Assembly (NCBI RefSeq): GCF_025371035.1
Contig: NZ_JANZXB010000011.1
Location: forward strand, 93,247-157,246
Direction: 5' to 3'
DNA from: Sphingomonas sp. LC-1
GTDB lineage: Bacteria > Pseudomonadota > Alphaproteobacteria > Sphingomonadales > Sphingomonadaceae
DNA: 64,000 nt
The notes beneath the pieces are model-generated. The model was not told the origin of the DNA. It did no database searches and saw nothing but the letters and a program-made list of their open reading frames with translations. The position numbers were made by a program, and so were the translations under genes. Shown here piece by piece: positions 1 to 64,000 of this stretch (within the stretch, counting starts at the first letter, position 1; each line of letters starts with the position of its first letter).

Positions 1-243
1 CGTGACGTCGCCCTTCTTCGCCGCGTCGCGCCCGCGTTTCGGCGTGCCCAGGTCCTTCAGATGGACATAATCGATCCCAACCTCCCGCAACGCCGCTGCG
101 AGCGGGGATTTGGAAAAGCCCGGACGTCGCGACAACGGCAGCGCGCGAACGTCGATCAACCGCTCGACCCCGGCCTGCTTCAACGTCGCCAGAAAACCGT
201 CGACGGTCGCGCCTTCGTAACCGATGGTGAAGATGGTGGTCAT
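1..243 (-). CDS. DUF488 family protein (3' end cut by window edge)
   Basis: The reverse strand reads an open frame from ATG at 243 to the window edge, 81 codons without a stop. It begins with the family signature TIGYEGATVDGFLATL, then IDVRALPLSRRPGFSK and the basic stretch LGTPKRGRDAAKKGD. DUF488 proteins are small cytosolic proteins of unknown biochemical role. It is divergent from trmFO, with 74 bases between the starts that must hold both promoters. The C-terminal part is outside the window. Confidence 0.85.
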   Translation of the reverse strand, partial: MTTIFTIGYEGATVDGFLATLKQAGVERLIDVRALPLSRRPGFSKSPLAAALREVGIDYVHLKDLGTPKRGRDAAKKGDVT

Positions 244-317
244 GAACAGCAGGTGGGGGTTGGCCGGCAGGCTGCCAAGTGCTTCCACCTGACGGCTTAC
301 GGGTCTAAAGCCGGGCG

Positions 318-1709
318 ATGACTTATGACATTCATGTGATTGGCGGCGGGCTGGCGGGTTCCGAAGCGGCGTGGCAGTTGGCCGAAGCGGGGCTGAAGGT
401 GCGCCTGTCCGAAATGCGCGGCGGCGCGGACACCACGCCCGCCCATCATGGCGGGGACCTGGCCGAGCTGGTCTGTTCCAACTCCTTCCGCTCGGACGAT
501 GCCACGTCGAACGCGGTCGGCCTGCTCCATCAGGAGATGCGCACGCTCGGCTCGATCATCATGGCGAAGGGCGACGTTCATGCCGTGCCCGCCGGTTCGG
601 CGCTGGCGGTGGACCGCGACGGCTTTTCGGCCGGGGTCACGGCCGCGCTCGCGGCGCATCCCAACATCACCATCGTTCGCGAGCGGATCGATGCGCTGCC
701 GGAGGGGCCCGCGATCATCGCCACCGGCCCACTGACGGCGCCGTCGCTGGCGGGCGGCATCGGCGAGGCGACCGGCGCGGAGGCGCTGGCTTTCTTCGAC
801 GCGATCGCCCCCATCGTCCACCGCGAATCGATCGACATGGACGTCGCCTGGTTCCAGAGCCGCTGGAACAAGGGCACGGGCAAGGATTACATCAACTGCC
901 CGATGGACAAGGACCAGTATCTGGCCTTCCATCAGGCGCTGCTCGACGGCGAGAAGACCGAGTTCCGCGAGTGGGAGAAGAACACGCCCTATTTCGACGG
1001 CTGTATGCCGGTCGAGGTGATGGCCGAACGCGGCGTCGACACGCTGCGCTTCGGGCCGATGAAGGGCGTCGGACTGGACGATCCGCGGACTGGACGCTGG
1101 CCCTATGCCGTCGTCCAGCTCCGCCAGGACAATGCAGCGGGCACGCTGTGGAACATCGTCGGCTTTCAGACCAAGCTGAAATATGCCGAGCAGATCCGCA
1201 TCTTCCGCACCATTCCCGGTTTGGAAAAGGCCGAGTTCGCGCGGCTGGGCGGATTGCACCGCAACACCTTCATCCGCTCGCCCGAACTGCTCGACGCGAC
1301 GCTGCGGCTGAAGTCGCGGCCCAATCTGCGCTTCGCGGGCCAGATTACGGGGTGCGAGGGCTATATCGAGAGCGCCGCGATCGGTCTGCTCGCCGGGCGT
1401 TTCGCGGCGGCCGAGCTGGCCGGCAAGACCATCGCCCCGCCGCCGGTCGAAACGGCGCTGGGCGCGCTGCTGGGCCACATCACCGGGCTGGCCGAGGCCG
1501 AGACCTATCAGCCGATGAACGTCAATTTCGGCCTGTTCCCGCCCATCCCCGGCCGGACCAAGAAGGCCGATCGCAAGAAGATGTACACCGACCGCGCGCG
1601 CGAGGCGCTGCCCGGCTGGCTCAACTCTCTTCCGCCTGGGCCGCCTGCGGTGCCTCAGCCGGTCCCGTTCGTGCCGGAGGACAGTCCCGCCGAGCCGGTC
1701 GACGCTTAA
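318..1709 (+). CDS. trmFO: Methylenetetrahydrofolate--tRNA-(uracil-5-)-methyltransferase TrmFO
   Basis: 463 residues, full length for the family. It makes 5-methyluridine at position 54 of tRNA using methylenetetrahydrofolate and FAD. The N-terminus holds the FAD-binding Rossmann motif [18 protein letters not shown], and the protein carries TrmFO-type stretches such as [23 protein letters not shown] and [25 protein letters not shown] at 318 fits the family start. The last 89 bases overlap the convergent EF-hand gene on the other strand. Confidence 0.96.
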
Positions 1710-2109
1710 CGGCGGTGGTGGCGAATTCGGCCGCGTTCATCGTGCCTGACTTGTCATGGTCTGCGGTGGCGAATTTGGTCGTGGCCTTGATCGCCCATTC
1801 GTCGAAGCTCAGCTTGCCATCGCCGTCGCGGTCCAGCTTGGCATAGGCCTTGCGCCGCGCGGCGAGATATTCCTCACGGGTGATCGTGCCGTTGCGGTCC
1901 TTATCGTAGCGGTCGAAGCGCTTCTGCTCGCGGGTGCGGGTGGACGCTTCGGGAAGCGGCCCATCGTCCTCGGCAGTTTGCGGGGGCGAGGCGGTCGCCG
2001 CGCTCGCGGCTGGGAGCGGGGATGGCGTGTCGGGTCGGCTGCCCCACAGGAACAGCCCCGCCCCCACCAGCACGAGCGTGCGCAACCCACCGGCCAGATA
2101 GCGCCACAT
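1621..2109 (-). CDS. EF-hand calcium-binding protein, membrane-anchored or exported
   Basis: 162 residues. A hydrophobic segment at about 8-24 ([13 protein letters not shown]) looks like an uncleaved signal or membrane anchor, followed by a Pro/Ala/Ser-rich linker. Three EF-hand loops follow, [24 protein letters not shown] and [12 protein letters not shown], with acidic residues at the calcium-binding positions. The tail is Pro/Ala-rich. The role is unknown; calcium sensing or buffering in the envelope is inferred. The gene converges on trmFO and overlaps its 3' end by 89 bases. Confidence 0.85.
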
Positions 2110-2184
2110 CGGTTCCGTCTCCCCCCAGTCAGACGGGGTTATGGTTAACCGGGGTCATATGGGAGCGGCAAGGTGATTCCCTTA

Positions 2185-2363
2185 GCCTTCGACTTCGCTC
2201 AGGCTGAACGGTGGGGGAAGCCATTCCCAATACTGGGCCTACCCCGGCGAAGGCCGGGGTCCAGTTTCTCCGCAGCCTGTGGAGCGCCGCGGATCGGCGG
2301 GGGAGGCAAAGGTCCCGCGCCGTCGATAGAGCATTACAACTGGACCCCGGCCTTTGCCGGGGT
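2185..2363. repeat. Intergenic palindromic repeats (REP-like)
   Basis: The gap between the EF-hand gene and the synthase-like gene (2110-2389) has no gene. It holds one copy of GCCTTCGACTTCGCTCAGGC near 2185-2204, and a pair of inverted arms: ACCCCGGCGAAGGCCGGGGT at 2241-2260, and the near reverse complement ACCCCGGCCTTTGCCGGGGT at 2344-2363. Such GGGGT/ACCCC palindromes are dispersed in sphingomonad genomes. The function is unknown; structure in RNA or DNA is likely. Confidence 0.75.
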
Positions 2364-2389
2364 ACGGCTCCGTCTTGATACGAACGGCT

Positions 2390-3082
2390 TCAGCGCCCCG
2401 TCAAACCATGCCACGCCAGCCGCGCCGCGCGGAGGGGATGGCCCGGCAGGCGGTCCGGGTGGCGCATACCCTCTCGGGCCAGAATGCCCAGCCCGCTCAA
2501 TCCCCGCGTCCCTCGTGCCCACTTCGGCGATAGCGCGGTGTCCAACTCACCTAGGGCCTGGGCGCCGATTCGATCCGCCAGCGGCTTGTCGCTGATATGC
2601 CCGGCCAGGTCGGCCTTGGCCCAGGCGATCCCGAGAGGCTCCCATCCCTCACCACTTAGCAGCCGCCCGATCGAGGCGAACAACGCACCGCCCCGCGCAC
2701 GTGCATGTAGCGCGACCCGTTCGTCGTCCAGCGGCTCGCCATCATCGAGCAGCGCCTCCCACCCCTCGATCATCGGCGCCAGCTCCGCCCCCCGCACGCC
2801 ACCGGGCAGCACCGACGCCGCCAGCCGCTGCAACACGGGATGCGCAGGGGCATGCTCGCGATCGAGCTTCTCCAGCGCCTCATACCACCAGGTGAGCCGC
2901 ATCTGACCGATCATCGGCTCGGTCGTGCTTTGCAAGATGGAGGCGAGCTGATGGTCGAGATCGAGCAGCGCCGCGAACCCCTCGCGCGCCGATGCGGGCG
3001 AATAGCCCACCGCCAGTGCCTGTTCGCGCATCACCGCCTCGATGGCGGTCGGGGGCGTCGAGGTAGCGGGAGCGTCGGTCAT
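2390..3082 (-). CDS. Squalene/phytoene synthase family protein (short form)
   Basis: 230 residues, against about 280-300 for true squalene or phytoene synthases. The conserved helix motif MRLTWWYEAL is present. The Asp-rich pairs that bind prenyl diphosphates are not convincing: there is no DxxxD in the first half and only a weak HISDKPLADRIG near 165. It may therefore be a non-catalytic relative of the NDUFAF6 type rather than a carotenoid enzyme. It lies just downstream of the pdhAB terminator in the same orientation and is probably transcribed alone. Confidence 0.7.
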   Translation of the reverse strand: MTDAPATSTPPTAIEAVMREQALAVGYSPASAREGFAALLDLDHQLASILQSTTEPMIGQMRLTWWYEALEKLDREHAPAHPVLQRLAASVLPGGVRGAELAPMIEGWEALLDDGEPLDDERVALHARARGGALFASIGRLLSGEGWEPLGIAWAKADLAGHISDKPLADRIGAQALGELDTALSPKWARGTRGLSGLGILAREGMRHPDRLPGHPLRAARLAWHGLTGR

Positions 3083-3112
3083 TCCCTGCCCTTCGCACGA
3101 ATGACCCCCATG

Positions 3113-3143
3113 AAAAAGGGCCTCCCGGTTTCCCGGAAGGCCC
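3113..3143 (-). terminator. Rho-independent terminator of pdhAB
   Basis: Read on the minus strand, a GC-rich stem (GGGCCTTCCGGG / CCGGGAGGCCC with a short A-rich loop) is followed by TTTTT, about 30 bases beyond the pdhB stop. This is a standard intrinsic terminator for the leftward operon. Confidence 0.85.
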
Positions 3144-3170
3144 CCTTCAAATCATAAGATAACCCGCCGC

Positions 3171-4601
3171 TTAGCCGCGATAGGTGACCTTCTTGACCGC
3201 CGCGACGACCTTGTCCGCATCGACCAACGCCAGCTTTTCGAGGTTGGCGGCGTAAGGCAGCGGCACGTCCTCGTTGGTCACGCGCAGCACGGGCGCGTCG
3301 AGGTCGTCGAACCCTTCTTCCATCACGACGGCGGTGATTTCCGACGCGATCGAGCAGGTGGGCCAGCCTTCCTCGACCACGACCAAGCGGTTGGTCTTGG
3401 CGAGCGACTTCAGCACCGTCTTGGTGTCGAGCGGACGCAGCGTGCGCAGGTCGATGACCTCCGCATCGATGCCCTCGGCGGCCAGCTTCTCGGCGGCTTC
3501 GAGCGCGACGCCCACGCCGATCGAGTAAGAGACGAGCGTGACGTCCTTGCCCTCGCGCATGATCCGCGCCTTGCCGATCGGCAGGACGAAATCGTCGAGC
3601 TTGGGCACGTCGAACGAACGACCGTACATCAGCTCGTTCTCAAGGAACACGACCGGGTCTTCCGAACGGATCGCCGCCTTCAGCAGGCCCTTGGCATCGG
3701 CGGCGTCATAGGGCGCGATCACGATCAGGCCGGGGACCGACGCATACCAGGGGCCGTAATTCTGTGAGTGCTGCGCGCCGACGCGGCTGGCGGCACCGTT
3801 GGGACCACGGAACACAATCGGGCAGCGCATCTGGCCACCGGACATATAGTTGGTCTTGGCGGCCGAGTTGATGATGTGGTCGATCGCCTGCATGGCGAAG
3901 TTGAACGTCATGAACTCGATGACCGGACGCAGGCCGCCCATGGCGGCACCGGTGCCGACACCGGCGAAGCCATATTCGGTGATCGGCGTGTCGATCACGC
4001 GACGGTCGCCGAACTCGTCCAGCAGGCCCTGCGTCACCTTGTACGCGCCCTGATACTGGGCGACTTCCTCGCCCATCACGAAGACACGGTCGTCGGCGCG
4101 CATTTCCTCGGCCATCGCATCGCGCAGCGCTTCGCGGACGGTCAGCTTGACCATCTCGGTGCCTTCCGGGATTTCCGGCGAGGCGGGCGCTTCCTGCTCG
4201 GCGGCAGCGACCAGCTTCTGCGTGCCGCTCTCCTGCTCGGCGGCAGCCGCGCCCTCAGGCATCGGCGGTGCGTTCGAATCGGTCGCCTCGTTCTTCGGCG
4301 CGGCATTGGCGGCCTCGCCCGAACGGCTGCCCGACGCGGCGGCGGACGCGACGTCCTCGCCCTCTTCGGCCAGCAGCGCGATGGCGGTGCCGACCTTCAC
4401 ATTGTCGGTGCCCTCGGCGACGATGATCTTGGCGATCACGCCCTCATCGACGGCCTCGAACTCCATCGTCGCCTTGTCGGTCTCGATCTCGGCCATGATG
4501 TCGCCGGACTTGACCGTATCGCCTTCCTTCACGAGCCACTTGGCGAGCGTGCCCTCTTCCATGGTCGGCGAAAGGGCCGGCATCTTGATCTCGATCGCCA
4601 T
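3171..4601 (-). CDS. pdhB: Pyruvate dehydrogenase E1 component, beta subunit with N-terminal lipoyl domain
   Basis: 476 residues from ATG at 4601. A longer frame to 4646 exists but runs into pdhA. Residues 1-80 are a biotinyl/lipoyl domain with the lipoylation motif [13 protein letters not shown] Ser/Ala/Glu-rich linker follows, then the transketolase-type pyrimidine-binding and C-terminal domains ([32 protein letters not shown]). With E1-alpha it decarboxylates pyruvate and transfers the acetyl group to E2. The lipoyl-E1-beta fusion is typical of alphaproteobacteria. The gene starts one base after the pdhA stop. Confidence 0.96.
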
Positions 4602-4602
4602 C

Positions 4603-5658
4603 TTAGTAACGCTCCACCAGCACTTCAGTGTAGAGTTCAGCCACATCGGGCTCGGGGGTCTGTTCGGCGAAATCGGCCGCTTCGTTGACCTGCTTGCGAA
4701 TGTCCTGCTCCAGGACCTTCAGATCGGCCTCGGTGACGCCCTGCTCTTCGAGCAGCCGCTTCACATGATCGATCGGATCGGACTTGTCGCGCACGCCCTG
4801 CACTTCCTCGCGGCTGCGATACTTGGCGGGGTCGGACATGGAGTGACCGCGATAGCGATAGGTCTTCATCTCGAGGATGACCGGACCCTTGCCCGCACGG
4901 ACCCAGGCCAGCGCCTCTTCGGCGGCACCGCGGCATGCCAGCACGTCCATGCCGTCGACCTGGATGCCGGGGATGCGGAAGCTCTCGCCACGGCGATAGA
5001 GCTGGTCCTCGGACGAGGCGCGGTTGACCGCCGTGCCCATGGCATATTGGTTGTTCTCGATCACGAAGATGATCGGGAGCTTCCACAGCTCCGCCATGTT
5101 GAAGCTCTCGTACACCTGGCCCTGATTGGCAGCACCATCGCCGAAATAGGCGAGGCAGACGCCGCCGTCATTGCTGTACTTGTGCCCGAACGCCAGGCCG
5201 GTGCCCAGCGACACCTGCGCGCCCACGATACCGTGGCCGCCGTAGAACTTATGCTCGGTCGAGAACATGTGCATCGACCCGCCCTTGCCCTTGGAGATGC
5301 CGGCGGCACGCCCCGTCAGCTCGGCCATGATGACCTTGGGATCGATGCCGTAGGCGAGCATGTGGCCATGGTCGCGGTAACCGGTGATGACCGAATCCTT
5401 GTCGCCGTCGAGCGCCGACTGGAGACCCACCGCCACGGCCTCCTGGCCGATATACAGGTGGCAGAAACCGCCGATCAGGCCGAGGCCATAAAGCTGGCCC
5501 GCCTTTTCTTCGAAGCGGCGGATCAGGAGCATCTGCTTGTAGAAATCCAGCAACTGTTCCTTGGTAGCCTGGAACGGTTGCGGTTCGGCGGGACGCTCCC
5601 GATTGGGAATGGGGGGCTCGCTGGTACGGCTTGGAGCTTTTGCCACAGTCGGGAACAC
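4603..5658 (-). CDS. pdhA: Pyruvate dehydrogenase E1 component, alpha subunit
   Basis: 351 residues from a GTG start at 5658. The thiamine-diphosphate/Mg motif is seen in [15 protein letters not shown] followed by [11 protein letters not shown], and the phosphorylation-loop-like region [17 protein letters not shown] is typical of E1-alpha. It forms the alpha2beta2 E1 enzyme with the downstream product, from which it is separated by one base. The promoter lies in the 159-base divergent gap shared with the MFS gene. Confidence 0.96.
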
Positions 5659-5817
5659 CTTTGTTTCCGTTAGGGAAGGATGGACGCCTATTGGCGTGCT
5701 TTGTCACGAAACTCAATTCCCCCTCTTAATTCCCATTCGGACAGGTGGAATTTAGGGGTGAATAGCTTTGTATCGGTTGCCTTGTCGGCGCACCGCAGCC
5801 TACAACGCCCGTCGATT

Positions 5818-7170
5818 ATGGATAGACCCAAACACCCGTTTCGCATCGCCAATTTCCGCAGTCACTGGCTGTCGCGGTTCACCGGGACCATCGCGGTATC
5901 CGCCATGTCGATCGTCATCGGGTGGCAGGTTTACAATCTGGCGCGCGAAACGATGGACGTGCGGCAGGCCGCCTTCATGCTCGGCATGATCGGTTTCGCG
6001 CAGTTCGTGCCGCTGTTCCTGCTGACCCCGATCACCGGTCTGGTCGCCGACAGCGTCGACCGGCGGTGGATCGTGCGGGCGACGACGGCGCTATTGGTCC
6101 TGGCCGCTGCAAGCCTCTGGTTCCTGACTTGGTCCGGGCATCTGACCCTGGGGGCGCTGTTCACCGCCGCCGTGGCCTTCGGCATCGCGCGTGCCTTTTC
6201 GGGGCCCGCCTATTCGGCGCTCGCCCCCAATCTGGTGCCGCGCGAAAGCCTGCCGACCGCCATCGCGGTCAGCTCGATCGCGTGGCAGGTGGGCACCATC
6301 GCCGGTCCGAGCGTCGGCGGGCTTCTCTATGCGATCCATCCCGAATTTGCTTATGGCATCGCCACCTTGCTGTTCGGGGTCGCGCTGTTTTGCATCTTCC
6401 TGATCGGCCCTGTTCCGCAGCCGCCCGCGCAAACCGACCGCCGACCGCTGACCCGAATCGTCGAGGGGTTCAGCTATGTCCGCCGCAACCGGCTTGTGCA
6501 GGCGGCGATCACGCTCGACCTGTTCGCGGTACTGCTGGCGGGTGCGACATCGCTGCTGCCGGTCTATGCGCGCGACATATTGCATGTCGGATCGCAGGGC
6601 TTGGGCGTGCTGGCGGCGGGCATGGGCATCGGGGCGGCGACCACGGCGATCTGGTTTTCGTTCAAGCCGATGACCAGCAATGTCGGGGTCAAGATGCTGG
6701 TTGCGGTCGTGGTCTTCGGCCTGTCGATCCTGACCTTCGGCATCGCCAGCAATGTGACCGGCGCCCTGGGGCTCCAGAGCGGAACGGTGGCGCTGGGCGG
6801 GCTGAACCTGTTCGTCCACCCCGCCTTCCTGCTCAGCCTCGCCGCGCTGATCTGCGCGGGCGGCGCGGACATGGTGTCGGTCTATGTCCGCCAGTCGCTG
6901 ATCCAGCTCCATACCCCCGACGCGATGCGCGGGCGGGTGAGCGCGGTGTCGCAACTCACCATTTCCGCCTCCAACGAATTGGGCGAGTTCGAGAGTGGGG
7001 TGATGGCCTCGATCCTCGGCCCCGTCGGCGCGGTGGTGTTCGGCGGACTGGGGGCGATCGGCGTCACGCTGCTCTGGTCGCGGCTGTTCCCGGAACTCCG
7101 ACGCGCGCGAACCTTTGATCCGCCTGAAATCCTTGCAACCGAACCAACCCACGGAGAAGCCAAGCCATGA
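5818..7170 (+). CDS. MFS transporter, EntS/MFS_3-like exporter
   Basis: 450 residues from ATG at 5818; the frame is open from 5680 but the upstream 46 codons do not look like protein. About 12 hydrophobic segments are visible. The loop between helices 2 and 3 reads [13 protein letters not shown], the usual MFS signature region. The closest family by feel is the EntS-type exporter group; the substrate is unknown. The stop overlaps the cysK start as ATGA, so the two are translationally coupled. Confidence 0.88.
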
Positions 7171-8087
7171 AGGCCAACACCATCCTGGAAACGATCGGCA
7201 ACACGCCACATATCAAGCTCCAGCGGCTGTTCCCTGGATCGGAAGTCTGGATCAAGTCCGAACGCTCCAACCCCGGCGGATCGATCAAGGACCGAATCGC
7301 CCTCGCGATGATCGAGGCGGCCGAGGCCAAGGGCGAATTGAAGCCCGGCGGGACCATCGTCGAGCCGACCAGCGGCAATACGGGCGTAGGCCTGGCGATG
7401 GTCGCGGCGGTAAAGGGCTATAAGCTGATCCTCGTCATGCCCGAATCCATGTCGATCGAGCGCCGCCGCCTGATGCTGGCCTATGGCGCGACCTTCGACC
7501 TGACCCCGCGTGAGAAAGGCATGAAGGGCGCGATCGAGCGGGCGCTGGAACTGGTGCGCGACACGCCCGGCGCGTGGATGCCCCAGCAGTTCGAGAACCC
7601 CGCGAACATCGACGTGCACGTCCGCACCACAGCGCAGGAAATCCTGAACGACTTTCGCGATTTGCCGATCGACGTCATCATCACTGGGGTCGGCACCGGC
7701 GGCCACATCACCGGCGTCGCCGAAACGCTGAAGAAGGAATGGCCGCAACTGAAGGTCTATGCGGTCGAGCCCGCCGCCTCGCCGGTCATCCAGGGTGGCG
7801 CCCCCGGCCCGCACCCGATCCAGGGGATCGGCGCAGGCTTCATCCCCGCCAATCTCCACACCCAGGCGATCGACGGTGTGATCGAGGTCGATGCCAATGT
7901 CGCCAAGGACATGGCGCGTCGTTCCGCCACCGAGGAAGGCATCCTCGTCGGCATCTCGTCCGGCGCGACGCTTGCCGCGATCCTGCAGAAGCTGCCCGAC
8001 CTGCCCGAAGGTGTCCGCGTGCTCGGCTTCAACTATGACACGGGCGAGCGTTATCTGTCGGTGCCGGACTTCCTGCCCGAACAGTGA
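7167..8087 (+). CDS. cysK: Cysteine synthase A (O-acetylserine sulfhydrylase)
   Basis: 306 residues. It joins O-acetylserine and sulfide to make cysteine, using PLP. The PLP lysine lies in [12 protein letters not shown], the substrate loop is [12 protein letters not shown], and the phosphate-binding loop is [12 protein letters not shown]. The C-terminus holds the family motif GISSGA. It overlaps the MFS stop by four bases and the next gene by four (GTGA), giving a three-gene operon. Confidence 0.95.
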
Positions 8088-9364
8088 GCGATCTCGCCAA
8101 GCCGCGCGGCGGCATCCGCGCGGCCCTGTTCGCCATCGCCGGTACGGCCAGCGTCGTACCGGCTTTGCTCGTGGCGAACGCGCCCGCCATTCCCCAAGCC
8201 TCTCGCGTGTCGTCCCACCGGGCGGCACACGCGCAGCGCGTGGTCCCGCCCGCCGAGCTTCCCCCGGTCGAGCCCGTCGCCTTTGTCGACATGCCCCCGG
8301 ACGAGGCGCGCGCCTATAACGAAGGCGTCCCCTTTTCGACCGACCCCAATCCGGCGGCGCGTCCTTTCGTCTTTCGCGGAACGGCGGAAGACAAGGCGCG
8401 CGCGCTAGATTGCCTCGCGGCCGGGGTGCTGTACGAGGCGGGTGATGATGCGAAGGGCGAACAGGCGGTGGCCCAGGTCATCCTGAACCGACTGCGCCAT
8501 CCCGCCTTCCCCAAGACGGTTTGCGGCGTGGTGTTCGAGGGACAGGAACGCTCGACCGGGTGCCAGTTCACCTTCAGTTGCGATGGCGCGCTGACCAAGT
8601 GGCAACCGCCCGAAGCCGCCTGGGCCCGCGCGCGCGAAATCGCCGCCATGGCCTTGAATGGCAAGGTCTTCCGGCCGGTCGGACACGCCACCCATTACCA
8701 TACCGATTGGGTCGTTCCCTATTGGCAGGCGAGCCTGGACAAGGTGGCGCGGGTCGGCAGCCATTTGTTCTTCCGCTGGTCAGGCTGGTGGGGAACGCCG
8801 CCGGCCTTTAACCGCCATCAACTGGCCGACGAGCCGATCATCTCTTCGATCGCCCCCTTCTCGCCGGCGCACAGGGCCGGAGCAGAGGCCAGCGACGAGG
8901 CTGGCGCAGCGCTTGCCGAAGGCGCCGTGGCGGCGGGCACGACCGGACCGCTGGCAAGCGACCCGGACATGTTCCTCGTGACGCTTCCTGCCGGACTGTT
9001 GCCCGAGGGGTTTGCCGCTTTCGCGCTGAAATTGTGCGCGGAGCGCAAGCATTGCACCGTCATGGCCTGGCGAGAAGGAGGCGCGAAGCCCAACTCGGTG
9101 CCGCTGACGACGGGGCAGATGGACATGATGGCCTTCAGCTATCTGCGCGATACGGCGGCTGGTCTCGAACGCACGCTGTGGAATTGTACGCTCTATCCCG
9201 CGATGCGCGGGCCGCGTTGCATGAAGCGGCAGGTGATGACGGTCATGCCGCCCAATCCCCTGCCCACCCCCACGCCACAGGCAACTGCCACCCCCACCGC
9301 CCCGGGTGAACTGGGCGGCGTCCGCCGGGCCAGCGCGCCGCCCGCCGAGTCCAAACAGCCCTGA
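8084..9364 (+). CDS. Cell wall hydrolase, SleB (Hydrolase_2) family
   Basis: 426 residues from GTG at 8084. The N-terminus has a signal-anchor-like segment (about 13-33). Residues about 105-225 match the SleB-type hydrolase domain: [49 protein letters not shown], with the catalytic glutamate expected in the first motif. A long C-terminal extension ends in a Pro/Thr-rich tail. It probably cleaves peptidoglycan in the periplasm. Coupling to cysK is by a 4-base overlap only, with no obvious functional link. Confidence 0.88.
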
Positions 9365-9375
9365 TTCGCGGTTCG

Positions 9376-9786
9376 TCAGTCGCGGTGCGATTCGACGACC
9401 GCGACGAACTCGGTCAACTCAGCGATTGCCGCGTCGATGTCCCGCTTCTGCGCCTGCAAGGCCTCGATCTTGGCGGTGCAGCGAGCGATCGTGACTTCAC
9501 GCTGCTGGCGGCGGTCATCGCCCAGGTCATAGAGGTCGATCATCTCGCGAATATCCGCCAGACTGAACCCCACCCGCTTGCCCCGCAATATCCAGGCAAG
9601 CCGGGCGCGATCGCGCTGCGAATAGATACGCTGCGTCCCCCGCCGCTCGGGCGCGATCAGCCCTTCATCCTCATAAAAGCGAAGCGCCCGCGCCGTGACG
9701 CCGAATTCCGTGCAGAGCTGTGTAATGGAATAATCGTCGCGATCGCCACGGGGGGGAATGGCTGCAGGAGCAACGGGGGTCGACAT
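9376..9786 (-). CDS. MerR family transcriptional regulator
   Basis: 136 residues. The N-terminal winged HTH reads YSITQLCTEFGVTARALRFY then EDEGLIAPERRGTQRIYSQR. A coiled coil follows with no clear metal-binding cysteines, so it is not a classic MerR or CueR sensor. Length and sequence resemble the LiuR-like regulators of branched-chain or fatty acid catabolism; this is inferred. It converges on the wall hydrolase gene. Confidence 0.88.
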   Translation of the reverse strand: MSTPVAPAAIPPRGDRDDYSITQLCTEFGVTARALRFYEDEGLIAPERRGTQRIYSQRDRARLAWILRGKRVGFSLADIREMIDLYDLGDDRRQQREVTIARCTAKIEALQAQKRDIDAAIAELTEFVAVVESHRD

Positions 9787-9830
9787 GGCGCGACGCTATA
9801 TGCCGTTTACGTGAACGTCAATCGACCCGC

Positions 9831-10337
9831 TCAGCTATCGCACAGACGGTCGCCGTCCACGCCGTGAAGCGCCTGCGCTTCGGCCATCGAGGCGCTGATC
9901 CGTTCGACGGCGAGGGCCGACAGGCTGGCCCTGCCGGTGCACAAGGCATTGCACGCATTGGGCAAAGCCGCCGGGAACTGAATGGTTTCGCCATCGAAGC
10001 GGGCGGTGAAGCGGCACGCTCCCAGGGCGATCTCCAAGGCAGGGCCGGACCGGTGGAGCGTACCACGCGCGGTACACCCCTGCCCCTCGCCATAATCGAG
10101 CATCACGCCGATCTGTCGATCCGCCGCCGCCCCGCCGGACTTGGGCAGGATGCACATCCGGTCTGTGTCGCGCGACCAGATGCCGTCGAGCGGTGCGGCA
10201 GCGGGGTCGGCGACGAGACCGGCAGCAATGCCCGCCGCCTCCAACCGTTCGCCCGCCGCATTGTCGCCGCTTCCCACGCCCTGACTGCAGGCCGCCGTCC
10301 ATCCCGCCAGCAGGACGATCCCCCAGCGTCTGATCAC
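9831..10337 (-). CDS. Putative lipoprotein coupled to hisI
   Basis: 168 residues from GTG at 10337, which overlaps the hisI stop as GTGA. A longer frame to 10532 lies inside hisI and is not used. The N-terminus ([17 protein letters not shown]) is a lipoprotein signal with lipobox TAAC, Cys17 being the acylated residue. The mature part has several cysteines (CILPK, GCTARG, GACRF, CNALC) and no family I recognise. The location is inferred to be the outer or inner membrane, facing the periplasm. Confidence 0.75.
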
Positions 10338-10696
10338 GCCACCGGGGCCAGGCCGTCGCCGTCGATCCGCCGATAAAAGCAACTGCGCCGCCCGGTATGA
10401 CAAGCCGGGCCCGCCGGCTCGCAGATCAGCCAGATCGCATCCTGATCGCAATCGATCCGCATCTCCACGACGCGCAGGACATTGTTCGAGCTTTCGCCCT
10501 TCTTCCATAAACGCCCGCGACTGCGCGACCAAAAATGCGCTTCTCCGGTGTCCCGTGTCGCCGACAGCGCTTCTTGGTTCATATGCGCGACCATGAGAAT
10601 TTCGCCGCTCGCCCTGTCGGTGGCGATGGCGGTGAGCAAGCCATTTGCATCGAATTTCGGGTCGAGCGTCAGCCCGGTGTCGCGGTGATCTGCCAT
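10334..10696 (-). CDS. hisI: Phosphoribosyl-AMP cyclohydrolase
   Basis: 120 residues, the length of a stand-alone HisI. It opens the ring of phosphoribosyl-AMP in histidine biosynthesis. The metal-binding signature is intact: [11 protein letters not shown], then [34 protein letters not shown] is the conserved substrate loop. It is followed by, and overlaps, the lipoprotein gene. Confidence 0.95.
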
Positions 10697-10757
10697 AGCC
10701 CCGCCTTTAACCGGCTATCGGGCGCGAGTCATCTTTGCGCACGGTGCAAGCCGCCAA

Positions 10758-11009
10758 TCACCCGTGATCGCGAATCGCCTTGATAAGATCGTCCTTGCTC
10801 ATCTTCGATCGGCCTTCGATACCGATCTTTCGAGCTTCCTTCATCAGGTCGTCCTTGGTGCGATCTTCGAGATGGGTGGCTCGGTGATCCAGACTGCCCT
10901 TCGCTTTCGCGTTGGCGATGCGAGCGGCCTTTTCCTTGGATTGGCCCTGCTTGCGCAGTTCCTCGTACAGCCCGTCATCCTTGATCTGGGCCCCATGATC
11001 GCGCGCCAT
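10758..11009 (-). CDS. Small Rho_N-type (SAP-like) protein
   Basis: 83 residues from ATG at 11009; the frame is open to 11075 but the extra codons look non-coding. The C-terminal half, LEDRTKDDLMKEARKIGIEG then SKMSKDDLIKAIRD, is the Rho termination factor N-terminal fold. The first half is basic and helical. Small proteins of this type are common in alphaproteobacteria and may bind nucleic acid. Confidence 0.8.
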   Translation of the reverse strand: MARDHGAQIKDDGLYEELRKQGQSKEKAARIANAKAKGSLDHRATHLEDRTKDDLMKEARKIGIEGRSKMSKDDLIKAIRDHG

Positions 11010-11153
11010 ATGGCTTCTCCTATATCGGGGCCCGAAACGCAGGGTCTGCGAAAATGATCCCGTGGATGATGACAAACAGGCGACAAACGCAGATCACATT
11101 CCTATATGCGCCCCGTCTGCCCCTTAGTTGCGAACGTTGCGAGCGCCTCTCCC

Positions 11154-12605
11154 ATGCTGACCACCAACCCCTTCGACGACGACAAACTCCGCGAGGAATG
11201 CGGTATTTTCGGCGTGTCCGGCGCCACCGGCGCGGCGGCACTGACCGCGCTGGGCCTTCACGCGCTCCAGCATCGCGGGCAGGAAGCCGCGGGCATCACC
11301 AGCTTCGATGGCACGCTGTTCCATACGCACCGCGCCATGGGGCATGTCGCGGGCAATTTCGATCGTGACGATGTGATCCGCGGCCTGCCGGGCGATGTCG
11401 CCTGCGGCCATGTCCGCTACTCGACCACGGGCGAAACCGCGCTGCGCAACGTCCAGCCGCTTTATGCCGATCTGTCGACCGGCGGCTTCGCCATCGCGCA
11501 TAACGGCAATATCTCCAATGCGATGAAGCTGCGTCGCGAGCTCGTGCGTCGCGGTTCGATCTTCCAGTCGACCAGCGATACCGAGACGATCATCCATTTG
11601 GTCGCGACTTCCAACTATCGCACCCTGCTCGATCGGTTCATCGACGCGCTGAAGCAGGTCGAGGGCGCCTATTCGCTGATCGTGATGACGCCGGAGGGCA
11701 TGATCGCCTGCCGCGATCCGTTGGGCATCCGGCCGCTGGTCATGGGTCGCCTGGACGGCTCGGTGATCTTCGCATCCGAGACCGTGGCGTTGGACGTGTG
11801 CGGCGCGACCTTCGAGCGTGCGGTCGAGCCGGGCGAGTTGGTCATCGTGCAGGGCACCGAAATTCGCTCGATCCACCCCTTCCAGTCGGTGGCGCCGCGC
11901 CCCTGCATCTTCGAATGGGTCTATTTCAGCCGCCCCGATTCGATCGCGGGCGATCAGTCGGTCTATTCGGTCCGCAAGGAAATCGGCGCGCAGCTGGCGA
12001 TCGAGGCACCGGTCGATGCCGACCTGGTCATCCCGGTTCCCGATTCGGGCGTGCCCGCCGCGATCGGCTATGCCCAGCAGTCGGGCATTCCGTTCGAGTT
12101 GGGCATCATCCGCTCGCACTATGTCGGCCGAACCTTCATCCAGCCAGGGGACAAGGTCCGTCACCTGGGCGTCAAGTTGAAGCACAACGCGAACCGCGCG
12201 CTGATCCAGGGCAAGAAGGTCGTGCTGATCGACGATTCGATCGTGCGCGGCACCACCAGCCTCAAGATCGTGCAGATGATGCGCGAAGCGGGCGCGGCCG
12301 AAGTGCATATGCGCATCGCCAGCCCGCCCACCCGGCATAGCTGCTTCTACGGCGTCGACACGCCCGAGCGCGCCAAGCTGCTCGCGGCCAAGCTGGACCT
12401 GGGCGGGATGACCGACTTCATCCATGCCGACAGCCTGTCCTTCGTGTCGATCGAGGGACTCTACAAGGCGCTGAACGCCGCGCGCGGTGAAACCCCTAGC
12501 TATTGCGACGCCTGTTTCACTGGCGACTACCCCACCACCCTGACCGACCACGACGAAACCGCGCCGGTCGATCAGTTTCAGCTGCTGGCCGAGCGGGTCG
12601 CCTGA
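11154..12605 (+). CDS. purF: Amidophosphoribosyltransferase
   Basis: 483 residues from ATG at 11154; an upstream in-frame ATG at 11106 adds 16 residues unlike the family. First committed step of purine synthesis. The glutaminase nucleophile is Cys in EECGIFGVSG near the N-terminus, normally exposed by propeptide removal. The PRPP-binding loop is VVLIDDSIVRGTT. HALQHRGQEAAGI is the usual N-terminal domain motif. The stop overlaps the next start as TGATG. Confidence 0.96.
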   Translation: MLTTNPFDDDKLREECGIFGVSGATGAAALTALGLHALQHRGQEAAGITSFDGTLFHTHRAMGHVAGNFDRDDVIRGLPGDVACGHVRYSTTGETALRNVQPLYADLSTGGFAIAHNGNISNAMKLRRELVRRGSIFQSTSDTETIIHLVATSNYRTLLDRFIDALKQVEGAYSLIVMTPEGMIACRDPLGIRPLVMGRLDGSVIFASETVALDVCGATFERAVEPGELVIVQGTEIRSIHPFQSVAPRPCIFEWVYFSRPDSIAGDQSVYSVRKEIGAQLAIEAPVDADLVIPVPDSGVPAAIGYAQQSGIPFELGIIRSHYVGRTFIQPGDKVRHLGVKLKHNANRALIQGKKVVLIDDSIVRGTTSLKIVQMMREAGAAEVHMRIASPPTRHSCFYGVDTPERAKLLAAKLDLGGMTDFIHADSLSFVSIEGLYKALNAARGETPSYCDACFTGDYPTTLTDHDETAPVDQFQLLAERVA

Positions 12606-13315
12606 TGGCCGGTGCGCTGTCGGGTAAGTTGGCCCTGGTCACCGGGGCCAGCCGGGGCATCGGTGCGGCCACCGCCATCGCGCTGGCGGCGGAAGGAGCC
12701 CATGTCGTCCTGACCGCGCGAACGCCCAAGGGATTGGAGGAGGTCGAGGAGAGGATCTTCGACGCCGGTGGTTCGGCAACGATCGCCCCGCTCGACCTGG
12801 CGGAAAATGACTCGATCGGACGCCTAGCCGCCGCGATTGGCGAGCGCTGGCAGGCGCTGGACGTGATGGTCCTGAATGCTGCGATGCTGGGCTCACTGGC
12901 CGCCGTGCCCGCGATCGATCCCAAGGAGTTCGCACGCGTCCTGACCCTGAACGTCAGCGCGCAGGCAGCGATGATTTCCGCCTTCGACCCGATGCTGCGC
13001 CGCTCGAGCGGCGCGCGGGTCATCGGCGTCACCTCCTCGGTCGGGCGCAAGCCGCGCGCATATTGGGGCGCTTATGGCGCGTCCAAGGCGGCGTTCGAAA
13101 CGCTGCTCGGCGCCTATGGCGACGAAACGTCCGAGATTAGCGCGATCCGTGCCGCCATCGTCGACCCCGGCGCGACCCGGACTCAGATGCGCGCTAAGGC
13201 TTATCCGGGTGAGGACCCTGCCTCGGTGAAAACGCCGGAAGTGGTGGCCGAAAGGATTGCCGCCCTGGCGATCGACGGCTTCGCGCCCGGGCATTTCGAG
13301 CGGGTGGGTCTGTAA
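12605..13315 (+). CDS. Short-chain dehydrogenase/reductase
   Basis: 236 residues from ATG at 12605, overlapping the purF stop by one base. The NAD(P) motif is TGASRGIGAA, the structural motif is LNAAM (in place of NNAG), and the catalytic Tyr-Lys pair is in YGASKAAF. The substrate is unknown. The purF-SDR pairing is common in sphingomonads and suggests cotranscription without a shared pathway. Confidence 0.9.
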   Translation: MAGALSGKLALVTGASRGIGAATAIALAAEGAHVVLTARTPKGLEEVEERIFDAGGSATIAPLDLAENDSIGRLAAAIGERWQALDVMVLNAAMLGSLAAVPAIDPKEFARVLTLNVSAQAAMISAFDPMLRRSSGARVIGVTSSVGRKPRAYWGAYGASKAAFETLLGAYGDETSEISAIRAAIVDPGATRTQMRAKAYPGEDPASVKTPEVVAERIAALAIDGFAPGHFERVGL

Positions 13316-13342
13316 GGGGCTGTTTGGTTGGCGGTGGGGCGT

Positions 13343-13423
13343 GGCCTTCGACTTCGCTCAGGCTGAGCGGGGTTAGGGAATCCTGCTCCACCCAGGCCGT
13401 TCAGGCTTGGCGAAGTCGAAGCC
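13343..13423. repeat. Long inverted repeat, REP-like, between convergent genes
   Basis: GGCCTTCGACTTCGCTCAGG at 13343-13362 is matched by an inverted copy ending CGAAGTCGAAGCC at 13423. The same unit occurs at 2185. Between the convergent SDR and holB genes the stem could act as a bidirectional transcription stop. There is no gene here. Confidence 0.75.
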
Positions 13424-13448
13424 CACGCCCCGCCATCGCCCAAAGCCC

Positions 13449-14423
13449 TCACCGCAACGTCGCGACGATCCCCGCCATTTCGAACACCGTGCCCTGCGCA
13501 TCCAGTGACAGGCCCCGCGCCGCACCTGCAAGATCCTGCGCGGCGGCATAGGCGTCCAGCGCCACCTTCAACCCCGGCCCCGACCGCCCGCGTGCGCGCT
13601 CTGCGATGAAGGCGGGCACCCGGTCAAGAAACGCCTCATAGCGGGCCTGCGCAGCTTTGCCCGCCAATGCCTTGGCCAGCTTCACCCGCTCCGCATTGCC
13701 GGGATCACCCGTTTCCGCGATCCGTGCGATCGCGCTGTCCAGCCCGGCGATATTCAACCCGGCAAAGCGCAGCGCCCGCCCCGGCGCACCATCCGCCACC
13801 GCGACCAGGGCGGCGATCTCGCCCTCATCCGCCTCGGGGAGCTGCATCCGCAACACCCGCGCGACGTCCGCATCGCTCAGCCGTTCGAAGCGCAGCAAAC
13901 GACAGCGCGACCGGATGGTGGGGAGCAACCGCCCCGGCGCATGGCTGACCAGCAGGAACACCGTGCCCGCGGGCGGCTCCTCCAGATTCTTGAGCAGCGC
14001 ATTGGCCCCGCCACGTTCCAGATCGTCGATCGCATCGATCAGGACGACACGCGCCGGGCCCATGGCGGGCGCGGTCGCGAACATGGGTTGTAGCGTGCGG
14101 ACCTGCGCGATGCTGATCGAGCGCGCGAGATCTTGATCGGGCTTGTCCGCATCCTTGGGCAGCCGCGACAGGACGCGAAAGTCGGGATGCGAGCCCGCCG
14201 CGATCAACTTGGCCGTGGGGTGATCCTCGGGCACGGCCAGGCCGGGGGGCAAGTCCCCCGCCCCGCCGCCCCGCGCGAGCAGACGCGCCGCCGCCGCCCG
14301 CGCGAAGCTCGCCTTACCGACACCTTCCGGCCCGGCGATCAGCCAGGCATGGTGAAGCTTGGCGCCGCCCAGCGCGGCGGCAAAGGCGGCCTGGCCCGCG
14401 TCATTGCCGACCGGCAGGGTCAT
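13449..14423 (-). CDS. holB: DNA polymerase III delta-prime subunit
   Basis: 324 residues. Clamp-loader subunit of the replicative polymerase. The P-loop region reads WLIAGPEGVGKASFARAAA, and the sensor/arginine motif is TIRSRCRLLRF preceded by NALLKNLEEPPAGTVFLLVS. It sits a few bases after the carboxypeptidase gene in the same direction, so the two may share a transcript. Confidence 0.93.
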   Translation of the reverse strand: MTLPVGNDAGQAAFAAALGGAKLHHAWLIAGPEGVGKASFARAAAARLLARGGGAGDLPPGLAVPEDHPTAKLIAAGSHPDFRVLSRLPKDADKPDQDLARSISIAQVRTLQPMFATAPAMGPARVVLIDAIDDLERGGANALLKNLEEPPAGTVFLLVSHAPGRLLPTIRSRCRLLRFERLSDADVARVLRMQLPEADEGEIAALVAVADGAPGRALRFAGLNIAGLDSAIARIAETGDPGNAERVKLAKALAGKAAQARYEAFLDRVPAFIAERARGRSGPGLKVALDAYAAAQDLAGAARGLSLDAQGTVFEMAGIVATLR

Positions 14424-14427
14424 CGGC

Positions 14428-15600
14428 TCAGCCGAAGATCGAGGTCAGCCCGGCCCAGGCGCGACCGAAAAAGCCCGCTTCGCTGACATCCTTGTCCGCA
14501 ACCAGCGCCAGCCGCTGCGCCGGCATGTCGGGCGAACTGATGACGAGGTCGGCGATATGCTGGCCCGCCTTGATCGGCGCCTTGATCGGGCCTTGATAGA
14601 CGACCTTCGCGCTCAATTGCGGATCGAGGCCAGCAGGCAGCGTCACGGTCAGCTGCTGCGGCGCGATCAGGCCGACGCTGCTCGACGATCCCATCTGAAC
14701 CTCGGCATCGGCGACCTTCTTGCCCTTTGCCACGACCGGCTTGGCCTGCCATGCGCGGAAGCCCCAGTTCATGAACTTGACCGACTCTTCCGACCGCGCG
14801 TTGAAGCTGTTCAGTCCCGCAACGACCATCACCAGTCGGCGGCCATTCTGCTCGGCGGAGCCGGTGAAGCCGAACCCGGCCTCCTCGGTATGGCCCGTCT
14901 TCAGGCCATCGGCCCCGGCGACGCGGCCCAGCAACGGATCGCGATTGGCCTGGGTGATGGCATTCCCGCCCATCGTCTTGCCCCAGGTGAAATCCCGGCG
15001 CGAGTAGAATTGCTTGTAGAGCTGCGGGAAGTCCTGGATCGTATGCTCGGCCAGATCGGCCAGGTCGCGCGCGGTGACATAGGTGACGCCGCCGTCCGGC
15101 CAGCCGTTCGACGTGCCGAAATGGCTGTTGTTCAGGCCGATCTGCTTGGCGGTGCGGTTCATCCGCTCGACGAAGTTCGGCTCGGTTCCCGCAATGTGCT
15201 CGGCCAGAACGACACAGGCGTCATTGCCCGACAGGGTGACGATGCCGTACAACAGGTTGGCGACGCTGACCTGCTCGCCGGGCGACAGGAACATGGTCGA
15301 CCCCGCCTGGGGCCCATGCCACTTGGCCCAGGTCTCCGGCTGGACGGTGACCATGTCGTTCAGCTTCAACTGGCCCTTCTTCACCAGGTCGAAGGCGACA
15401 TAGACCGTCATCATCTTCGCCATCGATGCGGGCGGCATCCGGCGGTCTGCATCACGCTGAAACAGGATCGCACCCGAGGACAGGTCCTTCATGAAGGCGA
15501 CGGGGGCGGTCGTCTCGAACTGCGGAGCGGCCGCGATCGAGGGGTGGGCCAGCGCGACGAGAGCGAGCGGGGCGGCGAAGGATACGAACAGGGTCTTCAT
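14428..15600 (-). CDS. D-alanyl-D-alanine carboxypeptidase (PBP5/6 type)
   Basis: 390 residues from ATG at 15600, chosen because a cleavable signal peptide (MKTLFVSFAAPLALVALAHP) begins there; the frame is open to 15687. The penicillin-binding motifs are all present: SMAK, SGN and KTG in GLKTGHTEE. The C-terminal PBP5 beta domain follows and an amphipathic end (FGRAWAGLTSIFG) can anchor it to the membrane. It trims the terminal D-Ala of peptidoglycan stems. Confidence 0.93.
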   Translation of the reverse strand: MKTLFVSFAAPLALVALAHPSIAAAPQFETTAPVAFMKDLSSGAILFQRDADRRMPPASMAKMMTVYVAFDLVKKGQLKLNDMVTVQPETWAKWHGPQAGSTMFLSPGEQVSVANLLYGIVTLSGNDACVVLAEHIAGTEPNFVERMNRTAKQIGLNNSHFGTSNGWPDGGVTYVTARDLADLAEHTIQDFPQLYKQFYSRRDFTWGKTMGGNAITQANRDPLLGRVAGADGLKTGHTEEAGFGFTGSAEQNGRRLVMVVAGLNSFNARSEESVKFMNWGFRAWQAKPVVAKGKKVADAEVQMGSSSSVGLIAPQQLTVTLPAGLDPQLSAKVVYQGPIKAPIKAGQHIADLVISSPDMPAQRLALVADKDVSEAGFFGRAWAGLTSIFG

Positions 15601-15631
15601 GCGTGTTCCGTGACCAAAGGGCGGGGAGAGG

Positions 15632-16309
15632 TCAATCCTGAAGCAGGATGCGGGCGTCGTCATAACCCGCCCGGGCCGCCGCGTCACGCAGCGCTTTGGC
15701 GGATTCAGGCGTCATTCCACTGCGTTCCACCCGCCATACCCGCCCAGCCGGGCGGAGTTGCGCGTCGAAGCGCCGCGCCAGGGCCTGGGCACGGTCATGA
15801 CTGGCGAAGCTGGCAATCTGTACGCGATATTGGGCATGCGGATCGAGCGCGATCGGGCGAGCGACCGGCGCCACCGCACTGGCCCCGGCCAGGATCAGGC
15901 CGGGGGCGTCGCCGCCGGGCGTCAGGGCCCGCAGCCTGATATGCGCCACCGCCCGCTTATTGGTACCCAGCAGCCGGGCCGCGCCCAGCGACAGGTCGGC
16001 CACCCGATCGGCTCGGCCCGGGCCACGATCCCCGACCCGTGCGACGATGGTGCGCCCGGTATCCACATCGGTCACCTCGACCATCGATTCGAGCGGCAGG
16101 GTGCGATGCGCGATCATCACGTCGTCGGGATCGAAACGCCGCCCCGTCGCGGTCCGCCGCCCCGCCAGTTCATGCCCATACCAGCTCGCCCGCCCGGTGG
16201 CGTCATAACGGCCATAACGCGGCGCGGTCGGCTCTTCGGTCTTCGCCGCTACCGGGGTCGCGGTCAGGGCCGCGACGATCAGGACGATCGCCTCAACCCG
16301 CAATCGCAT
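15632..16309 (-). CDS. rlpA: RlpA-family septal lytic transglycosylase with SPOR domain
   Basis: 225 residues. A signal peptide (about 1-22) is followed by the double-psi beta-barrel domain (ASWYGHELAGRRTATGRRFD, catalytic residues in the GRRTATG/FDP region, then GDRGPGRADRVADLS). The C-terminal 85 residues form a SPOR domain (YRVQIASFASHDRAQALARR) that binds denuded septal glycan. It starts inside the 3' end of the MltB-type gene (17-base overlap), so the two wall enzymes are coupled, and the carboxypeptidase lies next in line. Confidence 0.92.
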   Translation of the reverse strand: MRLRVEAIVLIVAALTATPVAAKTEEPTAPRYGRYDATGRASWYGHELAGRRTATGRRFDPDDVMIAHRTLPLESMVEVTDVDTGRTIVARVGDRGPGRADRVADLSLGAARLLGTNKRAVAHIRLRALTPGGDAPGLILAGASAVAPVARPIALDPHAQYRVQIASFASHDRAQALARRFDAQLRPAGRVWRVERSGMTPESAKALRDAAARAGYDDARILLQD

Positions 16310-17339
16310 CGGCCAGCAACCCCACCGACAAAGCGTAGAAGTTGGAGCAGTTGTAATCCAGGATGACCCGGTAATTGCCGGTCAGCAGATAGGCGGTCGC
16401 CCCCTGCCCGTCCGGCTCCATCAGCGTCGCAAGCACCCGGTCGTCGGGCCAGGCGGCACCCTGCGGTACGATGCCCATCGCGCGCCACTCCGCCATGGTC
16501 CGCCATCCGCTATGCCGTTCGAACACGCGCGGGCAGCGTGGGCTGACCAGCCGGTTGCGTACCATCGACTGGTCGAACCCGGCCGGAACGGTGACCGCAA
16601 AGCCCCAGGGCTGCCCCGCACGCCATCCGGCATTGACGAAGTAATTGCCAATCGAGGCCAGCGTATCCGCCTCGCTATTCCATATGTCCACGCGACCATC
16701 ACCGTCGCCATCGCGGCCCAGGCGCAGATAGATGGAGGGCAGGAATTGGGGATTGCCGGTCGCCCCGGCCCAGCTGCCCTTCAACTGATCGCGGGTGACG
16801 CCCCGGTCCATCATCTTGAGCGCAGCGATGAATTCGCCCTCGAACAGCGGACGACGGCGACCCTCATAGGCCAGGCTCGCCAGCGAGCGGATCAGATCGA
16901 AATTGCCGGTATAGGAACCGTAATTGGTCTCATGCCCCCAGATCGCGACCATGATCGATTCGGGCACGCCCGTCTCGCGCTCGATCCGCGACAGGCGGGG
17001 CCGCTGCGCGAGATACTTGCTTCGACCGCGACCGATCCGCGCCGCATCGACATGCACGGCCTTATAGGGGGCAAAGGGACTAAAGCCGCTATTGGCCGGG
17101 CCGCCCGGCTGTCGCCGATCCAGTTCGATCACACGCGAATTGAGCGTCAGCGTGGGCAGCACCGAGTCCAGCGTGGCGCGGCTGACCCCCTGCCCTAACG
17201 CGGTACCGCGAAACTGTTGAAGATAGCTTTGAAAGCCGGCTTCATCCTGCGCCTGCGCGCCGGTGCCACCGAGCGTCAGCAGCGCCAGACCCGAGAATAA
17301 GCCGAGGCGCATCACACGCCGGGTAATCGTCCCCCACAT
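16293..17339 (-). CDS. Lytic murein transglycosylase, MltB type
   Basis: 348 residues. Signal peptide at 1-30 ending in AQAQ. The catalytic glutamate lies in VAIWGHETNYGSYTGNFD, and the family stretch GSWAGATGNPQFLPSIYLR follows. It cleaves glycan strands to anhydro-muropeptides. First gene of a wall-remodelling cluster (this gene, rlpA, carboxypeptidase, holB). Confidence 0.92.
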   Translation of the reverse strand: MWGTITRRVMRLGLFSGLALLTLGGTGAQAQDEAGFQSYLQQFRGTALGQGVSRATLDSVLPTLTLNSRVIELDRRQPGGPANSGFSPFAPYKAVHVDAARIGRGRSKYLAQRPRLSRIERETGVPESIMVAIWGHETNYGSYTGNFDLIRSLASLAYEGRRRPLFEGEFIAALKMMDRGVTRDQLKGSWAGATGNPQFLPSIYLRLGRDGDGDGRVDIWNSEADTLASIGNYFVNAGWRAGQPWGFAVTVPAGFDQSMVRNRLVSPRCPRVFERHSGWRTMAEWRAMGIVPQGAAWPDDRVLATLMEPDGQGATAYLLTGNYRVILDYNCSNFYALSVGLLADAIAG

Positions 17340-17502
17340 GACGCCTGTTTGCCATAGCGGGGCGTTTGCAGGAACCTCGCATCACCGCAGCCATGGCACG
17401 ATCAACCGCGCGGAGCCGCCGGCTGCATTCCGCAGAAACTCGCACAATCCATGGTGGATTTGCCGGCGCGCTTGACGTACACGCACCTCCCGCGCCGATC
17501 CC

Positions 17503-17592
17503 GGAAGAGTGGCCGAGCGGTTTAAGGCACCGGTCTTGAAAACCGGCGATGGTGCAAGCCATCCGTGGGTTCGAATCCCACCTCTTCCGCCA
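17503..17592 (+). tRNA. tRNA-Ser (anticodon UGA)
   Basis: 90 bases including encoded CCA. Acceptor arms GGAAGAG and CTCTTCC pair; the anticodon loop CTTGAAA gives anticodon TGA; the long variable arm (class II) fits serine; the T arm GGTTCGAATCC is intact. The prophage integrase begins 184 bases downstream, so the 3' end of this tRNA is very likely the prophage attachment site, with the tRNA kept whole by the phage copy. Confidence 0.97.
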
Positions 17593-17698
17593 GAACCCTG
17601 CATCAATACGCCTCACAACGTCTCAATCCCCTCGTAAACGCGGGGAAATTTTGATATTCGATGTCTCAGGTTGTCTCGGTTTGTTCCGCAAAAGCGCG

Positions 17699-17778
17699 GG
17701 GGTATCGGGGGTATCGGACGGGGTATCGCCGTCGACGCGTCCCGCGATACCCCGACCGGCAGGCCGATAGCGGGGTAT
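17699..17778. repeat. GGGGTATCG repeats upstream of integrase
   Basis: GGGGTATCG occurs directly at 17699, 17708 and 17720, inverted (CGATACCCC) at 17745, and partly (GGGGTAT) at 17772 over the integrase start codon. Their place between the tRNA attachment site and int suits arm-type integrase or excisionase sites, or autoregulation of int. Confidence 0.65.
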
Positions 17779-19087
17779 GGACATGCTGACCGACACGGCG
17801 GTGAAAAAGGCGGAGCGACGGGACAAGCCGTACAAGATGGCCGATTCCGGAGGCCTATATCTGCATGTTGCACCTACCGGGTCGAAGTCCTGGCGGATGA
17901 AATTCCGCTTCGACGGCAAGGAAAAGCTGCTGACGTTTGGGCCGTACCCCGAGGTCAAGCTATCCGAGGCGCGCGAACGCCGCGATGAAGCGCGCCGACA
18001 GATCCGTGATCATATCGACCCGTCCGGTGCGCGGCGGCGGTCGCGTGAGGAGCGCGACCGGAAGGCGCTCGACGAGGCACGGGCGGTGTCCTTTGAGACG
18101 GCGGCGCGGGCCTGGTTCGGTCTGCAAAAAGGGCGATGGGCGCCGGTCCACGCGGACGACGTCATCACCAGCTTGGAGCGTGACGTCTTTCCGGCCTTCG
18201 GTGCCCGCGCGTTGACCGAGATTGACGCCCCGACCGTGCTGAAGGCGCTTCGCGCGGTGGAGGATCGCGGCTCGATCGAGACGGCGAAGCGACTGCGCCA
18301 GCGAATCTCGGCGGTCTTCGCGATGTATATCTCTGAGGGGGTCGTCGCAGTCGATCCGGCGGCGGCGGTCGGAAAGGCGCTGCGTCCGCTGCCGAAGAAA
18401 GGTCGGCAGCCCGCGCTGACCGATGTCGACGAAGCGCGCGGCGTGCTGATCGCGGCCGAGGCTTCCGGGGCATCGCCGGTGACCAAGCTGGCTTCGCGCC
18501 TGCTAGCGCTGACCCAATCGCGGCCTGGCATGATCCGTGGGGCCGAATGGGAGGAATTCGAGGGTATTGACTGGACCGGGGAGCAGTATGGCCCATTCAT
18601 GCCGCTGTGGCGCGTCCCGGCGGCGCGCATGAAGCTGGTCAGCGACCTGAAGGCCGAGGAAGCTTTCGAGCACCTGATCCCGCTGCCCTGGCAAGCGGTC
18701 GACACTCTGCTCGCGGTGCGGCGACTGTCCGGCCGTGGCCGCTTGGTCTTTCCAAGCCAGCGGCATAGCCACCGCCCGCTGTCCGAGAATGCGATCGGCT
18801 ATCTGTATAACCGCGTCGGGTATCACGGGCGCCACGTCCCGCACGGCTGGCGCGCCGCATTCTCGACGACGATGAACGCGATCGCCAAGCGCCAGCGCCG
18901 AGTCGGCGATGATGACGTGATCGAGCTGATGCTGGCCCATGTCCCGGCCAATAAAGTGAAGGCGGCCTATGACCGGGCGGGACACATGGAGCGGCGGCGC
19001 GAGCTATCCCAAGAGTGGGCCGACATGCTCATGAAGGGGCTGGCTCCAGCCAATGATGTGCTCGGCGGGCGACGGCGGGGCGGCTGA
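17777..19087 (+). CDS. int: Prophage tyrosine integrase (DUF4102/P4 type)
   Basis: 436 residues. The N-terminal arm-binding domain (DUF4102) is seen in MADSGGLYLHVAPTGSKSWR and FRFDGKEKLLTFGPYPEVKL. The catalytic domain has the first Arg in LTQSRPGMIRGAEW, the HxxR box in PHGWRAAFSTTMN and the Tyr in VKAAYDRAGHMERR. This family integrates at tRNA genes, which fits the adjacent tRNA-Ser. It is convergent with the excisionase gene. Confidence 0.94.
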   Translation: MDMLTDTAVKKAERRDKPYKMADSGGLYLHVAPTGSKSWRMKFRFDGKEKLLTFGPYPEVKLSEARERRDEARRQIRDHIDPSGARRRSREERDRKALDEARAVSFETAARAWFGLQKGRWAPVHADDVITSLERDVFPAFGARALTEIDAPTVLKALRAVEDRGSIETAKRLRQRISAVFAMYISEGVVAVDPAAAVGKALRPLPKKGRQPALTDVDEARGVLIAAEASGASPVTKLASRLLALTQSRPGMIRGAEWEEFEGIDWTGEQYGPFMPLWRVPAARMKLVSDLKAEEAFEHLIPLPWQAVDTLLAVRRLSGRGRLVFPSQRHSHRPLSENAIGYLYNRVGYHGRHVPHGWRAAFSTTMNAIAKRQRRVGDDDVIELMLAHVPANKVKAAYDRAGHMERRRELSQEWADMLMKGLAPANDVLGGRRRGG

Positions 19088-19103
19088 GCGCCCCGCCTAT
19101 CGT

Positions 19104-19307
19104 TCAGGCCGCGGCCCGCCAGCCGATCGGATTGGCGACCCACGCGTTGATGTCCGCCTCATACCACGCGACCATGCGCGTGCTGATTGGTGTGGCGGGC
19201 GGGAACGCTCCGGCGGCCATCTTGCGGTAAATCGTCGCCCGCGACAGCTTCGTCCGAGCGCGGACGTCGGGCAGCCGCAGCAGAGTATCATGCTGACGGT
19301 CAGGCAT
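19104..19307 (-). CDS. AlpA-family excisionase/regulator
   Basis: 67 residues. A single HTH of AlpA type: LLRLPDVRARTKLSRATIYR then KMAAGAFPPATP. AlpA proteins direct excision or activate integrase. Last gene of the leftward early operon, 17 bases from the convergent integrase stop, as expected for Xis. Confidence 0.85.
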   Translation of the reverse strand: MPDRQHDTLLRLPDVRARTKLSRATIYRKMAAGAFPPATPISTRMVAWYEADINAWVANPIGWRAAA

Positions 19308-19698
19308 TGCTCTTTACCTCCTCAGGAACATATCGCCGCCAGAGCGCCCTAAGAGCGTCGAGCCATGCCGTGGCATCTTGGCGCTTCGCCTGGGTCGCGC
19401 CCTTGCGCGCGAAGAATTTATGGTGATCGACCTGGTCGAGGATCCAGCACCGCGCGAACGGCGGCGGCGGCTCGCCGTGAACGTCCAGCCGGCTGTCGAT
19501 CGCGAAGTGGACCGCATCGGACTTCTCGGGCGTCCAATCCTCCCGGTCCCGCTTCCGCAGGATCGACAACCGACCGATCAGGATCACGCACCACGCCCCG
19601 AACGACGCCGCACGCCCCTCCTCCATCAGCTTCCACACCTCCGGCTGATTTTGCCAGCTGTAGGCGCTCTCGCTCATCGCGAAGCCGGTCCCGGTCAT
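19300..19698 (-). CDS. Hypothetical phage protein
   Basis: 132 residues from ATG at 19698 (an in-frame ATG at 19677 is also possible). It overlaps the excisionase start by 8 bases. Trp- and Arg-rich, with no family I recognise (WKLMEEGRAASFGAWCVILI, DQVDHHKFFARKGA). Its first ten codons are copied 353 bases upstream at the start of another frame at 20051 (see repeat entry). Confidence 0.65.
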   Translation of the reverse strand: MTGTGFAMSESAYSWQNQPEVWKLMEEGRAASFGAWCVILIGRLSILRKRDREDWTPEKSDAVHFAIDSRLDVHGEPPPPFARCWILDQVDHHKFFARKGATQAKRQDATAWLDALRALWRRYVPEEVKSNA

Positions 19699-19782
19699 GA
19701 CGCAATGCTCACTGGCGCCGCGGCGCGCGCGGGGGCACCATCCCCTGGCCGACACGCGAGTCGGCCCATGGAGAGGTTCGAC

Positions 19783-19974
19783 ATGAAGATCTTCGCTGCT
19801 GCACTGACCGCTGCCGCCCTGTTCGCCACGCCCGCGCTGGCCGCCCCGTGCCGAGATGCGAAGGGAAAATTCATCAAATGCCCCGAGAAGGCCGCCTCAG
19901 CGTCGACCCGCTGCAAGGCAGCGAACGGCAAGTTCGCAAAGTGCGGGACGCCAGGCGCGAAGCCGATCAAGTGA
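19783..19974 (+). CDS. Small secreted Cys-pair protein, probable moron
   Basis: 63 residues from ATG at 19783 with GGAGAGG 8 bases upstream. Clear signal peptide MKIFAAALTAAALFATPALA, then a mature 43-residue basic protein with two repeats of the form C-[RK]-x-A-x-G-K-F-x-K-C. The function is unknown. It runs against the surrounding leftward operon, is flanked by direct repeats and followed by a hairpin, all marks of a lysogenic-conversion gene expressed by itself. Similar short exported proteins occur on sphingomonad chromosomes. Confidence 0.75.
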   Translation: MKIFAAALTAAALFATPALAAPCRDAKGKFIKCPEKAASASTRCKAANGKFAKCGTPGAKPIK

Positions 19975-19981
19975 CCCGCGC

Positions 19982-20006
19982 GCCCCGGCCGCCCAATGGC
20001 CGGGGC
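19982..20006. terminator. Hairpin after the secreted-protein gene
   Basis: GCCCCGGCC pairs with GGCCGGGGC across a 7-base loop, starting 7 bases after the stop at 19974. There is no T tract. The perfect 9-bp GC stem could stop transcription both ways and insulate the inserted gene. Confidence 0.55.
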
Positions 20007-20047
20007 ACCGACCCGCGCCCGCTCGCTCATCGCGAAACCGGAGGCGG

Positions 20048-21739
20048 TCATGCTGCGGCCCTCCCATAGATGGCAGCCAGCGCGGCTTCCGTGCGCAGGA
20101 TCGCCTTGCCTATGGCTTCGGGGATTTGGGGGATGACCGCGTCGCCGAACGCCTCGACCTGCCTACTGGCGAACAGTCTCAGCCGTCGCTCTGCCCGCTG
20201 GTGAACGGCCCACAAGTCTTGCTCGCATATGGTGACTGGAATGGCAGGGTGAGCAGAGGGTCTGGAGGTTGGTGGGGTCGCCGTTGGTCCAGTCTTCGTC
20301 AATGTGATGGATCGCGAGGCGGTCTGTGCCTTGGCAGACTTCGCAGGCTTCTCCCAAGTGGCGTCGGGCGCGATGGTTATGCTGCAACCGTCCAACATCG
20401 TCTCGGCTATTGGCGCAAGCCTGCGAGCAGTGGTCGCGCTGTAGGAAGCGAGAACGATCCTCAAGGCGCTGGCCAAATCGCTGTCGAGTGAAGGCTGCTC
20501 CACATGCTCGGCAGATTTTACTGCCGCAATCAATCGCTCGCCTTCCCATCGCATACCCCCTTCTTCAAGCAAGATAGCCAGAAACGCCCAGGCCTGTAAC
20601 CTAGCATCCAGCCATACGTGACTGGTAAGGTCTCTGAGGGACCAATCAGCCCAGCCTCCGTCAGGATCGCCGCGATCTGGCGCGCATAGGCCCATTTGTC
20701 CGGCGCCCTGCCCGTCTGCGCACCGTCCAGCACAGCGTCCATCGTCGGCGATTTCCGCTTGTCGTATGCCGGGGACCATGCATCCATCCGCTTGTCCCGC
20801 TTGGTCGGGGTCGGAAGTGTCTCGGGCATCAGGAAATGCACGACTTCCCCCATGTTCGGGGTCCGATCGAAGTCGTCCTGATCCGTGGTCATACGACCCT
20901 TCTGCCGTCTCAGCACTGATCCCCGTGGGGCAGGATTCGCTGTTGGCGTACCCAGCATCCCCGCATGGCGCGATGGATAGCCGTTCAGCTGGCTCAGCAC
21001 GTCCCCACGGAAGCCCCGATCGGCATCCGTCTTGCGCGGTGTCGCCAGCATGGCTTGCTGCAACTGGTGACGCGCCGATCCCATCCGGCCCGTGTCCCCG
21101 TGCCCACCCGCCTTCATATCCGACGCGCGCGGCGTGCTCAGCGGTGGATTGCCGATCAGATCCCAGCCCTCGCACGATGGCCATTTCTGCATGGACGGGT
21201 GATGCAAATTCCCGGTTGCTGTTGGGGTGTGCAACCTGTGCAAGGTCGCACCCGATGAGCCAGCAGCGGGGTCGCTCGTGGTTGGCTCCGACGTCGCCAG
21301 CACGAACCACGACCGGCCAGCAGGCGTAGCCGATTGCCTCCAGCGCAGCGATGACGGCGTCAGCGCCCCGAGTTCGGAGATTAGCGCTGTTCTCAAGAGC
21401 GAACCAACGAGGGCGGCACTCTCCGATGATACGGATGGCTTCGAAGTAGAGGCCCGAGCGCTCCCCTTCGACGCCTTTGCCCTTGGTGTTGGCGCTGCTG
21501 ATATCTTGGCAGGGAGGGGAGCCGACGACGATGGACGGAAGTCGTCCAAGATCAGCGAGAAGTCGGTCTGCCGTAAGGGTGCGGACATCGTCGTAAACCT
21601 TCACGCCTGGATTGTTTTCAGAATAGAGCGCGCGCCGCCAGGCTTCGACCTCGCAGGCGGCTATCGTCGTGAAGCCCGCGCGGTGCATACCAAGGGACCA
21701 GCCCCCGGCGGCCGCGCTGAACAGGTCCAGCGCCTGCAT
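20048..21739 (-). CDS. C5 cytosine DNA methyltransferase, frame-disrupted and interrupted by HNH ORF
   Basis: The frame is open for 563 residues from ATG at 21739. The N-terminal third has the C5-MTase motifs: I in DLFSAAAGGWSLGMHRAG, IV with catalytic Cys in GSPPCQDIS, VI in ENSANL, VIII-like in HERPRCW. The last 45 residues hold motif X (QVEAFGDAVIPQIPEAIGKA). Third-position GC counted by hand favours this frame only at both ends (about 21420-21480 and 20101-20160). In between it favours a second frame (20530-21240) and a third frame carrying HNH. The gene is therefore either frameshifted and invaded, or made by an unusual route. It may still methylate cytosine if joined. Confidence 0.7.
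   Translation of the reverse strand: MQALDLFSAAAGGWSLGMHRAGFTTIAACEVEAWRRALYSENNPGVKVYDDVRTLTADRLLADLGRLPSIVVGSPPCQDISSANTKGKGVEGERSGLYFEAIRIIGECRPRWFALENSANLRTRGADAVIAALEAIGYACWPVVVRAGDVGANHERPRCWLIGCDLAQVAHPNSNREFASPVHAEMAIVRGLGSDRQSTAEHAARVGYEGGWARGHGPDGIGASPVAASHAGDTAQDGCRSGLPWGRAEPAERLSIAPCGDAGYANSESCPTGISAETAEGSYDHGSGRLRSDPEHGGSRAFPDARDTSDPDQAGQADGCMVPGIRQAEIADDGRCAGRCADGQGAGQMGLCAPDRGDPDGGWADWSLRDLTSHVWLDARLQAWAFLAILLEEGGMRWEGERLIAAVKSAEHVEQPSLDSDLASALRIVLASYSATTARRLAPIAETMLDGCSITIAPDATWEKPAKSAKAQTASRSITLTKTGPTATPPTSRPSAHPAIPVTICEQDLWAVHQRAERRLRLFASRQVEAFGDAVIPQIPEAIGKAILRTEAALAAIYGRAAA
20163..20549 (-). CDS. HNH endonuclease ORF inside the methyltransferase gene
   Basis: 128 residues in a different frame from both methyltransferase segments. 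It has zinc-type Cys pairs (ICRACGAAF, CEVCQG) and the HNH core HHIDEDWTNGDPTNLQTLCS ending in CHSSHH. Codon-position GC fits this frame, and the stretch is less GC-rich than its neighbours. It sits just before methyltransferase motif X, so it may be a homing-type nuclease that invaded the gene. Confidence 0.7.
   Translation of the reverse strand: MGRRAIDCGSKICRACGAAFTRQRFGQRLEDRSRFLQRDHCSQACANSRDDVGRLQHNHRARRHLGEACEVCQGTDRLAIHHIDEDWTNGDPTNLQTLCSPCHSSHHMRARLVGRSPAGRATAETVRQ
20530..21588 (-). CDS. Second-frame segment of the methyltransferase region (TRD-like)
   Basis: A frame of 352 codons. Only the downstream part (about 20530-21240) has coding-like third-position GC; upstream it shadows the methyltransferase motifs. 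The coding part has the repeated TPTA/TPR blocks (LHTPTATGN, LSTPRASDMKAGGHGDTG, LPTPTKRDK) and WMLGYRPG seen in phage methyltransferase specificity regions. It probably is the middle of the same protein reached by a frameshift near 21240. Confidence 0.45.
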   Translation of the reverse strand: MSAPLRQTDFSLILDDFRPSSSAPLPAKISAAPTPRAKASKGSARASTSKPSVSSESAALVGSLLRTALISELGALTPSSLRWRQSATPAGRSWFVLATSEPTTSDPAAGSSGATLHRLHTPTATGNLHHPSMQKWPSCEGWDLIGNPPLSTPRASDMKAGGHGDTGRMGSARHQLQQAMLATPRKTDADRGFRGDVLSQLNGYPSRHAGMLGTPTANPAPRGSVLRRQKGRMTTDQDDFDRTPNMGEVVHFLMPETLPTPTKRDKRMDAWSPAYDKRKSPTMDAVLDGAQTGRAPDKWAYARQIAAILTEAGLIGPSETLPVTYGWMLGYRPGRFWLSCLKKGVCDGKASD

Positions 21740-22230
21740 CACTTCCGCCCCTCCCCGTGCGAGAGGGCGGCGTCGTATGCGTCCCACCACTTGCGAGCCG
21801 CTGCGAAGGCTGCGGTAGCCTTCGGGCCAGGATCAGCCGCGATCACATCGGCAAGCAATTTCGCGCATTCATGCAGCATGTCCTCCCCTGCCGGGACCGC
21901 ATCGACAGCGGGCGCGGGGGTGGCGGATAGGGTGGCCTTACCCGACTTCACCGCTTCAACAGCGCGACGAAGATCGCCGACCGTGAATGTTGGCCAGACC
22001 TGCATATGGGGCTCGTCCTCCGCGTCACCTTCATCAGCATCGGCGAAGGGCTGCAACGCGCCGATAGCTTCGGAAAGAGCATCCCGCACCGCATCACCCG
22101 CGCGGCTGTCGAGGGCGGCGAGGATGGCGTCGGCTTCGCTTTCGCTAAACTGGATGGGCGGCAAGGACCCGCATCCATCCCAAGCGGCTTGCAATCTGCG
22201 CACGGCATCCGGCGTCTGTCGGGTGGTCAT
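21739..22230 (-). CDS. Hypothetical early phage protein
   Basis: 163 residues, acidic, with the stop overlapping the methyltransferase start as TGATG. It starts MTTRQTPDAVRRLQAAWDGC and has an acidic patch DADEGDAEDEPHMQ. The C-terminus is helical with a WWDAYDAAL stretch. No family recognised. Member of the tightly overlapping leftward early operon. Confidence 0.65.
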   Translation of the reverse strand: MTTRQTPDAVRRLQAAWDGCGSLPPIQFSESEADAILAALDSRAGDAVRDALSEAIGALQPFADADEGDAEDEPHMQVWPTFTVGDLRRAVEAVKSGKATLSATPAPAVDAVPAGEDMLHECAKLLADVIAADPGPKATAAFAAARKWWDAYDAALSHGEGRK

Positions 22231-22928
22231 GCTGCCATCCTTTCGAGCTTGTCAGCATAGGCGCGCACGCCGCTCCATTCATCGGGCGTCCCGGCGAATA
22301 GGCGAAGGCGATAGCGGTGATGATTCTGCGCAAGGCTGGTGCTGTCACAGCTCGCGAACGGGTAGTCACCGCCTACGGCCACACCGCGCAGCATGTGCAG
22401 CGGGTGCCAGCAGTTGCCCATCAGCGTGGAGACTTCATCCATGCGACGGCGGTACGCAGCGCAACCCACCGGCTCGCGCTTCGGATCACCGATCCAGCCC
22501 AGACAGACGCGATCATATTGCGAGCAGAGGCGCGCCAAGCGATCAAGTGGGCCGTCCATGTGCCAGACGGGCACGCCGCGCGAACGACCATGGGGCCATT
22601 CGTTGAGAAGCCCGTCGTTCATCTGCGACGGCGCGGCTGGCTTGTCGGGGATGACAGCCCAGCGCCCCGGCACGAACAGCCGATCTTCCAGCCATTCGTA
22701 GTAGCTTGACCAATCCAGCCGTCCGGCGTCCATCGGGTCAACACCGGCGCGAACCGCCTGCATCCAGTAGGAGAACGCGCCGTTGTCGTACATGATGAAG
22801 GGCGCCTGCGCCTCGACATCGGCAACACTGTCAGGACGGAAATAGCTAACGCAATATGCCCGCGCGCCAGCAGCCAACAGCGCCTCGCGTGGCGTCAGAG
22901 GCGTGCCGTGATAGACCGCCGCCATCAT
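22227..22928 (-). CDS. DpdA/TGT-like candidate (7-deazaguanine DNA modification)
   Basis: 233 residues, the length of phage DpdA-type proteins. Visible stretches are APFIMYDNGAFSYWMQAV, VIPDKPA, GVPVWHMDG, RVCLGWIGDPKRE, HMLRGVAVGGDYPF and ASCDSTSLAQN, spaced as in a TIM barrel of the tRNA-guanine transglycosylase fold. DpdA relatives exchange guanine in DNA for a 7-deazaguanine and protect phage DNA. No preQ0 synthesis genes are in the window, so host precursor would be needed. The assignment is by motif memory only. It overlaps both neighbours by four bases. Confidence 0.45.
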   Translation of the reverse strand: MMAAVYHGTPLTPREALLAAGARAYCVSYFRPDSVADVEAQAPFIMYDNGAFSYWMQAVRAGVDPMDAGRLDWSSYYEWLEDRLFVPGRWAVIPDKPAAPSQMNDGLLNEWPHGRSRGVPVWHMDGPLDRLARLCSQYDRVCLGWIGDPKREPVGCAAYRRRMDEVSTLMGNCWHPLHMLRGVAVGGDYPFASCDSTSLAQNHHRYRLRLFAGTPDEWSGVRAYADKLERMAA

Positions 22929-23536
22929 GCTGCCTTCCCCCCATCGCTGGCGTGAGAGGCGGGGGTGGCGAGCATCTTGCGGACAAAATTGACGGCAGCG
23001 ACGATAAAGGCGGCGTTGCGCTTCCCGACCTGGTCCCAGACGTAAACGTCGTCCTCGCTGTATTCCTCCTCGATCAGCTTTGCGGTGCTGTTTTCGCTGC
23101 CGAAAAGCGTCCGCCCTTCTGCGTCGAGAATGATGTAATCGTCATAGCCGGTGCCATGATCCGGACCGCTGCCATATGCACCGTCCTCATTGCGCTCGCT
23201 GTCAATTTCCCACGGGCCATCCGAAGCATATCGTGCGGCCTCGCGCAGATCGTCGGGAATGGATATCCCCTCCCCCTGGCGGATCGCGTCTGCGGAGAGG
23301 GTGGAGAGGGCCAATGGCTGGACCACCAATCGCGCGCGTGCCTCCGTGCCTGAAGCCCCGCCCCAGAAATATTCTCCGCTTTCAAAGCAATATGCATCGA
23401 CCTGATAGCGGCGCGGATCTTCCAATGTGGTCGCATATTCGGATCGGAAACCGATCGAGCCGTTGAACTCGAACGGTCCAGGCGGGCAGGCATTAAGCGT
23501 GACGGGTTCGCCCATTGGGACCAGCCCCCAGGTCAT
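22925..23536 (-). CDS. Hypothetical early phage protein
   Basis: 203 residues, acidic, rich in Tyr/Gly/Asp. N-terminal half PFEFNGSIGFRSEYATTLED looks like a beta-rich domain; the second half (DDYIILDAEGRTLFGSEN, KRNAAFIVAAVNFVRKM) resembles a small domain seen in other phage early proteins. No function assigned. Confidence 0.65.
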   Translation of the reverse strand: MTWGLVPMGEPVTLNACPPGPFEFNGSIGFRSEYATTLEDPRRYQVDAYCFESGEYFWGGASGTEARARLVVQPLALSTLSADAIRQGEGISIPDDLREAARYASDGPWEIDSERNEDGAYGSGPDHGTGYDDYIILDAEGRTLFGSENSTAKLIEEEYSEDDVYVWDQVGKRNAAFIVAAVNFVRKMLATPASHASDGGKAA

Positions 23537-23829
23537 GCCAAATCCTCCCCGAGTAAAGCAAAGTCTGCAATGTTGCGCATGCGCTGGGTGGTGACGATCG
23601 GCAGGCTATGCAGTGGTTCCGCTGAGATGCGCCGGAGAGCCTTGGTCAATAGCGCCTCCCGATCCATCGCGGGCGGGGCGGCGCGGAGGTCCTCTATCGT
23701 CTGCTCGATATGAGGCAGATACGGGTGGCGCTCGAAATCGTCGGCGCGCACGTCGTTGCGAATGAAGTCCGCGTACGTCTTGAGGATATCGACCGCATCC
23801 ATCAGGGCTTTTTCGGGTATGTCAGCCAC
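23533..23829 (-). CDS. Hypothetical early phage protein
   Basis: 98 residues from GTG at 23829, preferred over an in-frame ATG at 23850 because GGGGAGG lies about 7 bases upstream of the GTG. Helical, with MDAVDILKTYADFIRND and LLTKALRRISAEPL. Not recognised. Overlaps the small membrane-protein gene upstream. Confidence 0.6.
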   Translation of the reverse strand: MADIPEKALMDAVDILKTYADFIRNDVRADDFERHPYLPHIEQTIEDLRAAPPAMDREALLTKALRRISAEPLHSLPIVTTQRMRNIADFALLGEDLA

Positions 23830-23938
23830 GGGCGGCCTCCCCCAGGGCAAAGGGGAAAAATTCGATCGCGAGGCAGCACACCATCGCGATCCCGACGATG
23901 AAGGCGAGCGCCGATAGGGCGCGGCTAGGCTTACGCAT
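23822..23938 (-). CDS. Small membrane protein (38 aa)
   Basis: From ATG at 23938. A basic start (MRKPSR) is followed by one hydrophobic helix (ALSALAFIVGIAMVCCLAIE). It overlaps its neighbours by 8 bases on each side, as in the rest of this operon, which supports it despite the size. Role unknown; small early phage membrane proteins can affect host envelope or superinfection. Confidence 0.6.
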   Translation of the reverse strand: MRKPSRALSALAFIVGIAMVCCLAIEFFPFALGEAARG

Positions 23939-24248
23939 TGGCGTTCTCCTGAGATTTCTCGCGGCGGGCCTGCTGGAGGCGCAGGTCAGCGCGGGCGAGG
24001 CCGATGGCGTCGGCCAGATACTTCGCGGCGGCAGTCGCGCTGTGCGGCGCTTCCTGGCCAGCGGTGCGGGTCCGCATGATCGAACCGCCATTCTCGACGG
24101 TGCGGGCGACCACGGTTGCCGATACGCAGCCCTCCGGCATGTCCGTCGACGGTCCATGCGCAGCGACAGCGACGACCACAGCCGCCTCCCCTTCGTCGCG
24201 CAGACTCGCCAGCATGACGCCGATCGCGTTGATCTCGGCGGCGGTCAT
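23931..24248 (-). CDS. Hypothetical early phage protein
   Basis: 105 residues. Begins MTAAEINAIGVMLASLRDEG, ends in a charged helix (LRLQQARREKSQENANA). Hydrophobic valine run VVVAVAAHG in the middle. No family recognised. Overlaps the stop of the upstream gene as TGATG. Confidence 0.6.
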   Translation of the reverse strand: MTAAEINAIGVMLASLRDEGEAAVVVAVAAHGPSTDMPEGCVSATVVARTVENGGSIMRTRTAGQEAPHSATAAAKYLADAIGLARADLRLQQARREKSQENANA

Positions 24249-24916
24249 CAGTAATCGCCCACCGACGTAACGACGCGGTCCTCATCAATCTCAATGACGG
24301 TCCCGCAGGCAAAATAGGCGCGCAGCTTCTGCTCGAGCCCGTAGCTGGTGCCGAAGTGCTTCGACGACTTGATGTCGTGCTCGCGCAACGTTGCGCTGGA
24401 GATCTTGCCATCCTTGCCGATCAACAGGCGATAGTCGCAGCGATACTTGTTGCGCTCGTCGTGCACCTGATCTTCGTCGAGATAGACCCATGTCGAGCCA
24501 TATTCGTTTTGCTCGACGATCACGGTGATGACCTCGCCATAGGCGTCATCGTCATGCCGCTTGAGCATGGCGGCGGCGATCTCTGACAGCTTCACCGTGG
24601 AAGGCGCCAGCTTCAGTAGCTCGTCGATGTCCTCAGCCAGCCGACCAGCGATAAGCGGTGCGACCTTCGCCTCGACCTGGGCCTTGACCATCGCAGCAAC
24701 AACATTGCCGTAAGTCGGCAGGTCGAGCCGATCGACATGCAGCGCATCCTCAATCGCCTTTTCGATCAGCTTCCCCGTGTCGCTCCACGTCCGGAGCGCC
24801 TTGTCCACGCTTTCGACAACCAGCTTCTCGACGCGGGTGTTGACTTCCTTTTCGATGAAGTCGGGCGTCATTTTGGCAGCGACGGCAGCGCCAATCAGGC
24901 TCGAAAGGTTATCCAT
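24248..24916 (-). CDS. Hypothetical early phage protein
   Basis: 222 residues from ATG at 24916 (AGGAG at the right distance; an ATG at 24922 is too close). First half helical and charged (KMTPDFIEKEVNTRVEKLVV), second half alpha/beta (VITVIVEQNEYGSTWVYLDE, RYDYRLLIGKDGK-like). Not recognised; the first half could form a coiled-coil oligomer. Confidence 0.65.
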   Translation of the reverse strand: MDNLSSLIGAAVAAKMTPDFIEKEVNTRVEKLVVESVDKALRTWSDTGKLIEKAIEDALHVDRLDLPTYGNVVAAMVKAQVEAKVAPLIAGRLAEDIDELLKLAPSTVKLSEIAAAMLKRHDDDAYGEVITVIVEQNEYGSTWVYLDEDQVHDERNKYRCDYRLLIGKDGKISSATLREHDIKSSKHFGTSYGLEQKLRAYFACGTVIEIDEDRVVTSVGDY

Positions 24917-25106
24917 GGGCATGCTCCTGAGGATCGGCGGCGCTCGGCGCGGAATCGGCCGAGGCGGCATTGGAGACGGGGAACAGAGCGGCGATGATCC
25001 GGCCCCAGTTCGGGACCAGGGAGCCGACCAGCGTCCACACGGCGAGACCGCCTGCGAAGACGAACACCGACACGAAAAGCGTGTCAGTCAGGGGTGACGG
25101 GGTCAT
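24909..25106 (-). CDS. Small membrane protein (65 aa)
   Basis: From ATG at 25106. One or two hydrophobic segments (LFVSVFVFAGGLAVWTLVGS, then RIIAALFPV) and a polar Ala/Ser/Asp tail. Start and end overlap both neighbours. Function unknown. Confidence 0.6.
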   Translation of the reverse strand: MTPSPLTDTLFVSVFVFAGGLAVWTLVGSLVPNWGRIIAALFPVSNAASADSAPSAADPQEHAHG

Positions 25107-25597
25107 CGGATGGCCCTCCGGGTGGTGGAAAATTCGGGACGCGACGCGGAACCGCCGGCACCAAGGATGCGACCGGGAATGAAGGCGTCGTACTCGTCGC
25201 GCGGACGGCGGAAGGGGCGATGTCCCCAGCCGTCCGGCAAGACGAACTTGAAGCAGCCGTTCGGCGCGATGACCTTGATCCGGCCGCCCTTCATGGCCTT
25301 GATGACCGGGCATTCGAACTCGAAGACGGCGGGAAGATTGCCCAGGCCGACGACGACCTCGTCATTGACCGACTGGCGGCGGACCATCATCGACTTGCAG
25401 GTCAGTAAATCGAGCCCCAGCCGGATCAGGGTGGCGACCTGCTCGCGGGTCCAGCGGTCCCCGCCGACCTGGTTACCGTCGACAACCTCGTACCCGCGGA
25501 TATGGCCATACCATGGATAGCCATCCGCCAGTTTCGAGACGATCACGGAGCGAACGTCCGGCTGGCGCCCGATCGGGGGCGTGTTGGGGTTAGCCAA
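25103..25597 (-). CDS. Hypothetical early phage protein
   Basis: 164 residues from TTG at 25597, chosen because GGAGG lies 6 bases upstream and the frame above it matches the neighbouring gene's end. Stretches RQPDVRSVIVSKLADGYPWY and RWTREQVATLIRLGLDLL. Basic C-terminus (ATRRAIR-like). No family recognised. Confidence 0.55.
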   Translation of the reverse strand: MANPNTPPIGRQPDVRSVIVSKLADGYPWYGHIRGYEVVDGNQVGGDRWTREQVATLIRLGLDLLTCKSMMVRRQSVNDEVVVGLGNLPAVFEFECPVIKAMKGGRIKVIAPNGCFKFVLPDGWGHRPFRRPRDEYDAFIPGRILGAGGSASRPEFSTTRRAIR

Positions 25598-26069
25598 GGC
25601 TCGCCTCCACATACCGGAGGGCTTCACCAAGGGCGGCCACCTTAGCGGCGGCCTTCTTCGCCTCGCGCTGCGCGATGATAAACTCGACCCGCGCGTCGGA
25701 GGCGGCACGCTCGGCATAACCAATGCCGTCGCGCAGGTTCGCGACAACCGCGTTCGCGGCTGGGGACTTGCGTTGCCCACGGGGCTGCTTCGTCAGCGCT
25801 GCGGCCACCTCGATCAGTCGGATCAGGGCATGAGGCGACTTGATCCCCAGCTTCTCGGCGCGGACGCGGAAGGACTCGAAGAGGTCGCCTCGCTCGTCAA
25901 TGCGGGCGGCAAGCGTCCGGTAAAGCTGCGGGTCGTTCGTTGCCTCGATGATCATCGGGCCCAACTGGTGGTACCGGGTGACCTTCCAGCGCATTTCCTC
26001 GACGGTCTGGTCGAGATCAGGATCGATCTCGGCGAGCGTCACCGGACCAGGGCGGCGGGCGGCGCTCAC
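25590..26069 (-). CDS. Coiled-coil early phage protein
   Basis: 159 residues from GTG at 26069 (GTGA overlap with the upstream stop). Mostly helical, with an Ala/Lys/Glu-rich second half (FIIAQREAKKAAAKVAALGE) likely to form a coiled coil. No family recognised. Confidence 0.6.
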   Translation of the reverse strand: MSAARRPGPVTLAEIDPDLDQTVEEMRWKVTRYHQLGPMIIEATNDPQLYRTLAARIDERGDLFESFRVRAEKLGIKSPHALIRLIEVAAALTKQPRGQRKSPAANAVVANLRDGIGYAERAASDARVEFIIAQREAKKAAAKVAALGEALRYVEASLG

Positions 26070-26320
26070 AACACGAACCCCGGCACCGAATAGATGCCCT
26101 GACACCGCGCCAGCACCGTGACGACGCTCCGGCCGTCACAGATCAGCCGATCACCCGAGGCGAGCTTGACCACCTGGCAGCCAAAATCGGCAGCGGCGCA
26201 GACGGCGCGGGCGTGCGACCGAATTTCTCGGTCAGCCGTCTCATAGTCGGCGTTCGGGTTGATCCGCTGCATCCACCGATTGACCGCGTGGCGCGTGACG
26301 CTGATGTGGTGCTCGGTCAT
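26066..26320 (-). CDS. Hypothetical early phage protein (84 aa)
   Basis: From ATG at 26320, the first Met after the end of the HNH-type gene. ISVTRHAVNRWMQRINPNAD resembles a small phage protein family with a RHA.NRW..R core that often lies beside DUF968/HNH genes. Function unknown. Overlaps both neighbours by four bases. Confidence 0.65.
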   Translation of the reverse strand: MTEHHISVTRHAVNRWMQRINPNADYETADREIRSHARAVCAAADFGCQVVKLASGDRLICDGRSVVTVLARCQGIYSVPGFVL

Positions 26321-26721
26321 AGCGCACCTCGCATCGCACCAGCCTGCTCGGCCAGATCGCGTTCCCAGGCCGCACGGCCCGGCCACTGCTGCCAAAATGC
26401 GGTGGCCACCACCGTGGCGTCCTGCATCGGCAGCTTCTTCTCGAAGGTGCGCCAACCGTCCCGGTGCTGCTCCTGGTGGCACTGGTCGCACAGCGGAATG
26501 CAATGGCGGTCGGCGACTTTCGTCCCCGCGCCCTTCCCGCCGGCATGATCGACATGGGCTGCGACAATGGGATTGGTTCGATCGCCGAGGGAGTGGCAGG
26601 CCACGCACGGCAGTCGGCGCAGCCAGCGCTTATATTCCTCGGCGCACTTCCATGCCGGACGACCGGCGCGAGGCGGCTTACGGGTCTGAAACGCCGAGCG
26701 CGGCAGGCCGACGGCGCGCAT
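26317..26721 (-). CDS. HNH-type (DUF968-like) nuclease or recombination accessory protein
   Basis: 134 residues from ATG at 26721. The core LPCVACHSLGDRTNPIVAAH, then HCIPLCDQCHQEQHRDG, gives two CxxC pairs and the HNH histidines, the layout of DUF968-like proteins found among phage recombination and early genes. Probably a metal-dependent nuclease acting on recombination intermediates; this is inferred from the family. Confidence 0.75.
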   Translation of the reverse strand: MRAVGLPRSAFQTRKPPRAGRPAWKCAEEYKRWLRRLPCVACHSLGDRTNPIVAAHVDHAGGKGAGTKVADRHCIPLCDQCHQEQHRDGWRTFEKKLPMQDATVVATAFWQQWPGRAAWERDLAEQAGAMRGAL

Positions 26722-27032
26722 TATGCCTGACCTCCGGCTCGCATTTCGGCGACCGCCTGCTCGCACAGCAACGCCACGCGGGCGCGCTGGTTCGCGATGT
26801 GCGCCTCAATGATGGGTATCGCCAGCTTATAGTCGACATGGAACAGGCGGTGCCCACTCTCACCGGATGGGACGCCTAGTTGCAGACCTCCCTGGCGCCG
26901 GCCGTACGCGTCTCGGATGTCCGCCGGCGCGAACTTGTCGATCGCGCCTTTAACGTCTGCCAACAGCTTTTCGGCGGCTGCGATTTCGCCATAGGCAATC
27001 GCAATGTCGGTCGCAGTCGTCTGCGTGATCAT
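26721..27032 (-). CDS. Hypothetical early phage protein
   Basis: 103 residues from ATG at 27032; the frame upstream of it shadows the next gene. ATDIAIAYGEIAAAEKLLAD suggests an N-terminal helix hairpin, and the C-terminus is helical too. Not recognised. TGATG junction with the HNH-type gene. Confidence 0.6.
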   Translation of the reverse strand: MITQTTATDIAIAYGEIAAAEKLLADVKGAIDKFAPADIRDAYGRRQGGLQLGVPSGESGHRLFHVDYKLAIPIIEAHIANQRARVALLCEQAVAEMRAGGQA

Positions 27033-27181
27033 GCCGACACCGCCTGCCCGGCCGCCATCTGCTGCAGCATGTCGACCTGCTTCGAGACCGACAGCGCCTG
27101 ATACCATGCCCGCAGCGCCGACAGCGTCAGCTGCCGACGGTCATCGTTCCTATGCTGGGGAATGCCCGCGATGCAGGACAT
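27029..27181 (-). CDS. First gene of leftward early operon, 50 aa
   Basis: From ATG at 27181 with a strong AGGAG 7 bases upstream; stop TGA at 27029 overlaps the next start as ATGA. The product begins MSCIAGIPQHRNDDRRQLTL and ends in a helix with KQVDMLQQMAAGQAV. No family recognised. It is the first gene after pL, which makes it a candidate regulatory or host-takeover peptide. Confidence 0.65.
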   Translation of the reverse strand: MSCIAGIPQHRNDDRRQLTLSALRAWYQALSVSKQVDMLQQMAAGQAVSA

Positions 27182-27234
27182 AGCGATCTCCTCGACCGCT
27201 TCGCTCGCATCAGGCGGCGATCAGCGGTGAGGGC

Positions 27235-27286
27235 AAATTAGTGTGACTATTCCCACCGTGTCAATGACAAATGTGATTTCTCACAT
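27235..27286 (-). promoter_or_regulatory. pL promoter with two repressor operators
   Basis: On the minus strand TTGACA (27264-27259) is followed after 18 bases by TAATTT (27240-27235). In the spacer lies GTGTGA-N4-TCCCAC (27241-27256), and just upstream ATGTGA-N4-TCACAT (27271-27286). Both match the operator form seen beside the repressor gene (RTGTGA-N4-TCACAY). Repression of the leftward operon by the 27720-28325 product is inferred. Confidence 0.7.
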
Positions 27287-27343
27287 CGTTCTTGCAATGT
27301 TCCTGATCTTGATCATGCTTGCAAGGTCGGGAGGTGGTGATTC

Positions 27344-27766
27344 GTGCTGGACGATGATGTCGATTTTTTGAGGGTGGTAGGGGTCTCGCATTATCAGGAT
27401 GCTGTGTCGCGCTGCTCGCCGGGTGAGGCAGTCCGCTTCGTACATGAGCCCGACAATCCTCACGACGCCACCGCGCTGCGCGTGGTCTCGAGCCTCGGCG
27501 AGACTATCGGATATGCCCCCAGGAATAGCTGGGTGCATCACATGATCCATCAAAGCGGGCGAGGCGTCTCAGCAGTCGTGCACAGCGTCGGCTACAGCCG
27601 TTCTTGTCTACTGGGTGTGCTGCTTAGCATGGCCGTCTGCGATGATGAAATTGAGCGCGCATCGTACTATCCGGGCAGGCCTGCTCCTGAACCGCCGCCC
27701 GGCGGGTTCCGCTATTGGATCAGTACCCCAGGCGACGTCGAGCGGCGCGTGGCAGGACGAAGATGA
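27344..27766 (+). CDS. HIRAN-domain protein
   Basis: 140 residues from GTG at 27344. The HIRAN signature is clear: VVGVSHYQDAV, GEAVRFVHEPDNPHDATALR, ETIGYAPR. HIRAN domains bind DNA ends or stalled forks, and occur alone in some bacteria. The rest of the protein is not recognised. It converges on the repressor gene and overlaps its 3' end by 47 bases, so it may be expressed in the lysogen or antagonise repressor mRNA. Confidence 0.8.
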   Translation: MLDDDVDFLRVVGVSHYQDAVSRCSPGEAVRFVHEPDNPHDATALRVVSSLGETIGYAPRNSWVHHMIHQSGRGVSAVVHSVGYSRSCLLGVLLSMAVCDDEIERASYYPGRPAPEPPPGGFRYWISTPGDVERRVAGRR

Positions 27767-28325
27767 CTGGTCGAGCCCAATCGATCTCAATGTCGACAAT
27801 ATCCTCGGCGTTTAGCGACCGCAGCGTCCATAGCCCCGGCCTGGTGCCGAATGCGAGCTGCTTCACATAGGTTTCGCCGCTACTTGCCCGCACGACGCAG
27901 AAGTCGCCGACATCGTCAGGACTCACCCCAGGCGCGGCTTTTTCGATGTAGAGGATGTCGCCTGCCGAATAGCGCGGCAACATCGATATCCCATCAACTT
28001 CCAAGGCTTCGAGTTCGCCGCCCATGCCTGGGGGCATCGGCACTGCGCCTCCGTCAACGGGCTCGAAAATCACGGAGCCGCCAGCTCCAACGCGGCCCGC
28101 TACCCGAATGCTGCCGCCGCCCACGATATCGGCGATCGACACCTCCAGAGCATTCGCAAGACGATGGAGGTTGCCGAGCTTGACGTCATCGCCGTCCAGC
28201 ATGTCGCGGACGAACGTCTCCCCTTTGCCTGCCTTCTTCGACAGCGGCTTCGCCTTGATGCCCTTTTGGTCCATCAACTGGCGAAGGCGTTCCTTCACGC
28301 GCGCGACTTCGTCCTGCTCATTCAT
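27720..28325 (-). CDS. CI/LexA-like prophage repressor (S24 peptidase)
   Basis: 201 residues from ATG at 28325; the frame is open to 28520 through the operators, which is not used. Residues about 8-65 are an HTH domain, followed by an S24 autoprotease domain: likely cleavage at the Ala-Gly near 76-77 or 81-82, catalytic Ser114 in DGISMLPRYSAGDIL and Lys155 in TYVKQLAFG. Self-cleavage on RecA activation would induce the prophage. It is flanked by its predicted operators. Confidence 0.92.
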   Translation of the reverse strand: MNEQDEVARVKERLRQLMDQKGIKAKPLSKKAGKGETFVRDMLDGDDVKLGNLHRLANALEVSIADIVGGGSIRVAGRVGAGGSVIFEPVDGGAVPMPPGMGGELEALEVDGISMLPRYSAGDILYIEKAAPGVSPDDVGDFCVVRASSGETYVKQLAFGTRPGLWTLRSLNAEDIVDIEIDWARPVIFVLPRAARRRLGY

Positions 28326-28408
28326 GTGTGATCTATCACACGACGGTGACGCTGAACGATAGATGGGTGTTTTCACACCTTGACGGTGTGATAATTCACA
28401 CATACTGT
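28326..28408 (+). promoter_or_regulatory. pR promoter and operators in the repressor-cro gap
   Basis: Two perfect palindromes of the same form: GTGTGATCTATCACAC at 28326-28341, touching the repressor start codon, and GTGTGATAATTCACAC at 28386-28401. The latter fills the 17-base spacer between TTGACG (28380-28385) and TACTGT (28403-28408). A lone half-site TCACAC lies at 28373-28378. Transcription from this promoter would begin at about 28415, at the next gene's ATG. Confidence 0.75.
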
Positions 28409-28415
28409 TGTGCTC

Positions 28416-28610
28416 ATGGAAAAGATCCTGAGCGACATCGAGGCTTTCCTCGCCACGCATGGCATAGCACCAACTCGGTTTGGTGATGAGGCTCTGGGCG
28501 ACCGTCATTTCGTTCGCCAACTCAGGGAGGGCCGGAGGCTATGGCCTGAGACCGAGGCCAAAGTCCGCAAGTTCATGTCCGAATACCAGCCTGCGCGGGC
28601 GGCGGCATGA
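28416..28610 (+). CDS. Cro-like HTH regulator
   Basis: 64 residues from ATG at 28416 (a GTG at 28410 is in frame). The HTH covers IEAFLATHGIAPTRFGDEAL and FVRQLREGRRLWPET. Position opposite the repressor and directly after pR is that of cro. The predicted transcript start coincides with the ATG and no ribosome site is visible, so the mRNA is probably leaderless. Confidence 0.75.
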   Translation: MEKILSDIEAFLATHGIAPTRFGDEALGDRHFVRQLREGRRLWPETEAKVRKFMSEYQPARAAA

Positions 28611-28777
28611 ACATCGGTTGGCCGCAGGGTATCCTGCTCGCGCTGCTGTTCCTCAGCGTCTGCTTGCACGCCAGCAAAAATGGCCGTCCTCGCGAGGGCC
28701 ATTACGACCTCGGCGCTAGCATGCTGACGGCCGCGATCTGGGTCGGCCTGACGTATTGGGGCGGGTTCTTCGGATGA
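28607..28777 (+). CDS. Small membrane protein (56 aa)
   Basis: ATG at 28607 overlaps the Cro-like stop as ATGA. Two hydrophobic segments (GWPQGILLALLFLSVCL and SMLTAAIWVGLTYWGGFFG) with a basic loop between. Second gene of the rightward early operon. Function unknown; superinfection exclusion is a possibility only by position. Confidence 0.65.
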   Translation: MNIGWPQGILLALLFLSVCLHASKNGRPREGHYDLGASMLTAAIWVGLTYWGGFFG

Positions 28778-28989
28778 CCGCCGACATTCACTTCCTCTCC
28801 CTGGCGGCTGACCTCCCCAAGACGGTCAGCCCCTCCCTCGCCGGCGGCGTGGTTCTCCCGCCCGTCGCCGGTGATTTTGTCGACCATCGCGCGAGCGATC
28901 GCGATGCGGACGGCGCGCGGCGCGGTGGAGAGGTGATCGGTATCCATAACCATTCCACTAATGAAACGGAGGGGCGGGATCATGTCTGA
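28774..28989 (+). CDS. Hypothetical early phage protein (71 aa)
   Basis: ATG at 28774, overlapping the upstream stop as ATGA and the next start by 8 bases. MTADIHFLSLAADLPKTVSP, then an acidic/basic low-complexity second half (ASDRDADGARRGGE). Not recognised. Confidence 0.6.
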   Translation: MTADIHFLSLAADLPKTVSPSLAGGVVLPPVAGDFVDHRASDRDADGARRGGEVIGIHNHSTNETEGRDHV

Positions 28990-29404
28990 TCATGCCGCAA
29001 TGCAGCGACAAGTCGCCCAACGTCAGGTCGCGATGTTCAGCAGCTTCATGGGCCGTGGCCTGCACACGACGCGCGCGGCGCTGTCGGCGGCCTCGGGCAT
29101 CCCGGAGAGCACGCTTCGCGAATGGGCCAACGGCGCCGCGATGCCGCTGAGCGCGATCTTCACGCTGCGCCGCCACCTTCCGCCCCAGGCTATCGCCATG
29201 GTGTGCGAGCCCGGCGACGTCCGCATGGTGGACATCGAGACCAGCGAGACGAACTGGGACGAAATCGCCTCGGAGACGGCAGGCCTGACCTTCGAAATCT
29301 GCGAGGCCCGCAAGGACGGCCACATCGACCATGTGGAGCGCGCCCGGCTTCAACACCGTGCCCGCTCGCTGATCGCCGAGCTGTCCGAAATCATCAAGGA
29401 CTGA
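28982..29404 (+). CDS. HTH early phage protein (CII-like position)
   Basis: 140 residues from ATG at 28982 with GGAGGGG upstream. An HTH is seen in TTRAALSAASGIPESTLREW then ANGAAMPLSAIFTLRRHLPP. The C-terminus is a charged helix. It is the usual place for a CII-like activator or a phage host-control protein; the role is inferred from position. Confidence 0.65.
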   Translation: MSDHAAMQRQVAQRQVAMFSSFMGRGLHTTRAALSAASGIPESTLREWANGAAMPLSAIFTLRRHLPPQAIAMVCEPGDVRMVDIETSETNWDEIASETAGLTFEICEARKDGHIDHVERARLQHRARSLIAELSEIIKD

Positions 29405-29445
29405 GGACCAATCGGCCGGTCTGACCCGGCTCTGGAGTGACGACA

Positions 29446-29625
29446 ATGACGATTGCCAATGACGACGCGGTAGCGGCTGGCGCTGCTTTCGCGACCGAAG
29501 AATTGCGTCTTGCGATGGTGCAGCCTGCGGCGGCGGTGATCGTCTCCGGCGGTCAGACCTATCGCTTCCTGTCGATCAGCGATCCCGCCCAGGCGGTGAT
29601 CCCGCTGTTCGAGGTGGCGGCATGA
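29446..29625 (+). CDS. Hypothetical early phage protein (59 aa)
   Basis: ATG at 29446 with GGAG 8 bases upstream; the stop overlaps the next start as ATGA. Content AVIVSGGQTYRFLSISDPAQ suggests a small beta protein. Not recognised. Confidence 0.55.
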   Translation: MTIANDDAVAAGAAFATEELRLAMVQPAAAVIVSGGQTYRFLSISDPAQAVIPLFEVAA

Positions 29626-30701
29626 CCGCCGTTCGCGATGGCGTCGCCCGCCTGCCGCGCGGTCGTCAGCTTGGCCTGCATGGCGAAGCGCTGACCCGAG
29701 CAGTCGAACTGTACGAGTCCGGTCAGAGCATGGAGGCCACAGCCCGCGCCATCGGCATGCCCACGCCCACCGTGCAGAACGGTGTCATGGCAGCGCTGTG
29801 CGTGCTCCGAGGCTATCGGCCCGCTGAGCGCGATAAGAACGGCTACCTGACGTCGGCTGGCGTCGAGCGCCTCCGGGAAATGCTGCGCAAGGGCATGAAG
29901 GGCGTCGACATTCAGCTGCGCCTCGGCGTCAGCGCGTCGACGATCAGCAATGAGCGGGGTCGCTACAACGCCGACCTGAAGGCGCGGGGCAAGCGTCCCC
30001 TCCCCCGCCCAGGCGGCGGCGCGATGTATTCGGGCGCCCGGCTGTCGCGTGAGCAGATCAAGGAGGTCGAGCGGCTGCTCCATACCGGCCTCGGCTCTCA
30101 GCAGGTCGGGCGGCAGACGGGGATTTCCAGCACCAGCGTCATCCGCATTCGCGCGGCGCTCGTGAAGAGGCTCGCCCGCAAGGGTGAAGTCCTGACGGGG
30201 TGCGATAAGCGCGGCAAGAGGGTCAAGCTGGCGAACCTCGTCCATGCTGTGCCCGAAGCCGCAAAGGCGAAGCTGCGCCAGCTGATCGCTGATCGGGTGC
30301 CGGTCAGCCGTGCGGCGGTGATGACGAACATCGGCAGCTGCTACGCCTACAAGGTCCGCGACGAGATGCGGGCCGAATATGCAGCGCGCGGTGAGGTTTT
30401 GCCTGCTCCGATCAAGCTCGGTCGGAAGCTGGCCAAGGAAGCAGACTTCCGAGCCGCTTGGTTGCCAGGCGGGCGGGCGAACAAGGTTCTCTATCGGTCG
30501 ATCCTGATCGCCTGCGGCGGCGACGAAGCCGAAGCCCGTCGAAAGACGATCCGAGCGATTGCTGAGCGCGACGGTGAAGACCCCGCGATGGCGGAGCAGT
30601 TCGACCGCCTGCGCCGCGGTGCAACCGTCACGGCCAAGCCGATCATTCGCCGCGCCGATCCGGCAATGACGCTCGGCGGCGTTGCAACGGGGGCGCTGTA
30701 A
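29622..30701 (+). CDS. Multi-HTH DNA-binding protein
   Basis: 359 residues, very basic. At least four HTH-like helices repeat along it: SMEATARAIGMPTPTVQNGV, GVDIQLRLGVSASTISNERG, GSQQVGRQTGISSTSVIRIR and VPVSRAAVMTNIGSCYAYKV. No nuclease or recombinase motif is visible. It may bind the phage origin or act as a transcription factor. Coupled to the zinc-finger gene by a TAATG overlap. Confidence 0.65.
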   Translation: MTAVRDGVARLPRGRQLGLHGEALTRAVELYESGQSMEATARAIGMPTPTVQNGVMAALCVLRGYRPAERDKNGYLTSAGVERLREMLRKGMKGVDIQLRLGVSASTISNERGRYNADLKARGKRPLPRPGGGAMYSGARLSREQIKEVERLLHTGLGSQQVGRQTGISSTSVIRIRAALVKRLARKGEVLTGCDKRGKRVKLANLVHAVPEAAKAKLRQLIADRVPVSRAAVMTNIGSCYAYKVRDEMRAEYAARGEVLPAPIKLGRKLAKEADFRAAWLPGGRANKVLYRSILIACGGDEAEARRKTIRAIAERDGEDPAMAEQFDRLRRGATVTAKPIIRRADPAMTLGGVATGAL

Positions 30702-30898
30702 TGGCCGACCATATCGACATGGCGAACGACCTCGCCGCTGCCGAGACGGCGCGTCACATCGCCGCTGCGCGCCAGCCCATCCCGGTCGGCCAGGCTGGTG
30801 AATGCGACCAGTGCGGCGATCACTTCGATCGGCTGGTCCGCGATCACAAGGGCCTACGCTGCGGCTATTGCCGCGACGGTCGGAGGCGTCTGCGATGA
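30701..30898 (+). CDS. TraR/DksA-type zinc finger protein
   Basis: 65 residues. A C4 zinc finger, CDQCGDHF and LRCGYCRDG, sits at the C-terminus as in TraR/DksA relatives, with a helical N-terminus. Phage TraR-like proteins alter host RNA polymerase in place of ppGpp/DksA; inferred. Confidence 0.8.
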   Translation: MADHIDMANDLAAAETARHIAAARQPIPVGQAGECDQCGDHFDRLVRDHKGLRCGYCRDGRRRLR

Positions 30899-31278
30899 TG
30901 GGGCGCAGCTGCAGCGATGAAGCTTGGGACCTCATGCTGTCCCTGGTGCAGAAGCATTCACGGAGCACCGTCGACAGCGTTCTGCGTAAGCGCGATCCGA
31001 ACGACGTCCCAAGCTGGAATGCAATCGGCCACGCCCGCCGGCAGTTCCTGACCGCGAACCCGAGCGCCCGGCGGATGGTCGGCCGCTCCGCGAAGGCGGT
31101 AGCCGAGAGGGTGTCCGTCGCCACTCCGATCCGCCAGCCAGTCTGCAACCGCGCCCCGCTGACCTTCGAGGAGAAGCTGGCGCGCGTTGCCGCAGGTGCC
31201 CGCCTCATCACCGTCTACCCGCTCCGCAAGCCCGCCCCGCCCTTCACGCTGGGCGGCGTCGGCAGCTCCACCCTTTGA
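30895..31278 (+). CDS. Hypothetical early phage protein
   Basis: 127 residues from ATG at 30895 (ATGA overlap). Basic; STVDSVLRKRDPNDVPSWNA and PAPPFTLGGVGSSTL. The C-terminal TLGGV motif also ends the multi-HTH protein (MTLGGVATGAL), which may be a shared tail. Not recognised. Confidence 0.6.
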   Translation: MMGRSCSDEAWDLMLSLVQKHSRSTVDSVLRKRDPNDVPSWNAIGHARRQFLTANPSARRMVGRSAKAVAERVSVATPIRQPVCNRAPLTFEEKLARVAAGARLITVYPLRKPAPPFTLGGVGSSTL

Positions 31279-31294
31279 CCTGAGGAGAAGCTCA

Positions 31295-31693
31295 ATGATC
31301 ATCGACCCTGAGAATCCGCCTCGCGCGGCCGACGGCAATCGCATGCCGCCCGCCGCCAATAGCTTCGGCGACTTCGTCCGCTTCCTGGAAGACGGCCAGT
31401 TGGACGCCGAGTTGTCCGAAGTGCTGCGCCAGATGTCCAGCGACATGGCCCACACCGCAATCGAGAGCGGCGGCAAGGCCAAGGGCAAGCTGACGATCTC
31501 TCTCGACTTCGCCCTCGATGGCCGCGTCTTCACCATCAAGGCGAAGCACAAGGTCGACGTTCCGGAGGCCAAGCGCCCGCAGAGCGTCATGTGGTCGACC
31601 GAGGACGGCCGCTTCACCCCCAGCAACCCGCAACAGGGTCAGCTTTTCGGCGTGCGCGAAGTGCGCGGGCCCGGCTTCCGCGACGCCGTCTGA
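31295..31693 (+). CDS. Hypothetical phage protein next to DUF2303
   Basis: 132 residues from ATG at 31295 with AGGAG upstream. Helical then beta-rich (KGKLTISLDFALDGRVFTIK). It commonly precedes DUF2303 genes in related phages as I recall. Function unknown. Confidence 0.65.
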   Translation: MIIDPENPPRAADGNRMPPAANSFGDFVRFLEDGQLDAELSEVLRQMSSDMAHTAIESGGKAKGKLTISLDFALDGRVFTIKAKHKVDVPEAKRPQSVMWSTEDGRFTPSNPQQGQLFGVREVRGPGFRDAV

Positions 31694-31713
31694 TCGCGAT
31701 CACCTGAAAGGAC

Positions 31714-32643
31714 ATGACCATGGAAAGCATTAACGGAGACGGCGTGATTGCGCAGGCGCGCGACCTCGTCGAGGATTACGTGAAGGCCGAGATTATCAGC
31801 GTGGCGGAGCCGAGTACCGGCATCACGCTCGCAGCGGTCCGGCGCGGCAATGACGTCACCGTCCTGCCGCCCTCGACCTTCGATCCCTATCGCCCGCAGC
31901 CGCTGTTCCGCACCGGCTCGGCGGTCATGCTGTCGCTGGACAGCCTCATCGAGCATGCGAACCGGTTCAAGGATGACGATAGCGTCGTCTTCGCCGACGA
32001 CAGCCGCACGAACCCCAGCATCATCGTCGTGCTCGACTACCACCGCGCTGGCGCCGCTGCCGATCCTCGCTTCGGCAAGCATCGGTCGACCTTCACCTTC
32101 CCGCTCAGCGACGAGTGGAAGGCCTGGAACGACAAGAATGCCGAGGCGATGGGCATGGTTGATTTTGCTGCCTTCCTCGAAGAGCGCATCATCGACGTGC
32201 TGTATGTCGAGGGCGAGGACGATGTGTCCGAGGATCTCGGACGCCTGATCGATACCCTCGGCGGCCGCGATACGATCGCCACGCCGAACAAGCTGATGGA
32301 ACTGGCGCGCGGGCTGCAGATCAATGAGGCGGCGGTCGTCCAAGAGGCGGTGAACCTTGCGTCGGGCGAGGGCATCGTCCGCTTCCAGTCCACCCATACC
32401 GACGAGCACGGCGCTCCGATCAAGGTGCCCGGCCTGTTCTTGATCGGCATCCCGGTTTTCCGCAATGGCCCGCTGTACCGCGTCGCGGCGCGTCTCCGGT
32501 ACCGCAAGTCCGGCGGCAAGATCGTGTTCTGGTACGAACTGTGGCGCACGGATCGCACCTTCGACCATGCCTTCAAGGAATCGGTCGAGCGCGTGAAGGC
32601 CGACACCGGCCTGCCCGTCCTCATCGGTAAGCCGGAGGCCTGA
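31714..32643 (+). CDS. DUF2303 family phage protein
   Basis: 309 residues. DUF2303 stretches are visible: SLIEHANRFKDDDSVVFAD, IIVVLDYHRAGA, FTFPLSDEWKAWNDKN, FAAFLEERI and VPGLFLIGIPVFRNG. The family is frequent in phages of proteobacteria and actinobacteria, near replication or recombination genes, function not established. Confidence 0.85.
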   Translation: MTMESINGDGVIAQARDLVEDYVKAEIISVAEPSTGITLAAVRRGNDVTVLPPSTFDPYRPQPLFRTGSAVMLSLDSLIEHANRFKDDDSVVFADDSRTNPSIIVVLDYHRAGAAADPRFGKHRSTFTFPLSDEWKAWNDKNAEAMGMVDFAAFLEERIIDVLYVEGEDDVSEDLGRLIDTLGGRDTIATPNKLMELARGLQINEAAVVQEAVNLASGEGIVRFQSTHTDEHGAPIKVPGLFLIGIPVFRNGPLYRVAARLRYRKSGGKIVFWYELWRTDRTFDHAFKESVERVKADTGLPVLIGKPEA

Positions 32644-32647
32644 TCCC

Positions 32648-32848
32648 ATGTGGTCGCTGCTTTCCCGTCTCCGCCCAGCCCCCGTTGACCGCCTCGCCCC
32701 GCTGCGCGCCGACCTCGACGCGTCATTGGCGGAACGTCGGATGCAGCGGCCCACCTCCCCCCGCTTGGAGACGCGTCGGTTCGAACTGGCGCGTCCCAAG
32801 GTCGAAGAACTGCGGCGCTCGCTCGCCGATCAGCAGGTGACCCTTTAA
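32648..32848 (+). CDS. Hypothetical phage protein (66 aa)
   Basis: Basic helical protein (RLETRRFELARPKVEELRRS). Starts 4 bases after the DUF2303 stop; its stop shares one base with the next ATG. Not recognised. Confidence 0.55.
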   Translation: MWSLLSRLRPAPVDRLAPLRADLDASLAERRMQRPTSPRLETRRFELARPKVEELRRSLADQQVTL

Positions 32849-33075
32849 TGCCGCCTATCCCCATCACGCCCGCCCGGATGCATAATGTCTATCGCATCGG
32901 CGGCGGTTCCTCGACGGCGGTCGGCAAGGTGGCGCGCTATACCCGCGCCACCGCTGATCACTGCGCTGAGGGTTTGGCTCGCGCTGGTGGCATGCATCGC
33001 GTCGGCATCTGGCATGTCCGCGATCACTCCGCCGTAATCGCCGCTCTGTGCTCGCCATTGGGCCGCGTCGGATGA
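32848..33075 (+). CDS. Hypothetical phage protein (75 aa)
   Basis: TAATG junction with the upstream gene, ATGA junction with the replication gene. RIGGGSSTAVGKVARYTRAT and a His-containing C-terminus. Not recognised. Confidence 0.55.
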   Translation: MPPIPITPARMHNVYRIGGGSSTAVGKVARYTRATADHCAEGLARAGGMHRVGIWHVRDHSAVIAALCSPLGRVG

Positions 33076-33881
33076 GCGTCCGCCTGATGACCGAGGTCTG
33101 GGCCGTCAGCCTGCCGGATAGCGAGAAGCTGGTGCTGCTCGCCCTGGCCGACTGCGCCAACGACGAGGGCCTGTGCTGGCCGTCGATGGCGACGCTCGCG
33201 CGCAAGTGCAGCAAGAGCGATCGCACGGTGCAGGCGTCCATCAAGCGCCTCGTCGCCTCCGGCCACATGAGCCGGTCGGAAGTGCCCGGTAAGGGCTGCC
33301 GATACATCATTCACCCCACCACCGAAACGGCTTCACCCCCGAAGCCACTTCGCCCCGAAGTACCTTCACCCCCGAAGGGAACGACGCAGACCCCCGAAGC
33401 GGCTTCGGACAAACCATCAAGAACCATAAATCCTCAGGAGGCTTCGCCTCCTTCGGTCAAGCGCAAGCGCGAGCCGAAACCCAAGCCTCATCGCTTGCCC
33501 GACGATTGGAAGCCGACGCGCTTCGCCGAGGGCACGGTCGCTCGGGAGATCGTCGACCGGCGCGGTCAGGAATGGGCCCGAGCAACGCTCGAGCTTTTCC
33601 GGAACTGGGCCGCCAACGCCGACCACAAGCCCGGCAAGGGCCTCAAGCTGAACTGGCAACTCGCCTTCGCCAACTGGATCATCGAACAGGACAATCGCGA
33701 TGGAAATCGTTCAACATCCGTATCCCGCCAGCCAGCCAGCGTTCGCGGCGGGCGCCCTGACCCGGCTCTCGACATGCTCCGAGCAGCCCGAGCAGCCCAG
33801 AGCACGCCGGATGGTGCCTCCAGTGGTGGGCGAGATCATCGCCAAACTGGGCTTGCGCTATCGACCGAGTGGACAGGCTGA
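33072..33881 (+). CDS. Winged-HTH replication initiation-type protein
   Basis: 269 residues from ATG at 33072. Residues about 1-85 are a Rep-type winged HTH: LMTEVWAVSLPDSEKLVLLA, CWPSMATLARKCSKSDRTVQ, LVASGHMSRSE. A Pro/Lys/Ser linker follows, then a second domain (LPDDWKPTRFAEGTVAREIV, GKGLKLNWQLAFANWI). This layout is common for phage origin-binding proteins. Its last 182 bases overlap the next gene in another frame. Confidence 0.75.
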   Translation: MSVRLMTEVWAVSLPDSEKLVLLALADCANDEGLCWPSMATLARKCSKSDRTVQASIKRLVASGHMSRSEVPGKGCRYIIHPTTETASPPKPLRPEVPSPPKGTTQTPEAASDKPSRTINPQEASPPSVKRKREPKPKPHRLPDDWKPTRFAEGTVAREIVDRRGQEWARATLELFRNWAANADHKPGKGLKLNWQLAFANWIIEQDNRDGNRSTSVSRQPASVRGGRPDPALDMLRAARAAQSTPDGASSGGRDHRQTGLALSTEWTG

Positions 33882-34179
33882 CCTTGAGGCCCACGCCGAA
33901 GCTCTGGTCTTGCTCGGCGAGGATTGTGCCGACATTCCTGCCGATCTTCTCGACGAAGCGGCACGGCAGTGGGCCCAGTCCAGCAGGTTCATGCCCAAGG
34001 CGTCCGAGCTTCGCGAACTGGCGCGCAACGTCCGAAACCGCGCCCGCGCGGCGACTGACTTCGGCGGTCAGCAGCTGCAAGCCCATTGCGACCGGCTCAA
34101 CCAGCTCAACTGGTGCCGTGGACAATGGCATGTCGTCGGCGACGGTGAAGATCGCCGCATTGACCGGGCGGGCCGCTGA
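33700..34179 (+). CDS. Helicase-loader-like replication accessory protein
   Basis: 159 residues from ATG at 33700, read in a different frame over the end of the upstream gene. The core PPVVGEIIAKLGLRYRPSGQ then ARQWAQSSRFMPKASELREL resembles the small proteins next to phage Rep genes. The helicase-loader role is inferred from position. A 13-codon frame (34181-34222) follows; I do not claim it. Confidence 0.6.
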   Translation: MEIVQHPYPASQPAFAAGALTRLSTCSEQPEQPRARRMVPPVVGEIIAKLGLRYRPSGQADLEAHAEALVLLGEDCADIPADLLDEAARQWAQSSRFMPKASELRELARNVRNRARAATDFGGQQLQAHCDRLNQLNWCRGQWHVVGDGEDRRIDRAGR

Positions 34180-34218
34180 AATGCGTGCATATCACCAGGC
34201 GGCGGAGGCCAAGGCAGC

Positions 34219-34422
34219 ATGACCGTCAAGCGCTTCATATTCGAGGTCGACCGGGAGAAGATGTTCGACATGGTCGCAGCGGTCGGCGACGGCGGCTCAA
34301 CCATCGGCCTCCGCATCGCGGGCGTCCTGCTGGCGGGCCAGCCGGATTGGCGGGATGTGGTCGGCCTCACGTATTACGGGGTGACCTTCATCCCCGATCC
34401 CTCTGAGGGCTCAGGATCGTGA
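34219..34422 (+). CDS. Hypothetical phage protein (67 aa)
   Basis: MTVKRFIFEVDREKMFDMVA, then GGSTIGLRIAGVLLAGQPDW; alpha/beta. Followed two bases later by the next small gene. Not recognised. Confidence 0.6.
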   Translation: MTVKRFIFEVDREKMFDMVAAVGDGGSTIGLRIAGVLLAGQPDWRDVVGLTYYGVTFIPDPSEGSGS

Positions 34423-34423
34423 T

Positions 34424-34600
34424 GTGCCGCGCAATACGGGCACCCCGCCACCGTTTGAAACGGTCGACATATGCTTCCGTAACAAGGTCGTCCTGCGGGG
34501 GATCAGCCCCAAGCGGTGGCGGTGGACGCTCAACGATCCGGCTTACCCGCCGGACTACGACTTTGACATCATCGACTGGCAGCTGACCGCAAAGGGGTGA
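34424..34600 (+). CDS. Hypothetical phage protein (58 aa)
   Basis: From GTG at 34424 to TGA at 34598. Reads VPRNTGTPPPFETVDICFRN, then KRWRWTLNDPAYPPDYDFD and DIIDWQL. The aromatic, ordered composition looks like a real small protein. No ribosome site stands out. Confidence 0.5.
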   Translation: MPRNTGTPPPFETVDICFRNKVVLRGISPKRWRWTLNDPAYPPDYDFDIIDWQLTAKG

Positions 34601-34652
34601 GAGATCCACGGTGTTTATGGTATGTTCTCAACAGATTGGCAGGGCGGATTTT

Positions 34653-35282
34653 ATGGGGCGGCAGATGAATAGCGCGGCGTTTCGAGCGGCGGCGGCAGCG
34701 GCGGTGCTGGCGGGCAAACCTGCGCCAGTGCGGAAGCTGCCGAAGCCGGTGAGCAAGCCGGCGCGCCAGCCAGTGCAGGAGCATGTCGATGCGACGCCGG
34801 AGCGCATTGCGCGGGCCAGCGACGTCGACGGCGTGCGCTACGACCGCATCGTCGACGCGACGATCGAAAAGGCTGGTGAGCGCGCCAAGCTGACCCGTCA
34901 GTTCGTGGATCGCTGGATCGACCGTATGCTGGCGCGCAAGCAGCTGACCTATCCGCAGTGGTTCGCATGCGATTGGTACGTCACCCTTCACGCTGCGGCC
35001 CACAGCGCGGCGCGCGTGGTTGCTGACTATGGTGAGGGGTGTGGCGGCGCTGGCCGAGAAAACTATGGCCAGCCGCTTTCGGCCCGCCAGTGGGATGCGC
35101 GCCGCCGCCTGCGCGATGCTCGGACGGCGATCCCGAGCAATATGGCAACGCTGTTCGATCAGGTCGTGATCGAGGACGTGATGACCGCCTTCCGCAACGG
35201 TCAGCAGCGTGCCCGGTTCGCTGCGCGTATCGCCTCGGCCGCCCAGCATCTGGCCATCGCCATCAACGCACCAGGCGCTTGA
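34653..35282 (+). CDS. DUF6456-like phage protein, late-regulator position
   Basis: 209 residues from ATG at 34653 (starts at 34611 and 34665 are possible). A Pro/Lys-rich N-terminus, then SARQWDARRRLRDARTAIPS and ACDWYVTLHAAAHSAARVVA as in DUF6456-like proteins. It is the last early gene before the HNH/terminase block, the place of antiterminator Q in lambdoid phages; a control role is only positional. Confidence 0.55.
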   Translation: MGRQMNSAAFRAAAAAAVLAGKPAPVRKLPKPVSKPARQPVQEHVDATPERIARASDVDGVRYDRIVDATIEKAGERAKLTRQFVDRWIDRMLARKQLTYPQWFACDWYVTLHAAAHSAARVVADYGEGCGGAGRENYGQPLSARQWDARRRLRDARTAIPSNMATLFDQVVIEDVMTAFRNGQQRARFAARIASAAQHLAIAINAPGA

Positions 35283-35321
35283 CGACAGGGTCCGTTTCGT
35301 CCATACCAATCCATAGATGTG

Positions 35322-35351
35322 AGAGCCGCGCCCAAAGGGGTTAGCGGCTCT
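35322..35351 (+). terminator. Hairpin between early and late genes
   Basis: AGAGCCGC (35322-35329) pairs with GCGGCTCT (35344-35351), with an inner CCC/GGGG pairing, followed by TTGCTGT. It is a weak intrinsic terminator or a site for late antitermination. Confidence 0.5.
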
Positions 35352-35379
35352 TGCTGTATCTGACGTCGGAGCCTGTCAC

Positions 35380-35508
35380 GTGACCAAGCGCCTCCGAGGT
35401 CGCGCAGCCGTTCAGCAGCGCCGCCGCCGCCTTGCCGATGAACCCCTTTGCCGCCTCTGTGCCGAGCACGGTACGCCGTTTCCCCACGCAACGATCAACC
35501 CGAGCTGA
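35380..35508 (+). CDS. Small CxxC protein, HNH N-terminus-like (42 aa)
   Basis: From GTG at 35380. VTKRLRGRAAVQQRRRRLAD then EPLCRLCAEHG resembles the start of phage HNH proteins before their catalytic part. It ends after 42 codons, 11 bases before the real HNH gene. It may be a remnant or a small nucleic-acid-binding protein. Confidence 0.45.
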   Translation: MTKRLRGRAAVQQRRRRLADEPLCRLCAEHGTPFPHATINPS

Positions 35509-35519
35509 GAGCGCACGCG

Positions 35520-35855
35520 ATGGCATGGCCTACCACCAGCAGGCACGCGCGGGGCTACGGCACCGCTCACGACAAGATGCGGGCGCATCTCATGCGTACC
35601 GTTATTCTCTGTGAGGAATGCACCCGCAAAGGCGAGATCGCGACCGGCACGATTGCCGATCACATCAAGCCATTGGCCAAAGGCGGCGGGAGCGACCGCA
35701 GCAACTATCAGCTGCTCTGTAAGGCGTGCTCGGACGCTAAGACTTTGGCCGACCGCGGCGCAAAGGCCAAAGCGTCGACCGGCGCGACAGGTGTTGATGG
35801 CTGGCCGACCGATCCGCGACACCCTTGGAACGAGCGCCGACCCCGGGGGGGATAG
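35520..35855 (+). CDS. Helper HNH endonuclease (HK97 gp74-like)
   Basis: 111 residues from ATG at 35520. HNH core: ILCEECTRKGEIATGTIADH, IKPLAKGGGSDRSNYQLLC, KACSDAK, PTDPRHPW. In HK97-like phages an HNH protein next to terminase is needed for cos cleavage. A near copy lies in the nested element at 39259. Confidence 0.9.
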   Translation: MAWPTTSRHARGYGTAHDKMRAHLMRTVILCEECTRKGEIATGTIADHIKPLAKGGGSDRSNYQLLCKACSDAKTLADRGAKAKASTGATGVDGWPTDPRHPWNERRPRGG

Positions 35856-35877
35856 GGAAAGTCGGGAGGGCGCGCCC

Positions 35878-35926
35878 TCTAGGACCGACGATCCCCTTCG
35901 CTTCATCGCTAATACAGGATTTGCTC
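35878..35926 (+). promoter_or_regulatory. Cos-like conserved non-coding segment, helper copy
   Basis: The gap between HNH and terS begins TCTAGGACCGACGATCCC and ends AATACAGGATTTGCTC just before the terS ATG. A same-length segment with 39 of 49 bases identical by hand count lies after the nested element's HNH gene (39622-39670), where no terminase follows. Conservation without coding, at the place where HK97-like phages keep cos, makes it a candidate packaging site. Confidence 0.6.
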
Positions 35927-35928
35927 AC

Positions 35929-36411
35929 ATGGCTCGTCGCCCGCGCATCGACAGCGCGGCGGCGGCGGTGTCGACGATGGCGCTGGCCGCTCGCGACCTG
36001 TCGCCGCCCGCGCATGTGTTCCTCCGCCCAGGCGATATGCCGTTCTGGGACAGCGTCATCTCGGAAAAGCCGAAGTCGGAATGGACCGAGAGCGATTTGC
36101 TTGTCGCTGCCAATCTGGCCCGCGCCATGGCCGATGCTGAAATGGTCTCGACCATGTCCGTCGGTCAGCGCGGCAATGTGAAGGGCAAGGTCAAGCAGGC
36201 GTTCGTGATCAAGAGTATCGGCGCCGTCGACAAGTTGGCCCGCCGGATCGTGACGCTGCGCCGCGCGCTGGGCTTGGACAACCGAGCCAAGAATGGCGAG
36301 CAGCGGGACGTGAATAAGCGTCGCGAGCACGCGCATGAAATCGAGGCGGGCCGGAACCCGCTGACCGATGACGGGGACAGCCTCCTGGCGAGGCCTGCCG
36401 GTAGCGCGTGA
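35929..36411 (+). CDS. terS: Terminase small subunit, P27 family
   Basis: 160 residues from ATG at 35929. HVFLRPGDMPFWDSVISEKP, EWTESDLLVAANLARAMADA and KSIGAVDKLARRIVTLRRAL match P27-type small terminases, which recognise the packaging site. The stop overlaps the large terminase GTG start as GTGA, so the pair is coupled, although the large subunit is now split. Confidence 0.85.
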   Translation: MARRPRIDSAAAAVSTMALAARDLSPPAHVFLRPGDMPFWDSVISEKPKSEWTESDLLVAANLARAMADAEMVSTMSVGQRGNVKGKVKQAFVIKSIGAVDKLARRIVTLRRALGLDNRAKNGEQRDVNKRREHAHEIEAGRNPLTDDGDSLLARPAGSA

Positions 36412-36470
36412 CGCGCGGCGAGCGGGTCATCGCCTTCATCCATCGGTATTGCCTGGTCCCGGCAATTTAG
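36408..36470 (+). pseudogene. terL: Terminase large subunit, 5' fragment split by nested element
   Basis: GTG at 36408, coupled to terS. It reads VTRGERVIAFIHRYCLVP and then enters the element at the 7-base core TGGTCCC (36454-36460), giving a short stop at 36468. The residues are the typical large-terminase start that precedes E-G-K-L-V-G-K-P, which is found in frame at 43794. On loss of the element the gene would again read through: 17 codons here plus 486 residues from 43791 onward. Confidence 0.92.
36448..36466. repeat. Left attachment site of nested element
   Basis: ATTGCC-TGGTCCC-GGCAAT: inverted 6-base arms around the 7-base core, the layout of tyrosine-recombinase core sites with a 7-bp overlap region. 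The left arm belongs to terL and the right arm to the element. The rebuilt attB is TTGCCTGGTCCCCGAAGG plus CAA, itself with TTGCCT/AGGCAA arms. Confidence 0.8.
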
Positions 36471-36471
36471 A

Positions 36472-36647
36472 TTGACGCAAAAACAGGGCTCAAACCCGCA
36501 GAAAACTGCCATTTCTTGGGGGCTTCGGCCCCCTTTTTTGTGGCCTGTTGGATTACCAAACCATCACATAAGAAACGGCGGATTTCCGGGCTTTTTCGCG
36601 AAGGTCCGGCGGGTCCGTGACGCATGGAGTGACGCATGAGTGACGCA
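36472..36647. repeat. GACGCA arm-type repeats, left end of nested element
   Basis: TTGACGCA at 36472, then GTGACGCA at 36617, 36629 and 36640 (spacing 12 and 11 bases). The last overlaps the start of the excisionase-like gene. The same GACGCA unit recurs at the right end of the element. Likely integrase/excisionase arm sites, possibly also autoregulatory. Confidence 0.65.
36518..36539 (+). terminator. Strong intrinsic terminator at left end of nested element
   Basis: GGGGGC-TTCG-GCCCCC followed by TTTTTT, only 60 bases inside the element. It would stop transcripts entering from the helper terS/terL start and so insulate element genes from helper late transcription. Confidence 0.9.
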
Positions 36648-36851
36648 CAACCGATGAGCGAAACCGACCTGCTATATGGGGTCGACCAGATCGCCGAGCA
36701 TCTGAAAATGACCCGGCGACAGGTCTATCACCTGCATGACCAAGGGCACCTCCCGACGTTCAAGATCGGCGGCAAGGTGTGCGCTCGCCGGTCGACGCTG
36801 GCAAAGCACTTTGCGGCCCAAGAGGCGGCGCAGAAGGTCGGCAAGGAATGA
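36636..36851 (+). CDS. AlpA/excisionase-like HTH protein of nested element
   Basis: 71 residues from ATG at 36636 (ATG at 36654 is possible). The MerR-like HTH reads YGVDQIAEHLKMTRRQVYHL then GHLPTFKIGGKVCARRSTL, as in phage and island excisionases. Its start lies on a GACGCA repeat, so it may control itself and excision. First gene of an ATGA-linked run. Confidence 0.8.
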   Translation: MSDAQPMSETDLLYGVDQIAEHLKMTRRQVYHLHDQGHLPTFKIGGKVCARRSTLAKHFAAQEAAQKVGKE

Positions 36852-37054
36852 CGCGCGGGCCCACGACACCAGATCGCGAGACGCTGGAAGCCGTCATGCT
36901 AATGCGGGTCGGCGGCGGATGGGCGGTCGGCATCGGCTGTCTTGTCGCGGGAGAGATTGGGCGGGAGCGTTCGTCGTATCTGACGGACCGGGAAGCCCAA
37001 GCGGCGGCGCTCGACCTGGCTGACCGTCATGACCTGATCGTGGTGCGCGCGTGA
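36848..37054 (+). CDS. Hypothetical protein of nested element (68 aa)
   Basis: ATGA overlap with the excisionase-like gene, GTGA overlap with the next. ETLEAVMLMRVGGGWAVGIG, then an alpha/beta end (DREAQAAALDLADRHDLIVV). Not recognised. Confidence 0.6.
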   Translation: MTRGPTTPDRETLEAVMLMRVGGGWAVGIGCLVAGEIGRERSSYLTDREAQAAALDLADRHDLIVVRA

Positions 37055-37254
37055 CCGAGGGCGACGCCGGGCGGATTGTCATAGCTCCGGGCGTGGGCGG
37101 CGCGTGGATGCGGTTCGAAGGGATGAAGCACCCCCCCGTTCCTGCGGTCCGATGGCTTCCCGATATGGCGGCGGCGCGAACGTTCGCGATTGTCATGCAC
37201 CAGTGCCACGGGTGGCGCATCGAGGAAGAATATCCCGACGCGGTGCAATCATGA
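37051..37254 (+). CDS. Hypothetical protein of nested element (67 aa)
   Basis: GTG start at 37051. RIVIAPGVGGAWMRFEGMKH and FAIVMHQCHGWRIEEEYPD. Not recognised. Overlaps the next start as ATGA. Confidence 0.6.
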   Translation: MTEGDAGRIVIAPGVGGAWMRFEGMKHPPVPAVRWLPDMAAARTFAIVMHQCHGWRIEEEYPDAVQS

Positions 37255-37547
37255 GCCGGGTAGCGACTGATTGGGCGGCAAAACAGCGCCCCCCGCAAGC
37301 GATGGACAAGCTGGTGCTATGGGCGCTGGCAGACGCTCACAATCGGGAGAAGGGTTGCGCCTATCCTTCGATCGCCGCTGTCGAAGAGTTCACCGGCTGG
37401 CGGCGGCGCGCGATCGTCGACAGCCTCGCCCGCCTAGCTGACGCCGGGATGATAATTGATACCGGCGACCGGATCGGCCGCACCCGACAGGTGAAGGTCT
37501 GGCGGTTCCCGTTCGACGCCGAAAGGGTGCGGGATATGCACCCTTAA
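37251..37547 (+). CDS. Winged-HTH replication-type protein of nested element, probably shortened
   Basis: 98 residues. WAAKQRPPQAMDKLVLWALA, CAYPSIAAVEEFTGWRRRAI, LARLADAGMII is the same winged-HTH plan as the helper's replication protein at 33072, without the second domain. It ends at ERVRDMHP; the following 100 bases repeat the coding theme of that end (KGAGDAH in another frame), suggesting that a longer repeat-rich C-terminus was lost to a frameshift or stop. Confidence 0.65.
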   Translation: MSRVATDWAAKQRPPQAMDKLVLWALADAHNREKGCAYPSIAAVEEFTGWRRRAIVDSLARLADAGMIIDTGDRIGRTRQVKVWRFPFDAERVRDMHP

Positions 37548-37953
37548 ACCGACCTGAAAGACTGCCTTAGCGTGCACCCTTTCGGACCGGGAAAGGGTGC
37601 AGGAGATGCACACGGAACCTTTATACTAGATACTAGGGTCGCGATCCCTTTCCGAACGCCTCACCAAATTGAACCGTTCACGCCGAGCCGGGGAGCGTCA
37701 GCGACCCCGCACCGTAGCGTCAGCGGTAGGTGCGGAATGATAGGGCGGGACCTGCGCCCCATAGACCGAACACTCTGCGAGGCATCCGCGCGCGAGCGGT
37801 CACGCAATGTCACGCGGTGTCACGCAATGTCACGGGACAGGGGCGCAACTCCTGCACCCCGCACCGCCTGCACCCCGACCCCCGAAATCCCTTCCCCCCG
37901 AAGCGACTGCACCCCGAAGCGACTTCGGGGGATGCATCGGCATGGAGATGACC
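37548..37953. other. 406-base gap of nested element, candidate replication origin
   Basis: No convincing gene. It starts with two GAAAGGGTGC boxes (one in the preceding gene end, one near 37590), then a plain stretch, then four tandem 10-base iterons (37799-37836), then clustered CTGCACCCCG and CCCCGAAGCGAC repeats up to 37928. Tandem iterons next to a Rep-type gene are what a small replicon origin looks like. Confidence 0.55.
37799..37836. repeat. Iterons of nested element
   Basis: GTCACGCAAT at 37799, GTCACGCGGT at 37809, GTCACGCAAT at 37819 and GTCACGGG at 37829, head to tail with exact 10-base spacing, one turn of the helix. They would put bound protein on one face, as at iteron origins. 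Confidence 0.7.
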
Positions 37954-38685
37954 ATGACAGCAATTGTGCCCTTCAACTTCGATTCCACGCCGATCCGCGT
38001 GCAGGTGATCGACGGCGCGCCGTGGTTCGTCGCGATCGATGTGTGCACCGTACTCGACATTGCGCACCACCTCGACGCGCTGTCTCGCCTCGATGAGGAC
38101 GAAAGGGGGTCGCTAGTAGTCGATACCCTTGGCGGGCGGCAGCGCCTGTCGGCGATCAATGAGAGCGGTATGTGGAAGCTGGTGCTTCGGAGCCGGAAGC
38201 CCGCCGCGAAACGCTTGGTCCGCTGGCTCACGTCGGAGGTTCTTCCATCAATCCGGAAAACCGGCGGGTACGGTGCGCCTGCGGCGGCGCTGGACCTTCA
38301 AGATCCGACCGTGCTGCACCGGCTGCTGCTCGACCATACGGGACGGGCAATGGCGATCGAGGCGCGCGTCGCGGAACTTGAGCCCCAGGCGGCGGCGCTC
38401 GCTCGCCTGACGGATGCTGAGGGCGCGCTATGCGTGACGGATGCCGCCAAGGCGCTGGGTGTGCAGCCCAAGCGGTTGTTCGCCTGGCTGGAGCAAAACG
38501 GCTGGATATACCGACGCGCGGGCGGGTCGCACTGGATCGGCTATCAGGCGAAGGTCGCGGCGGGGCTGATCGAGCACAAGGTATCGCGCATCCGTGTGGA
38601 GCGTGGCCCCGACAAGATGCGCGAGCAGGCGCTCATTACCCCGAAGGGGCTCGCCAAGCTGGCCGAGATCGGAGCGGGTCAATGA
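37954..38685 (+). CDS. BRO-N / KilAC phage antirepressor of nested element
   Basis: 243 residues from ATG at 37954, with GGAG 6 bases upstream; the frame is open from 37807 across the iterons. N-terminal BRO domain: IVPFNFDSTPIRVQVIDGAP, FVAIDVCTVLDI, WLTSEVLPSIRKTGGY. C-terminal KilAC domain: TDAAKALGVQPKRLFAWLEQ, NGWIYRR, TPKGLAKLAEI. Such proteins antagonise phage repressors or regulate early genes. In a satellite it could respond to or act on helper control; inferred. Confidence 0.88.
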   Translation: MTAIVPFNFDSTPIRVQVIDGAPWFVAIDVCTVLDIAHHLDALSRLDEDERGSLVVDTLGGRQRLSAINESGMWKLVLRSRKPAAKRLVRWLTSEVLPSIRKTGGYGAPAAALDLQDPTVLHRLLLDHTGRAMAIEARVAELEPQAAALARLTDAEGALCVTDAAKALGVQPKRLFAWLEQNGWIYRRAGGSHWIGYQAKVAAGLIEHKVSRIRVERGPDKMREQALITPKGLAKLAEIGAGQ

Positions 38686-38930
38686 AGCCGGGAAGCGCGA
38701 CTGACGCGACAGTGGCTGCGTTCAAGGCTGCCATGGACGCGGCCCCTGACACGCTGACGGGATGCTTAGCGTTGATCGGCGCGGCGGCGGCGTGTCACGA
38801 AATGCTGGGCCCATCGTTGCCGCCGGGTCGCGCGGACGAGCTGCTGCAAATCTTGAGCTTCGCGGCGGCGATCCTGATTGAGGATGGGCGCGGGCCACTC
38901 GACCTCGCCGAGCCCGCCGGGCGCGCGTGA
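38682..38930 (+). CDS. Hypothetical protein of nested element (82 aa)
   Basis: ATGA overlap with the antirepressor. All-helical, Ala/Leu-rich (TVAAFKAAMDAAPDTLTGCL, ELLQILSFAAAILIEDG). Not recognised. Followed by a 22-codon frame (38930-38998) sharing one base with its stop, too short to judge. Confidence 0.55.
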   Translation: MKPGSATDATVAAFKAAMDAAPDTLTGCLALIGAAAACHEMLGPSLPPGRADELLQILSFAAAILIEDGRGPLDLAEPAGRA

Positions 38931-38943
38931 TGCAGGCGCGTCG

Positions 38944-38990
38944 TGTCCCTGCTATGTCCCTAGGGACAGGCGCGGGACAATCGAGGGACA
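38944..38990. promoter_or_regulatory. TGTCCCT palindromic operator-like cluster
   Basis: TGTCCCT at 38944, the perfect palindrome TGTCCCTAGGGACA at 38955-38968, and AGGGACA at 38984-38990. It stands 20 bases before the next gene and its ribosome site, which suits a regulator binding site or an RNA hairpin controlling the packaging-related half of the element. Confidence 0.5.
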
Positions 38991-39010
38991 GCGCATAAGG
39001 AGGAAGCCTG

Positions 39011-39259
39011 ATGTTCACCGACACCCGCCCCGGAGAGCGTGCCGTTGCGGATCGCCTCATGTCGGTGCTGACCGAGATGCACGGCGAGGGCGTGCATGTT
39101 GCCGACCTGACCGGAGGGGCTGCGATCCTGCTATGCACGCTGATGGACAGCTATGGCGGGCCGGGCAGGACGCCGACCTTTCTTCGCGGCCTCGCCGATC
39201 GATACGAGGCTGACCCGCTGACCGCATCGAGGCCATCGGCGAGCCGGTCCCGCAACTGA
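39011..39259 (+). CDS. Hypothetical protein of nested element (82 aa)
   Basis: ATG at 39011 with AAGGAGGAAG upstream, a strong site. TRPGERAVADRLMSVLTEMH, GAAILLCTLMDSYGGPGR, LRGLADRYEAD; helical. Shares one base with the HNH start (TGATG). Not recognised. Confidence 0.6.
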   Translation: MFTDTRPGERAVADRLMSVLTEMHGEGVHVADLTGGAAILLCTLMDSYGGPGRTPTFLRGLADRYEADPLTASRPSASRSRN

Positions 39260-39576
39260 TGGCATGGGCGAAGACCAGCCGCCACGCGCGGGGCTACGGC
39301 AAGGCGCACGATGCGATGCGCGCCCACCTGATGGCCACCGTGATCCTGTGCGAGGAATGCACGCGCAATAATCGGGTGGCGCCGGGCACGATCGCCGACC
39401 ATATCAAGCCTCTGGCGGACGGCGGCGATGCGAGCCGCAGTAATTACCAGCTGCTATGCAAGCCATGCTCGGACGCCAAGACGATACGGGACAAGGGGCA
39501 GCGACAGCGGGTGCGCGGCGCGTGTGGCGTTGACGGCCTGCCGACCGATCCCTCGCACCCCTGGAACCGACCGTGA
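39259..39576 (+). CDS. HNH endonuclease of nested element, near copy of helper HNH
   Basis: 105 residues. TSRHARGYGKAHDAMRAHLM, ILCEECTRNN, GTIADHIKPLADGGD, RSNYQLLCKPCSDAK and PTDPSHPW line up with the helper HNH at 35520 without gaps over most of their length, roughly 70 percent identical by eye. It keeps all Cys and His residues. Probably nicks or helps cut the cos-like site that follows. Confidence 0.9.
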   Translation: MAWAKTSRHARGYGKAHDAMRAHLMATVILCEECTRNNRVAPGTIADHIKPLADGGDASRSNYQLLCKPCSDAKTIRDKGQRQRVRGACGVDGLPTDPSHPWNRP

Positions 39577-39621
39577 CCTGACCCCCGAGGGGGGGAGGTC
39601 GAAACTTCAAAAGGGGCGCGG

Positions 39622-39670
39622 TCTAGGACCGACGGTCCCTCTTCTTTCATCGCAAATACAGTTTTCGCTC
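39622..39670 (+). promoter_or_regulatory. Cos-like conserved non-coding segment, element copy
   Basis: Begins TCTAGGACCGACGGTCCC and runs 49 bases, matching the helper segment at 35878 base for base in length with 10 differences. In the helper this leads into terS; here it leads to an unrelated small gene, so the match cannot be explained by coding sequence. A shared terminase recognition or cleavage site is the simplest explanation. Confidence 0.6.
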
Positions 39671-39744
39671 TCTGGCTGGCGGATCGCCCCCGCCCCGGCC
39701 TGTTTCCGCGCGTCTGCGCACCACCTGGGGGCGGAGGATAGCTC

Positions 39745-39984
39745 ATGACTGCCGACGATCAGGCGGAGATCACCGATCTGCAACGCCAGCTGCACGCTTA
39801 CATGAACAACCTGATCGCGTCCGGCTTATCGCCCGCGATCGTCACCACCGCCATGCTTGGTGCTGCCAGCGAGCGGGTGTTGCTGGCGAGCAGCCCGACC
39901 ATGACGGCGGCGTGGCTGCGGGGGCATGCTCTGGCCATCGAAAAGTTCGGTCCGGCCATGATTGCGGCGCACGAGGCCGGTTGA
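39745..39984 (+). CDS. Hypothetical protein of nested element at the terS position
   Basis: 79 residues with GGAGG upstream. MTADDQAEITDLQRQLHAYM, then SPAIVTTAMLGAASERVLLA; helical. No resemblance to P27 terminases that I can see. By position between the cos-like segment and the capsid gene it could redirect packaging, but that is only position. The next 218 bases (39985-40202) hold no gene. Confidence 0.6.
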   Translation: MTADDQAEITDLQRQLHAYMNNLIASGLSPAIVTTAMLGAASERVLLASSPTMTAAWLRGHALAIEKFGPAMIAAHEAG

Positions 39985-40202
39985 CCATTCACGGTCTGTT
40001 CTCTATCGATTGAGCCGACCTTGCACGCGAGAGGCTTGCAGGTCCGCCATCATCGAACCAGCGAGAGGCTGGCGCGCGAAGGCGACGAGAGAACCGACCC
40101 GGCCGGGGTGTCCCTGGCGTCAGTTCTAAGACCGTCGACCACGCAGCGAGCGATTGAGGCACCGTGCCCACTGTCCGCTGCGACACAACAAGGGCAATTT
40201 CC

Positions 40203-41366
40203 ATGAAGAAGCGTTCGTTTTTCGCCAGTGCGGCGATCCTTGGCCCCATGACCGCAATCGAGCGGTCGCGCGGTCGTTATATGCGTGGACCGGAAGGCCA
40301 TTCGGGCACCGGCGGGAAGTCGGCCGCCGAGCTGGCCGAGGAAACCAAAACCTACCTCGACAATCGGTTTTTCGCGATCGAGCAGAAGATTGCGCGCGGC
40401 GAGCTTCACGGCGGCGCCGAAGCCCCTCTGACCTGGGGCGGCGAGTTCGTCGAAGCGAAGTCGGAAGACATCGCGGCGCTGGTCAAGAGCCGCGGTCGCC
40501 TGGGAATGGAGGTCAAGGCAACCATCTCGACCCAGACGGGGAGCGGCGGCGGCCTGATCGTTCCGACGCGCGACCAAACCCTGATGATGCCGCAGCGCCG
40601 GCTGACCGTTCGCAATCTGATGACGACCATCGAAGTGTCGAGCAATTCCGTCGAGTATGCCCGCCAGACTGCGCGGCCGACGGGAGCGGATACCGTTGCG
40701 GAACTTGCTCTCAAGCCGGAAAGCGCAATCGCCTTTGACCTGACGACCGCGCCCATTCGGACGATCGCGCACTGGATCCCCGCCTCGCTGCAGGTGCTGG
40801 ACGACGCGCCGCAGCTGCGCGACATGATCGATACCGAATTGCTGTACGGCGTCGCGCTCAAGGAAGAGCAGCAGCTGCTCAACGGTTCGGGCACCGGGCA
40901 GAACCTTACCGGCATGGTGACGGCAGCGACGGCATTCGATCCGGCGGTTCTGACGGCCCTGGGCTTCACGTCCCCCAACCGCATCGACCGCATCGGCGCA
41001 GCGATTTATCAGGCGGCGCTGACCGATGTTCCGCCCGACGGCATCGTTCTGCACCCCTCCGATTGGTGGGCAATGCGTCTCGCCAAGGATGGGCAGGGGA
41101 AATACATCCTGGGCGATCCGGGCGTGGACGTCACTCCGGTCCTGTTCGGTCTCCCTGTCGTGCCGACGCAGGCGCAGGCGGCCGGGCGTTTCCTGGTCGG
41201 TTCGTTCAAGTCGCAGACGGTCTATGATCGGTGGGCACCGCGCGTTGAGGTGTCGACCGAGCACGCCGACTTCTTCGTTCGCAACATGTGCGCGATCCGC
41301 GCCGAAGAGCGCATCGGTTCGGCGATCAAGCGGCCCGAGGCCCTGATTACCGGCACCTTCGCATAA
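40203..41366 (+). CDS. Major capsid protein of nested element (HK97 fold)
   Basis: 387 residues. It aligns with the helper capsid at 47201 along its whole C-terminal body: LMMPQRRLTVRNLM / VELPQRRLTIRSLL, RTIAHW, EEQQLLNGSGTGQNL, DGQGKYILGDP / DGQGRYLIGNP, GLPVVPTQA / GLPVVATQA. The start ILGPMTAIERSRGRYMRGPE also matches the helper start, while the delta/scaffold region between is about 45 residues shorter. The element has no protease or portal, so assembly would need helper proteins. Confidence 0.92.
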   Translation: MKKRSFFASAAILGPMTAIERSRGRYMRGPEGHSGTGGKSAAELAEETKTYLDNRFFAIEQKIARGELHGGAEAPLTWGGEFVEAKSEDIAALVKSRGRLGMEVKATISTQTGSGGGLIVPTRDQTLMMPQRRLTVRNLMTTIEVSSNSVEYARQTARPTGADTVAELALKPESAIAFDLTTAPIRTIAHWIPASLQVLDDAPQLRDMIDTELLYGVALKEEQQLLNGSGTGQNLTGMVTAATAFDPAVLTALGFTSPNRIDRIGAAIYQAALTDVPPDGIVLHPSDWWAMRLAKDGQGKYILGDPGVDVTPVLFGLPVVPTQAQAAGRFLVGSFKSQTVYDRWAPRVEVSTEHADFFVRNMCAIRAEERIGSAIKRPEALITGTFA

Positions 41367-41373
41367 CCGGATC

Positions 41374-41400
41374 GGCTGGCGTTGCTCACCATCGCCAGCC
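41374..41400 (+). terminator. Hairpin after element capsid gene
   Basis: GGCTGGCG (41374-41381) pairs with CGCCAGCC (41393-41400), 8 bases after the capsid stop. No T run. Could trim or stop the capsid transcript. The rest of 41401-41532 has no gene. Confidence 0.5.
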
Positions 41401-41532
41401 GCTAATCCCGTCCAGTGAGCGAGGTCGATGCGGCGCGACCAATAACGGAAAGCCCGATGCCCGGGCGGGTCCCTCTCTGGGGGTTCAGGGCTCAATCGGG
41501 CAACGCCGCCACCTTTCCACAGGAGATAGACC

Positions 41533-41730
41533 ATGGCGAAGCTCGTCAAGACTGTGGCGGCGGGTGCCGCCGTCGTCGCCCTCGCCGCGACCGGGATCGG
41601 TGCAGTGGCCTTCCCGGCATTTGCAGGATCACTCAGCATCTTCGGCATTTCGACTGCCGCCCTTGGCGCGATCAGCACAGGGCAGGCTCGAGCCGGGCCC
41701 TTGCGCCGCCGCCGGAGACGCCATCCATGA
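41533..41730 (+). CDS. Small membrane protein, like the start of a phage tail protein
   Basis: 65 residues with AGGAG upstream. MAKLVKTVAAGAAVVALAAT then a Gly/Ala/Phe-rich hydrophobic run, the type of N-terminus seen on central tail proteins such as the helper's at 57150. It ends in an Arg-rich tail (LRRRRRRHP) that looks like a frame change. Probably the stump of a tail gene, though the ATGA overlap with the next gene shows the join is now in use. Confidence 0.5.
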   Translation: MAKLVKTVAAGAAVVALAATGIGAVAFPAFAGSLSIFGISTAALGAISTGQARAGPLRRRRRRHP

Positions 41731-42362
41731 CCGCTATCACGATGATGGTGCAACGCGCGGCACAGCGCGGAGTGATTCTATCAGACTGCGCTGTGACCAC
41801 ACCCGAGGGGGTGCTGATCGGCTCCGTGTCGAAGGTTGTTCAAGGCACCGCGTTCCCGTGGGCCTTCGCCATGACCGGCAATCTTTTGCCCGAGGCGATT
41901 CTGACGACCGCGCTGACCGACCCGGCGCGAACAGCGGATGCGGCCGCCTTTTCCCGCGCTTTGCCTGACGCGCTACGGCAGATGGTGGAGCAGACCGCGT
42001 TCAAGCTGCGCATACCGATGGCCGCCATCATGACGCAGGCCGTCGGCGTCATGTGGGACGAGGCAGAGCAGCGGCTGGTCGGTTTCTTCGTCACCACCCA
42101 TTCCGGCGCGCTGAGGCGTTGCAGCGCCGCTTGGAGCACGCCGCTGGGACCGCGATGCTGCTGGCGGATAATGCATTGGTGCCCCCGGATCAGGGGAGCG
42201 CAATGTACCTCGTCGCGCACAGCCTCCAAGACTCACTCGACCGACTGGACGCGATTGTCCGCACGGCTTCGGCGGCGGCGGTGCCGTCGTGACCCGCTGG
42301 TCATCGTGGGCGTGGATCCGCGCCTTCAAGGCGGTGGGCGGCATAGTGTGGATCTCGGATGA
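41727..42362 (+). CDS. Ntn-hydrolase-like phage protein, frameshifted near 42110
   Basis: Open for 211 residues, but third-position GC supports the frame only to about 42110. MTAITMMVQRAAQRGVILSD and GVLIGSVSKVVQGTAFPWAF AMTG resemble a family of phage proteins near tail genes with a proteasome-subunit-like (Ntn) fold, assigned from memory. After 42110 coding signals move to the next frame, so the gene is broken or ends early. Confidence 0.5.
   Translation: MTAITMMVQRAAQRGVILSDCAVTTPEGVLIGSVSKVVQGTAFPWAFAMTGNLLPEAILTTALTDPARTADAAAFSRALPDALRQMVEQTAFKLRIPMAAIMTQAVGVMWDEAEQRLVGFFVTTHSGALRRCSAAWSTPLGPRCCWRIMHWCPRIRGAQCTSSRTASKTHSTDWTRLSARLRRRRCRRDPLVIVGVDPRLQGGGRHSVDLG
42155..42292 (+). CDS. Small helical protein or shifted tail of previous gene
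   Basis: In the frame favoured by codon-position GC from about 42115 on. From ATG at 42155 it gives 45 residues (MLLADNALVPPDQGSAMYLV, HSLQDSLDRLDAIVRTAS). The same frame is open upstream through EALQRRLEHAAGTA, so it may instead be the C-terminus of the preceding gene after a one-base shift. Stop overlaps the next GTG (GTGA). Confidence 0.45.
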   Translation: MLLADNALVPPDQGSAMYLVAHSLQDSLDRLDAIVRTASAAAVPS

Positions 42363-42501
42363 TGGGCGGCTCACCCTGGGCTGGCACATCAAGGGGTATA
42401 CGCTGGCGCAGAACATCGAGGCGCGCCGCCTGTACGGCGAAATCGAGAATAGCGAACGGCGGCATCGCGCCGTCATGAACCGGGTTGCCGCGCGCAACTG
42501 A
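42289..42501 (+). CDS. Hypothetical protein of nested element (70 aa)
   Basis: GTG start at 42289. VTRWSSWAWIRAFKAVGGIV, WISDDGRLTLGWHIKGYT, then a charged helix. Not recognised. Followed 62 bases later by the integrase. Confidence 0.6.
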   Translation: MTRWSSWAWIRAFKAVGGIVWISDDGRLTLGWHIKGYTLAQNIEARRLYGEIENSERRHRAVMNRVAARN

Positions 42502-42562
42502 CACCCTGCCCCGCCCGTCCCGATCGGCGGCGCGGCGGGGCCTTTCACATGGAGATGAGACT

Positions 42563-43756
42563 ATGGCGAGCGTGAGCAAGCGCCGTTGGACGAAGCCCGA
42601 CGGGACGACCGGCGAGCGGTGGCAAGTCCGCTATGTCGATCCTGCCACGGGGCGACGCCCGGCAAAGGTGTTTGAACTGAAAAAAGACGCTGACGCCTTC
42701 AAACGGAAGGTTGAGCGGGAGATAGAAGACGGAGTGCATACCGCTGCGGCCGACTCGCCAAAAGTCGAGACGGTGGCAGACGAGTTCATGGCCGACGCCG
42801 CCCGCCGCTTGAAGGATGGCAGGATAGGCCGGTCACGGTTCGACAAGCTGGAACTGATCGTCCGCCGCAATGTGAAACCCAGCCTGGGCCACCTTAGCAT
42901 TCGCGACCTGACGCACGATCACGTCCGATCGCTATATGACGGGCTTGTGCGCGACGGCTTCACGCCGTTCCGTGCGCGAGATCGTTTGATCGATATTCGG
43001 CAGGTCGAGGCATTCGCGCTGCGGCGGCGATACACAAAGACCCAGCCCGTCGCGGACGTGCTGGAAGAGCTGCGGGGCATGTCACGCCCGGTGATCCGCA
43101 CATTCGAGGTCGAAGAGGTGCAGCACCTCCTACAAGTCGCGGGCGCGCACCGTCATTGGATGAGGGGTCGTGCGGCGGCGTTGTGCAATCTCATGGTGAA
43201 CCTTGCCGCGTGCTGCGGTCTGCGGCGCGGCGAGATCCTGGGACTGACGATCGCAAATGTCGACATCGAACGCCGCATCATTCAGGTCCGCCACAACCTC
43301 ACCACCTACGACGAATTGAAGGGGCCAAAGACCACGGCGGGCGTTCGAGACGTGCCCATGCCACGCCATGTCGCTGCACTGCTGGAAAAATGGGCGGCGG
43401 AACATATGCGGCCCGATCCGCGTGGATTGCTTTTCCGCACGCCGACCGGGAACCAGATATTTCCCGCGCTGGTCAACCAGATGTGGAACAAGCTGCTAAA
43501 GGACGCGGGGCTAGACCACGAGACAAACGGCTTCCATTTCCACGCGCTGCGGCATTTCGCCGCGAGTTGGATGATCGAGAACAACCTCCCCTTGCCGGAG
43601 GTGGCGAAGCTGATGGGACATAGCCGCGTCGATATGACGATGCAGGTTTACGCCCACGCGCTCCGCAACGCGGATGCCCGACATGCGGAGATGCAGCGGA
43701 TGGCGGACGCAATAGTGCCTAATCTGCTGACGCATGAAGGACGCATGGCAGCGTAA
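42563..43756 (+). CDS. int: Tyrosine integrase of nested element
   Basis: 397 residues from ATG at 42563 (GGAGATGAG upstream). N-terminal arm-binding domain GTTGERWQVRYVDPATGRRP, SAM-like core domain about 70-170, catalytic domain with Arg in CGLRRGEILGL, HALRHFAASWMIE (HxxR), GHSRVDMTMQVYAHAL (Tyr). It is unlike the helper integrase, with no DUF4102 domain. The stop is 30 bases from the right core repeat, as usual for an integrase beside its attachment site. Confidence 0.95.
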   Translation: MASVSKRRWTKPDGTTGERWQVRYVDPATGRRPAKVFELKKDADAFKRKVEREIEDGVHTAAADSPKVETVADEFMADAARRLKDGRIGRSRFDKLELIVRRNVKPSLGHLSIRDLTHDHVRSLYDGLVRDGFTPFRARDRLIDIRQVEAFALRRRYTKTQPVADVLEELRGMSRPVIRTFEVEEVQHLLQVAGAHRHWMRGRAAALCNLMVNLAACCGLRRGEILGLTIANVDIERRIIQVRHNLTTYDELKGPKTTAGVRDVPMPRHVAALLEKWAAEHMRPDPRGLLFRTPTGNQIFPALVNQMWNKLLKDAGLDHETNGFHFHALRHFAASWMIENNLPLPEVAKLMGHSRVDMTMQVYAHALRNADARHAEMQRMADAIVPNLLTHEGRMAA

Positions 43757-43792
43757 CGCACTGTAATATAACGCCCTTTTTTTCTTGGTCCC
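43728..43792. repeat. Right end of nested element: arm repeats and right attachment core
   Basis: TGACGCATG at 43728, GACGCATGG at 43740 and AACGCA at 43755 repeat the GACGCA unit of the left end; they overlap the integrase stop. The core TGGTCCC lies at 43786-43792, flanked on the terL side by CGAAGGCAA. Confidence 0.75.
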
Positions 43793-45251
43793 CGAAGGCA
43801 AACTGGTCGGGAAGCCGATGCGGCTGGAGGAGTTCCAGCAGCGCTTCATACTTGATGTTTACGACAATCCGGTCGGCACGACGGAGGGTATCCTCTCCAT
43901 CGCCCGCAAGAACGGCAAGTCCGGTCTGATCGCCGCGATCCTGCTGGCCCACATCGCGGGGCCTGAGGTGCGGCTGAATAGCCAGATCGTCAGCGGCGCC
44001 CGCTCGCGTGAGCAGGCAGCGCTCGTGTTCAACCTCGCGGCCAAGATGGTCGCCATGTCGCCCGACCTGTCCCGGCTGATCCGCATCGTACCATCGGGCA
44101 AGCGCCTGATCGGCTTGGCGCTGAATGTCGAATACAAGGCGCTGGCCGCAGAGGGCTCGACCTCGCACGGCCTGTCGCCGGTGCTCGCCATTCTCGACGA
44201 GCTGGGCCAGGTGCGCGGCGATCACGACGATTTCGTCGAGGCGATCGAGACGGCCAGCGGCGCCTATGACGATGCGCTTCGCCTGATCATCTCGACCCAG
44301 GCTCCCACTGACGCCGACATGCTGAGCGTCAAGATCGACGACGCGCGGCGATCCGGCGATCCGAAGATCATCTGCCACGTTTATGAGGCTCCGGCCGATT
44401 GCGACGTGCTTGACCCGGAAGCCCACCGCGCCGCCAACCCGGCGCTGGGCACCTTCCGGTCCCAGGCGGAATTGCTCGCGGCTGCCGAGAAGGCGTCCCG
44501 CATGCCGTCGGCGGAGAACGGCTTCCGGAATCTTTACCTCAACCAGCGGGTCAACCGGTTCTCGCCGTTCATCGCCCCGGGCGTCTGGCTCGCTTGCAAC
44601 AGCGAGGTCGATGACGAGGCGTTCGCCAAGGGACTGGTCTTCGGTGGGCTCGACCTCGCCGAGACGACCGACCTTTGCGCGTTCGTGCTGGTTGCCTTCT
44701 GGATGGGCAAATGGCACGTCAAGGCGTGGTTCTGGAAGCCTGAGGCCACGGTGCTCGATCACGCCAAGCGCGATCGGGTGCCGTATGACCGCTGGGTCAA
44801 GGATGGGCTGATCGAGACCACGCCCGGCGTCGCGGTCGATTATGAATTCGTCGCCACCAAGATCGGCCAGATCACGGACGGGATGAACATCGGTCGCATC
44901 GGGTTCGACCGGCATCGGTTCAAGACGCTCGAGGCCCAGATGGGCAAGCTGGGGATCACCCTCCCCTTTGAGCCCTTTGGCCAGGGCCACGTCAGCATGG
45001 CTCCGGCCATGGACACCACAGAGATTGCATTCCTCAACGGCCAGGTCGCCCACGGCGCGAACCCGGTGATGACGATGTGCGCCGCCAATGCCGTCGTCGA
45101 GAAGAACGCGGCGGGTGATCGGAAACTGAACAAGGCGAAGTCGACCGGCCGCATTGACGGCATGGTCGCTCTCGTGATGGCAATGGGAGTGGCGGCGATG
45201 CAGACCAACGACGCCACGAACGCCGACGACTGGATCGCGAGCCTTTCGTGA
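43785..45251 (+). CDS. terL: Terminase large subunit, 3' part split by nested element
   Basis: 487 codons from the core repeat to the stop at 45251; a TTG at 43785 opens the frame but the true start is at 36408. ATPase: RKNGKSGLIAAILLAHIAG (Walker A region), SPVLAILDELGQV (Walker B). Nuclease: FGGLDLAETTDLCAFVLVA, NIGRIGFDRHRFK. The motor that fills capsids. As it stands, a protein lacking the first 16 residues might be made from the TTG, but no ribosome site is visible, so the prophage is probably packaging-defective while the element is present. Confidence 0.93.
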   Translation: MVPEGKLVGKPMRLEEFQQRFILDVYDNPVGTTEGILSIARKNGKSGLIAAILLAHIAGPEVRLNSQIVSGARSREQAALVFNLAAKMVAMSPDLSRLIRIVPSGKRLIGLALNVEYKALAAEGSTSHGLSPVLAILDELGQVRGDHDDFVEAIETASGAYDDALRLIISTQAPTDADMLSVKIDDARRSGDPKIICHVYEAPADCDVLDPEAHRAANPALGTFRSQAELLAAAEKASRMPSAENGFRNLYLNQRVNRFSPFIAPGVWLACNSEVDDEAFAKGLVFGGLDLAETTDLCAFVLVAFWMGKWHVKAWFWKPEATVLDHAKRDRVPYDRWVKDGLIETTPGVAVDYEFVATKIGQITDGMNIGRIGFDRHRFKTLEAQMGKLGITLPFEPFGQGHVSMAPAMDTTEIAFLNGQVAHGANPVMTMCAANAVVEKNAAGDRKLNKAKSTGRIDGMVALVMAMGVAAMQTNDATNADDWIASLS

Positions 45252-46543
45252 GCAGCCGTCGCACCTTCACCGTCGAGTACGATAGCGGGCTTGCCGAAGC
45301 CGAGCGCGCAATCGCCGGTGCCCAGAAGGACATCTTGCCCTGGCGCGGCGGCCAGATGTCGACCGAGAACGCCGACAACTTCGTCCGCAATCAGGTGACC
45401 ATCGCTGAGGTGCAGGACTGGCGTGCTGCCAGCGGGCGCAACGCCCTTGGCCTTTCCGCCGTCTGGGCGTGCGTAAACCTGTTGGCGGGGACGATCGCCA
45501 GCCTTCCGCTCGTCGTCTATCGCACGTCGCGTGACGGCATCCGGTCGGTCGCACGTGATCATGCGCTGTACCGCGTGCTGCACGACAGCCCAAACTATGA
45601 CGACACGGCCACCGACTTCTGGGAATTCGCCGTCGCCGGGCTGGAGCTGCAGGGCAATGCCTATGCGCGCATCAGCAAGACAGCGACCGGCGGAATCGGA
45701 TCGCTCGTGCCGCTCCGACCTGACACAGTTACGTCTCGCCGTCTGCCGGGCGGCGAGATCGAATATTCCTATTCGGCTGACGGCAAGAAGTTCACCGTGC
45801 CCGGATCGCAGATGCTGCATATCCGCGGCCCGTTGGGCAACTCGCTGTCGGGCGCTTCGACGCTGGCGGTCTGCCGGGGTTCGTTCGACGCGGCGGTGTC
45901 GACCGATGCGGCAGCGGCGTCGATCTTTGCCAACGGCGTTCGCCCCTCCGGCATCCTGTCGGCGGGAGAGAATGTCGCCCTGACCAAAGAGCAGCGCGAC
46001 ACGCTGGAAACGCTGCTGACGGACAAGTTCGCCGGGGCATTGAAGGCGGGGCGGCCCATGCTGCTCGACCGGGGCATGAAGTGGCAGCAGCTGGACCTCA
46101 ATCCTGAGGATGCCCAGATGCTCGAAAGCCGTCGCTTCGGCGTTGAGGAAATCTGCCGGATCTTCGGCGTGCCGCCCCATATGGTCGGCCACACCGAAAA
46201 CAGCACGTCATGGGGCACCGGGCTGGAGCAGCAGACGCTCGGCTTCGTAAAGTTCTCCCTCCGGCGCCGTCTCAAGCGGATCGAGCAGGCACTCGAAAAG
46301 CAGTTGCTGACCGACCGCGACCGCGCCGAGGGCATCACCATCGAATTCAACCTGGAGGGCCTGTTGCGCGGCGACAGCGCGGGCCGGGCCAGCTTCTATC
46401 AGTCCGGTCTCAATAACGGCTGGATGACCATTAACGAGGTGCGCCGCCTGGAGAACCTGCCCCCGGTGCCGGGTGGGGATGAGCCGCGCATGCAGTCGCA
46501 GAATGTGCCGATTACCGCGACCGGTCAGCCGGTGAAGGAGTGA
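45248..46543 (+). CDS. Phage portal protein (HK97 family)
   Basis: 431 residues from GTG at 45248 (GTGA overlap with terL). GLSAVWACVNLLAGTIASLP, DATDFWEFAVAGLELQGNAY-type region, VEEICRIFGVPPHMVG and SWGTGLEQQTLGFVKF are portal signatures. Forms the dodecameric DNA gate of the head. Confidence 0.95.
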   Translation: MSSRRTFTVEYDSGLAEAERAIAGAQKDILPWRGGQMSTENADNFVRNQVTIAEVQDWRAASGRNALGLSAVWACVNLLAGTIASLPLVVYRTSRDGIRSVARDHALYRVLHDSPNYDDTATDFWEFAVAGLELQGNAYARISKTATGGIGSLVPLRPDTVTSRRLPGGEIEYSYSADGKKFTVPGSQMLHIRGPLGNSLSGASTLAVCRGSFDAAVSTDAAAASIFANGVRPSGILSAGENVALTKEQRDTLETLLTDKFAGALKAGRPMLLDRGMKWQQLDLNPEDAQMLESRRFGVEEICRIFGVPPHMVGHTENSTSWGTGLEQQTLGFVKFSLRRRLKRIEQALEKQLLTDRDRAEGITIEFNLEGLLRGDSAGRASFYQSGLNNGWMTINEVRRLENLPPVPGGDEPRMQSQNVPITATGQPVKE

Positions 46544-47175
46544 CCATGCAGACCTTCGATTTCCCCCTGGAAGTGAAGGACGTCGGCGAAGACGGCCAGA
46601 TCGAGGGCTTCGCTGCGGCCTACAACAACGTCGACCACGGCGGGGACATCATCCTGCCCGGTGCGTTCACCAAGACGCTGCGCGGCCGCAAGTCTCTCCC
46701 CATGCTTCTCTATCACGATGGTCGCCGCCCGGTCGGGGTCTGGAATGGCTTCGAGGACAGCGATCGCGGCCTCAAGATCAAGGGTCGCATCACGACCGTG
46801 TCGGCAGATGGCGCCGAGGCGCTTGCGCTGGTGCGCGACGGCGCGCTGGCCGGTCTCTCGATCGGCTATCGCTCGGTCAAAGAACGCTACACCGACACGG
46901 CGCGCGAGTTGATCGAACTGACCTTGCTGGAAACCTCGCTGGTCGCGGTACCGATGAACGATCGCGCGCAGGTGACCAAGGTCAAGCATATTGCAGGCGA
47001 CGGCAAGTTGCCGTCCCTCCCAGACTTCGAAGAGTTCCTGCGCGAGGCAGGCTTTTCGCGGGCCCAGGCCACGGCAATCGCCGGTAAAGGCCTGTCGCAT
47101 CTGCTCCGGGGTGAGCCCGGCGATGCACCCGGTGTCGACTTCCTGTCGGCGCTTTCGGCGGCCCTTGCCGCCTAG
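46540..47175 (+). CDS. HK97-family prohead protease
   Basis: 211 residues. IEGFAAAYNNVDHGGDIILP, LLYHDGRRPVGVWNG (His), ALAGLSIGYRSV (Ser) and LLETSLVAVPMNDRA are the U35 protease motifs. It cleaves the delta domain of the capsid protein during maturation. Coupled to the portal by ATGA. It may also process the satellite capsid protein. Confidence 0.94.
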   Translation: MTMQTFDFPLEVKDVGEDGQIEGFAAAYNNVDHGGDIILPGAFTKTLRGRKSLPMLLYHDGRRPVGVWNGFEDSDRGLKIKGRITTVSADGAEALALVRDGALAGLSIGYRSVKERYTDTARELIELTLLETSLVAVPMNDRAQVTKVKHIAGDGKLPSLPDFEEFLREAGFSRAQATAIAGKGLSHLLRGEPGDAPGVDFLSALSAALAA

Positions 47176-47200
47176 CTCACCTGACAACCTGGAGAATACC

Positions 47201-48496
47201 ATGCGCAAGCACATGATGCTGGCCAGCGCGGCGTCGCTGCTCGGCCCGATGACCCCGACCGAACGCGCCCGCGGCCGGTATATGCGTGGCCCCGAAGGCC
47301 ACCCCGAAACGAAGACGGCCGCCCAGCTGGCCGACGAGACTAAGTCGCTGGTCGAGCGCAAGTTCGACGAGGTGAAGGCGATTGCCGAACGCGCGCTCGG
47401 CATGGCCGAGAAGGGCGAGAAGATGTCGCCCGAGGACAAAGCCAAGGCCGACGAGGCGCTGACGACCGCCAACGAGGTGAAGGGCGCCCTCGCCACGCTG
47501 GAACAGAAGATCGCGCGCCAGGCGGAGCAAGAGCAGGTCCACGCGTCGGCAGGCGAACGCTTCGTCAATGACGAGCAGTTCAAGAGCTTCGCTGGTCAGA
47601 CCCGTCCGCGCGGCCGCATCATTGTCGATGTGAAGGACATCACATCGCTGACCACCGACGCCGCAGGTTCGGCCGGCGCGCTGGTCAACTCGGATCGCCG
47701 TGGCCTGCAGGTCGAACTGCCGCAGCGTCGCCTCACGATTCGCTCGCTGCTGTTGCCCGGAACCACCACGAGCAACCAGATCGAGTACGAGCGCGAGAAG
47801 CTGTTCACCAACAACGCCGCGCCGGTCGCCGAAGGTACGCTGAAGCCTCAGTCGGAGCTGCAGTTCGAAGACGCGACCGCCAATGTCCGCACCATCGCCC
47901 ACTGGATGCGCACGTCGGTGCAAATCTTGGCGGATGCTGCGGGCCTGCAGTCGATCATCGACCAGCGTCTGCGCTATGGCCTGGCCTATGCCGAAGAGCA
48001 GCAGCTGCTCAACGGTTCGGGCACCGGTCAGAACCTGCTCGGTCTCGTCACCGCCGCAACCCCCTATGCGGCGCCCGGCAGCCTGACCGCTACCTCGCAG
48101 GTCGACATCATCCGCCTCATGATCCTGCAGGCGGCGCTGGCGGAATATCCGCCCAACGGCATCGTGCTCAACCCGATCGACTGGGCATCGATCGAGATGC
48201 AGAAGGACGGTCAGGGCCGTTATCTGATCGGCAATCCGCAGGGCACGCTGTCGCCGACCCTCTGGGGTCTGCCGGTCGTCGCCACCCAGGCGATGGGGGT
48301 CGACAAGGCGCTGGTTGGTGCGTTCAATCTCGCCGCCCAGATCTTCGACCGTCAGGACGCCACGGTCGATGTCTCGACCGAGGATCAGGACAACTTCGTC
48401 AAGAACAAGGTCACGATCCGCGCCGAGGAACGCCTCGCCATGGCGATCTATCGCCCGCAGGCGATCGTCTACGGCGATCTGGGCCGCGTCGCCTGA
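47201..48496 (+). CDS. Helper major capsid protein (HK97 fold)
   Basis: 431 residues from ATG at 47201 (GGAG upstream). N-terminus SLLGPMTPTERARGRYMRGP, then a charged helical delta domain (about 30-125), then the capsid body with PQRRLTIRSLL, EEQQLLNGSGTGQNL, RAEERLAMAIYRP. The homologue in the nested element is at 40203. Confidence 0.95.
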   Translation: MRKHMMLASAASLLGPMTPTERARGRYMRGPEGHPETKTAAQLADETKSLVERKFDEVKAIAERALGMAEKGEKMSPEDKAKADEALTTANEVKGALATLEQKIARQAEQEQVHASAGERFVNDEQFKSFAGQTRPRGRIIVDVKDITSLTTDAAGSAGALVNSDRRGLQVELPQRRLTIRSLLLPGTTTSNQIEYEREKLFTNNAAPVAEGTLKPQSELQFEDATANVRTIAHWMRTSVQILADAAGLQSIIDQRLRYGLAYAEEQQLLNGSGTGQNLLGLVTAATPYAAPGSLTATSQVDIIRLMILQAALAEYPPNGIVLNPIDWASIEMQKDGQGRYLIGNPQGTLSPTLWGLPVVATQAMGVDKALVGAFNLAAQIFDRQDATVDVSTEDQDNFVKNKVTIRAEERLAMAIYRPQAIVYGDLGRVA

Positions 48497-48576
48497 TGAT
48501 CTCGGGGGTGGCACATCGCCGCCCCCGTTTTCGCGAACGCCGCGAGCGGCGCTCCCGAAAGCGAAGGAGTGACACC

Positions 48577-48789
48577 ATGAAGGTACAGGCCATTCTGACC
48601 AAGCCGCTCGATGGGCAGCCCGAGGGTACGCCTGTCGAATACGAGCAGGCCGACTTCGATCAGCTGAAGGCAATGGGTGCAGTTCGCCTCGCTGCCGACA
48701 AGCCCGCCCCGGCCCCGGCCCCGGCCCCGGCTCCAGCCCCGGCGCCCACCCCCGCCCCTGCGGCAGGCCAGCGTCGGGCGCGCGCGTAA
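48577..48789 (+). CDS. Small head-region protein with Pro-Ala tail
   Basis: 70 residues, AAGGAG upstream. MKVQAILTKPLDGQPEGTPV, then DFDQLKAMGAVRLAADKP and a run of Ala-Pro pairs ending in RRARA. Similar small genes follow the capsid gene in related phages; the fold of the first 45 residues is probably a small beta domain. Role unknown. Confidence 0.65.
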   Translation: MKVQAILTKPLDGQPEGTPVEYEQADFDQLKAMGAVRLAADKPAPAPAPAPAPAPAPTPAPAAGQRRARA

Positions 48790-48793
48790 TACT

Positions 48794-49360
48794 GTGCGCG
48801 TCTTCGTCATCACCCCTCCCGAGCCGGTCATCAGCTGGCAGGACGTAGACGCGCATCTGAAGCTGGACGGTGATGTCGAGCAGGCCGCGCTGGTCGAGGG
48901 GTATGTCGCTGCGGCCACCGGCCATATCGACGGGCCCGACGGCTGGCTGGGTCGCTCGATCGGCGTTCAGACCCTCGAAGCTCGGTGCGATGCCCTCACC
49001 TGCGGTAACTGCATCCGCCTCCCCTTCCCCCCCGTTATCGAACTGGTCAGTGTTTCGTATCTTGATGCCACCGGCGTCGAGCAGATGGCCGACCTGGAAG
49101 ACTTCGAGTTGATGGGCCGCGACCTCGTCGCGTCCGGCAGCACCTGGGCATGGGAGGGCGGATCGGTGCGGCGAGAGGCTGTCCGCATCCGCTACCGCGC
49201 GGGCTACGAGACCATTCCCGCCCCCATCAAGGCGGCAATCCTCCTCATGGTCGGCGATCTGCACCGCAACCGGGAGACGGTCAGCGCGGGCGCAATGACG
49301 CAGGTGCCGATGTCGACCACCGTCGAAAACCTCCTGGCCCCGTTTCGAGTGTTCGGCTGA
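48794..49360 (+). CDS. Head-tail connector protein (gp6-like)
   Basis: 188 residues from GTG at 48794. WQDVDAHLKLDGDVEQAALV, EGYVAAATGHIDG, then IKAAILLMVGDLHRNRE is the HK97 gp6 (phage_gp6) helical pattern. Forms the ring below the portal. Overlaps the next start as TGATG. Confidence 0.88.
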   Translation: MRVFVITPPEPVISWQDVDAHLKLDGDVEQAALVEGYVAAATGHIDGPDGWLGRSIGVQTLEARCDALTCGNCIRLPFPPVIELVSVSYLDATGVEQMADLEDFELMGRDLVASGSTWAWEGGSVRREAVRIRYRAGYETIPAPIKAAILLMVGDLHRNRETVSAGAMTQVPMSTTVENLLAPFRVFG

Positions 49361-49698
49361 TGGACGCCGGTGCCATGGATCGCCGGGTCGCGCTGTTGCG
49401 CGCCGGGACGGTCACGGATGATTATGGCGACGAGGTCGACGGCTTCGCGCCGCTTGCCACCGTCTGGGCTTCGGTGAAGCCGTCACCCGGCACCGAACGC
49501 CTTGCCAGCGCCGAGAACGCGGCCACCGCGCCGACCGTCATCACCATCCGCTATTCCCGCAAGGTCGCCGACCTCAATCCGCGCGACCGCATCGAATATC
49601 CTGTTGGCTCCGGCCGTCAGTTCGACATCAAGAGCGTGGTCGAGATCGGACGGCGTGAAGGTCTTCAGATTGCCGCCATCGGGCGGGCAGACGGATGA
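49360..49698 (+). CDS. Phage head closure protein
   Basis: 112 residues. MDRRVALLRAGTVTDDYGDE, ATVWASVKPSPGTER and FDIKSVVEIGRREGLQIAAI fit the SPP1 gp16 / HK97 gp7-like head-closure family. ATGA junction with the next gene. Confidence 0.87.
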   Translation: MDAGAMDRRVALLRAGTVTDDYGDEVDGFAPLATVWASVKPSPGTERLASAENAATAPTVITIRYSRKVADLNPRDRIEYPVGSGRQFDIKSVVEIGRREGLQIAAIGRADG

Positions 49699-50123
49699 AG
49701 CCGTCGTTCCACTTCGAAGGGGCGGACGATTTCGACGCTGCCCTTTCGGCGATCGGCGACGTTCCTGACGCCACGACGATCATGGCCGCGCTGACCGCAG
49801 GCGGCGAGGTAATAGTCGATATCGCCCGACCGCTGACGCCGTATCGCACCGGCGCGACGCGGGCGAGCATCACGACATCGCCGAATGCGATCAACGCGCC
49901 CCCCGAGCGCGGCTACGCCGTCTATGTCGGACCGACGACCGATGTGCCCTACGCGATCGATGAGGAATTCGGCCGCGCCGCGTCGTCCAGCGGCGGAGGC
50001 GCCACCCGCGCTCATCCATTCATGCGGCCAGCATTCGACATGGGCGGGGCCGACGCCCGCAACGCGATCCTGTCGGTGATCTCTCCAAAGTTTCGCGCCG
50101 CGGCGAGCAAGGCGAAGGGCTGA
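49695..50123 (+). CDS. HK97 gp10-like tail component
   Basis: 142 residues. IARPLTPYRTGATRASITTS, YAVYVGPTTDVPYAIDEEFG, THPFMRPAFD-type end (RAHPFMRPAFD) are the HK97 gp10 family pattern (neck/tail completion). Confidence 0.87.
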   Translation: MKPSFHFEGADDFDAALSAIGDVPDATTIMAALTAGGEVIVDIARPLTPYRTGATRASITTSPNAINAPPERGYAVYVGPTTDVPYAIDEEFGRAASSSGGGATRAHPFMRPAFDMGGADARNAILSVISPKFRAAASKAKG

Positions 50124-50126
50124 ACC

Positions 50127-50567
50127 ATGGCGTCAATGACAGCGGCCCTGCGCGATCGCCTGAAGGCGGACGCGGGGGTGAAGGCCCTCGCCGCGACCCG
50201 CGTTTACCGCGACGAACGACCCCAGGGGTCGGCCCTTCCCGCCATTGTCATCCTGCTCATCAGCGACCCGCGCGATTACACCTATGCCGGGCGCACCGAT
50301 TTCCGTCGGTCACGCGTCACCGTCGAATGCCTCGCATCGAGCCGGGGCGGCGCTGACGAACTGGCTGAGGCCGTGATTGCAGCGAGCGAAGGCGCTGCGG
50401 TTGTTGGTGCGACGACATTCCAGCGCGCGATCGTCGCGAACCAGATCGGGGACAGCGACCGCGTCACCGACGGCACCATCTTCCGGGCGGCAGTGGATCT
50501 GTTCGTCTGGCACTCCACCCCAGACGGGACGCCCGGCCTGGCTAACACCACCACCCAAGGAGACTGA
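50127..50567 (+). CDS. DUF3168 tail completion protein
   Basis: 146 residues. ALRDRLKADAGVKALAATRV, YRDERPQGSALPAIVILLIS, RVTVECLASS match DUF3168, the tail terminator/completion group of siphoviruses. Confidence 0.87.
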   Translation: MASMTAALRDRLKADAGVKALAATRVYRDERPQGSALPAIVILLISDPRDYTYAGRTDFRRSRVTVECLASSRGGADELAEAVIAASEGAAVVGATTFQRAIVANQIGDSDRVTDGTIFRAAVDLFVWHSTPDGTPGLANTTTQGD

Positions 50568-50569
50568 CC

Positions 50570-51016
50570 ATGGCCGCAGCAAAAAGCCAGGCGATGACGG
50601 GCCTCGGCATCGTCATCGGCATGAAAGCCGCCGCAGCAGCGACGACCTATACCGACATCGGTGAGCCGATCGAGATCACGCCGCCCGAGCAGATGGATGA
50701 CGAGATCGAGGTCACCCACTTCAACAGCCCTGGCGGCGTGAAGGAATTCATCGGTGGCCTGACCGACCCGGGCGAGTGCACGTTCACGATCAACTACATC
50801 CCGGGCGGCCCGACCGAGACGCTCATCCTAGGCGCGAAGTCCGAGCGTCGGCCGCGCGGCTTCCAGCTCGTCTGGCCGAACGGGGTGAAGTGGACCTTCG
50901 ACCTCTTGATCCGCGGCTTCCAGCCGACCGCGCCGCTCAATGATCGCCTGACCGCGGAGATCACCGGCCGCGTCAGCGGCTCGATCGTCATCACTCCGGC
51001 GCCCGGGGGTAACTGA
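50570..51016 (+). CDS. Major tail tube protein
   Basis: 148 residues. ITPPEQMDDEIEVTHFNSPG, GVKEFIGGLTDPGECTFTIN and RFGFQLVWPNG-like region (RRPRGFQLVWPNGVKWTFD) match the HK97-like tail tube family. Position before the tail chaperones agrees. Confidence 0.9.
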   Translation: MAAAKSQAMTGLGIVIGMKAAAAATTYTDIGEPIEITPPEQMDDEIEVTHFNSPGGVKEFIGGLTDPGECTFTINYIPGGPTETLILGAKSERRPRGFQLVWPNGVKWTFDLLIRGFQPTAPLNDRLTAEITGRVSGSIVITPAPGGN

Positions 51017-51018
51017 TC

Positions 51019-51372
51019 GTGGCGAACCCCAAGGGCGAAGTGACGGTCAAGATCGACGGCGAGACGTTCACGCTGGTCTATGACTTCAACGCGCTGTGCG
51101 CGATCGAGGAGCAGCTCGAGCTCGATGTCGCCGAGATGGGCGAAGCGATCCAAAGCCCGTCCAAGATGCGCAGCGTCTTCCGTATCGGTCTTCAGGCGAA
51201 GCATGGCTCGATGACCGACCTGGAGGCGGGCAACCTGATCTATCGTCTGGGCATCCGTGAGGCTGCCGAAGCGGTCGGCCAGGCATTCCAGGCCGCCTTC
51301 CCCGATCCGTCCGCGGACACGGGGGGAAACGGGACGACGATCAAGAAGACTGGGACTGGTCGAAAGCCCTGA
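51019..51372 (+). CDS. Tail assembly chaperone, short form (gpG-like)
   Basis: 117 residues from GTG at 51019. GEVTVKIDGETFTLVYDFNA, LCAIEEQLELDVAEMGEAI match the GTA-gp10/tail-chaperone family. Near its end, GGGAAAC at 51324-51330 is read GGA AAC in this frame and allows a -1 slip into the 51330-51662 frame. Confidence 0.85.
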   Translation: MANPKGEVTVKIDGETFTLVYDFNALCAIEEQLELDVAEMGEAIQSPSKMRSVFRIGLQAKHGSMTDLEAGNLIYRLGIREAAEAVGQAFQAAFPDPSADTGGNGTTIKKTGTGRKP

Positions 51373-51662
51373 TCATCTGGGTTGAGTTGGGGTTGGGCTC
51401 GCACGAGGCCTTCTTCCGCTCGACCCCAAGGCTGATGGCGCTGCTGGTCGAGGGCCGAAAGCGCCGGGCAGAGGCCGAACATAACGCGCGCGCCTGGGCT
51501 GTGTGGCACATCGCCGCTCTGCCGAAGATGAAGCGGATGCCCCCGCTCAAAGACCTTGAAGCTAAGAAGCAGCGGAAGCCGAAGCGCCGGGCGATGACCG
51601 CCGACGCGATGCTGACGCTCGCGCAAATGTGGTCGTCAGTGGCCGGACCACAGGGAGAATAA
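51019..51662 (+). CDS. Tail assembly chaperone, long -1 frameshift product (gpGT-like)
   Basis: Predicted fusion of the first 104 codons of the short form with 110 codons from 51330 in the -1 frame, about 214 residues. The extension has no start codon of its own near 51330 and reads RDDDQEDWDWSKALIIWVEL, then GSHEAFFRSTPRLMALLVEG, a GTA/phage chaperone extension. The heptamer G GGA AAC fits X XXY YYZ. The tape measure gene follows 3 bases after the stop, as in lambda G/GT-H. Confidence 0.8.
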
Positions 51663-51665
51663 CCG

Positions 51666-54600
51666 ATGAGCACGGGAGCAGTCATTGGCGCGCTGCGCGG
51701 CGTGCTCGTCCTCGACACCTCGAATTGGTCACCGGCTGTCGGCCGTGCGCGCGGCGATATGTCCGTCTTGCGCAACGCCTGTGATTCGTTGGCGAAGTCG
51801 TTGGACGACCTGGGCGAACGGGCCCGTACGGTTGGCGCCGGCCTCACTGCCGGGCTGTCGGTACCGCTGACCGCCATGGGCGTGACGTCGATCAAGACGG
51901 CCAGCACCTTCCAGGCATCGATGAAGCGCGTCGAGGCGGCGCTCGACAATGTCACCGGCGAGCAGCTGAAACAGCTGTCGGACCAAGCACGCGAACTTGG
52001 CCCGCGCGTCGGCAAGGGCGCAACCGAAGCGGCGGACGGAATCGAAGAACTGGGCCTCGCAGGTCTCGCCACCTCGGACATTCTCGGCGGCGGCCTGAAA
52101 GCCACCCTCGACCTCGCGGCAGCTGGCGCCGTCAACCTCGCTCCGGCGGCGGGTCTCGTCACCGATGTGATGGGCCAGTTCAAGGTGACGGCCAGTCAGC
52201 TGCCGTTCGTGGTCAAGAACGTGGTCGGCGCGATGGACGCGTCCAAGTTCGGCTTCGAGGATTTTGCCGGTGCAGTCGCACAGGGCGGCGGCGTCGCCGC
52301 GTCCGCAGGCCTGAGCTTCACCGATTTTGCGGCGGCAGTCGCGGCGACCAGCACTCAGTTCAGCAGCGGTTCGGACGCGGGCACCTCCTTCAAGACGTAT
52401 ATCCAGAGCCTCGTGCCGGTCTCCGATGAGGCCGAACGCGCCATGAAGGCGCTGGGCATCGAGTTCTTTGACCTGAAGACCGGTCGGATGAAGCCGCTTG
52501 CCGAGCAGGCCGAGGTGCTGCGGAAGGCCTTTGCCGGCCTGTCGGATCGGTCCCGCACCAACGCGTTGAAGACAATCTTCGGATCGGATGCGGCACGTAC
52601 TGCGATCGCGCTCATGGAGCAGGGCCGCGCAGGTATCGAGAAGACCCAGGCCACACTATCCGGCGGCGACGTGGAGGCGAAGATCGCCAAGCGCCTGGAG
52701 GGCGAAGCTGCCGCGACGACTCGCCTCGCCAACGCGTGGGAAAGCCTCAGGATATCGATTGGCGAGGCAGGGCTCCTCGATATCATGACCAACATCAAGA
52801 CGGCGATGGCTGGCGTGTTGGAGAGCATGGCGCGCGCCAACCCGATCTTCCTGAAGATCGGGGTCGCGTTCGGCGCGCTGGCGGCGGTCATCGGCCCGGT
52901 CACGCTCGCCCTCGGCGGCCTTGCTGCCCTGATCGTCGCGAAAATCGCGCGCGGTTTCGGCATCCTCGGTACCGCCATAAGTTTCATCATCGAGCCATTC
53001 TCGACGGCCGCGATCGTCGTCACGCGCCTGCTGACCCAGTTCGGACTGACGAAGGGCCTACAGGCCGTGGCCGGCTATTTCCTTCGCCTAGCCGGTCCTG
53101 TCGGCATCGCCATTTCGGCCCTTCTGCTCTTGAAGGATAGCGTTGTTCCCGCTCTCCAGCAGGTCTGGACGACGGCGCAGTCCACCCTCGGGCCACCGCT
53201 CATGGCGCTGTTTTCCCAACTCGGCACCCTGTTCACCTCCATCGTGCAAGGCCCGATCGGTACCGCGATCAGCGGCCTCGGCAGCTTGTTCAACGTCCTG
53301 CTCGACGTCGCAGGGACGGTGGTCGCAGCGCTTATCGAACTCATCGGCGCGACGTTGGTGGCGGGCCTCCAGATGGCAGTGCGCGCGATTTCCGGCATCA
53401 TCTCGGTTGTCCAAGATGTGGTGACCGCCGTCGGCGCGTTGCTGGCCGGCGACTTCGCTGGCGCATGGGATGCGGCAACCAGCGCCGTTGATGCTGCATG
53501 CCAGACGGTGATCGACCTGATCGCCATGATCGTGCCCGGTGTCACGCTGCCCCTCCAGGCGGTGTACGAGGCCGCCAAAGCATGGTTGGTCGACGGCTTC
53601 TCCGCCCTGGGCGAGGCGTTCACGTCGATCATCACCGGCGCGGTCGCCGCAGTCGGCGCGGCGTTTCCTGGCGTCGTGTCCGCTGCAAAGAGCGTTTACG
53701 AGGGGGTCAAGGGCTGGCTGGTCGACAAGTTCGGCGCCATCATGGCCTGGGTCGGCAACGCCGCGAAGTGGATCGGCGACCGGTACGCCGCGCTGAAGAC
53801 GAAGCTTGGCTTGGGGCAGGCCGCCGCAACGAACGACAACGCCGCGCTCCCCGCCGCGCCAAAGGTTGAGGCACCTGCTGCACGACCGGCCGGCACGCGT
53901 GATGTCAGCTTCGAGAAGCCGAAGACCGGTCGGGCCGGATCGCGTCACGCTAAAGGCCGCAACACAACGTTCGACGGTACCAACCGCGATCAGCTGCAGC
54001 TGGCGGCCGAGCTTGAGGCGGCGCGCGAGCGTGGCGACCGTGAATCCGTCAAGCGCATTCAGGACCGGCTCGACTTGGAGCGTCAGGTCGAGGCCTATCA
54101 ACGCACCGGCCTCACCCTCGATCAGGCGCGCGTGGCTGCGAACCGTGACATGGCGACGATCCAGGCGGGGCGAGCCGCATCGGCTGCCCGTGAGATCGCC
54201 GACGAGCAGGCAAAGGTCGACCTCGACGTTGCCCAGCTGGGCAACAACCGAGCGCTGGAGGACAGCCTCGCGCGTCAGGTCGAGCTAAAGCAGCGGGTCG
54301 CGTACTACTATGAGCAGACCAAGAACCTCGCAGAGGCGACCCGGCTGGCCGAAGCCGATCAGGCCAAGGTCGATGCCGCCCGCCAGCGTGTCCGCGACCA
54401 GTGGTTTGCCGACGATGCGCAGGACCGTGCGCTCCGTCTGGCGCAGGCGCGTGGCGATAGCGAAGAGAGCATCCGTCAGCTTCAGCGTGAGATCGACATT
54501 CGTGAACGCGCTCGCAACCTTGAGCGACAGGGTATGGATGCCGATCGCGCTCGCACCCAGGCGACAACGGAGTGGAGCGAGCAGGACAAGGCACGCCTAA

Positions 54601-55181
54601 CCGGCGCCTTCCGCGAGACCTTCAAGGATGGCGTCCGGGCGGCGCTCGATGGAAACCTTGGCGACTGGTTCCAGAATTTTTGGAAGAACCGCGTCGCGAA
54701 GGGGATGGAGGACGCCCTGAACAGCCTAGCCGACGTGATCGCCAACCTGTTCCGCCAAGCTGGCAGCGGGCAGAGCAGCGGCGGTGGCCTGCTGTCCGGC
54801 CTCGGTAGCGCGCTGGGCAGCCTATTCGGGAAAAAGGGCACGTTCTCACCGGTCGACACGAGCGGCTGGGGCATCTCGGAGCGCATTCCGATGGCCCTGG
54901 ATACCAGCAGCCTGCCCCGGTTCGCGACCGGCGGTTCGTTTAAGGTCGGAGGTATGAGCGGGATCGATCAGAACGTCGTGTCGATGCGGCTCAGCAAGGG
55001 GGAGATGGTCGATATCAGCAAGCCTGACGCCAGCGCGCCCAATGCGCCTGTCGTAAATCAGACGATCAACTTCAGCGGTGCTGTAGATCTTGCCACACGG
55101 TCCGAGGTCTATCGTGTGGCGGACGCCGCGCGCGTCGCCGCCATAAACGGCATCCGCGACCAGGATCGTCGGCGTGGCTGA
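51666..55181 (+). CDS. Tail tape measure protein
   Basis: 1171 residues, Ala-rich and helical. N-terminal phage tail tape-measure domain with TAGLSVPLTAMGVTSIKTAS, QFSSGSDAGTSFKTYIQSLV. Hydrophobic segments at about 395-480 and 480-680 for membrane passage, a Lys/Ala linker near 720-780, coiled coils at about 780-960. The C-terminus ends GGSFKVGGMSGIDQNVVSMR, a motif common at tape-measure ends. Its length sets the tail length. Confidence 0.95.
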   Translation: MSTGAVIGALRGVLVLDTSNWSPAVGRARGDMSVLRNACDSLAKSLDDLGERARTVGAGLTAGLSVPLTAMGVTSIKTASTFQASMKRVEAALDNVTGEQLKQLSDQARELGPRVGKGATEAADGIEELGLAGLATSDILGGGLKATLDLAAAGAVNLAPAAGLVTDVMGQFKVTASQLPFVVKNVVGAMDASKFGFEDFAGAVAQGGGVAASAGLSFTDFAAAVAATSTQFSSGSDAGTSFKTYIQSLVPVSDEAERAMKALGIEFFDLKTGRMKPLAEQAEVLRKAFAGLSDRSRTNALKTIFGSDAARTAIALMEQGRAGIEKTQATLSGGDVEAKIAKRLEGEAAATTRLANAWESLRISIGEAGLLDIMTNIKTAMAGVLESMARANPIFLKIGVAFGALAAVIGPVTLALGGLAALIVAKIARGFGILGTAISFIIEPFSTAAIVVTRLLTQFGLTKGLQAVAGYFLRLAGPVGIAISALLLLKDSVVPALQQVWTTAQSTLGPPLMALFSQLGTLFTSIVQGPIGTAISGLGSLFNVLLDVAGTVVAALIELIGATLVAGLQMAVRAISGIISVVQDVVTAVGALLAGDFAGAWDAATSAVDAACQTVIDLIAMIVPGVTLPLQAVYEAAKAWLVDGFSALGEAFTSIITGAVAAVGAAFPGVVSAAKSVYEGVKGWLVDKFGAIMAWVGNAAKWIGDRYAALKTKLGLGQAAATNDNAALPAAPKVEAPAARPAGTRDVSFEKPKTGRAGSRHAKGRNTTFDGTNRDQLQLAAELEAARERGDRESVKRIQDRLDLERQVEAYQRTGLTLDQARVAANRDMATIQAGRAASAAREIADEQAKVDLDVAQLGNNRALEDSLARQVELKQRVAYYYEQTKNLAEATRLAEADQAKVDAARQRVRDQWFADDAQDRALRLAQARGDSEESIRQLQREIDIRERARNLERQGMDADRARTQATTEWSEQDKARLTGAFRETFKDGVRAALDGNLGDWFQNFWKNRVAKGMEDALNSLADVIANLFRQAGSGQSSGGGLLSGLGSALGSLFGKKGTFSPVDTSGWGISERIPMALDTSSLPRFATGGSFKVGGMSGIDQNVVSMRLSKGEMVDISKPDASAPNAPVVNQTINFSGAVDLATRSEVYRVADAARVAAINGIRDQDRRRG

Positions 55182-55848
55182 TATCGCATGGCCAGCCGAC
55201 CTGATTCCCTACCGGGTCATGTTCTACCTCCAACCCCACATAGGCGGCCAGGAAAGCCCGTTCACGCGCACTCGAAAGGTCTATGGCCTCTCCGCCCCTC
55301 GCTGGATCGCCCGACTGACCTTTCGCGGCGGCTACGAGGGCGCGCCGCTGACCGGCAATGCGGCGGGTTTTGGGCCCCGCCTGGACAGCCTGATCGCCGA
55401 CCTGCAGGGCGGCCTGAATAAGGCCGTCTTCCACGACTTCCGACGCCCGCGGCCATTGCAAGCCCAGCAAATTGCGGCGGCGCTGACCATCGATGCGGCA
55501 CCTGCGGGGGCAACGTTTGTCGTGATGCGTGGGTTCGCTCCACGCGGGCGAGCGTTAAGCGCTGGCGATTACATCGGCGGCGACGGGCGGCCACATATCG
55601 TCTCGCTGGCGGCCACCTTGGCGGCCGGTGGCGCAGTGAGCGGCGCGGGCACCATCCTCGCGGACGCTACGGGTGCAGCGATCATCGGGATCAACCCGCC
55701 GCTGTCGCAGGCGATCGGCGGCGGAGCGGTGCCGCGCTGGCCCGTGACCGGGCGGTTCGAACTTACCGGCGAAGATGCGGGACAGAACGAAACGACCGTT
55801 GGCGAGGCATCGGAATATACCCTCGACTTCGTGGAGGACCTGCTGTGA
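55174..55848 (+). CDS. Distal tail protein
   Basis: 224 residues from GTG at 55174. MFYLQPHIGGQESPFTRTRK, ITDLQGGLNKAVFHDFRRPR-type core (SLIADLQGGLNKAVFHDFRR) and a beta-rich second half. Position after the tape measure is that of Dit/DUF2460-like proteins. ATGA/GTGA junction with the next gene. Confidence 0.75.
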   Translation: MADIAWPADLIPYRVMFYLQPHIGGQESPFTRTRKVYGLSAPRWIARLTFRGGYEGAPLTGNAAGFGPRLDSLIADLQGGLNKAVFHDFRRPRPLQAQQIAAALTIDAAPAGATFVVMRGFAPRGRALSAGDYIGGDGRPHIVSLAATLAAGGAVSGAGTILADATGAAIIGINPPLSQAIGGGAVPRWPVTGRFELTGEDAGQNETTVGEASEYTLDFVEDLL

Positions 55849-56426
55849 GTGGCATCCGTGACCTCGACCCCAGCCTATCGGCGGAGATCGAGAAGCCCGA
55901 GCTTCGCCCCTTCATCGGCGTGCATATCGACCTGCCCGACCCCGTCCATGCCATCACCGGCAATATGTCGATCCGCTATGACGGGCAGGATTGGCACGCG
56001 ATCGGTGGCCTCGGCGCGATCGATACCATCGGCGAGGGCACGGACGGCTCGGCGGTCGGCGTGAAGGCAACCCTATATCAGGTCCCATCCGAGTTTCGAG
56101 ACGATGTCGCTGACCAGGCAAAGCGAGGGTGCCTCTACGAGTTGTTCGTAGGCGCAGTCGACGCGACCTATCAGAACGTCATCGGCTTCAAGAAGCTCTG
56201 GGTCGGCAGGCTCGACAGCTATGAGATTGTCGACGCGGGCGAGACCATCACCGTCAGTGCGGGCGGCGAGAGCCGGATGCGAGACCAGCGCCGCCCAGCG
56301 ATAAAGCGGTTCACCGACTGGTGGCAGCAGCGGCGTTACCCTGGTGATCGCGCGTTCGAGTACACATCACGCATGGTTGAGGTTCCCGTCCTATGGGCAA
56401 AGGCCCGCCAGGACCCGGTGCTGTGA
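55845..56426 (+). CDS. DUF2163-like tail protein
   Basis: 193 residues from GTG at 55845. Beta-rich, FIGVHIDLPDPVHAITGNMS, VGRLDSYEIVDAGETITVSA, then RAFEYTSRMVEVPVLW. Part of the tail-tip block as in GTA/Rcc01685-like gene sets; assigned mostly by position and pattern. Confidence 0.75.
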   Translation: MSGIRDLDPSLSAEIEKPELRPFIGVHIDLPDPVHAITGNMSIRYDGQDWHAIGGLGAIDTIGEGTDGSAVGVKATLYQVPSEFRDDVADQAKRGCLYELFVGAVDATYQNVIGFKKLWVGRLDSYEIVDAGETITVSAGGESRMRDQRRPAIKRFTDWWQQRRYPGDRAFEYTSRMVEVPVLWAKARQDPVL

Positions 56427-56776
56427 TTGATCCAGGTTGGGCCGCGCACTGTGGGGACACCTGGCGCGCTCACGTTCTGGCGAGCGGTGGCGGAGACATC
56501 TGCGACGTCGTCGGCCCCTCTCCGCGCTGCCCGCGCGAGTGGGCTGCGATGATGAGACGGCTTGGCGTTCGGACGATGGATGGTGTGATCTGCGCCGTGC
56601 ATGGCGACCCGATCCCGCTGAGAACGGCAATGCGTGGCGACATTGTACGCCGCGGCTGGGCAATTGGTATATGCCGCGGCGACAACGTTGAATTCTTCGG
56701 CGGTGACATGGTACCGGTGAAATACGCAGATGCGGCTTGGCGTCTAGCTTCCGATAGCCTGAGCAAGGTTCGCTAA
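56423..56776 (+). CDS. DUF6950-like (NlpC/P60-position) tail protein
   Basis: 117 residues from GTG at 56423. DIDCVVG-type N-terminal Cys is replaced here by CDVVGPSPRC; GVICAVHGDPIPLRTAMRGD and WAIGICRGDNVEFFGGDMVP follow. The fold resembles small phage proteins between DUF2163 and the central tail protein. It is too short for a full cell-wall peptidase. Confidence 0.65.
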   Translation: MIDPGWAAHCGDTWRAHVLASGGGDICDVVGPSPRCPREWAAMMRRLGVRTMDGVICAVHGDPIPLRTAMRGDIVRRGWAIGICRGDNVEFFGGDMVPVKYADAAWRLASDSLSKVR

Positions 56777-57109
56777 AGCGACCTTCGGCTTGGGCTTGCA
56801 AGTAATGGTGTTCCCGCACCACGCGCGCGCTGCGATTTCGAAGCCCCCGGCAGGCCGAATTCTACGCTCCATGACGAACGAAAGGTCGGTATTCGCGTAG
56901 ATCGGCTGATGCGTCGCCAGCAGATTGGGTTGGTCGACCGCGATCTGGAACCGGCTGTTCGCCTGCACCCATGCCTTGGCCTTAGACCACTTCGCATCGC
57001 ATTCCGAAGCCGTCGTACAGGTCGCGATAGGCTTTGCCTTCTTCGCCCACCCCTGGGCCCGTGCCGCATCATCAGCGCCGACCACCAGCAAAAGACCGAG
57101 CAATAGCAT
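56744..57109 (-). CDS. Exported protein on the opposite strand, probable moron
   Basis: 121 residues from ATG at 57109 with GGGAGAA upstream; an ATG at 57127 is in frame. Signal peptide MLLLGLLLVVGADDAARA, mature part with four cysteines (CTTASECDAKW, WCGNTITCKPK) that could form two disulfides. It faces against the late operon between two tail genes and overlaps the upstream gene's stop by 33 bases. Function unknown; expression in the lysogen is inferred. Confidence 0.75.
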   Translation of the reverse strand: MLLLGLLLVVGADDAARAQGWAKKAKPIATCTTASECDAKWSKAKAWVQANSRFQIAVDQPNLLATHQPIYANTDLSFVMERRIRPAGGFEIAARAWCGNTITCKPKPKVALANLAQAIGS

Positions 57110-57149
57110 CCGATTCTCCCTCGGCATGCTTGTCCTATGGAGGGGCCAC

Positions 57150-59006
57150 TTGGGCAAGGTATTGAAAGCGGTCGCAGTTATCGCCGCTGCGGCGGCTATT
57201 GCGTACTTCGCGCCCCAGATTTCAGCGGCCATTCTGGCGTCATCGGCATCGGCAGCGACCACGGCGGCTGTAACCGCTGCGGTGGCGGCGACGCTGACGG
57301 CGGCCGTCGCGGCCGGCATGTCGCTATTGTCGAGTAAGCCCCGCACCGACGCAACGCCGTCCATCTTCCGCCAGGCGATTTCGAACAGCTTCATCATTTA
57401 CGGTAAGCGGCGCGCCGGCGGCCTGCTGATTTTCTTTCATCCAAAGGGGAAGGACTTCCGCTATTTCGTGATCGCGGTCGCGGGGCACCGGTGCAAGGGC
57501 GTGACCCGCTGGTATCTCGGCGATGACGAAGTCACCGTTGATGGCTCGGGCAAGGTGACCAGCGGGACTTATGCCAACAACGCATGGCTGTATTTCATGC
57601 GCGGGACGGATGATCAGCAGGCCCACCCGACGTTCGTATCCGAGACCGATGGGAAGTGGACCGCAGCGCACCGGGGGCGCGGCACGGCGCTGATTTACGC
57701 CAAATTCAAAATGGTCGACGAGGTCGTACAGGCGGGGATGCCGAACATCACCGCAGAGATCGAGGGGAAAGACGACATTCTCGACCCTCGGACTGGCGCA
57801 CGCGGCTACACCCGCAACGCCGCCCTCGTCTTCTACGACTGGATGGCGTTGGCTCGCGAGGAAGGCGGCTTTGGCACCTATCCGGACGAGATCGATTGGG
57901 ATTGGGTCTCGGCGCAGGCCAATGTGAGCGACGAGCAAGTCCAGACCCCTGGCGGTCCAGAGGCGCGTTTCGCCTTCGACAGTTACATCCAGACCGGCGC
58001 CGCACCAAGTGAGGTTCGCGACACCTTCGTCACCTGCTGTGCGGGATCGTTCACATTCTCGGGCGGCAAGATGCTGATGCGGCCGGGCTATTATGTGCCA
58101 CCATCGGCGCAGCTTCAGGAGCGCGACCTCGCCGGACCGATCACCGTCCCTGCGTTGCTCGCGGGCGACGAGATCGCGACGGAAGTTTCCGGCAGCTACG
58201 TCGACCCGATCAATCTCTATCAGCCGCGCGACGTGCCGACCCGATCGACCAACGATTCGGACGTGCGGCAGCAGTCCTATGACCTCCCGCACATCACCAG
58301 CCCGTGGGCAGGGCAGCGTTTGCTGGAAATCTACCTCCGCAAGAGCGCGGCAGAACGCCGAGTAACTTGGCCGATGAACATCATGGGCCTGGCCATCTCG
58401 ACGCTTGATACAGTGACGATCGCTACCCAGCGCTATGGCCTCAGTAACTATGCCTTTCAGGTGACGAGTTGGGGTTTAGCATCGGACTTTTCGGTCGCTC
58501 TGCAGCTTGAAGAGCACGGCCCCGATATTTTCGAGTTTAACCCTGAGACCTATCTTCTGGTCGGCCAGACCGGCCAGTTGGACCGTGCGGACCCGATCGA
58601 AACAGAGCCTGCAGCCCTGGCGCAGCTCATTATCGCAACTAGCTATACGGTCGGTGCGGCGATCAGTGCGGCGGATGCAGGGGGCAGCGCGACGGCGACG
58701 ATCTCGGACCATAGCCGGGTTTATCAGGACCGCACTGTCGCGGTGACCGGCTTGACGATCAGCGGACTGACCAGCTCGACGACCTATTTCTTCTATTACG
58801 ACGACGCGGCGCGCGCGGGCGGCGCGGTGACCATCATTGCCACGACCGACGGTGCCCAGGCCTTCCCATCGTCAACCGCACCGGCCCGCCACTATGTCGG
58901 CTCGGTCACGACCCCGGCCCCTGGCGGAAATCCGTCGGATGGTGGTGGATCCAGCCCGCCCAGCGGCGGCGAACCGATCCGCTACCCCGAAGAACGACTC
59001 CCCTAA
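57150..59006 (+). CDS. Central tail-tip / host specificity protein
   Basis: 618 residues from TTG at 57150 (GGAGGGG 6 bases upstream; ATG at 57126 has no ribosome site). Hydrophobic Ala-rich N-terminus (about 1-70), then GHRCKGVTRWYLGDDEVTVD, TSEVSGSYVDPINLYQPRDV-type domain and a fibronectin-like end (LTISGLTSSTTYFFYYDD) with a Gly/Ser/Pro tail. Matches the J-like central tail protein of this phage group. Confidence 0.85.
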   Translation: MGKVLKAVAVIAAAAAIAYFAPQISAAILASSASAATTAAVTAAVAATLTAAVAAGMSLLSSKPRTDATPSIFRQAISNSFIIYGKRRAGGLLIFFHPKGKDFRYFVIAVAGHRCKGVTRWYLGDDEVTVDGSGKVTSGTYANNAWLYFMRGTDDQQAHPTFVSETDGKWTAAHRGRGTALIYAKFKMVDEVVQAGMPNITAEIEGKDDILDPRTGARGYTRNAALVFYDWMALAREEGGFGTYPDEIDWDWVSAQANVSDEQVQTPGGPEARFAFDSYIQTGAAPSEVRDTFVTCCAGSFTFSGGKMLMRPGYYVPPSAQLQERDLAGPITVPALLAGDEIATEVSGSYVDPINLYQPRDVPTRSTNDSDVRQQSYDLPHITSPWAGQRLLEIYLRKSAAERRVTWPMNIMGLAISTLDTVTIATQRYGLSNYAFQVTSWGLASDFSVALQLEEHGPDIFEFNPETYLLVGQTGQLDRADPIETEPAALAQLIIATSYTVGAAISAADAGGSATATISDHSRVYQDRTVAVTGLTISGLTSSTTYFFYYDDAARAGGAVTIIATTDGAQAFPSSTAPARHYVGSVTTPAPGGNPSDGGGSSPPSGGEPIRYPEERLP

Positions 59007-59025
59007 CCGTAAATCGGAGCACCAT

Positions 59026-61401
59026 ATGGCGCATACCGCCTATCTGCCGATCATCGCCGATCGCTATGGCGCCGTCGTGCGCCACATCTTCGTCGTGGGG
59101 CTGGACCTCACCGGCATCGAGATGCGTGCGCAGATTCGATTGTACGGCGATGTCCCCGGCACCCCGCTGGTCGACCTGACAACCGTGACGAACGGTAACG
59201 CGCAGGGCCTGCGACTGGTCGAAGTCACCAGCGACGACATCGGTGTTCCGACCTCCCATGTCGAGATCGTCATCAACGAGACGACCATGGAGTCGCTGCC
59301 CTATGCGGGCGAGGTCGGCGATGCGACGACGCTGGCCTGGGACTGGCAGGTGATAATCGCGGGCCGCAAGCGTCGCTTGGCCAAAGGCGAATTCCAGATC
59401 ACTGGCGATGGCGTCACCGGCGCCAACGCCGCCCCCACCAATCGTGCTGCGCCCTATGGCCTCCCTCTGCGCCCTGTCGCCGACGTCTGGACGTCCGCCC
59501 GCATGACATTCGGAGAAGAGCAAGTGACCGTACAGATTGATGGTGCCGACCTGATTGCGCCGCTGGCGGCAAAGGCGACTGATGCTGCGGCACGGGCCGA
59601 AGCGGGGCGGGATGCCGCAGAGCTTGCGAGCGCAAGCGCTTTGGCGTCGTCGCGCTACTATCCGACCAAGGCCGCTGGCGAGGCCGCGACGACCGCCAAT
59701 CAGCTATTCTCGACAGATGATGGGGCGGGTACCCTCATCTTCTACCGCCGTACCAGCAGCGGCTCGACCGAGATTTCCCGCGCGCTGACTCCGGCGGGGC
59801 TGGCGGCTGCCGACGGTGGAGACCGGGTGGGCTGGCAATCGCCCGGCACCGGGGCGACCCCGCGCACGATGCGGGTACGGGTCCGTGATCTGCCCGTCAG
59901 CCCGTTAGATTTTGGCGCGGTCGGCGATGGTGTCGCAGACGATGGCGGCTATCTGCAAAAGGCCGCAGCCTATGCCGCTCTGTCCGGCAAGCCTCTCGAC
60001 CTGACGCCCGCACCGACGGCGTGGAAGGTGCGGTCTGGCCTGGATTTCTCTGGTGTGCCCATCATCATGGCCGGGTTCGGCAAGGCGATCCGGCCCGATC
60101 CATCCGGAAATTTCCCGACCGGCTACGCCGTGACGATCGGCGATCCCACGAAAGGCTTTGGCGAGGGCCGGGTGGTCGGCGCCCAGATCCTGGGAAACCT
60201 CACGGTGGAGGGTGATCGCAGTGCTGATCTAAACGGCGTCTATCTGAAGGGCAGCTGGCTCAACGTCGGTGCGATCCGGGTTAATGGCTTCAAGGGCATG
60301 GGCATTTGCGGCGAGGCGGTCTGGGATAGCCTCATCGGTCGCCTCTCGGTCGAGCTGTCCGGTGACCTGGATAGCTGGGCTCTGTGGTTGAAGGCGGGCG
60401 GGGACACGTTCAACGCCACGCAAATCTCCTCCATTCAGGTCGAGCAGGCGTACCAGAAGGGTATCTTTGCCGACCTGCTGCGCTGCCGCGTCCAGAACAT
60501 CCACTCGGAGCGGATGACGATACTGACCGCCGACGAGGGCGGCGGGTCGTACGAAAACTACAGGTTCCTCCTGTCTAATAGCTCGGTGGATCAGGCGGTC
60601 ATCCATGCCCGAGAAGTCGATGCAGCCGAAGCAGCCAATCGGGTCGGGCCTGCTGGGGAACCGCTTGCCCGACTGGCGGATGGAAGCGGTGCGCCCTGCC
60701 GGATCACGATGAACGGGGATGCGTCGAGCTTCCGCGAGATGGCCTGCCCCGGTGCCCTCGTGTTCACCGATTACGGCACCGGCCTCCAGATTTCGAACCT
60801 GGGGTGCCGGGATTATTCCCAGATGGCGCCGTCGCGTCGTATCCTTCTGACCACACCGGCAGTGTCTGGCCTGTGCACCCTCGGACAGGACACGAGCGTG
60901 CTGGAGCCGCAAATCAACCGGATCGATTTTGCATTCAACGGACAGAACATCGTCATCGAAGGCGGCACGATCGCGCAGCCCATCAATTGCAGCCAGAACA
61001 TCATTGGCAACATCGTATTCGAGAAGGTGTCGCTTGGTGAGATTCTCGATACCCGCGAGCCCGCCGCGGACAAGCTGCCGATCACCTTCCGCGCCTGCAA
61101 CATCGCGCGCATGACCGGCGCTTTCAATGCGGTCGCGGTAGTCGACGGTGGCTATGTGAAGGACGTCGCTCTGGCCTCGCAGGCGCGGGTCGAGATGATC
61201 AACGGGCGATCGGCCACCTTTACCTATACGGGCAATCGCGCCTTCCTGACCCGCAATTGGCGCTCTGCGGCGGTGGCCGCGTGGGACCGGCCAATCGAGC
61301 AGGCATACCCGGCTGGCACGCGTACAGAGCGCGTCGGCTACAGCGCAGACGGTAGCCTCTACCAGAACACTGGCGGCACGAACTGGGTCAAGGTCGCCTG
61401 A
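59026..61401 (+). CDS. Tailspike/tail fibre with pectate-lyase-like beta-helix
   Basis: 791 residues from ATG at 59026 (CGGAG upstream). Residues 1-150 resemble a baseplate upper-protein domain (LTGIEMRAQIRLYGDVPGTP), 180-230 is an Ala-rich coiled coil, and SPLDFGAVGDGVADDGGYLQ near 305 starts a right-handed beta-helix. The C-terminus has TRTERVGYSADGSLYQNTGG. It likely binds and may cut surface polysaccharide. Confidence 0.88.
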   Translation: MAHTAYLPIIADRYGAVVRHIFVVGLDLTGIEMRAQIRLYGDVPGTPLVDLTTVTNGNAQGLRLVEVTSDDIGVPTSHVEIVINETTMESLPYAGEVGDATTLAWDWQVIIAGRKRRLAKGEFQITGDGVTGANAAPTNRAAPYGLPLRPVADVWTSARMTFGEEQVTVQIDGADLIAPLAAKATDAAARAEAGRDAAELASASALASSRYYPTKAAGEAATTANQLFSTDDGAGTLIFYRRTSSGSTEISRALTPAGLAAADGGDRVGWQSPGTGATPRTMRVRVRDLPVSPLDFGAVGDGVADDGGYLQKAAAYAALSGKPLDLTPAPTAWKVRSGLDFSGVPIIMAGFGKAIRPDPSGNFPTGYAVTIGDPTKGFGEGRVVGAQILGNLTVEGDRSADLNGVYLKGSWLNVGAIRVNGFKGMGICGEAVWDSLIGRLSVELSGDLDSWALWLKAGGDTFNATQISSIQVEQAYQKGIFADLLRCRVQNIHSERMTILTADEGGGSYENYRFLLSNSSVDQAVIHAREVDAAEAANRVGPAGEPLARLADGSGAPCRITMNGDASSFREMACPGALVFTDYGTGLQISNLGCRDYSQMAPSRRILLTTPAVSGLCTLGQDTSVLEPQINRIDFAFNGQNIVIEGGTIAQPINCSQNIIGNIVFEKVSLGEILDTREPAADKLPITFRACNIARMTGAFNAVAVVDGGYVKDVALASQARVEMINGRSATFTYTGNRAFLTRNWRSAAVAAWDRPIEQAYPAGTRTERVGYSADGSLYQNTGGTNWVKVA

Positions 61402-61454
61402 CGGCAATTGGGTCAGCCGTCTAGCGCGGCCCCCGCTCTTTCGGAGTGAAATCG

Positions 61455-61988
61455 ATGGACAATGCAAGCTTCGCGGCCCGTGCGGTCGCGGACGGGCCGC
61501 CCACTGTCGCGCCCCCGTCATTCGACGGCCACGGATGGCTGGTCGTCCTCAACCTCGCCGTCATGACTTTCGCCACCGTCGTCGCGCTGATGTTCGCAGT
61601 CGACGCGATCAGGGCATGGCACCGCAATCGGGCGGTCGACCGCCCCTCCCATCCCGTCTCGATCTGGCGCTGGGCGGGATTCTGTTTTGCCATGGGGATA
61701 TTCCTGACGCGTGGCGCCGACGCCGTCGTCCTCTGGAATTGGAATATCCGCGATCCTGCGGGGACGGGCTGGTGGCTGACGTTCCAGCGCTTCATCGATC
61801 CTATCGCCATGTGCTTCGGCCTGACCGGCCTGGCGCTTCTCTATCTCTCGGCGCGGGGCATGGTCGTGCAGCTGCGGCGCAGGCCCTTCCCGATCGACAT
61901 GTGGTCGAGCCTGCCGATGCTGAAACGCCCGGCCTACATCGCGCTGCTGAGCCTGATCGCGGCGATTGGCGTGGTCTCCACTCGATGA
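61455..61988 (+). CDS. Phage membrane protein (4 TM)
   Basis: 177 residues from ATG at 61455 with GGAGTG upstream. Four hydrophobic segments: LVVLNLAVMTFATVVALMFA, WRWAGFCFAMGIFL, AMCFGLTGLALLYLSA, AYIALLSLIAAIGVV. Likely part of the lysis region, ATGA-linked to the next gene. Confidence 0.75.
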   Translation: MDNASFAARAVADGPPTVAPPSFDGHGWLVVLNLAVMTFATVVALMFAVDAIRAWHRNRAVDRPSHPVSIWRWAGFCFAMGIFLTRGADAVVLWNWNIRDPAGTGWWLTFQRFIDPIAMCFGLTGLALLYLSARGMVVQLRRRPFPIDMWSSLPMLKRPAYIALLSLIAAIGVVSTR

Positions 61989-62389
61989 TCTGGAAAATGG
62001 GGGCGACCATGGGCGCATTCATCCCCGTCGCGGCTGCGGCCGTTGCACGGGATACCGGGGCGACCGTCGCGACGAGCGCGCCCACCATCTGGCATTTCGC
62101 TGGCTATCCCTTCGAGGCTGGCAGCATGATTGCCGCGCTGTGCGCTTGCCTGGCAGTCCGCTTCTATGTCGCCCAGACCGATCGCCAGCAGCACCGCTGG
62201 ACGGTCGATGCGCCAGTGACGATCCTGGCGCTGCTCTTCACCGCGGGGGCAGTGATGCGGCTTCGGCCTGATCCGGCGCTGGCGCTTATTTACGGCACCG
62301 GCCTCGGCGCGCTGGGCGCGGGCATCATCGCAATCGCGCTAAATTTCGTGCGGTCGAAGCTGCCGGGCACCGATCAGCCGCAGCCGTAA
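61985..62389 (+). CDS. Phage membrane protein, holin candidate
   Basis: 134 residues. Three or more hydrophobic segments: AFIPVAAAAVARD, SMIAALCACLAVRFYV, VTILALLFTAGAVMRL, LIYGTGLGALGAGIIAIAL. It lies just before the endolysin and after another membrane protein, so a holin role is likely but positional. Confidence 0.65.
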   Translation: MIWKMGATMGAFIPVAAAAVARDTGATVATSAPTIWHFAGYPFEAGSMIAALCACLAVRFYVAQTDRQQHRWTVDAPVTILALLFTAGAVMRLRPDPALALIYGTGLGALGAGIIAIALNFVRSKLPGTDQPQP

Positions 62390-62509
62390 AACAGGGGCCG
62401 CCGTTAGGGAGAATAGGCGGCCCCTGCGGCCGACACACCGGGGGGATGGTGCCGGCCCGATCCGAATAGCCCGGCTGTCGGGCTCGTGTCTCCAACAAAG
62501 GACATCGAT

Positions 62510-63013
62510 ATGACCGAACCAACGTGGCTCACCGCCGCGCGGGCGAAACTTGGCGTGCGCGAAACGCCCGGCCCCGCGAACAATCCGACCATCATGGGCT
62601 GGGCCAAGGCGCTCGGGACCAAGGTGCTGGGCATGGTCTTCAATGCCGACAGCGTGCCGTGGTGCGGCCTGTTCGTCGCCAAGTGCATCACCGAAGCCGG
62701 GTTGACCCCGCCCCCGATCGCGGTCCGCGCGAAGGCGTGGGCAACCTGGGGCAAGCCGATCGCGGCCGATGCGCTGGCACCGGGCGCGGTGCTGGTCTTC
62801 GAGCGCGAGGGCGGCGGGCACGTCGGCTTCTATGTCGGCGAGGATGACACGGCGTACCGGGTGCTGGGCGGCAATCAGAGCGATGCCGTGACCACCACCC
62901 GCATTGCGAAGGCCCGTTGCGTGGCCCGGCGCTGGCCCGCTGGCTTGCCCGTGATCGGCAAACCGGTACGACTGTCCGCCGCCGGGCAACCGCTGTCGGT
63001 CAATGAGGCATGA
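62510..63013 (+). CDS. Endolysin-type TIGR02594/CHAP protein
   Basis: 167 residues from ATG at 62510. WLTAARAKLGVRETPGPANN, VPWCGLFVAKCI (catalytic Cys), GAVLVFEREGGGHVGFYVGE (His) is the NlpC/CHAP-like TIGR02594 pattern of phage lysins. It follows the membrane proteins and precedes Rz/Rz1. Confidence 0.9.
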   Translation: MTEPTWLTAARAKLGVRETPGPANNPTIMGWAKALGTKVLGMVFNADSVPWCGLFVAKCITEAGLTPPPIAVRAKAWATWGKPIAADALAPGAVLVFEREGGGHVGFYVGEDDTAYRVLGGNQSDAVTTTRIAKARCVARRWPAGLPVIGKPVRLSAAGQPLSVNEA

Positions 63014-63441
63014 ACGCGGCTACGTTGGTCCGCCTGTGGCCGTTCGCGGCTATCGCGGCGATGGGCCTTTGGGTCGCGCGCCTCGACTATCTGCGGGCCG
63101 ATTATCGGCTGACCCTGACCAATGAGCGGGCCGCGTGGACCGAGAGCATCGCCGCCGCCGACAAGGCCCGCCTGAATGCGCAGGCCGATTACGCGGACCG
63201 GCTGGCGACCGCCGCACAAGGCTACGCCGCCGACCTCGCCAACCGGCAACCCATCATCCTCCGATCCAGAGACACGGTGACGCGCTATGAACAGACCGAT
63301 GCTGGCCGGGCTTTGTGCCTTGCTGCTGACCGCGTGCGGGGAGCGGCAGAGGATCGCAACGCCCTCTTTGCCGACCCTTCCCGATCGACCGAAGGCGGCG
63401 GCGGACCCGTGCCATCCAATTCCTCTGACCATCCAGGCTGA
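63010..63441 (+). CDS. Rz-like i-spanin
   Basis: 143 residues. One N-terminal membrane anchor (LVRLWPFAAIAAMGLWVARL) and a long periplasmic coiled coil (LTNERAAWTESIAAADKARL, YADRLATAAQGYAADLA). It spans to the outer membrane with Rz1 to finish lysis. ATGA link to the lysin. Confidence 0.82.
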   Translation: MNAATLVRLWPFAAIAAMGLWVARLDYLRADYRLTLTNERAAWTESIAAADKARLNAQADYADRLATAAQGYAADLANRQPIILRSRDTVTRYEQTDAGRALCLAADRVRGAAEDRNALFADPSRSTEGGGGPVPSNSSDHPG

Positions 63442-63574
63442 CGGCAGCATGTCGAGCGCCGACGCCGAACGGGCCATTCGCAATGGCGACATCGCGCTTG
63501 CCGCCTGTGAGGCGAAGCGCCGCCTGCTGTGGAGCGCCTGGCCGACCAACACCCCGAACCCTCGAAAGGACTGA
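63287..63574 (+). CDS. Rz1-like o-spanin lipoprotein, nested in the Rz-like gene
   Basis: 95 residues, starting inside the i-spanin gene in another frame. Lipoprotein signal MNRPMLAGLCALLLTAC with lipobox LTAC, then a Pro-rich stretch (PSLPTLPDRPKAAADP). Overlap of spanin genes is classical. Confidence 0.82.
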   Translation: MNRPMLAGLCALLLTACGERQRIATPSLPTLPDRPKAAADPCHPIPLTIQADGSMSSADAERAIRNGDIALAACEAKRRLLWSAWPTNTPNPRKD

Positions 63575-63576
63575 CG

Positions 63577-63852
63577 ATGGCTGACGTATTTTCTTCCTCG
63601 GCGGACACGGTATCTAGCCCCGCCACGCGTGCCGTCGCGATCACTCCAAGCGATTCCACAGACCTGCCCGACATTCCGAAGGGGGTCTATGTCGGCACGG
63701 GCGGCGATATCACGATGATCGGCGTAGGCGCTCCAGCATCCGCCACCGGCGTGACGTGGAAGAATGTGCCAGCCGGGGCGCTGATCCCCTTCCGCCCGCG
63801 TCGCATTCTGGCGACCGGCACCACGGCTGCCTCCATGCTGGGGCTCTACTGA
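63577..63852 (+). CDS. Small phage structural-type protein
   Basis: 91 residues. ATRAVAITPSDSTDLPDIPK, GVYVGTGGDITMIGVGAPAS, beta-rich, as in short phage proteins found after lysis genes in related phages (base or spike-like). TGATG junction with the next gene. Confidence 0.75.
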   Translation: MADVFSSSADTVSSPATRAVAITPSDSTDLPDIPKGVYVGTGGDITMIGVGAPASATGVTWKNVPAGALIPFRPRRILATGTTAASMLGLY

Positions 63853-64000
63853 TGCCGGGCCTTGGCATCGGCTTGGGCATCGGCCTAGGCGGCAGCGCGG
63901 GCGGCGGGCCGGGTCTTTCGGCCAACAAGACCACCTATTACACCACTATTTCTCAGGGTGCGCTGATTGCGTCCCTGACGGATCCTTTCGGTACCGGATC
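63852..64000 (+). CDS. Gly-rich phage protein (3' end outside window)
   Basis: Open from ATG at 63852 to the window edge. MPGLGIGLGIGLGGSAGGGP then LSANKTTYYTTISQGALIAS. The start pattern resembles late tail or fibre-type proteins. The prophage therefore continues to the right. Confidence 0.65.
   Translation, partial: MPGLGIGLGIGLGGSAGGGPGLSANKTTYYTTISQGALIASLTDPFGTG

Follow-up and report, generated by a model that had tools for sequence, protein, structure and literature searches.

The interrupted large terminase gene

In the window, the 64,000-nucleotide stretch of Sphingomonas DNA that was analysed, an integrative element at 36454-43792 interrupts the large terminase gene (terL) of an HK97-type prophage, here called the helper, 18 codons into the frame. 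The features discussed below are given with the locus L011, which carries the closest integrase found (74% identical to that of the window), as the main comparison.

17777-19087, plus strand: helper prophage integrase, adjoining tRNA-Ser (17503-17592)
33335-33408, plus strand: iteron-like repeats inside the helper HTH_36 replication gene (33048-33881)
35520-35855, plus strand: helper HNH endonuclease
35845-35928, plus strand: helper cos-like block between HNH and terS, the place of the genome ends in HK022
35929-36411, plus strand: helper terS (phrog_5601)
36408-36453, plus strand: helper terL 5' fragment before the core, aligning with the start of the intact TerL proteins of L067-L071
36454-36460, plus strand: attL core TGGTCCC, in the same position as the L011 core TCGTACC
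36518-36533, plus strand: intrinsic terminator-like hairpin with a T run, just inside attL; inspection by eye shows a similar hairpin at the corresponding end of the L011 element
36618-36647, plus strand: three TGACGCA repeats, putative integrase arm sites, 164, 176 and 187 nt from the core, with the same spacing in L011
36636-36851, plus strand: HTH_17 protein, AlpA/excisionase-like (Pfam 4.9e-7; phrog_66, excisionase and regulator, 1.2e-6)
36848-37254, plus strand: two hypothetical small ORFs (36848-37054 and 37051-37254)
37251-37547, plus strand: 98-aa HTH_36 protein (phrog_6643, 8e-17, profile positions 1-89 of 313)
37879-37931, plus strand: iteron-like cluster of the element, resembling that in the helper replication gene
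37942-38685, plus strand: Bro-N and KilAC (ANT) antirepressor-type protein (phrog_130, 3.4e-71)
38682-39259, plus strand: two small ORFs (38682-38930 and 39011-39259) with no relatives in the loci compared
39259-39576, plus strand: HNH endonuclease, 73% identical to the helper HNH and 81% to the L069 HNH
39583-39695, plus strand: cos-like noncoding block of helper type, laid out as at the HK022 genome ends
39745-39984, plus strand: hypothetical 79-aa protein where terS would stand, 78% identical in L011
40203-41366, plus strand: HK97-fold major capsid protein, 387 aa (profile matches)
41533-42501, plus strand: hypothetical small ORFs, frame use uncertain
42563-43756, plus strand: tyrosine integrase at the right end of the element (profile matches, alignment, tree)
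43706-43745, plus strand: GACGCA repeats, putative right arm sites, at -80, -57 and -46 from the core, with the same spacing in L011
43786-43792, plus strand: attR core TGGTCCC, the direct-repeat core
43793-45251, plus strand: helper terL 3' part, TerL by Pfam

The TGA stop of terS (36409-36411) is overlapped by a GTG at 36408, as the preliminary description had stated, and the frame from this GTG reads VTRGERVIAFIHRYCLVP and then AI-stop within the element. Two copies of the core TGGTCCC, at 36454 and 43786, flank the element, and since both start at the second base of codon 16, the phases of the two terL parts agree. The piece at 43785-45251 was identified as TerL by Pfam (TerL_ATPase 1.1e-11, TerL_nuclease 3.1e-29), in line with the earlier claim of a terL interrupted in phase by an integrase-bearing element. 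The 7-mer alone was rejected as proof of att sites, as the window contains 13 copies versus 8.5 expected and 7 of 100 shuffles reach 13.

A search with the terL 3' piece gave seven viral loci, five of which (L067-L071) span the interrupted codon. In all five terL is uninterrupted there, encoding TerL proteins of 503-506 residues, and the fragment at 36408 aligns to their N-terminus. The TerL of L068 is 99% identical and has 503 residues, precisely the length previously predicted for the rejoined protein. In L011, terL is split at the same codon by an insertion with its own matched core, TCGTACC, different from TGGTCCC, which upholds the placement of attB inside terL. Intact genes in related phages and a related element at this codon had both been proposed as checks, and it is these intact relatives together with the same-codon insertion in L011 that confirm the splitting of terL by the element. 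Patterns resembling the attB and attP junctions, with up to two mismatches, had 0 matches in the assembly, as would be expected without induction.

Since terL is a known home of intron- and intein-type insertions and the element includes an HNH gene, a group I intron or intein-type insertion with a homing endonuclease was also considered, and is given next to no credence. Rfam at gathering scores found no RNA family in 36300-44000, the element HNH resembles that of the helper and precedes a cos-like block, the insertion encodes a tyrosine integrase and has cores in direct repeat, and the first terL fragment runs into a stop.

Gene content and packaging signals of the element

The element is inserted in a late gene of the prophage and has the same orientation as it. 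tblastn matches of its HTH_17 protein were obtained in 37 loci, and the Phage_AlpA family gave no match for this protein (36636-36851). The similarity of the 98-aa HTH_36 protein to phage replication initiators is confined to their N-terminal part; no complete replication initiator was found in the element and no primase PHROG in its 14 ORFs, only this truncated initiator-like protein and the iterons. The two densest CCCCGAA clusters of the window are located in the helper replication gene and in the element. The capsid protein lacks about 42 residues of the N-terminal region of the helper capsid, and for none of the 14 element ORFs scanned was the main match a terminase, portal or tail family. 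As the right-hand GACGCA repeats overlap the end of the integrase gene, their preservation could be explained by coding conservation.

The order attL-HTH_17-rep-Bro-(HNH, cos)-capsid-int-attR recurs in part in L007, L011, L013, L014 and L017. A tape-measure-like protein is encoded in the L011 element and a tape measure protein in the L007 element, so tail genes do occur among the relatives. These genes, together with defence genes near the integrase in L010, L009 and L004 (PifA-like, TIR, type IIG restriction and DUF262/NsnA-like), would suit a rival temperate phage, or the remnant of one, that attaches in the late genes of resident prophages and so disables its competitors. This reading is improbable in view of the size of the element (7.3 kb), its single capsid gene, its cos-like block of helper type and the lack of a main match to any terminase, portal or tail family. 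Somewhat less improbable, though still unlikely, is that the insertion inactivated the phage and that both are decaying, which would accord with the lack of any direct sign of activity and with a prophage running to the contig end; against this, the integrase and main element genes are open, the cores and repeats are in place, and long open frames continue through the helper late region. The gene content fits a satellite that would need the structural and packaging genes of a helper for its movement, and the element is very probably a phage satellite embedded in its own helper prophage.

The cos-like block, which the preliminary description did not include, was examined by pairwise alignment of the element copies against eight helper intervals. 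The L011 copy matched its own helper clearly best (124, next 92) and the L007 copy did so by a small margin (64, next 57), while the window copy was about equally close to L068 (89) and its own helper (86). A general rule that the element copy always resembles its own helper most is thus not borne out: L011 and L007 follow it, the window does not. The conserved part ATCGCTAATACAG is missing from L069, a helper with intact terL, at up to two mismatches, and the exact cos variant pattern of the window had no match in the viral contigs scanned, while a looser search among related loci did give matches. BLASTN of element against helper revealed no common stretch in L017 and L050, and the matches in L013, L030, L043 and L053 were not taken as cos.

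Proposed life cycle of the embedded satellite

The tyrosine integrase would recombine the 7-bp core with codons 16-18 of helper terL, and as long as the element resides there the helper has no whole large terminase. Induction would release the composite from the chromosome, after which the integrase and the HTH_17 protein may excise the element and make terL whole. The element would then be amplified from its helper-type iterons, and the helper terminase, perhaps with the element HNH, would cut it at its own cos-like block, its DNA being packed into heads containing the element's capsid protein, possibly of changed size. We infer by analogy that the resident element blocks helper packaging and that excision frees it, the precedent being 11capE/50icd, whose excision after induction was measured in E. 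coli (PMC10111431).

Integrase relatives and helper-embedded PICIs

The earlier statement that no satellite was described with terL as its site does not stand, as helper-embedded PICIs (HE-PICIs) were reported in 2023 at 14 late-gene sites, including terL (A:Terminase_1:245 and :246) (Tommasini et al. 2023, PMC10111431). The window element and its relatives resemble HE-PICIs in their terL, portal, protease and capsid sites, in the HTH_17/AlpA, Bro and captured capsid genes, in a cos-like block common to element and helper, and in a site-changing integrase clade. Different from HE-PICIs, the Arm-DNA-bind_3 domain is absent from the window integrase and the relatives scanned, int adjoins attR and faces outward instead of adjoining attL and facing inward, primase and an own replication zone were not found in the window element, and the named host is Sphingomonas, not a member of Enterobacterales. 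No exact copy of the motif TGTATTGC, which is doubled in HE-PICI attP, occurs in the window, where 0.7 would be expected. A further difference is the terminator-like hairpin inside attL, which would stop helper transcription from entering the element, so the passive transcription proposed for HE-PICIs (PMC10111431) is doubtful here.

BLASTP of the window integrase with that of 11capE gave no match at E<=10, and the top identity of 11capE to the rows of the integrase tree is 22%; the 11capE integrase nevertheless finds a match (3e-12) in L052, a basal relative situated in terL. Judged against 11capE, the single HE-PICI integrase compared, and by its different N-terminal domain, the window integrase does not belong to the HE-PICI clade.

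Other known systems share part of this layout. The cos-type island SaPIbov5 (PMC8569155) is likewise a satellite with a helper-capsid homologue (Ccm) and cos packaging, putative here, while SaPIs are islands of Staphylococcus. In the packaging module of HK97 and HK022, too, a cos interval directly precedes terS and terL, with a similar layout in HK022, whereas the element combines HNH and a cos-like block with a 79-aa protein replacing terS and no terL.

Integrase relatives adjoin many other late genes, an observation beyond the preliminary description. The integrase-adjoining gene matched a phage family in 38 of 40 loci scanned, and 37 of these neighbours were terL, portal, head, protease, HNH or tail genes. 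An automated search for 5' gene halves, covering at most ~10 kb upstream in every locus except the window, gave matches in 10 of 40 loci tried; both halves were accepted in seven (L007, L013, L017, L030, L043, L050 and L053), while the 5' matches were weak in L044 and L049 and spurious in L037. Short first fragments can escape tblastn, and the window and L011, missed in this way, were mapped by eye.

What appears to be new, judged from sequence, is the late-gene embedding habit in an integrase of a different kind from those of HE-PICIs, the 2023 paper having asked whether a peculiarity of the integrase clade lies behind late-gene tropism (PMC10111431). We consider it reasonably likely that the habit of inserting into late genes of a helper has had at least two origins, in differently built tyrosine integrase lineages, and that integrases of the second lineage changed targets repeatedly, between terL, portal, protease, capsid, HNH and tail genes, with the cos-like block of the element remaining of its helper's type. 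The match of 11capE to L052 somewhat lowers the odds of this reading. If so, taking hostage a gene essential for packaging or for the head would be a strategy of satellites in general rather than a quirk of one clade, and similar targets in another group, whose integrase is built differently and whose int lies at the opposite end, would point to selection for hostage-taking. If the cos-like blocks of element and helper keep one type, they may help in matching a satellite with its helper by sequence. The sole named host of the late-gene integrase group is Sphingomonas.

Split terL and attachment sites

The element occupies 36454-43792 of the window and splits the large terminase gene (terL) of the HK97-type prophage, which is termed the helper here, between two identical 7-nt cores.

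Attachment cores in the window
36454-36460, left core (attL), TGGTCCC
43786-43792, right core (attR), TGGTCCC

The 5' piece of terL runs for 18 codons to a stop within the element, and reading restarts at the second core in the same phase, as the preliminary description had stated. The 3' piece was identified as TerL by Pfam (TerL_ATPase and TerL_nuclease), with 58% identity to the TerL of HK022 and its kin. Scanning of viral_contigs with this piece returned seven loci, five of which cover the insertion codon, and terL is unbroken in all five (L067, 505 residues; L068, 503; L069, 506; L070, 503; L071, 503); L072 and L073 begin downstream of the codon. The L068 TerL, at 99% identity, has the length of 503 residues proposed earlier for the rejoined halves.

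The preliminary description had also called for a search for a kindred element at the same codon, and one was found in L011, whose integrase is the nearest relative found (74%) and which lies in terL there, with cores TCGTACC at 463 and 11224; the cores are thus identical within each pair and different between the pairs. In the window and L011 alike, TGACGCA repeats lie 164, 176 and 187 nt inward from the left core, and GACGCA repeats lie 80, 57 and 46 nt ahead of the right core. Among 43 loci with identity of at least 34% and copies excluded, 16 carry TGACGCA in a 220-nt segment spanning the integrase stop (mean 0.63 versus 0.03 expected from whole loci). A terminator-like hairpin was located 58 nt inside attL of the window.

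Integrase family and adjoining late genes

Scanning of viral_contigs with the integrase alignment A1 gave 57 loci, and L007-L010 from genomes brought these to 61; the viral setting is unsurprising because IMG/VR holds viral contigs only. The ORF adjoining the integrase was compared with PHROGs at 40 loci, several of them near copies (e.g. L020/L021 and L049/L050), and matched in 38, the exceptions being L029 and L039. Duplicates, short contigs, partial matches and unclear frames were left out (L009, L012, L016, L018, L027, L028, L035, L037, L038, L046, L047, L055, L056, L058-L065).

PHROGs families of the ORF adjoining the integrase (loci)
portal, 11
terL, 9
major head, 9
head maturation protease, 4
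minor tail, 2
virion structural, 1
HNH, 1
unknown function, 1

An automatic search of 40 loci for the two halves of the split gene gave ten matches, of which seven were accepted, the halves having a core of 8 to 19 nt in common: L007, L013 (protease), L017 (terL), L030, L043 (portal), L050 and L053 (capsid). In L014, L022, L024, L026, L041 and L044 the profile match begins near the gene start, so the profile does not show a split.

The family is rare in genomes, with three of 397 in the taxonomic family at E<=1e-60 (own genome counted), all adjoining late genes, and one of 385 class-wide at E<=1e-80, which is the own genome. Sphingomonas is the only host named.

For control, 23 less closely related integrases from the order (23-33% identity, E 1e-31 to 1e-58), of which some are partial or have an in-frame stop, were checked, and no late-gene fragment was recognised beside them in flanks of mostly 1.5 kb, L082 showing a weak match to an L007 ORF; tRNA genes adjoin three. 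A quick tree of 71 rows places the late-gene-adjoining integrases and ten rows of unassigned neighbours in a group of 48 rows (SH-aLRT 91), 43 of which group at SH-aLRT 100. L045 and L052 branch outside this group at the base, and a separate group contains 18 of the 19 chromosomal rows. The labels terL, portal and capsid (that of L018 assigned by eye) need 8, 9 and 8 changes on the tree, at minimum 5, 3 and 3 being forced by well-supported branches, and cluster only slightly above shuffled labels.

Element genes and the block upstream of terS

The element encodes an HTH_17 protein, a truncated replication-initiator-like protein, a Bro-N/KilAC antirepressor, an HNH protein, an HK97-type capsid lacking about 42 residues that the helper capsid has close to its N-terminus, and a tyrosine integrase. 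Terminase, portal, tail and primase families were the main match of none of its ORFs scanned (14 against PHROGs, in sets of eight and seven sharing one, and eight against Pfam), the HNH protein weakly matching one terminase small subunit family (2e-4). A 79-aa protein (39745-39984) occupies the terS place, with no PHROG match, and is 78% identical in L011 and 67% in L017. The HNH protein of L069, a helper without an element (2123-2434), is 81% identical to that of the window element, versus 73% for the window helper. In L014 (679-1172), where the element adjoins a protease gene, a rep-like gene and a small ORF are 99% and 96% identical to those of the window, which suggests that elements using different sites have recently exchanged modules.

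The HNH and downstream stretches of element and helper share 72% identity over 444 nt (BLASTN of the element with the remainder of the window). The noncoding part contains a cos-like block directly upstream of terS, which is kept in the helper, L067, L068, L070 and L071, altered in L069, and also carried by the window and L011 elements; the deposited HK022 genome ends mark an interval of like layout, judged by eye, 50 nt before terS. Three element copies were each aligned to eight helper intervals, that of L011's helper included.

Alignment of element block copies to helper intervals (score; identity over aligned letters)
L011 copy: own helper 124, 88%; next, L071, 92
L007 copy: own helper 64, 84%; next, L067, 57
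window copy: L068 89, 84%; own helper 86, 84%

In the matrix without L068-L071, own-helper identities were 84%, 57% and 70% for L011, L007 and the window, with 56% for L007 against L067. The copies are therefore of helper type, and a clear tie to its own helper holds for that of L011 alone. The two densest clusters of the iteron ACCCCCGAAG..CTTCG in the window lie in the helper replication gene and the element; the L011 stretch examined holds no such cluster, and its initiator-like gene is fuller than that of the window element.

Relation to helper-embedded PICIs

The element is best regarded as a helper-embedded satellite; the split and its repeats are established directly, and we infer the life cycle from its anatomy and the E. 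coli precedent of helper-embedded PICIs (HE-PICIs, PMC10111431); the right end of the helper is out of view since the contig ends within the prophage at 64000. Titles and abstract starts, in a scope outside bioRxiv and most subscription journals, gave no recognised later or alphaproteobacterial case beyond that paper, which PMC11389934 cites. The single HE-PICI integrase compared, that of 11capE, and the window integrase gave no BLASTP match at E<=10 in either direction; 11capE matched L052 (25% over 324 residues, 3e-12) and the integrase of the helper itself (4e-10), its long branch making its placement in the tree untrustworthy. Arm-DNA-bind_3 is present in the 11capE and helper integrases but absent from those of the window, L017 and ten others.

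Sphingomonas sp. PsM26, the source of both genome_contigs loci, carries two family integrases, L010 in terL and L009 with no late gene seen and a chromosomal look by eye, the latter resembling the off-target copies known for HE-PICIs. Matches to defence families (PifA-like KAP NTPase, TIR, MmeI-type IIG restriction-methylase and DUF262/NsnA-like) lie near integrases at L010:1281-3422, L009:1906-3186, L009:4881-8480 and L004:2411-3496. The integrases L029 and L053 share the viral contig IMGVR_UViG_2643221868_000001, so one prophage may carry two embedded elements.
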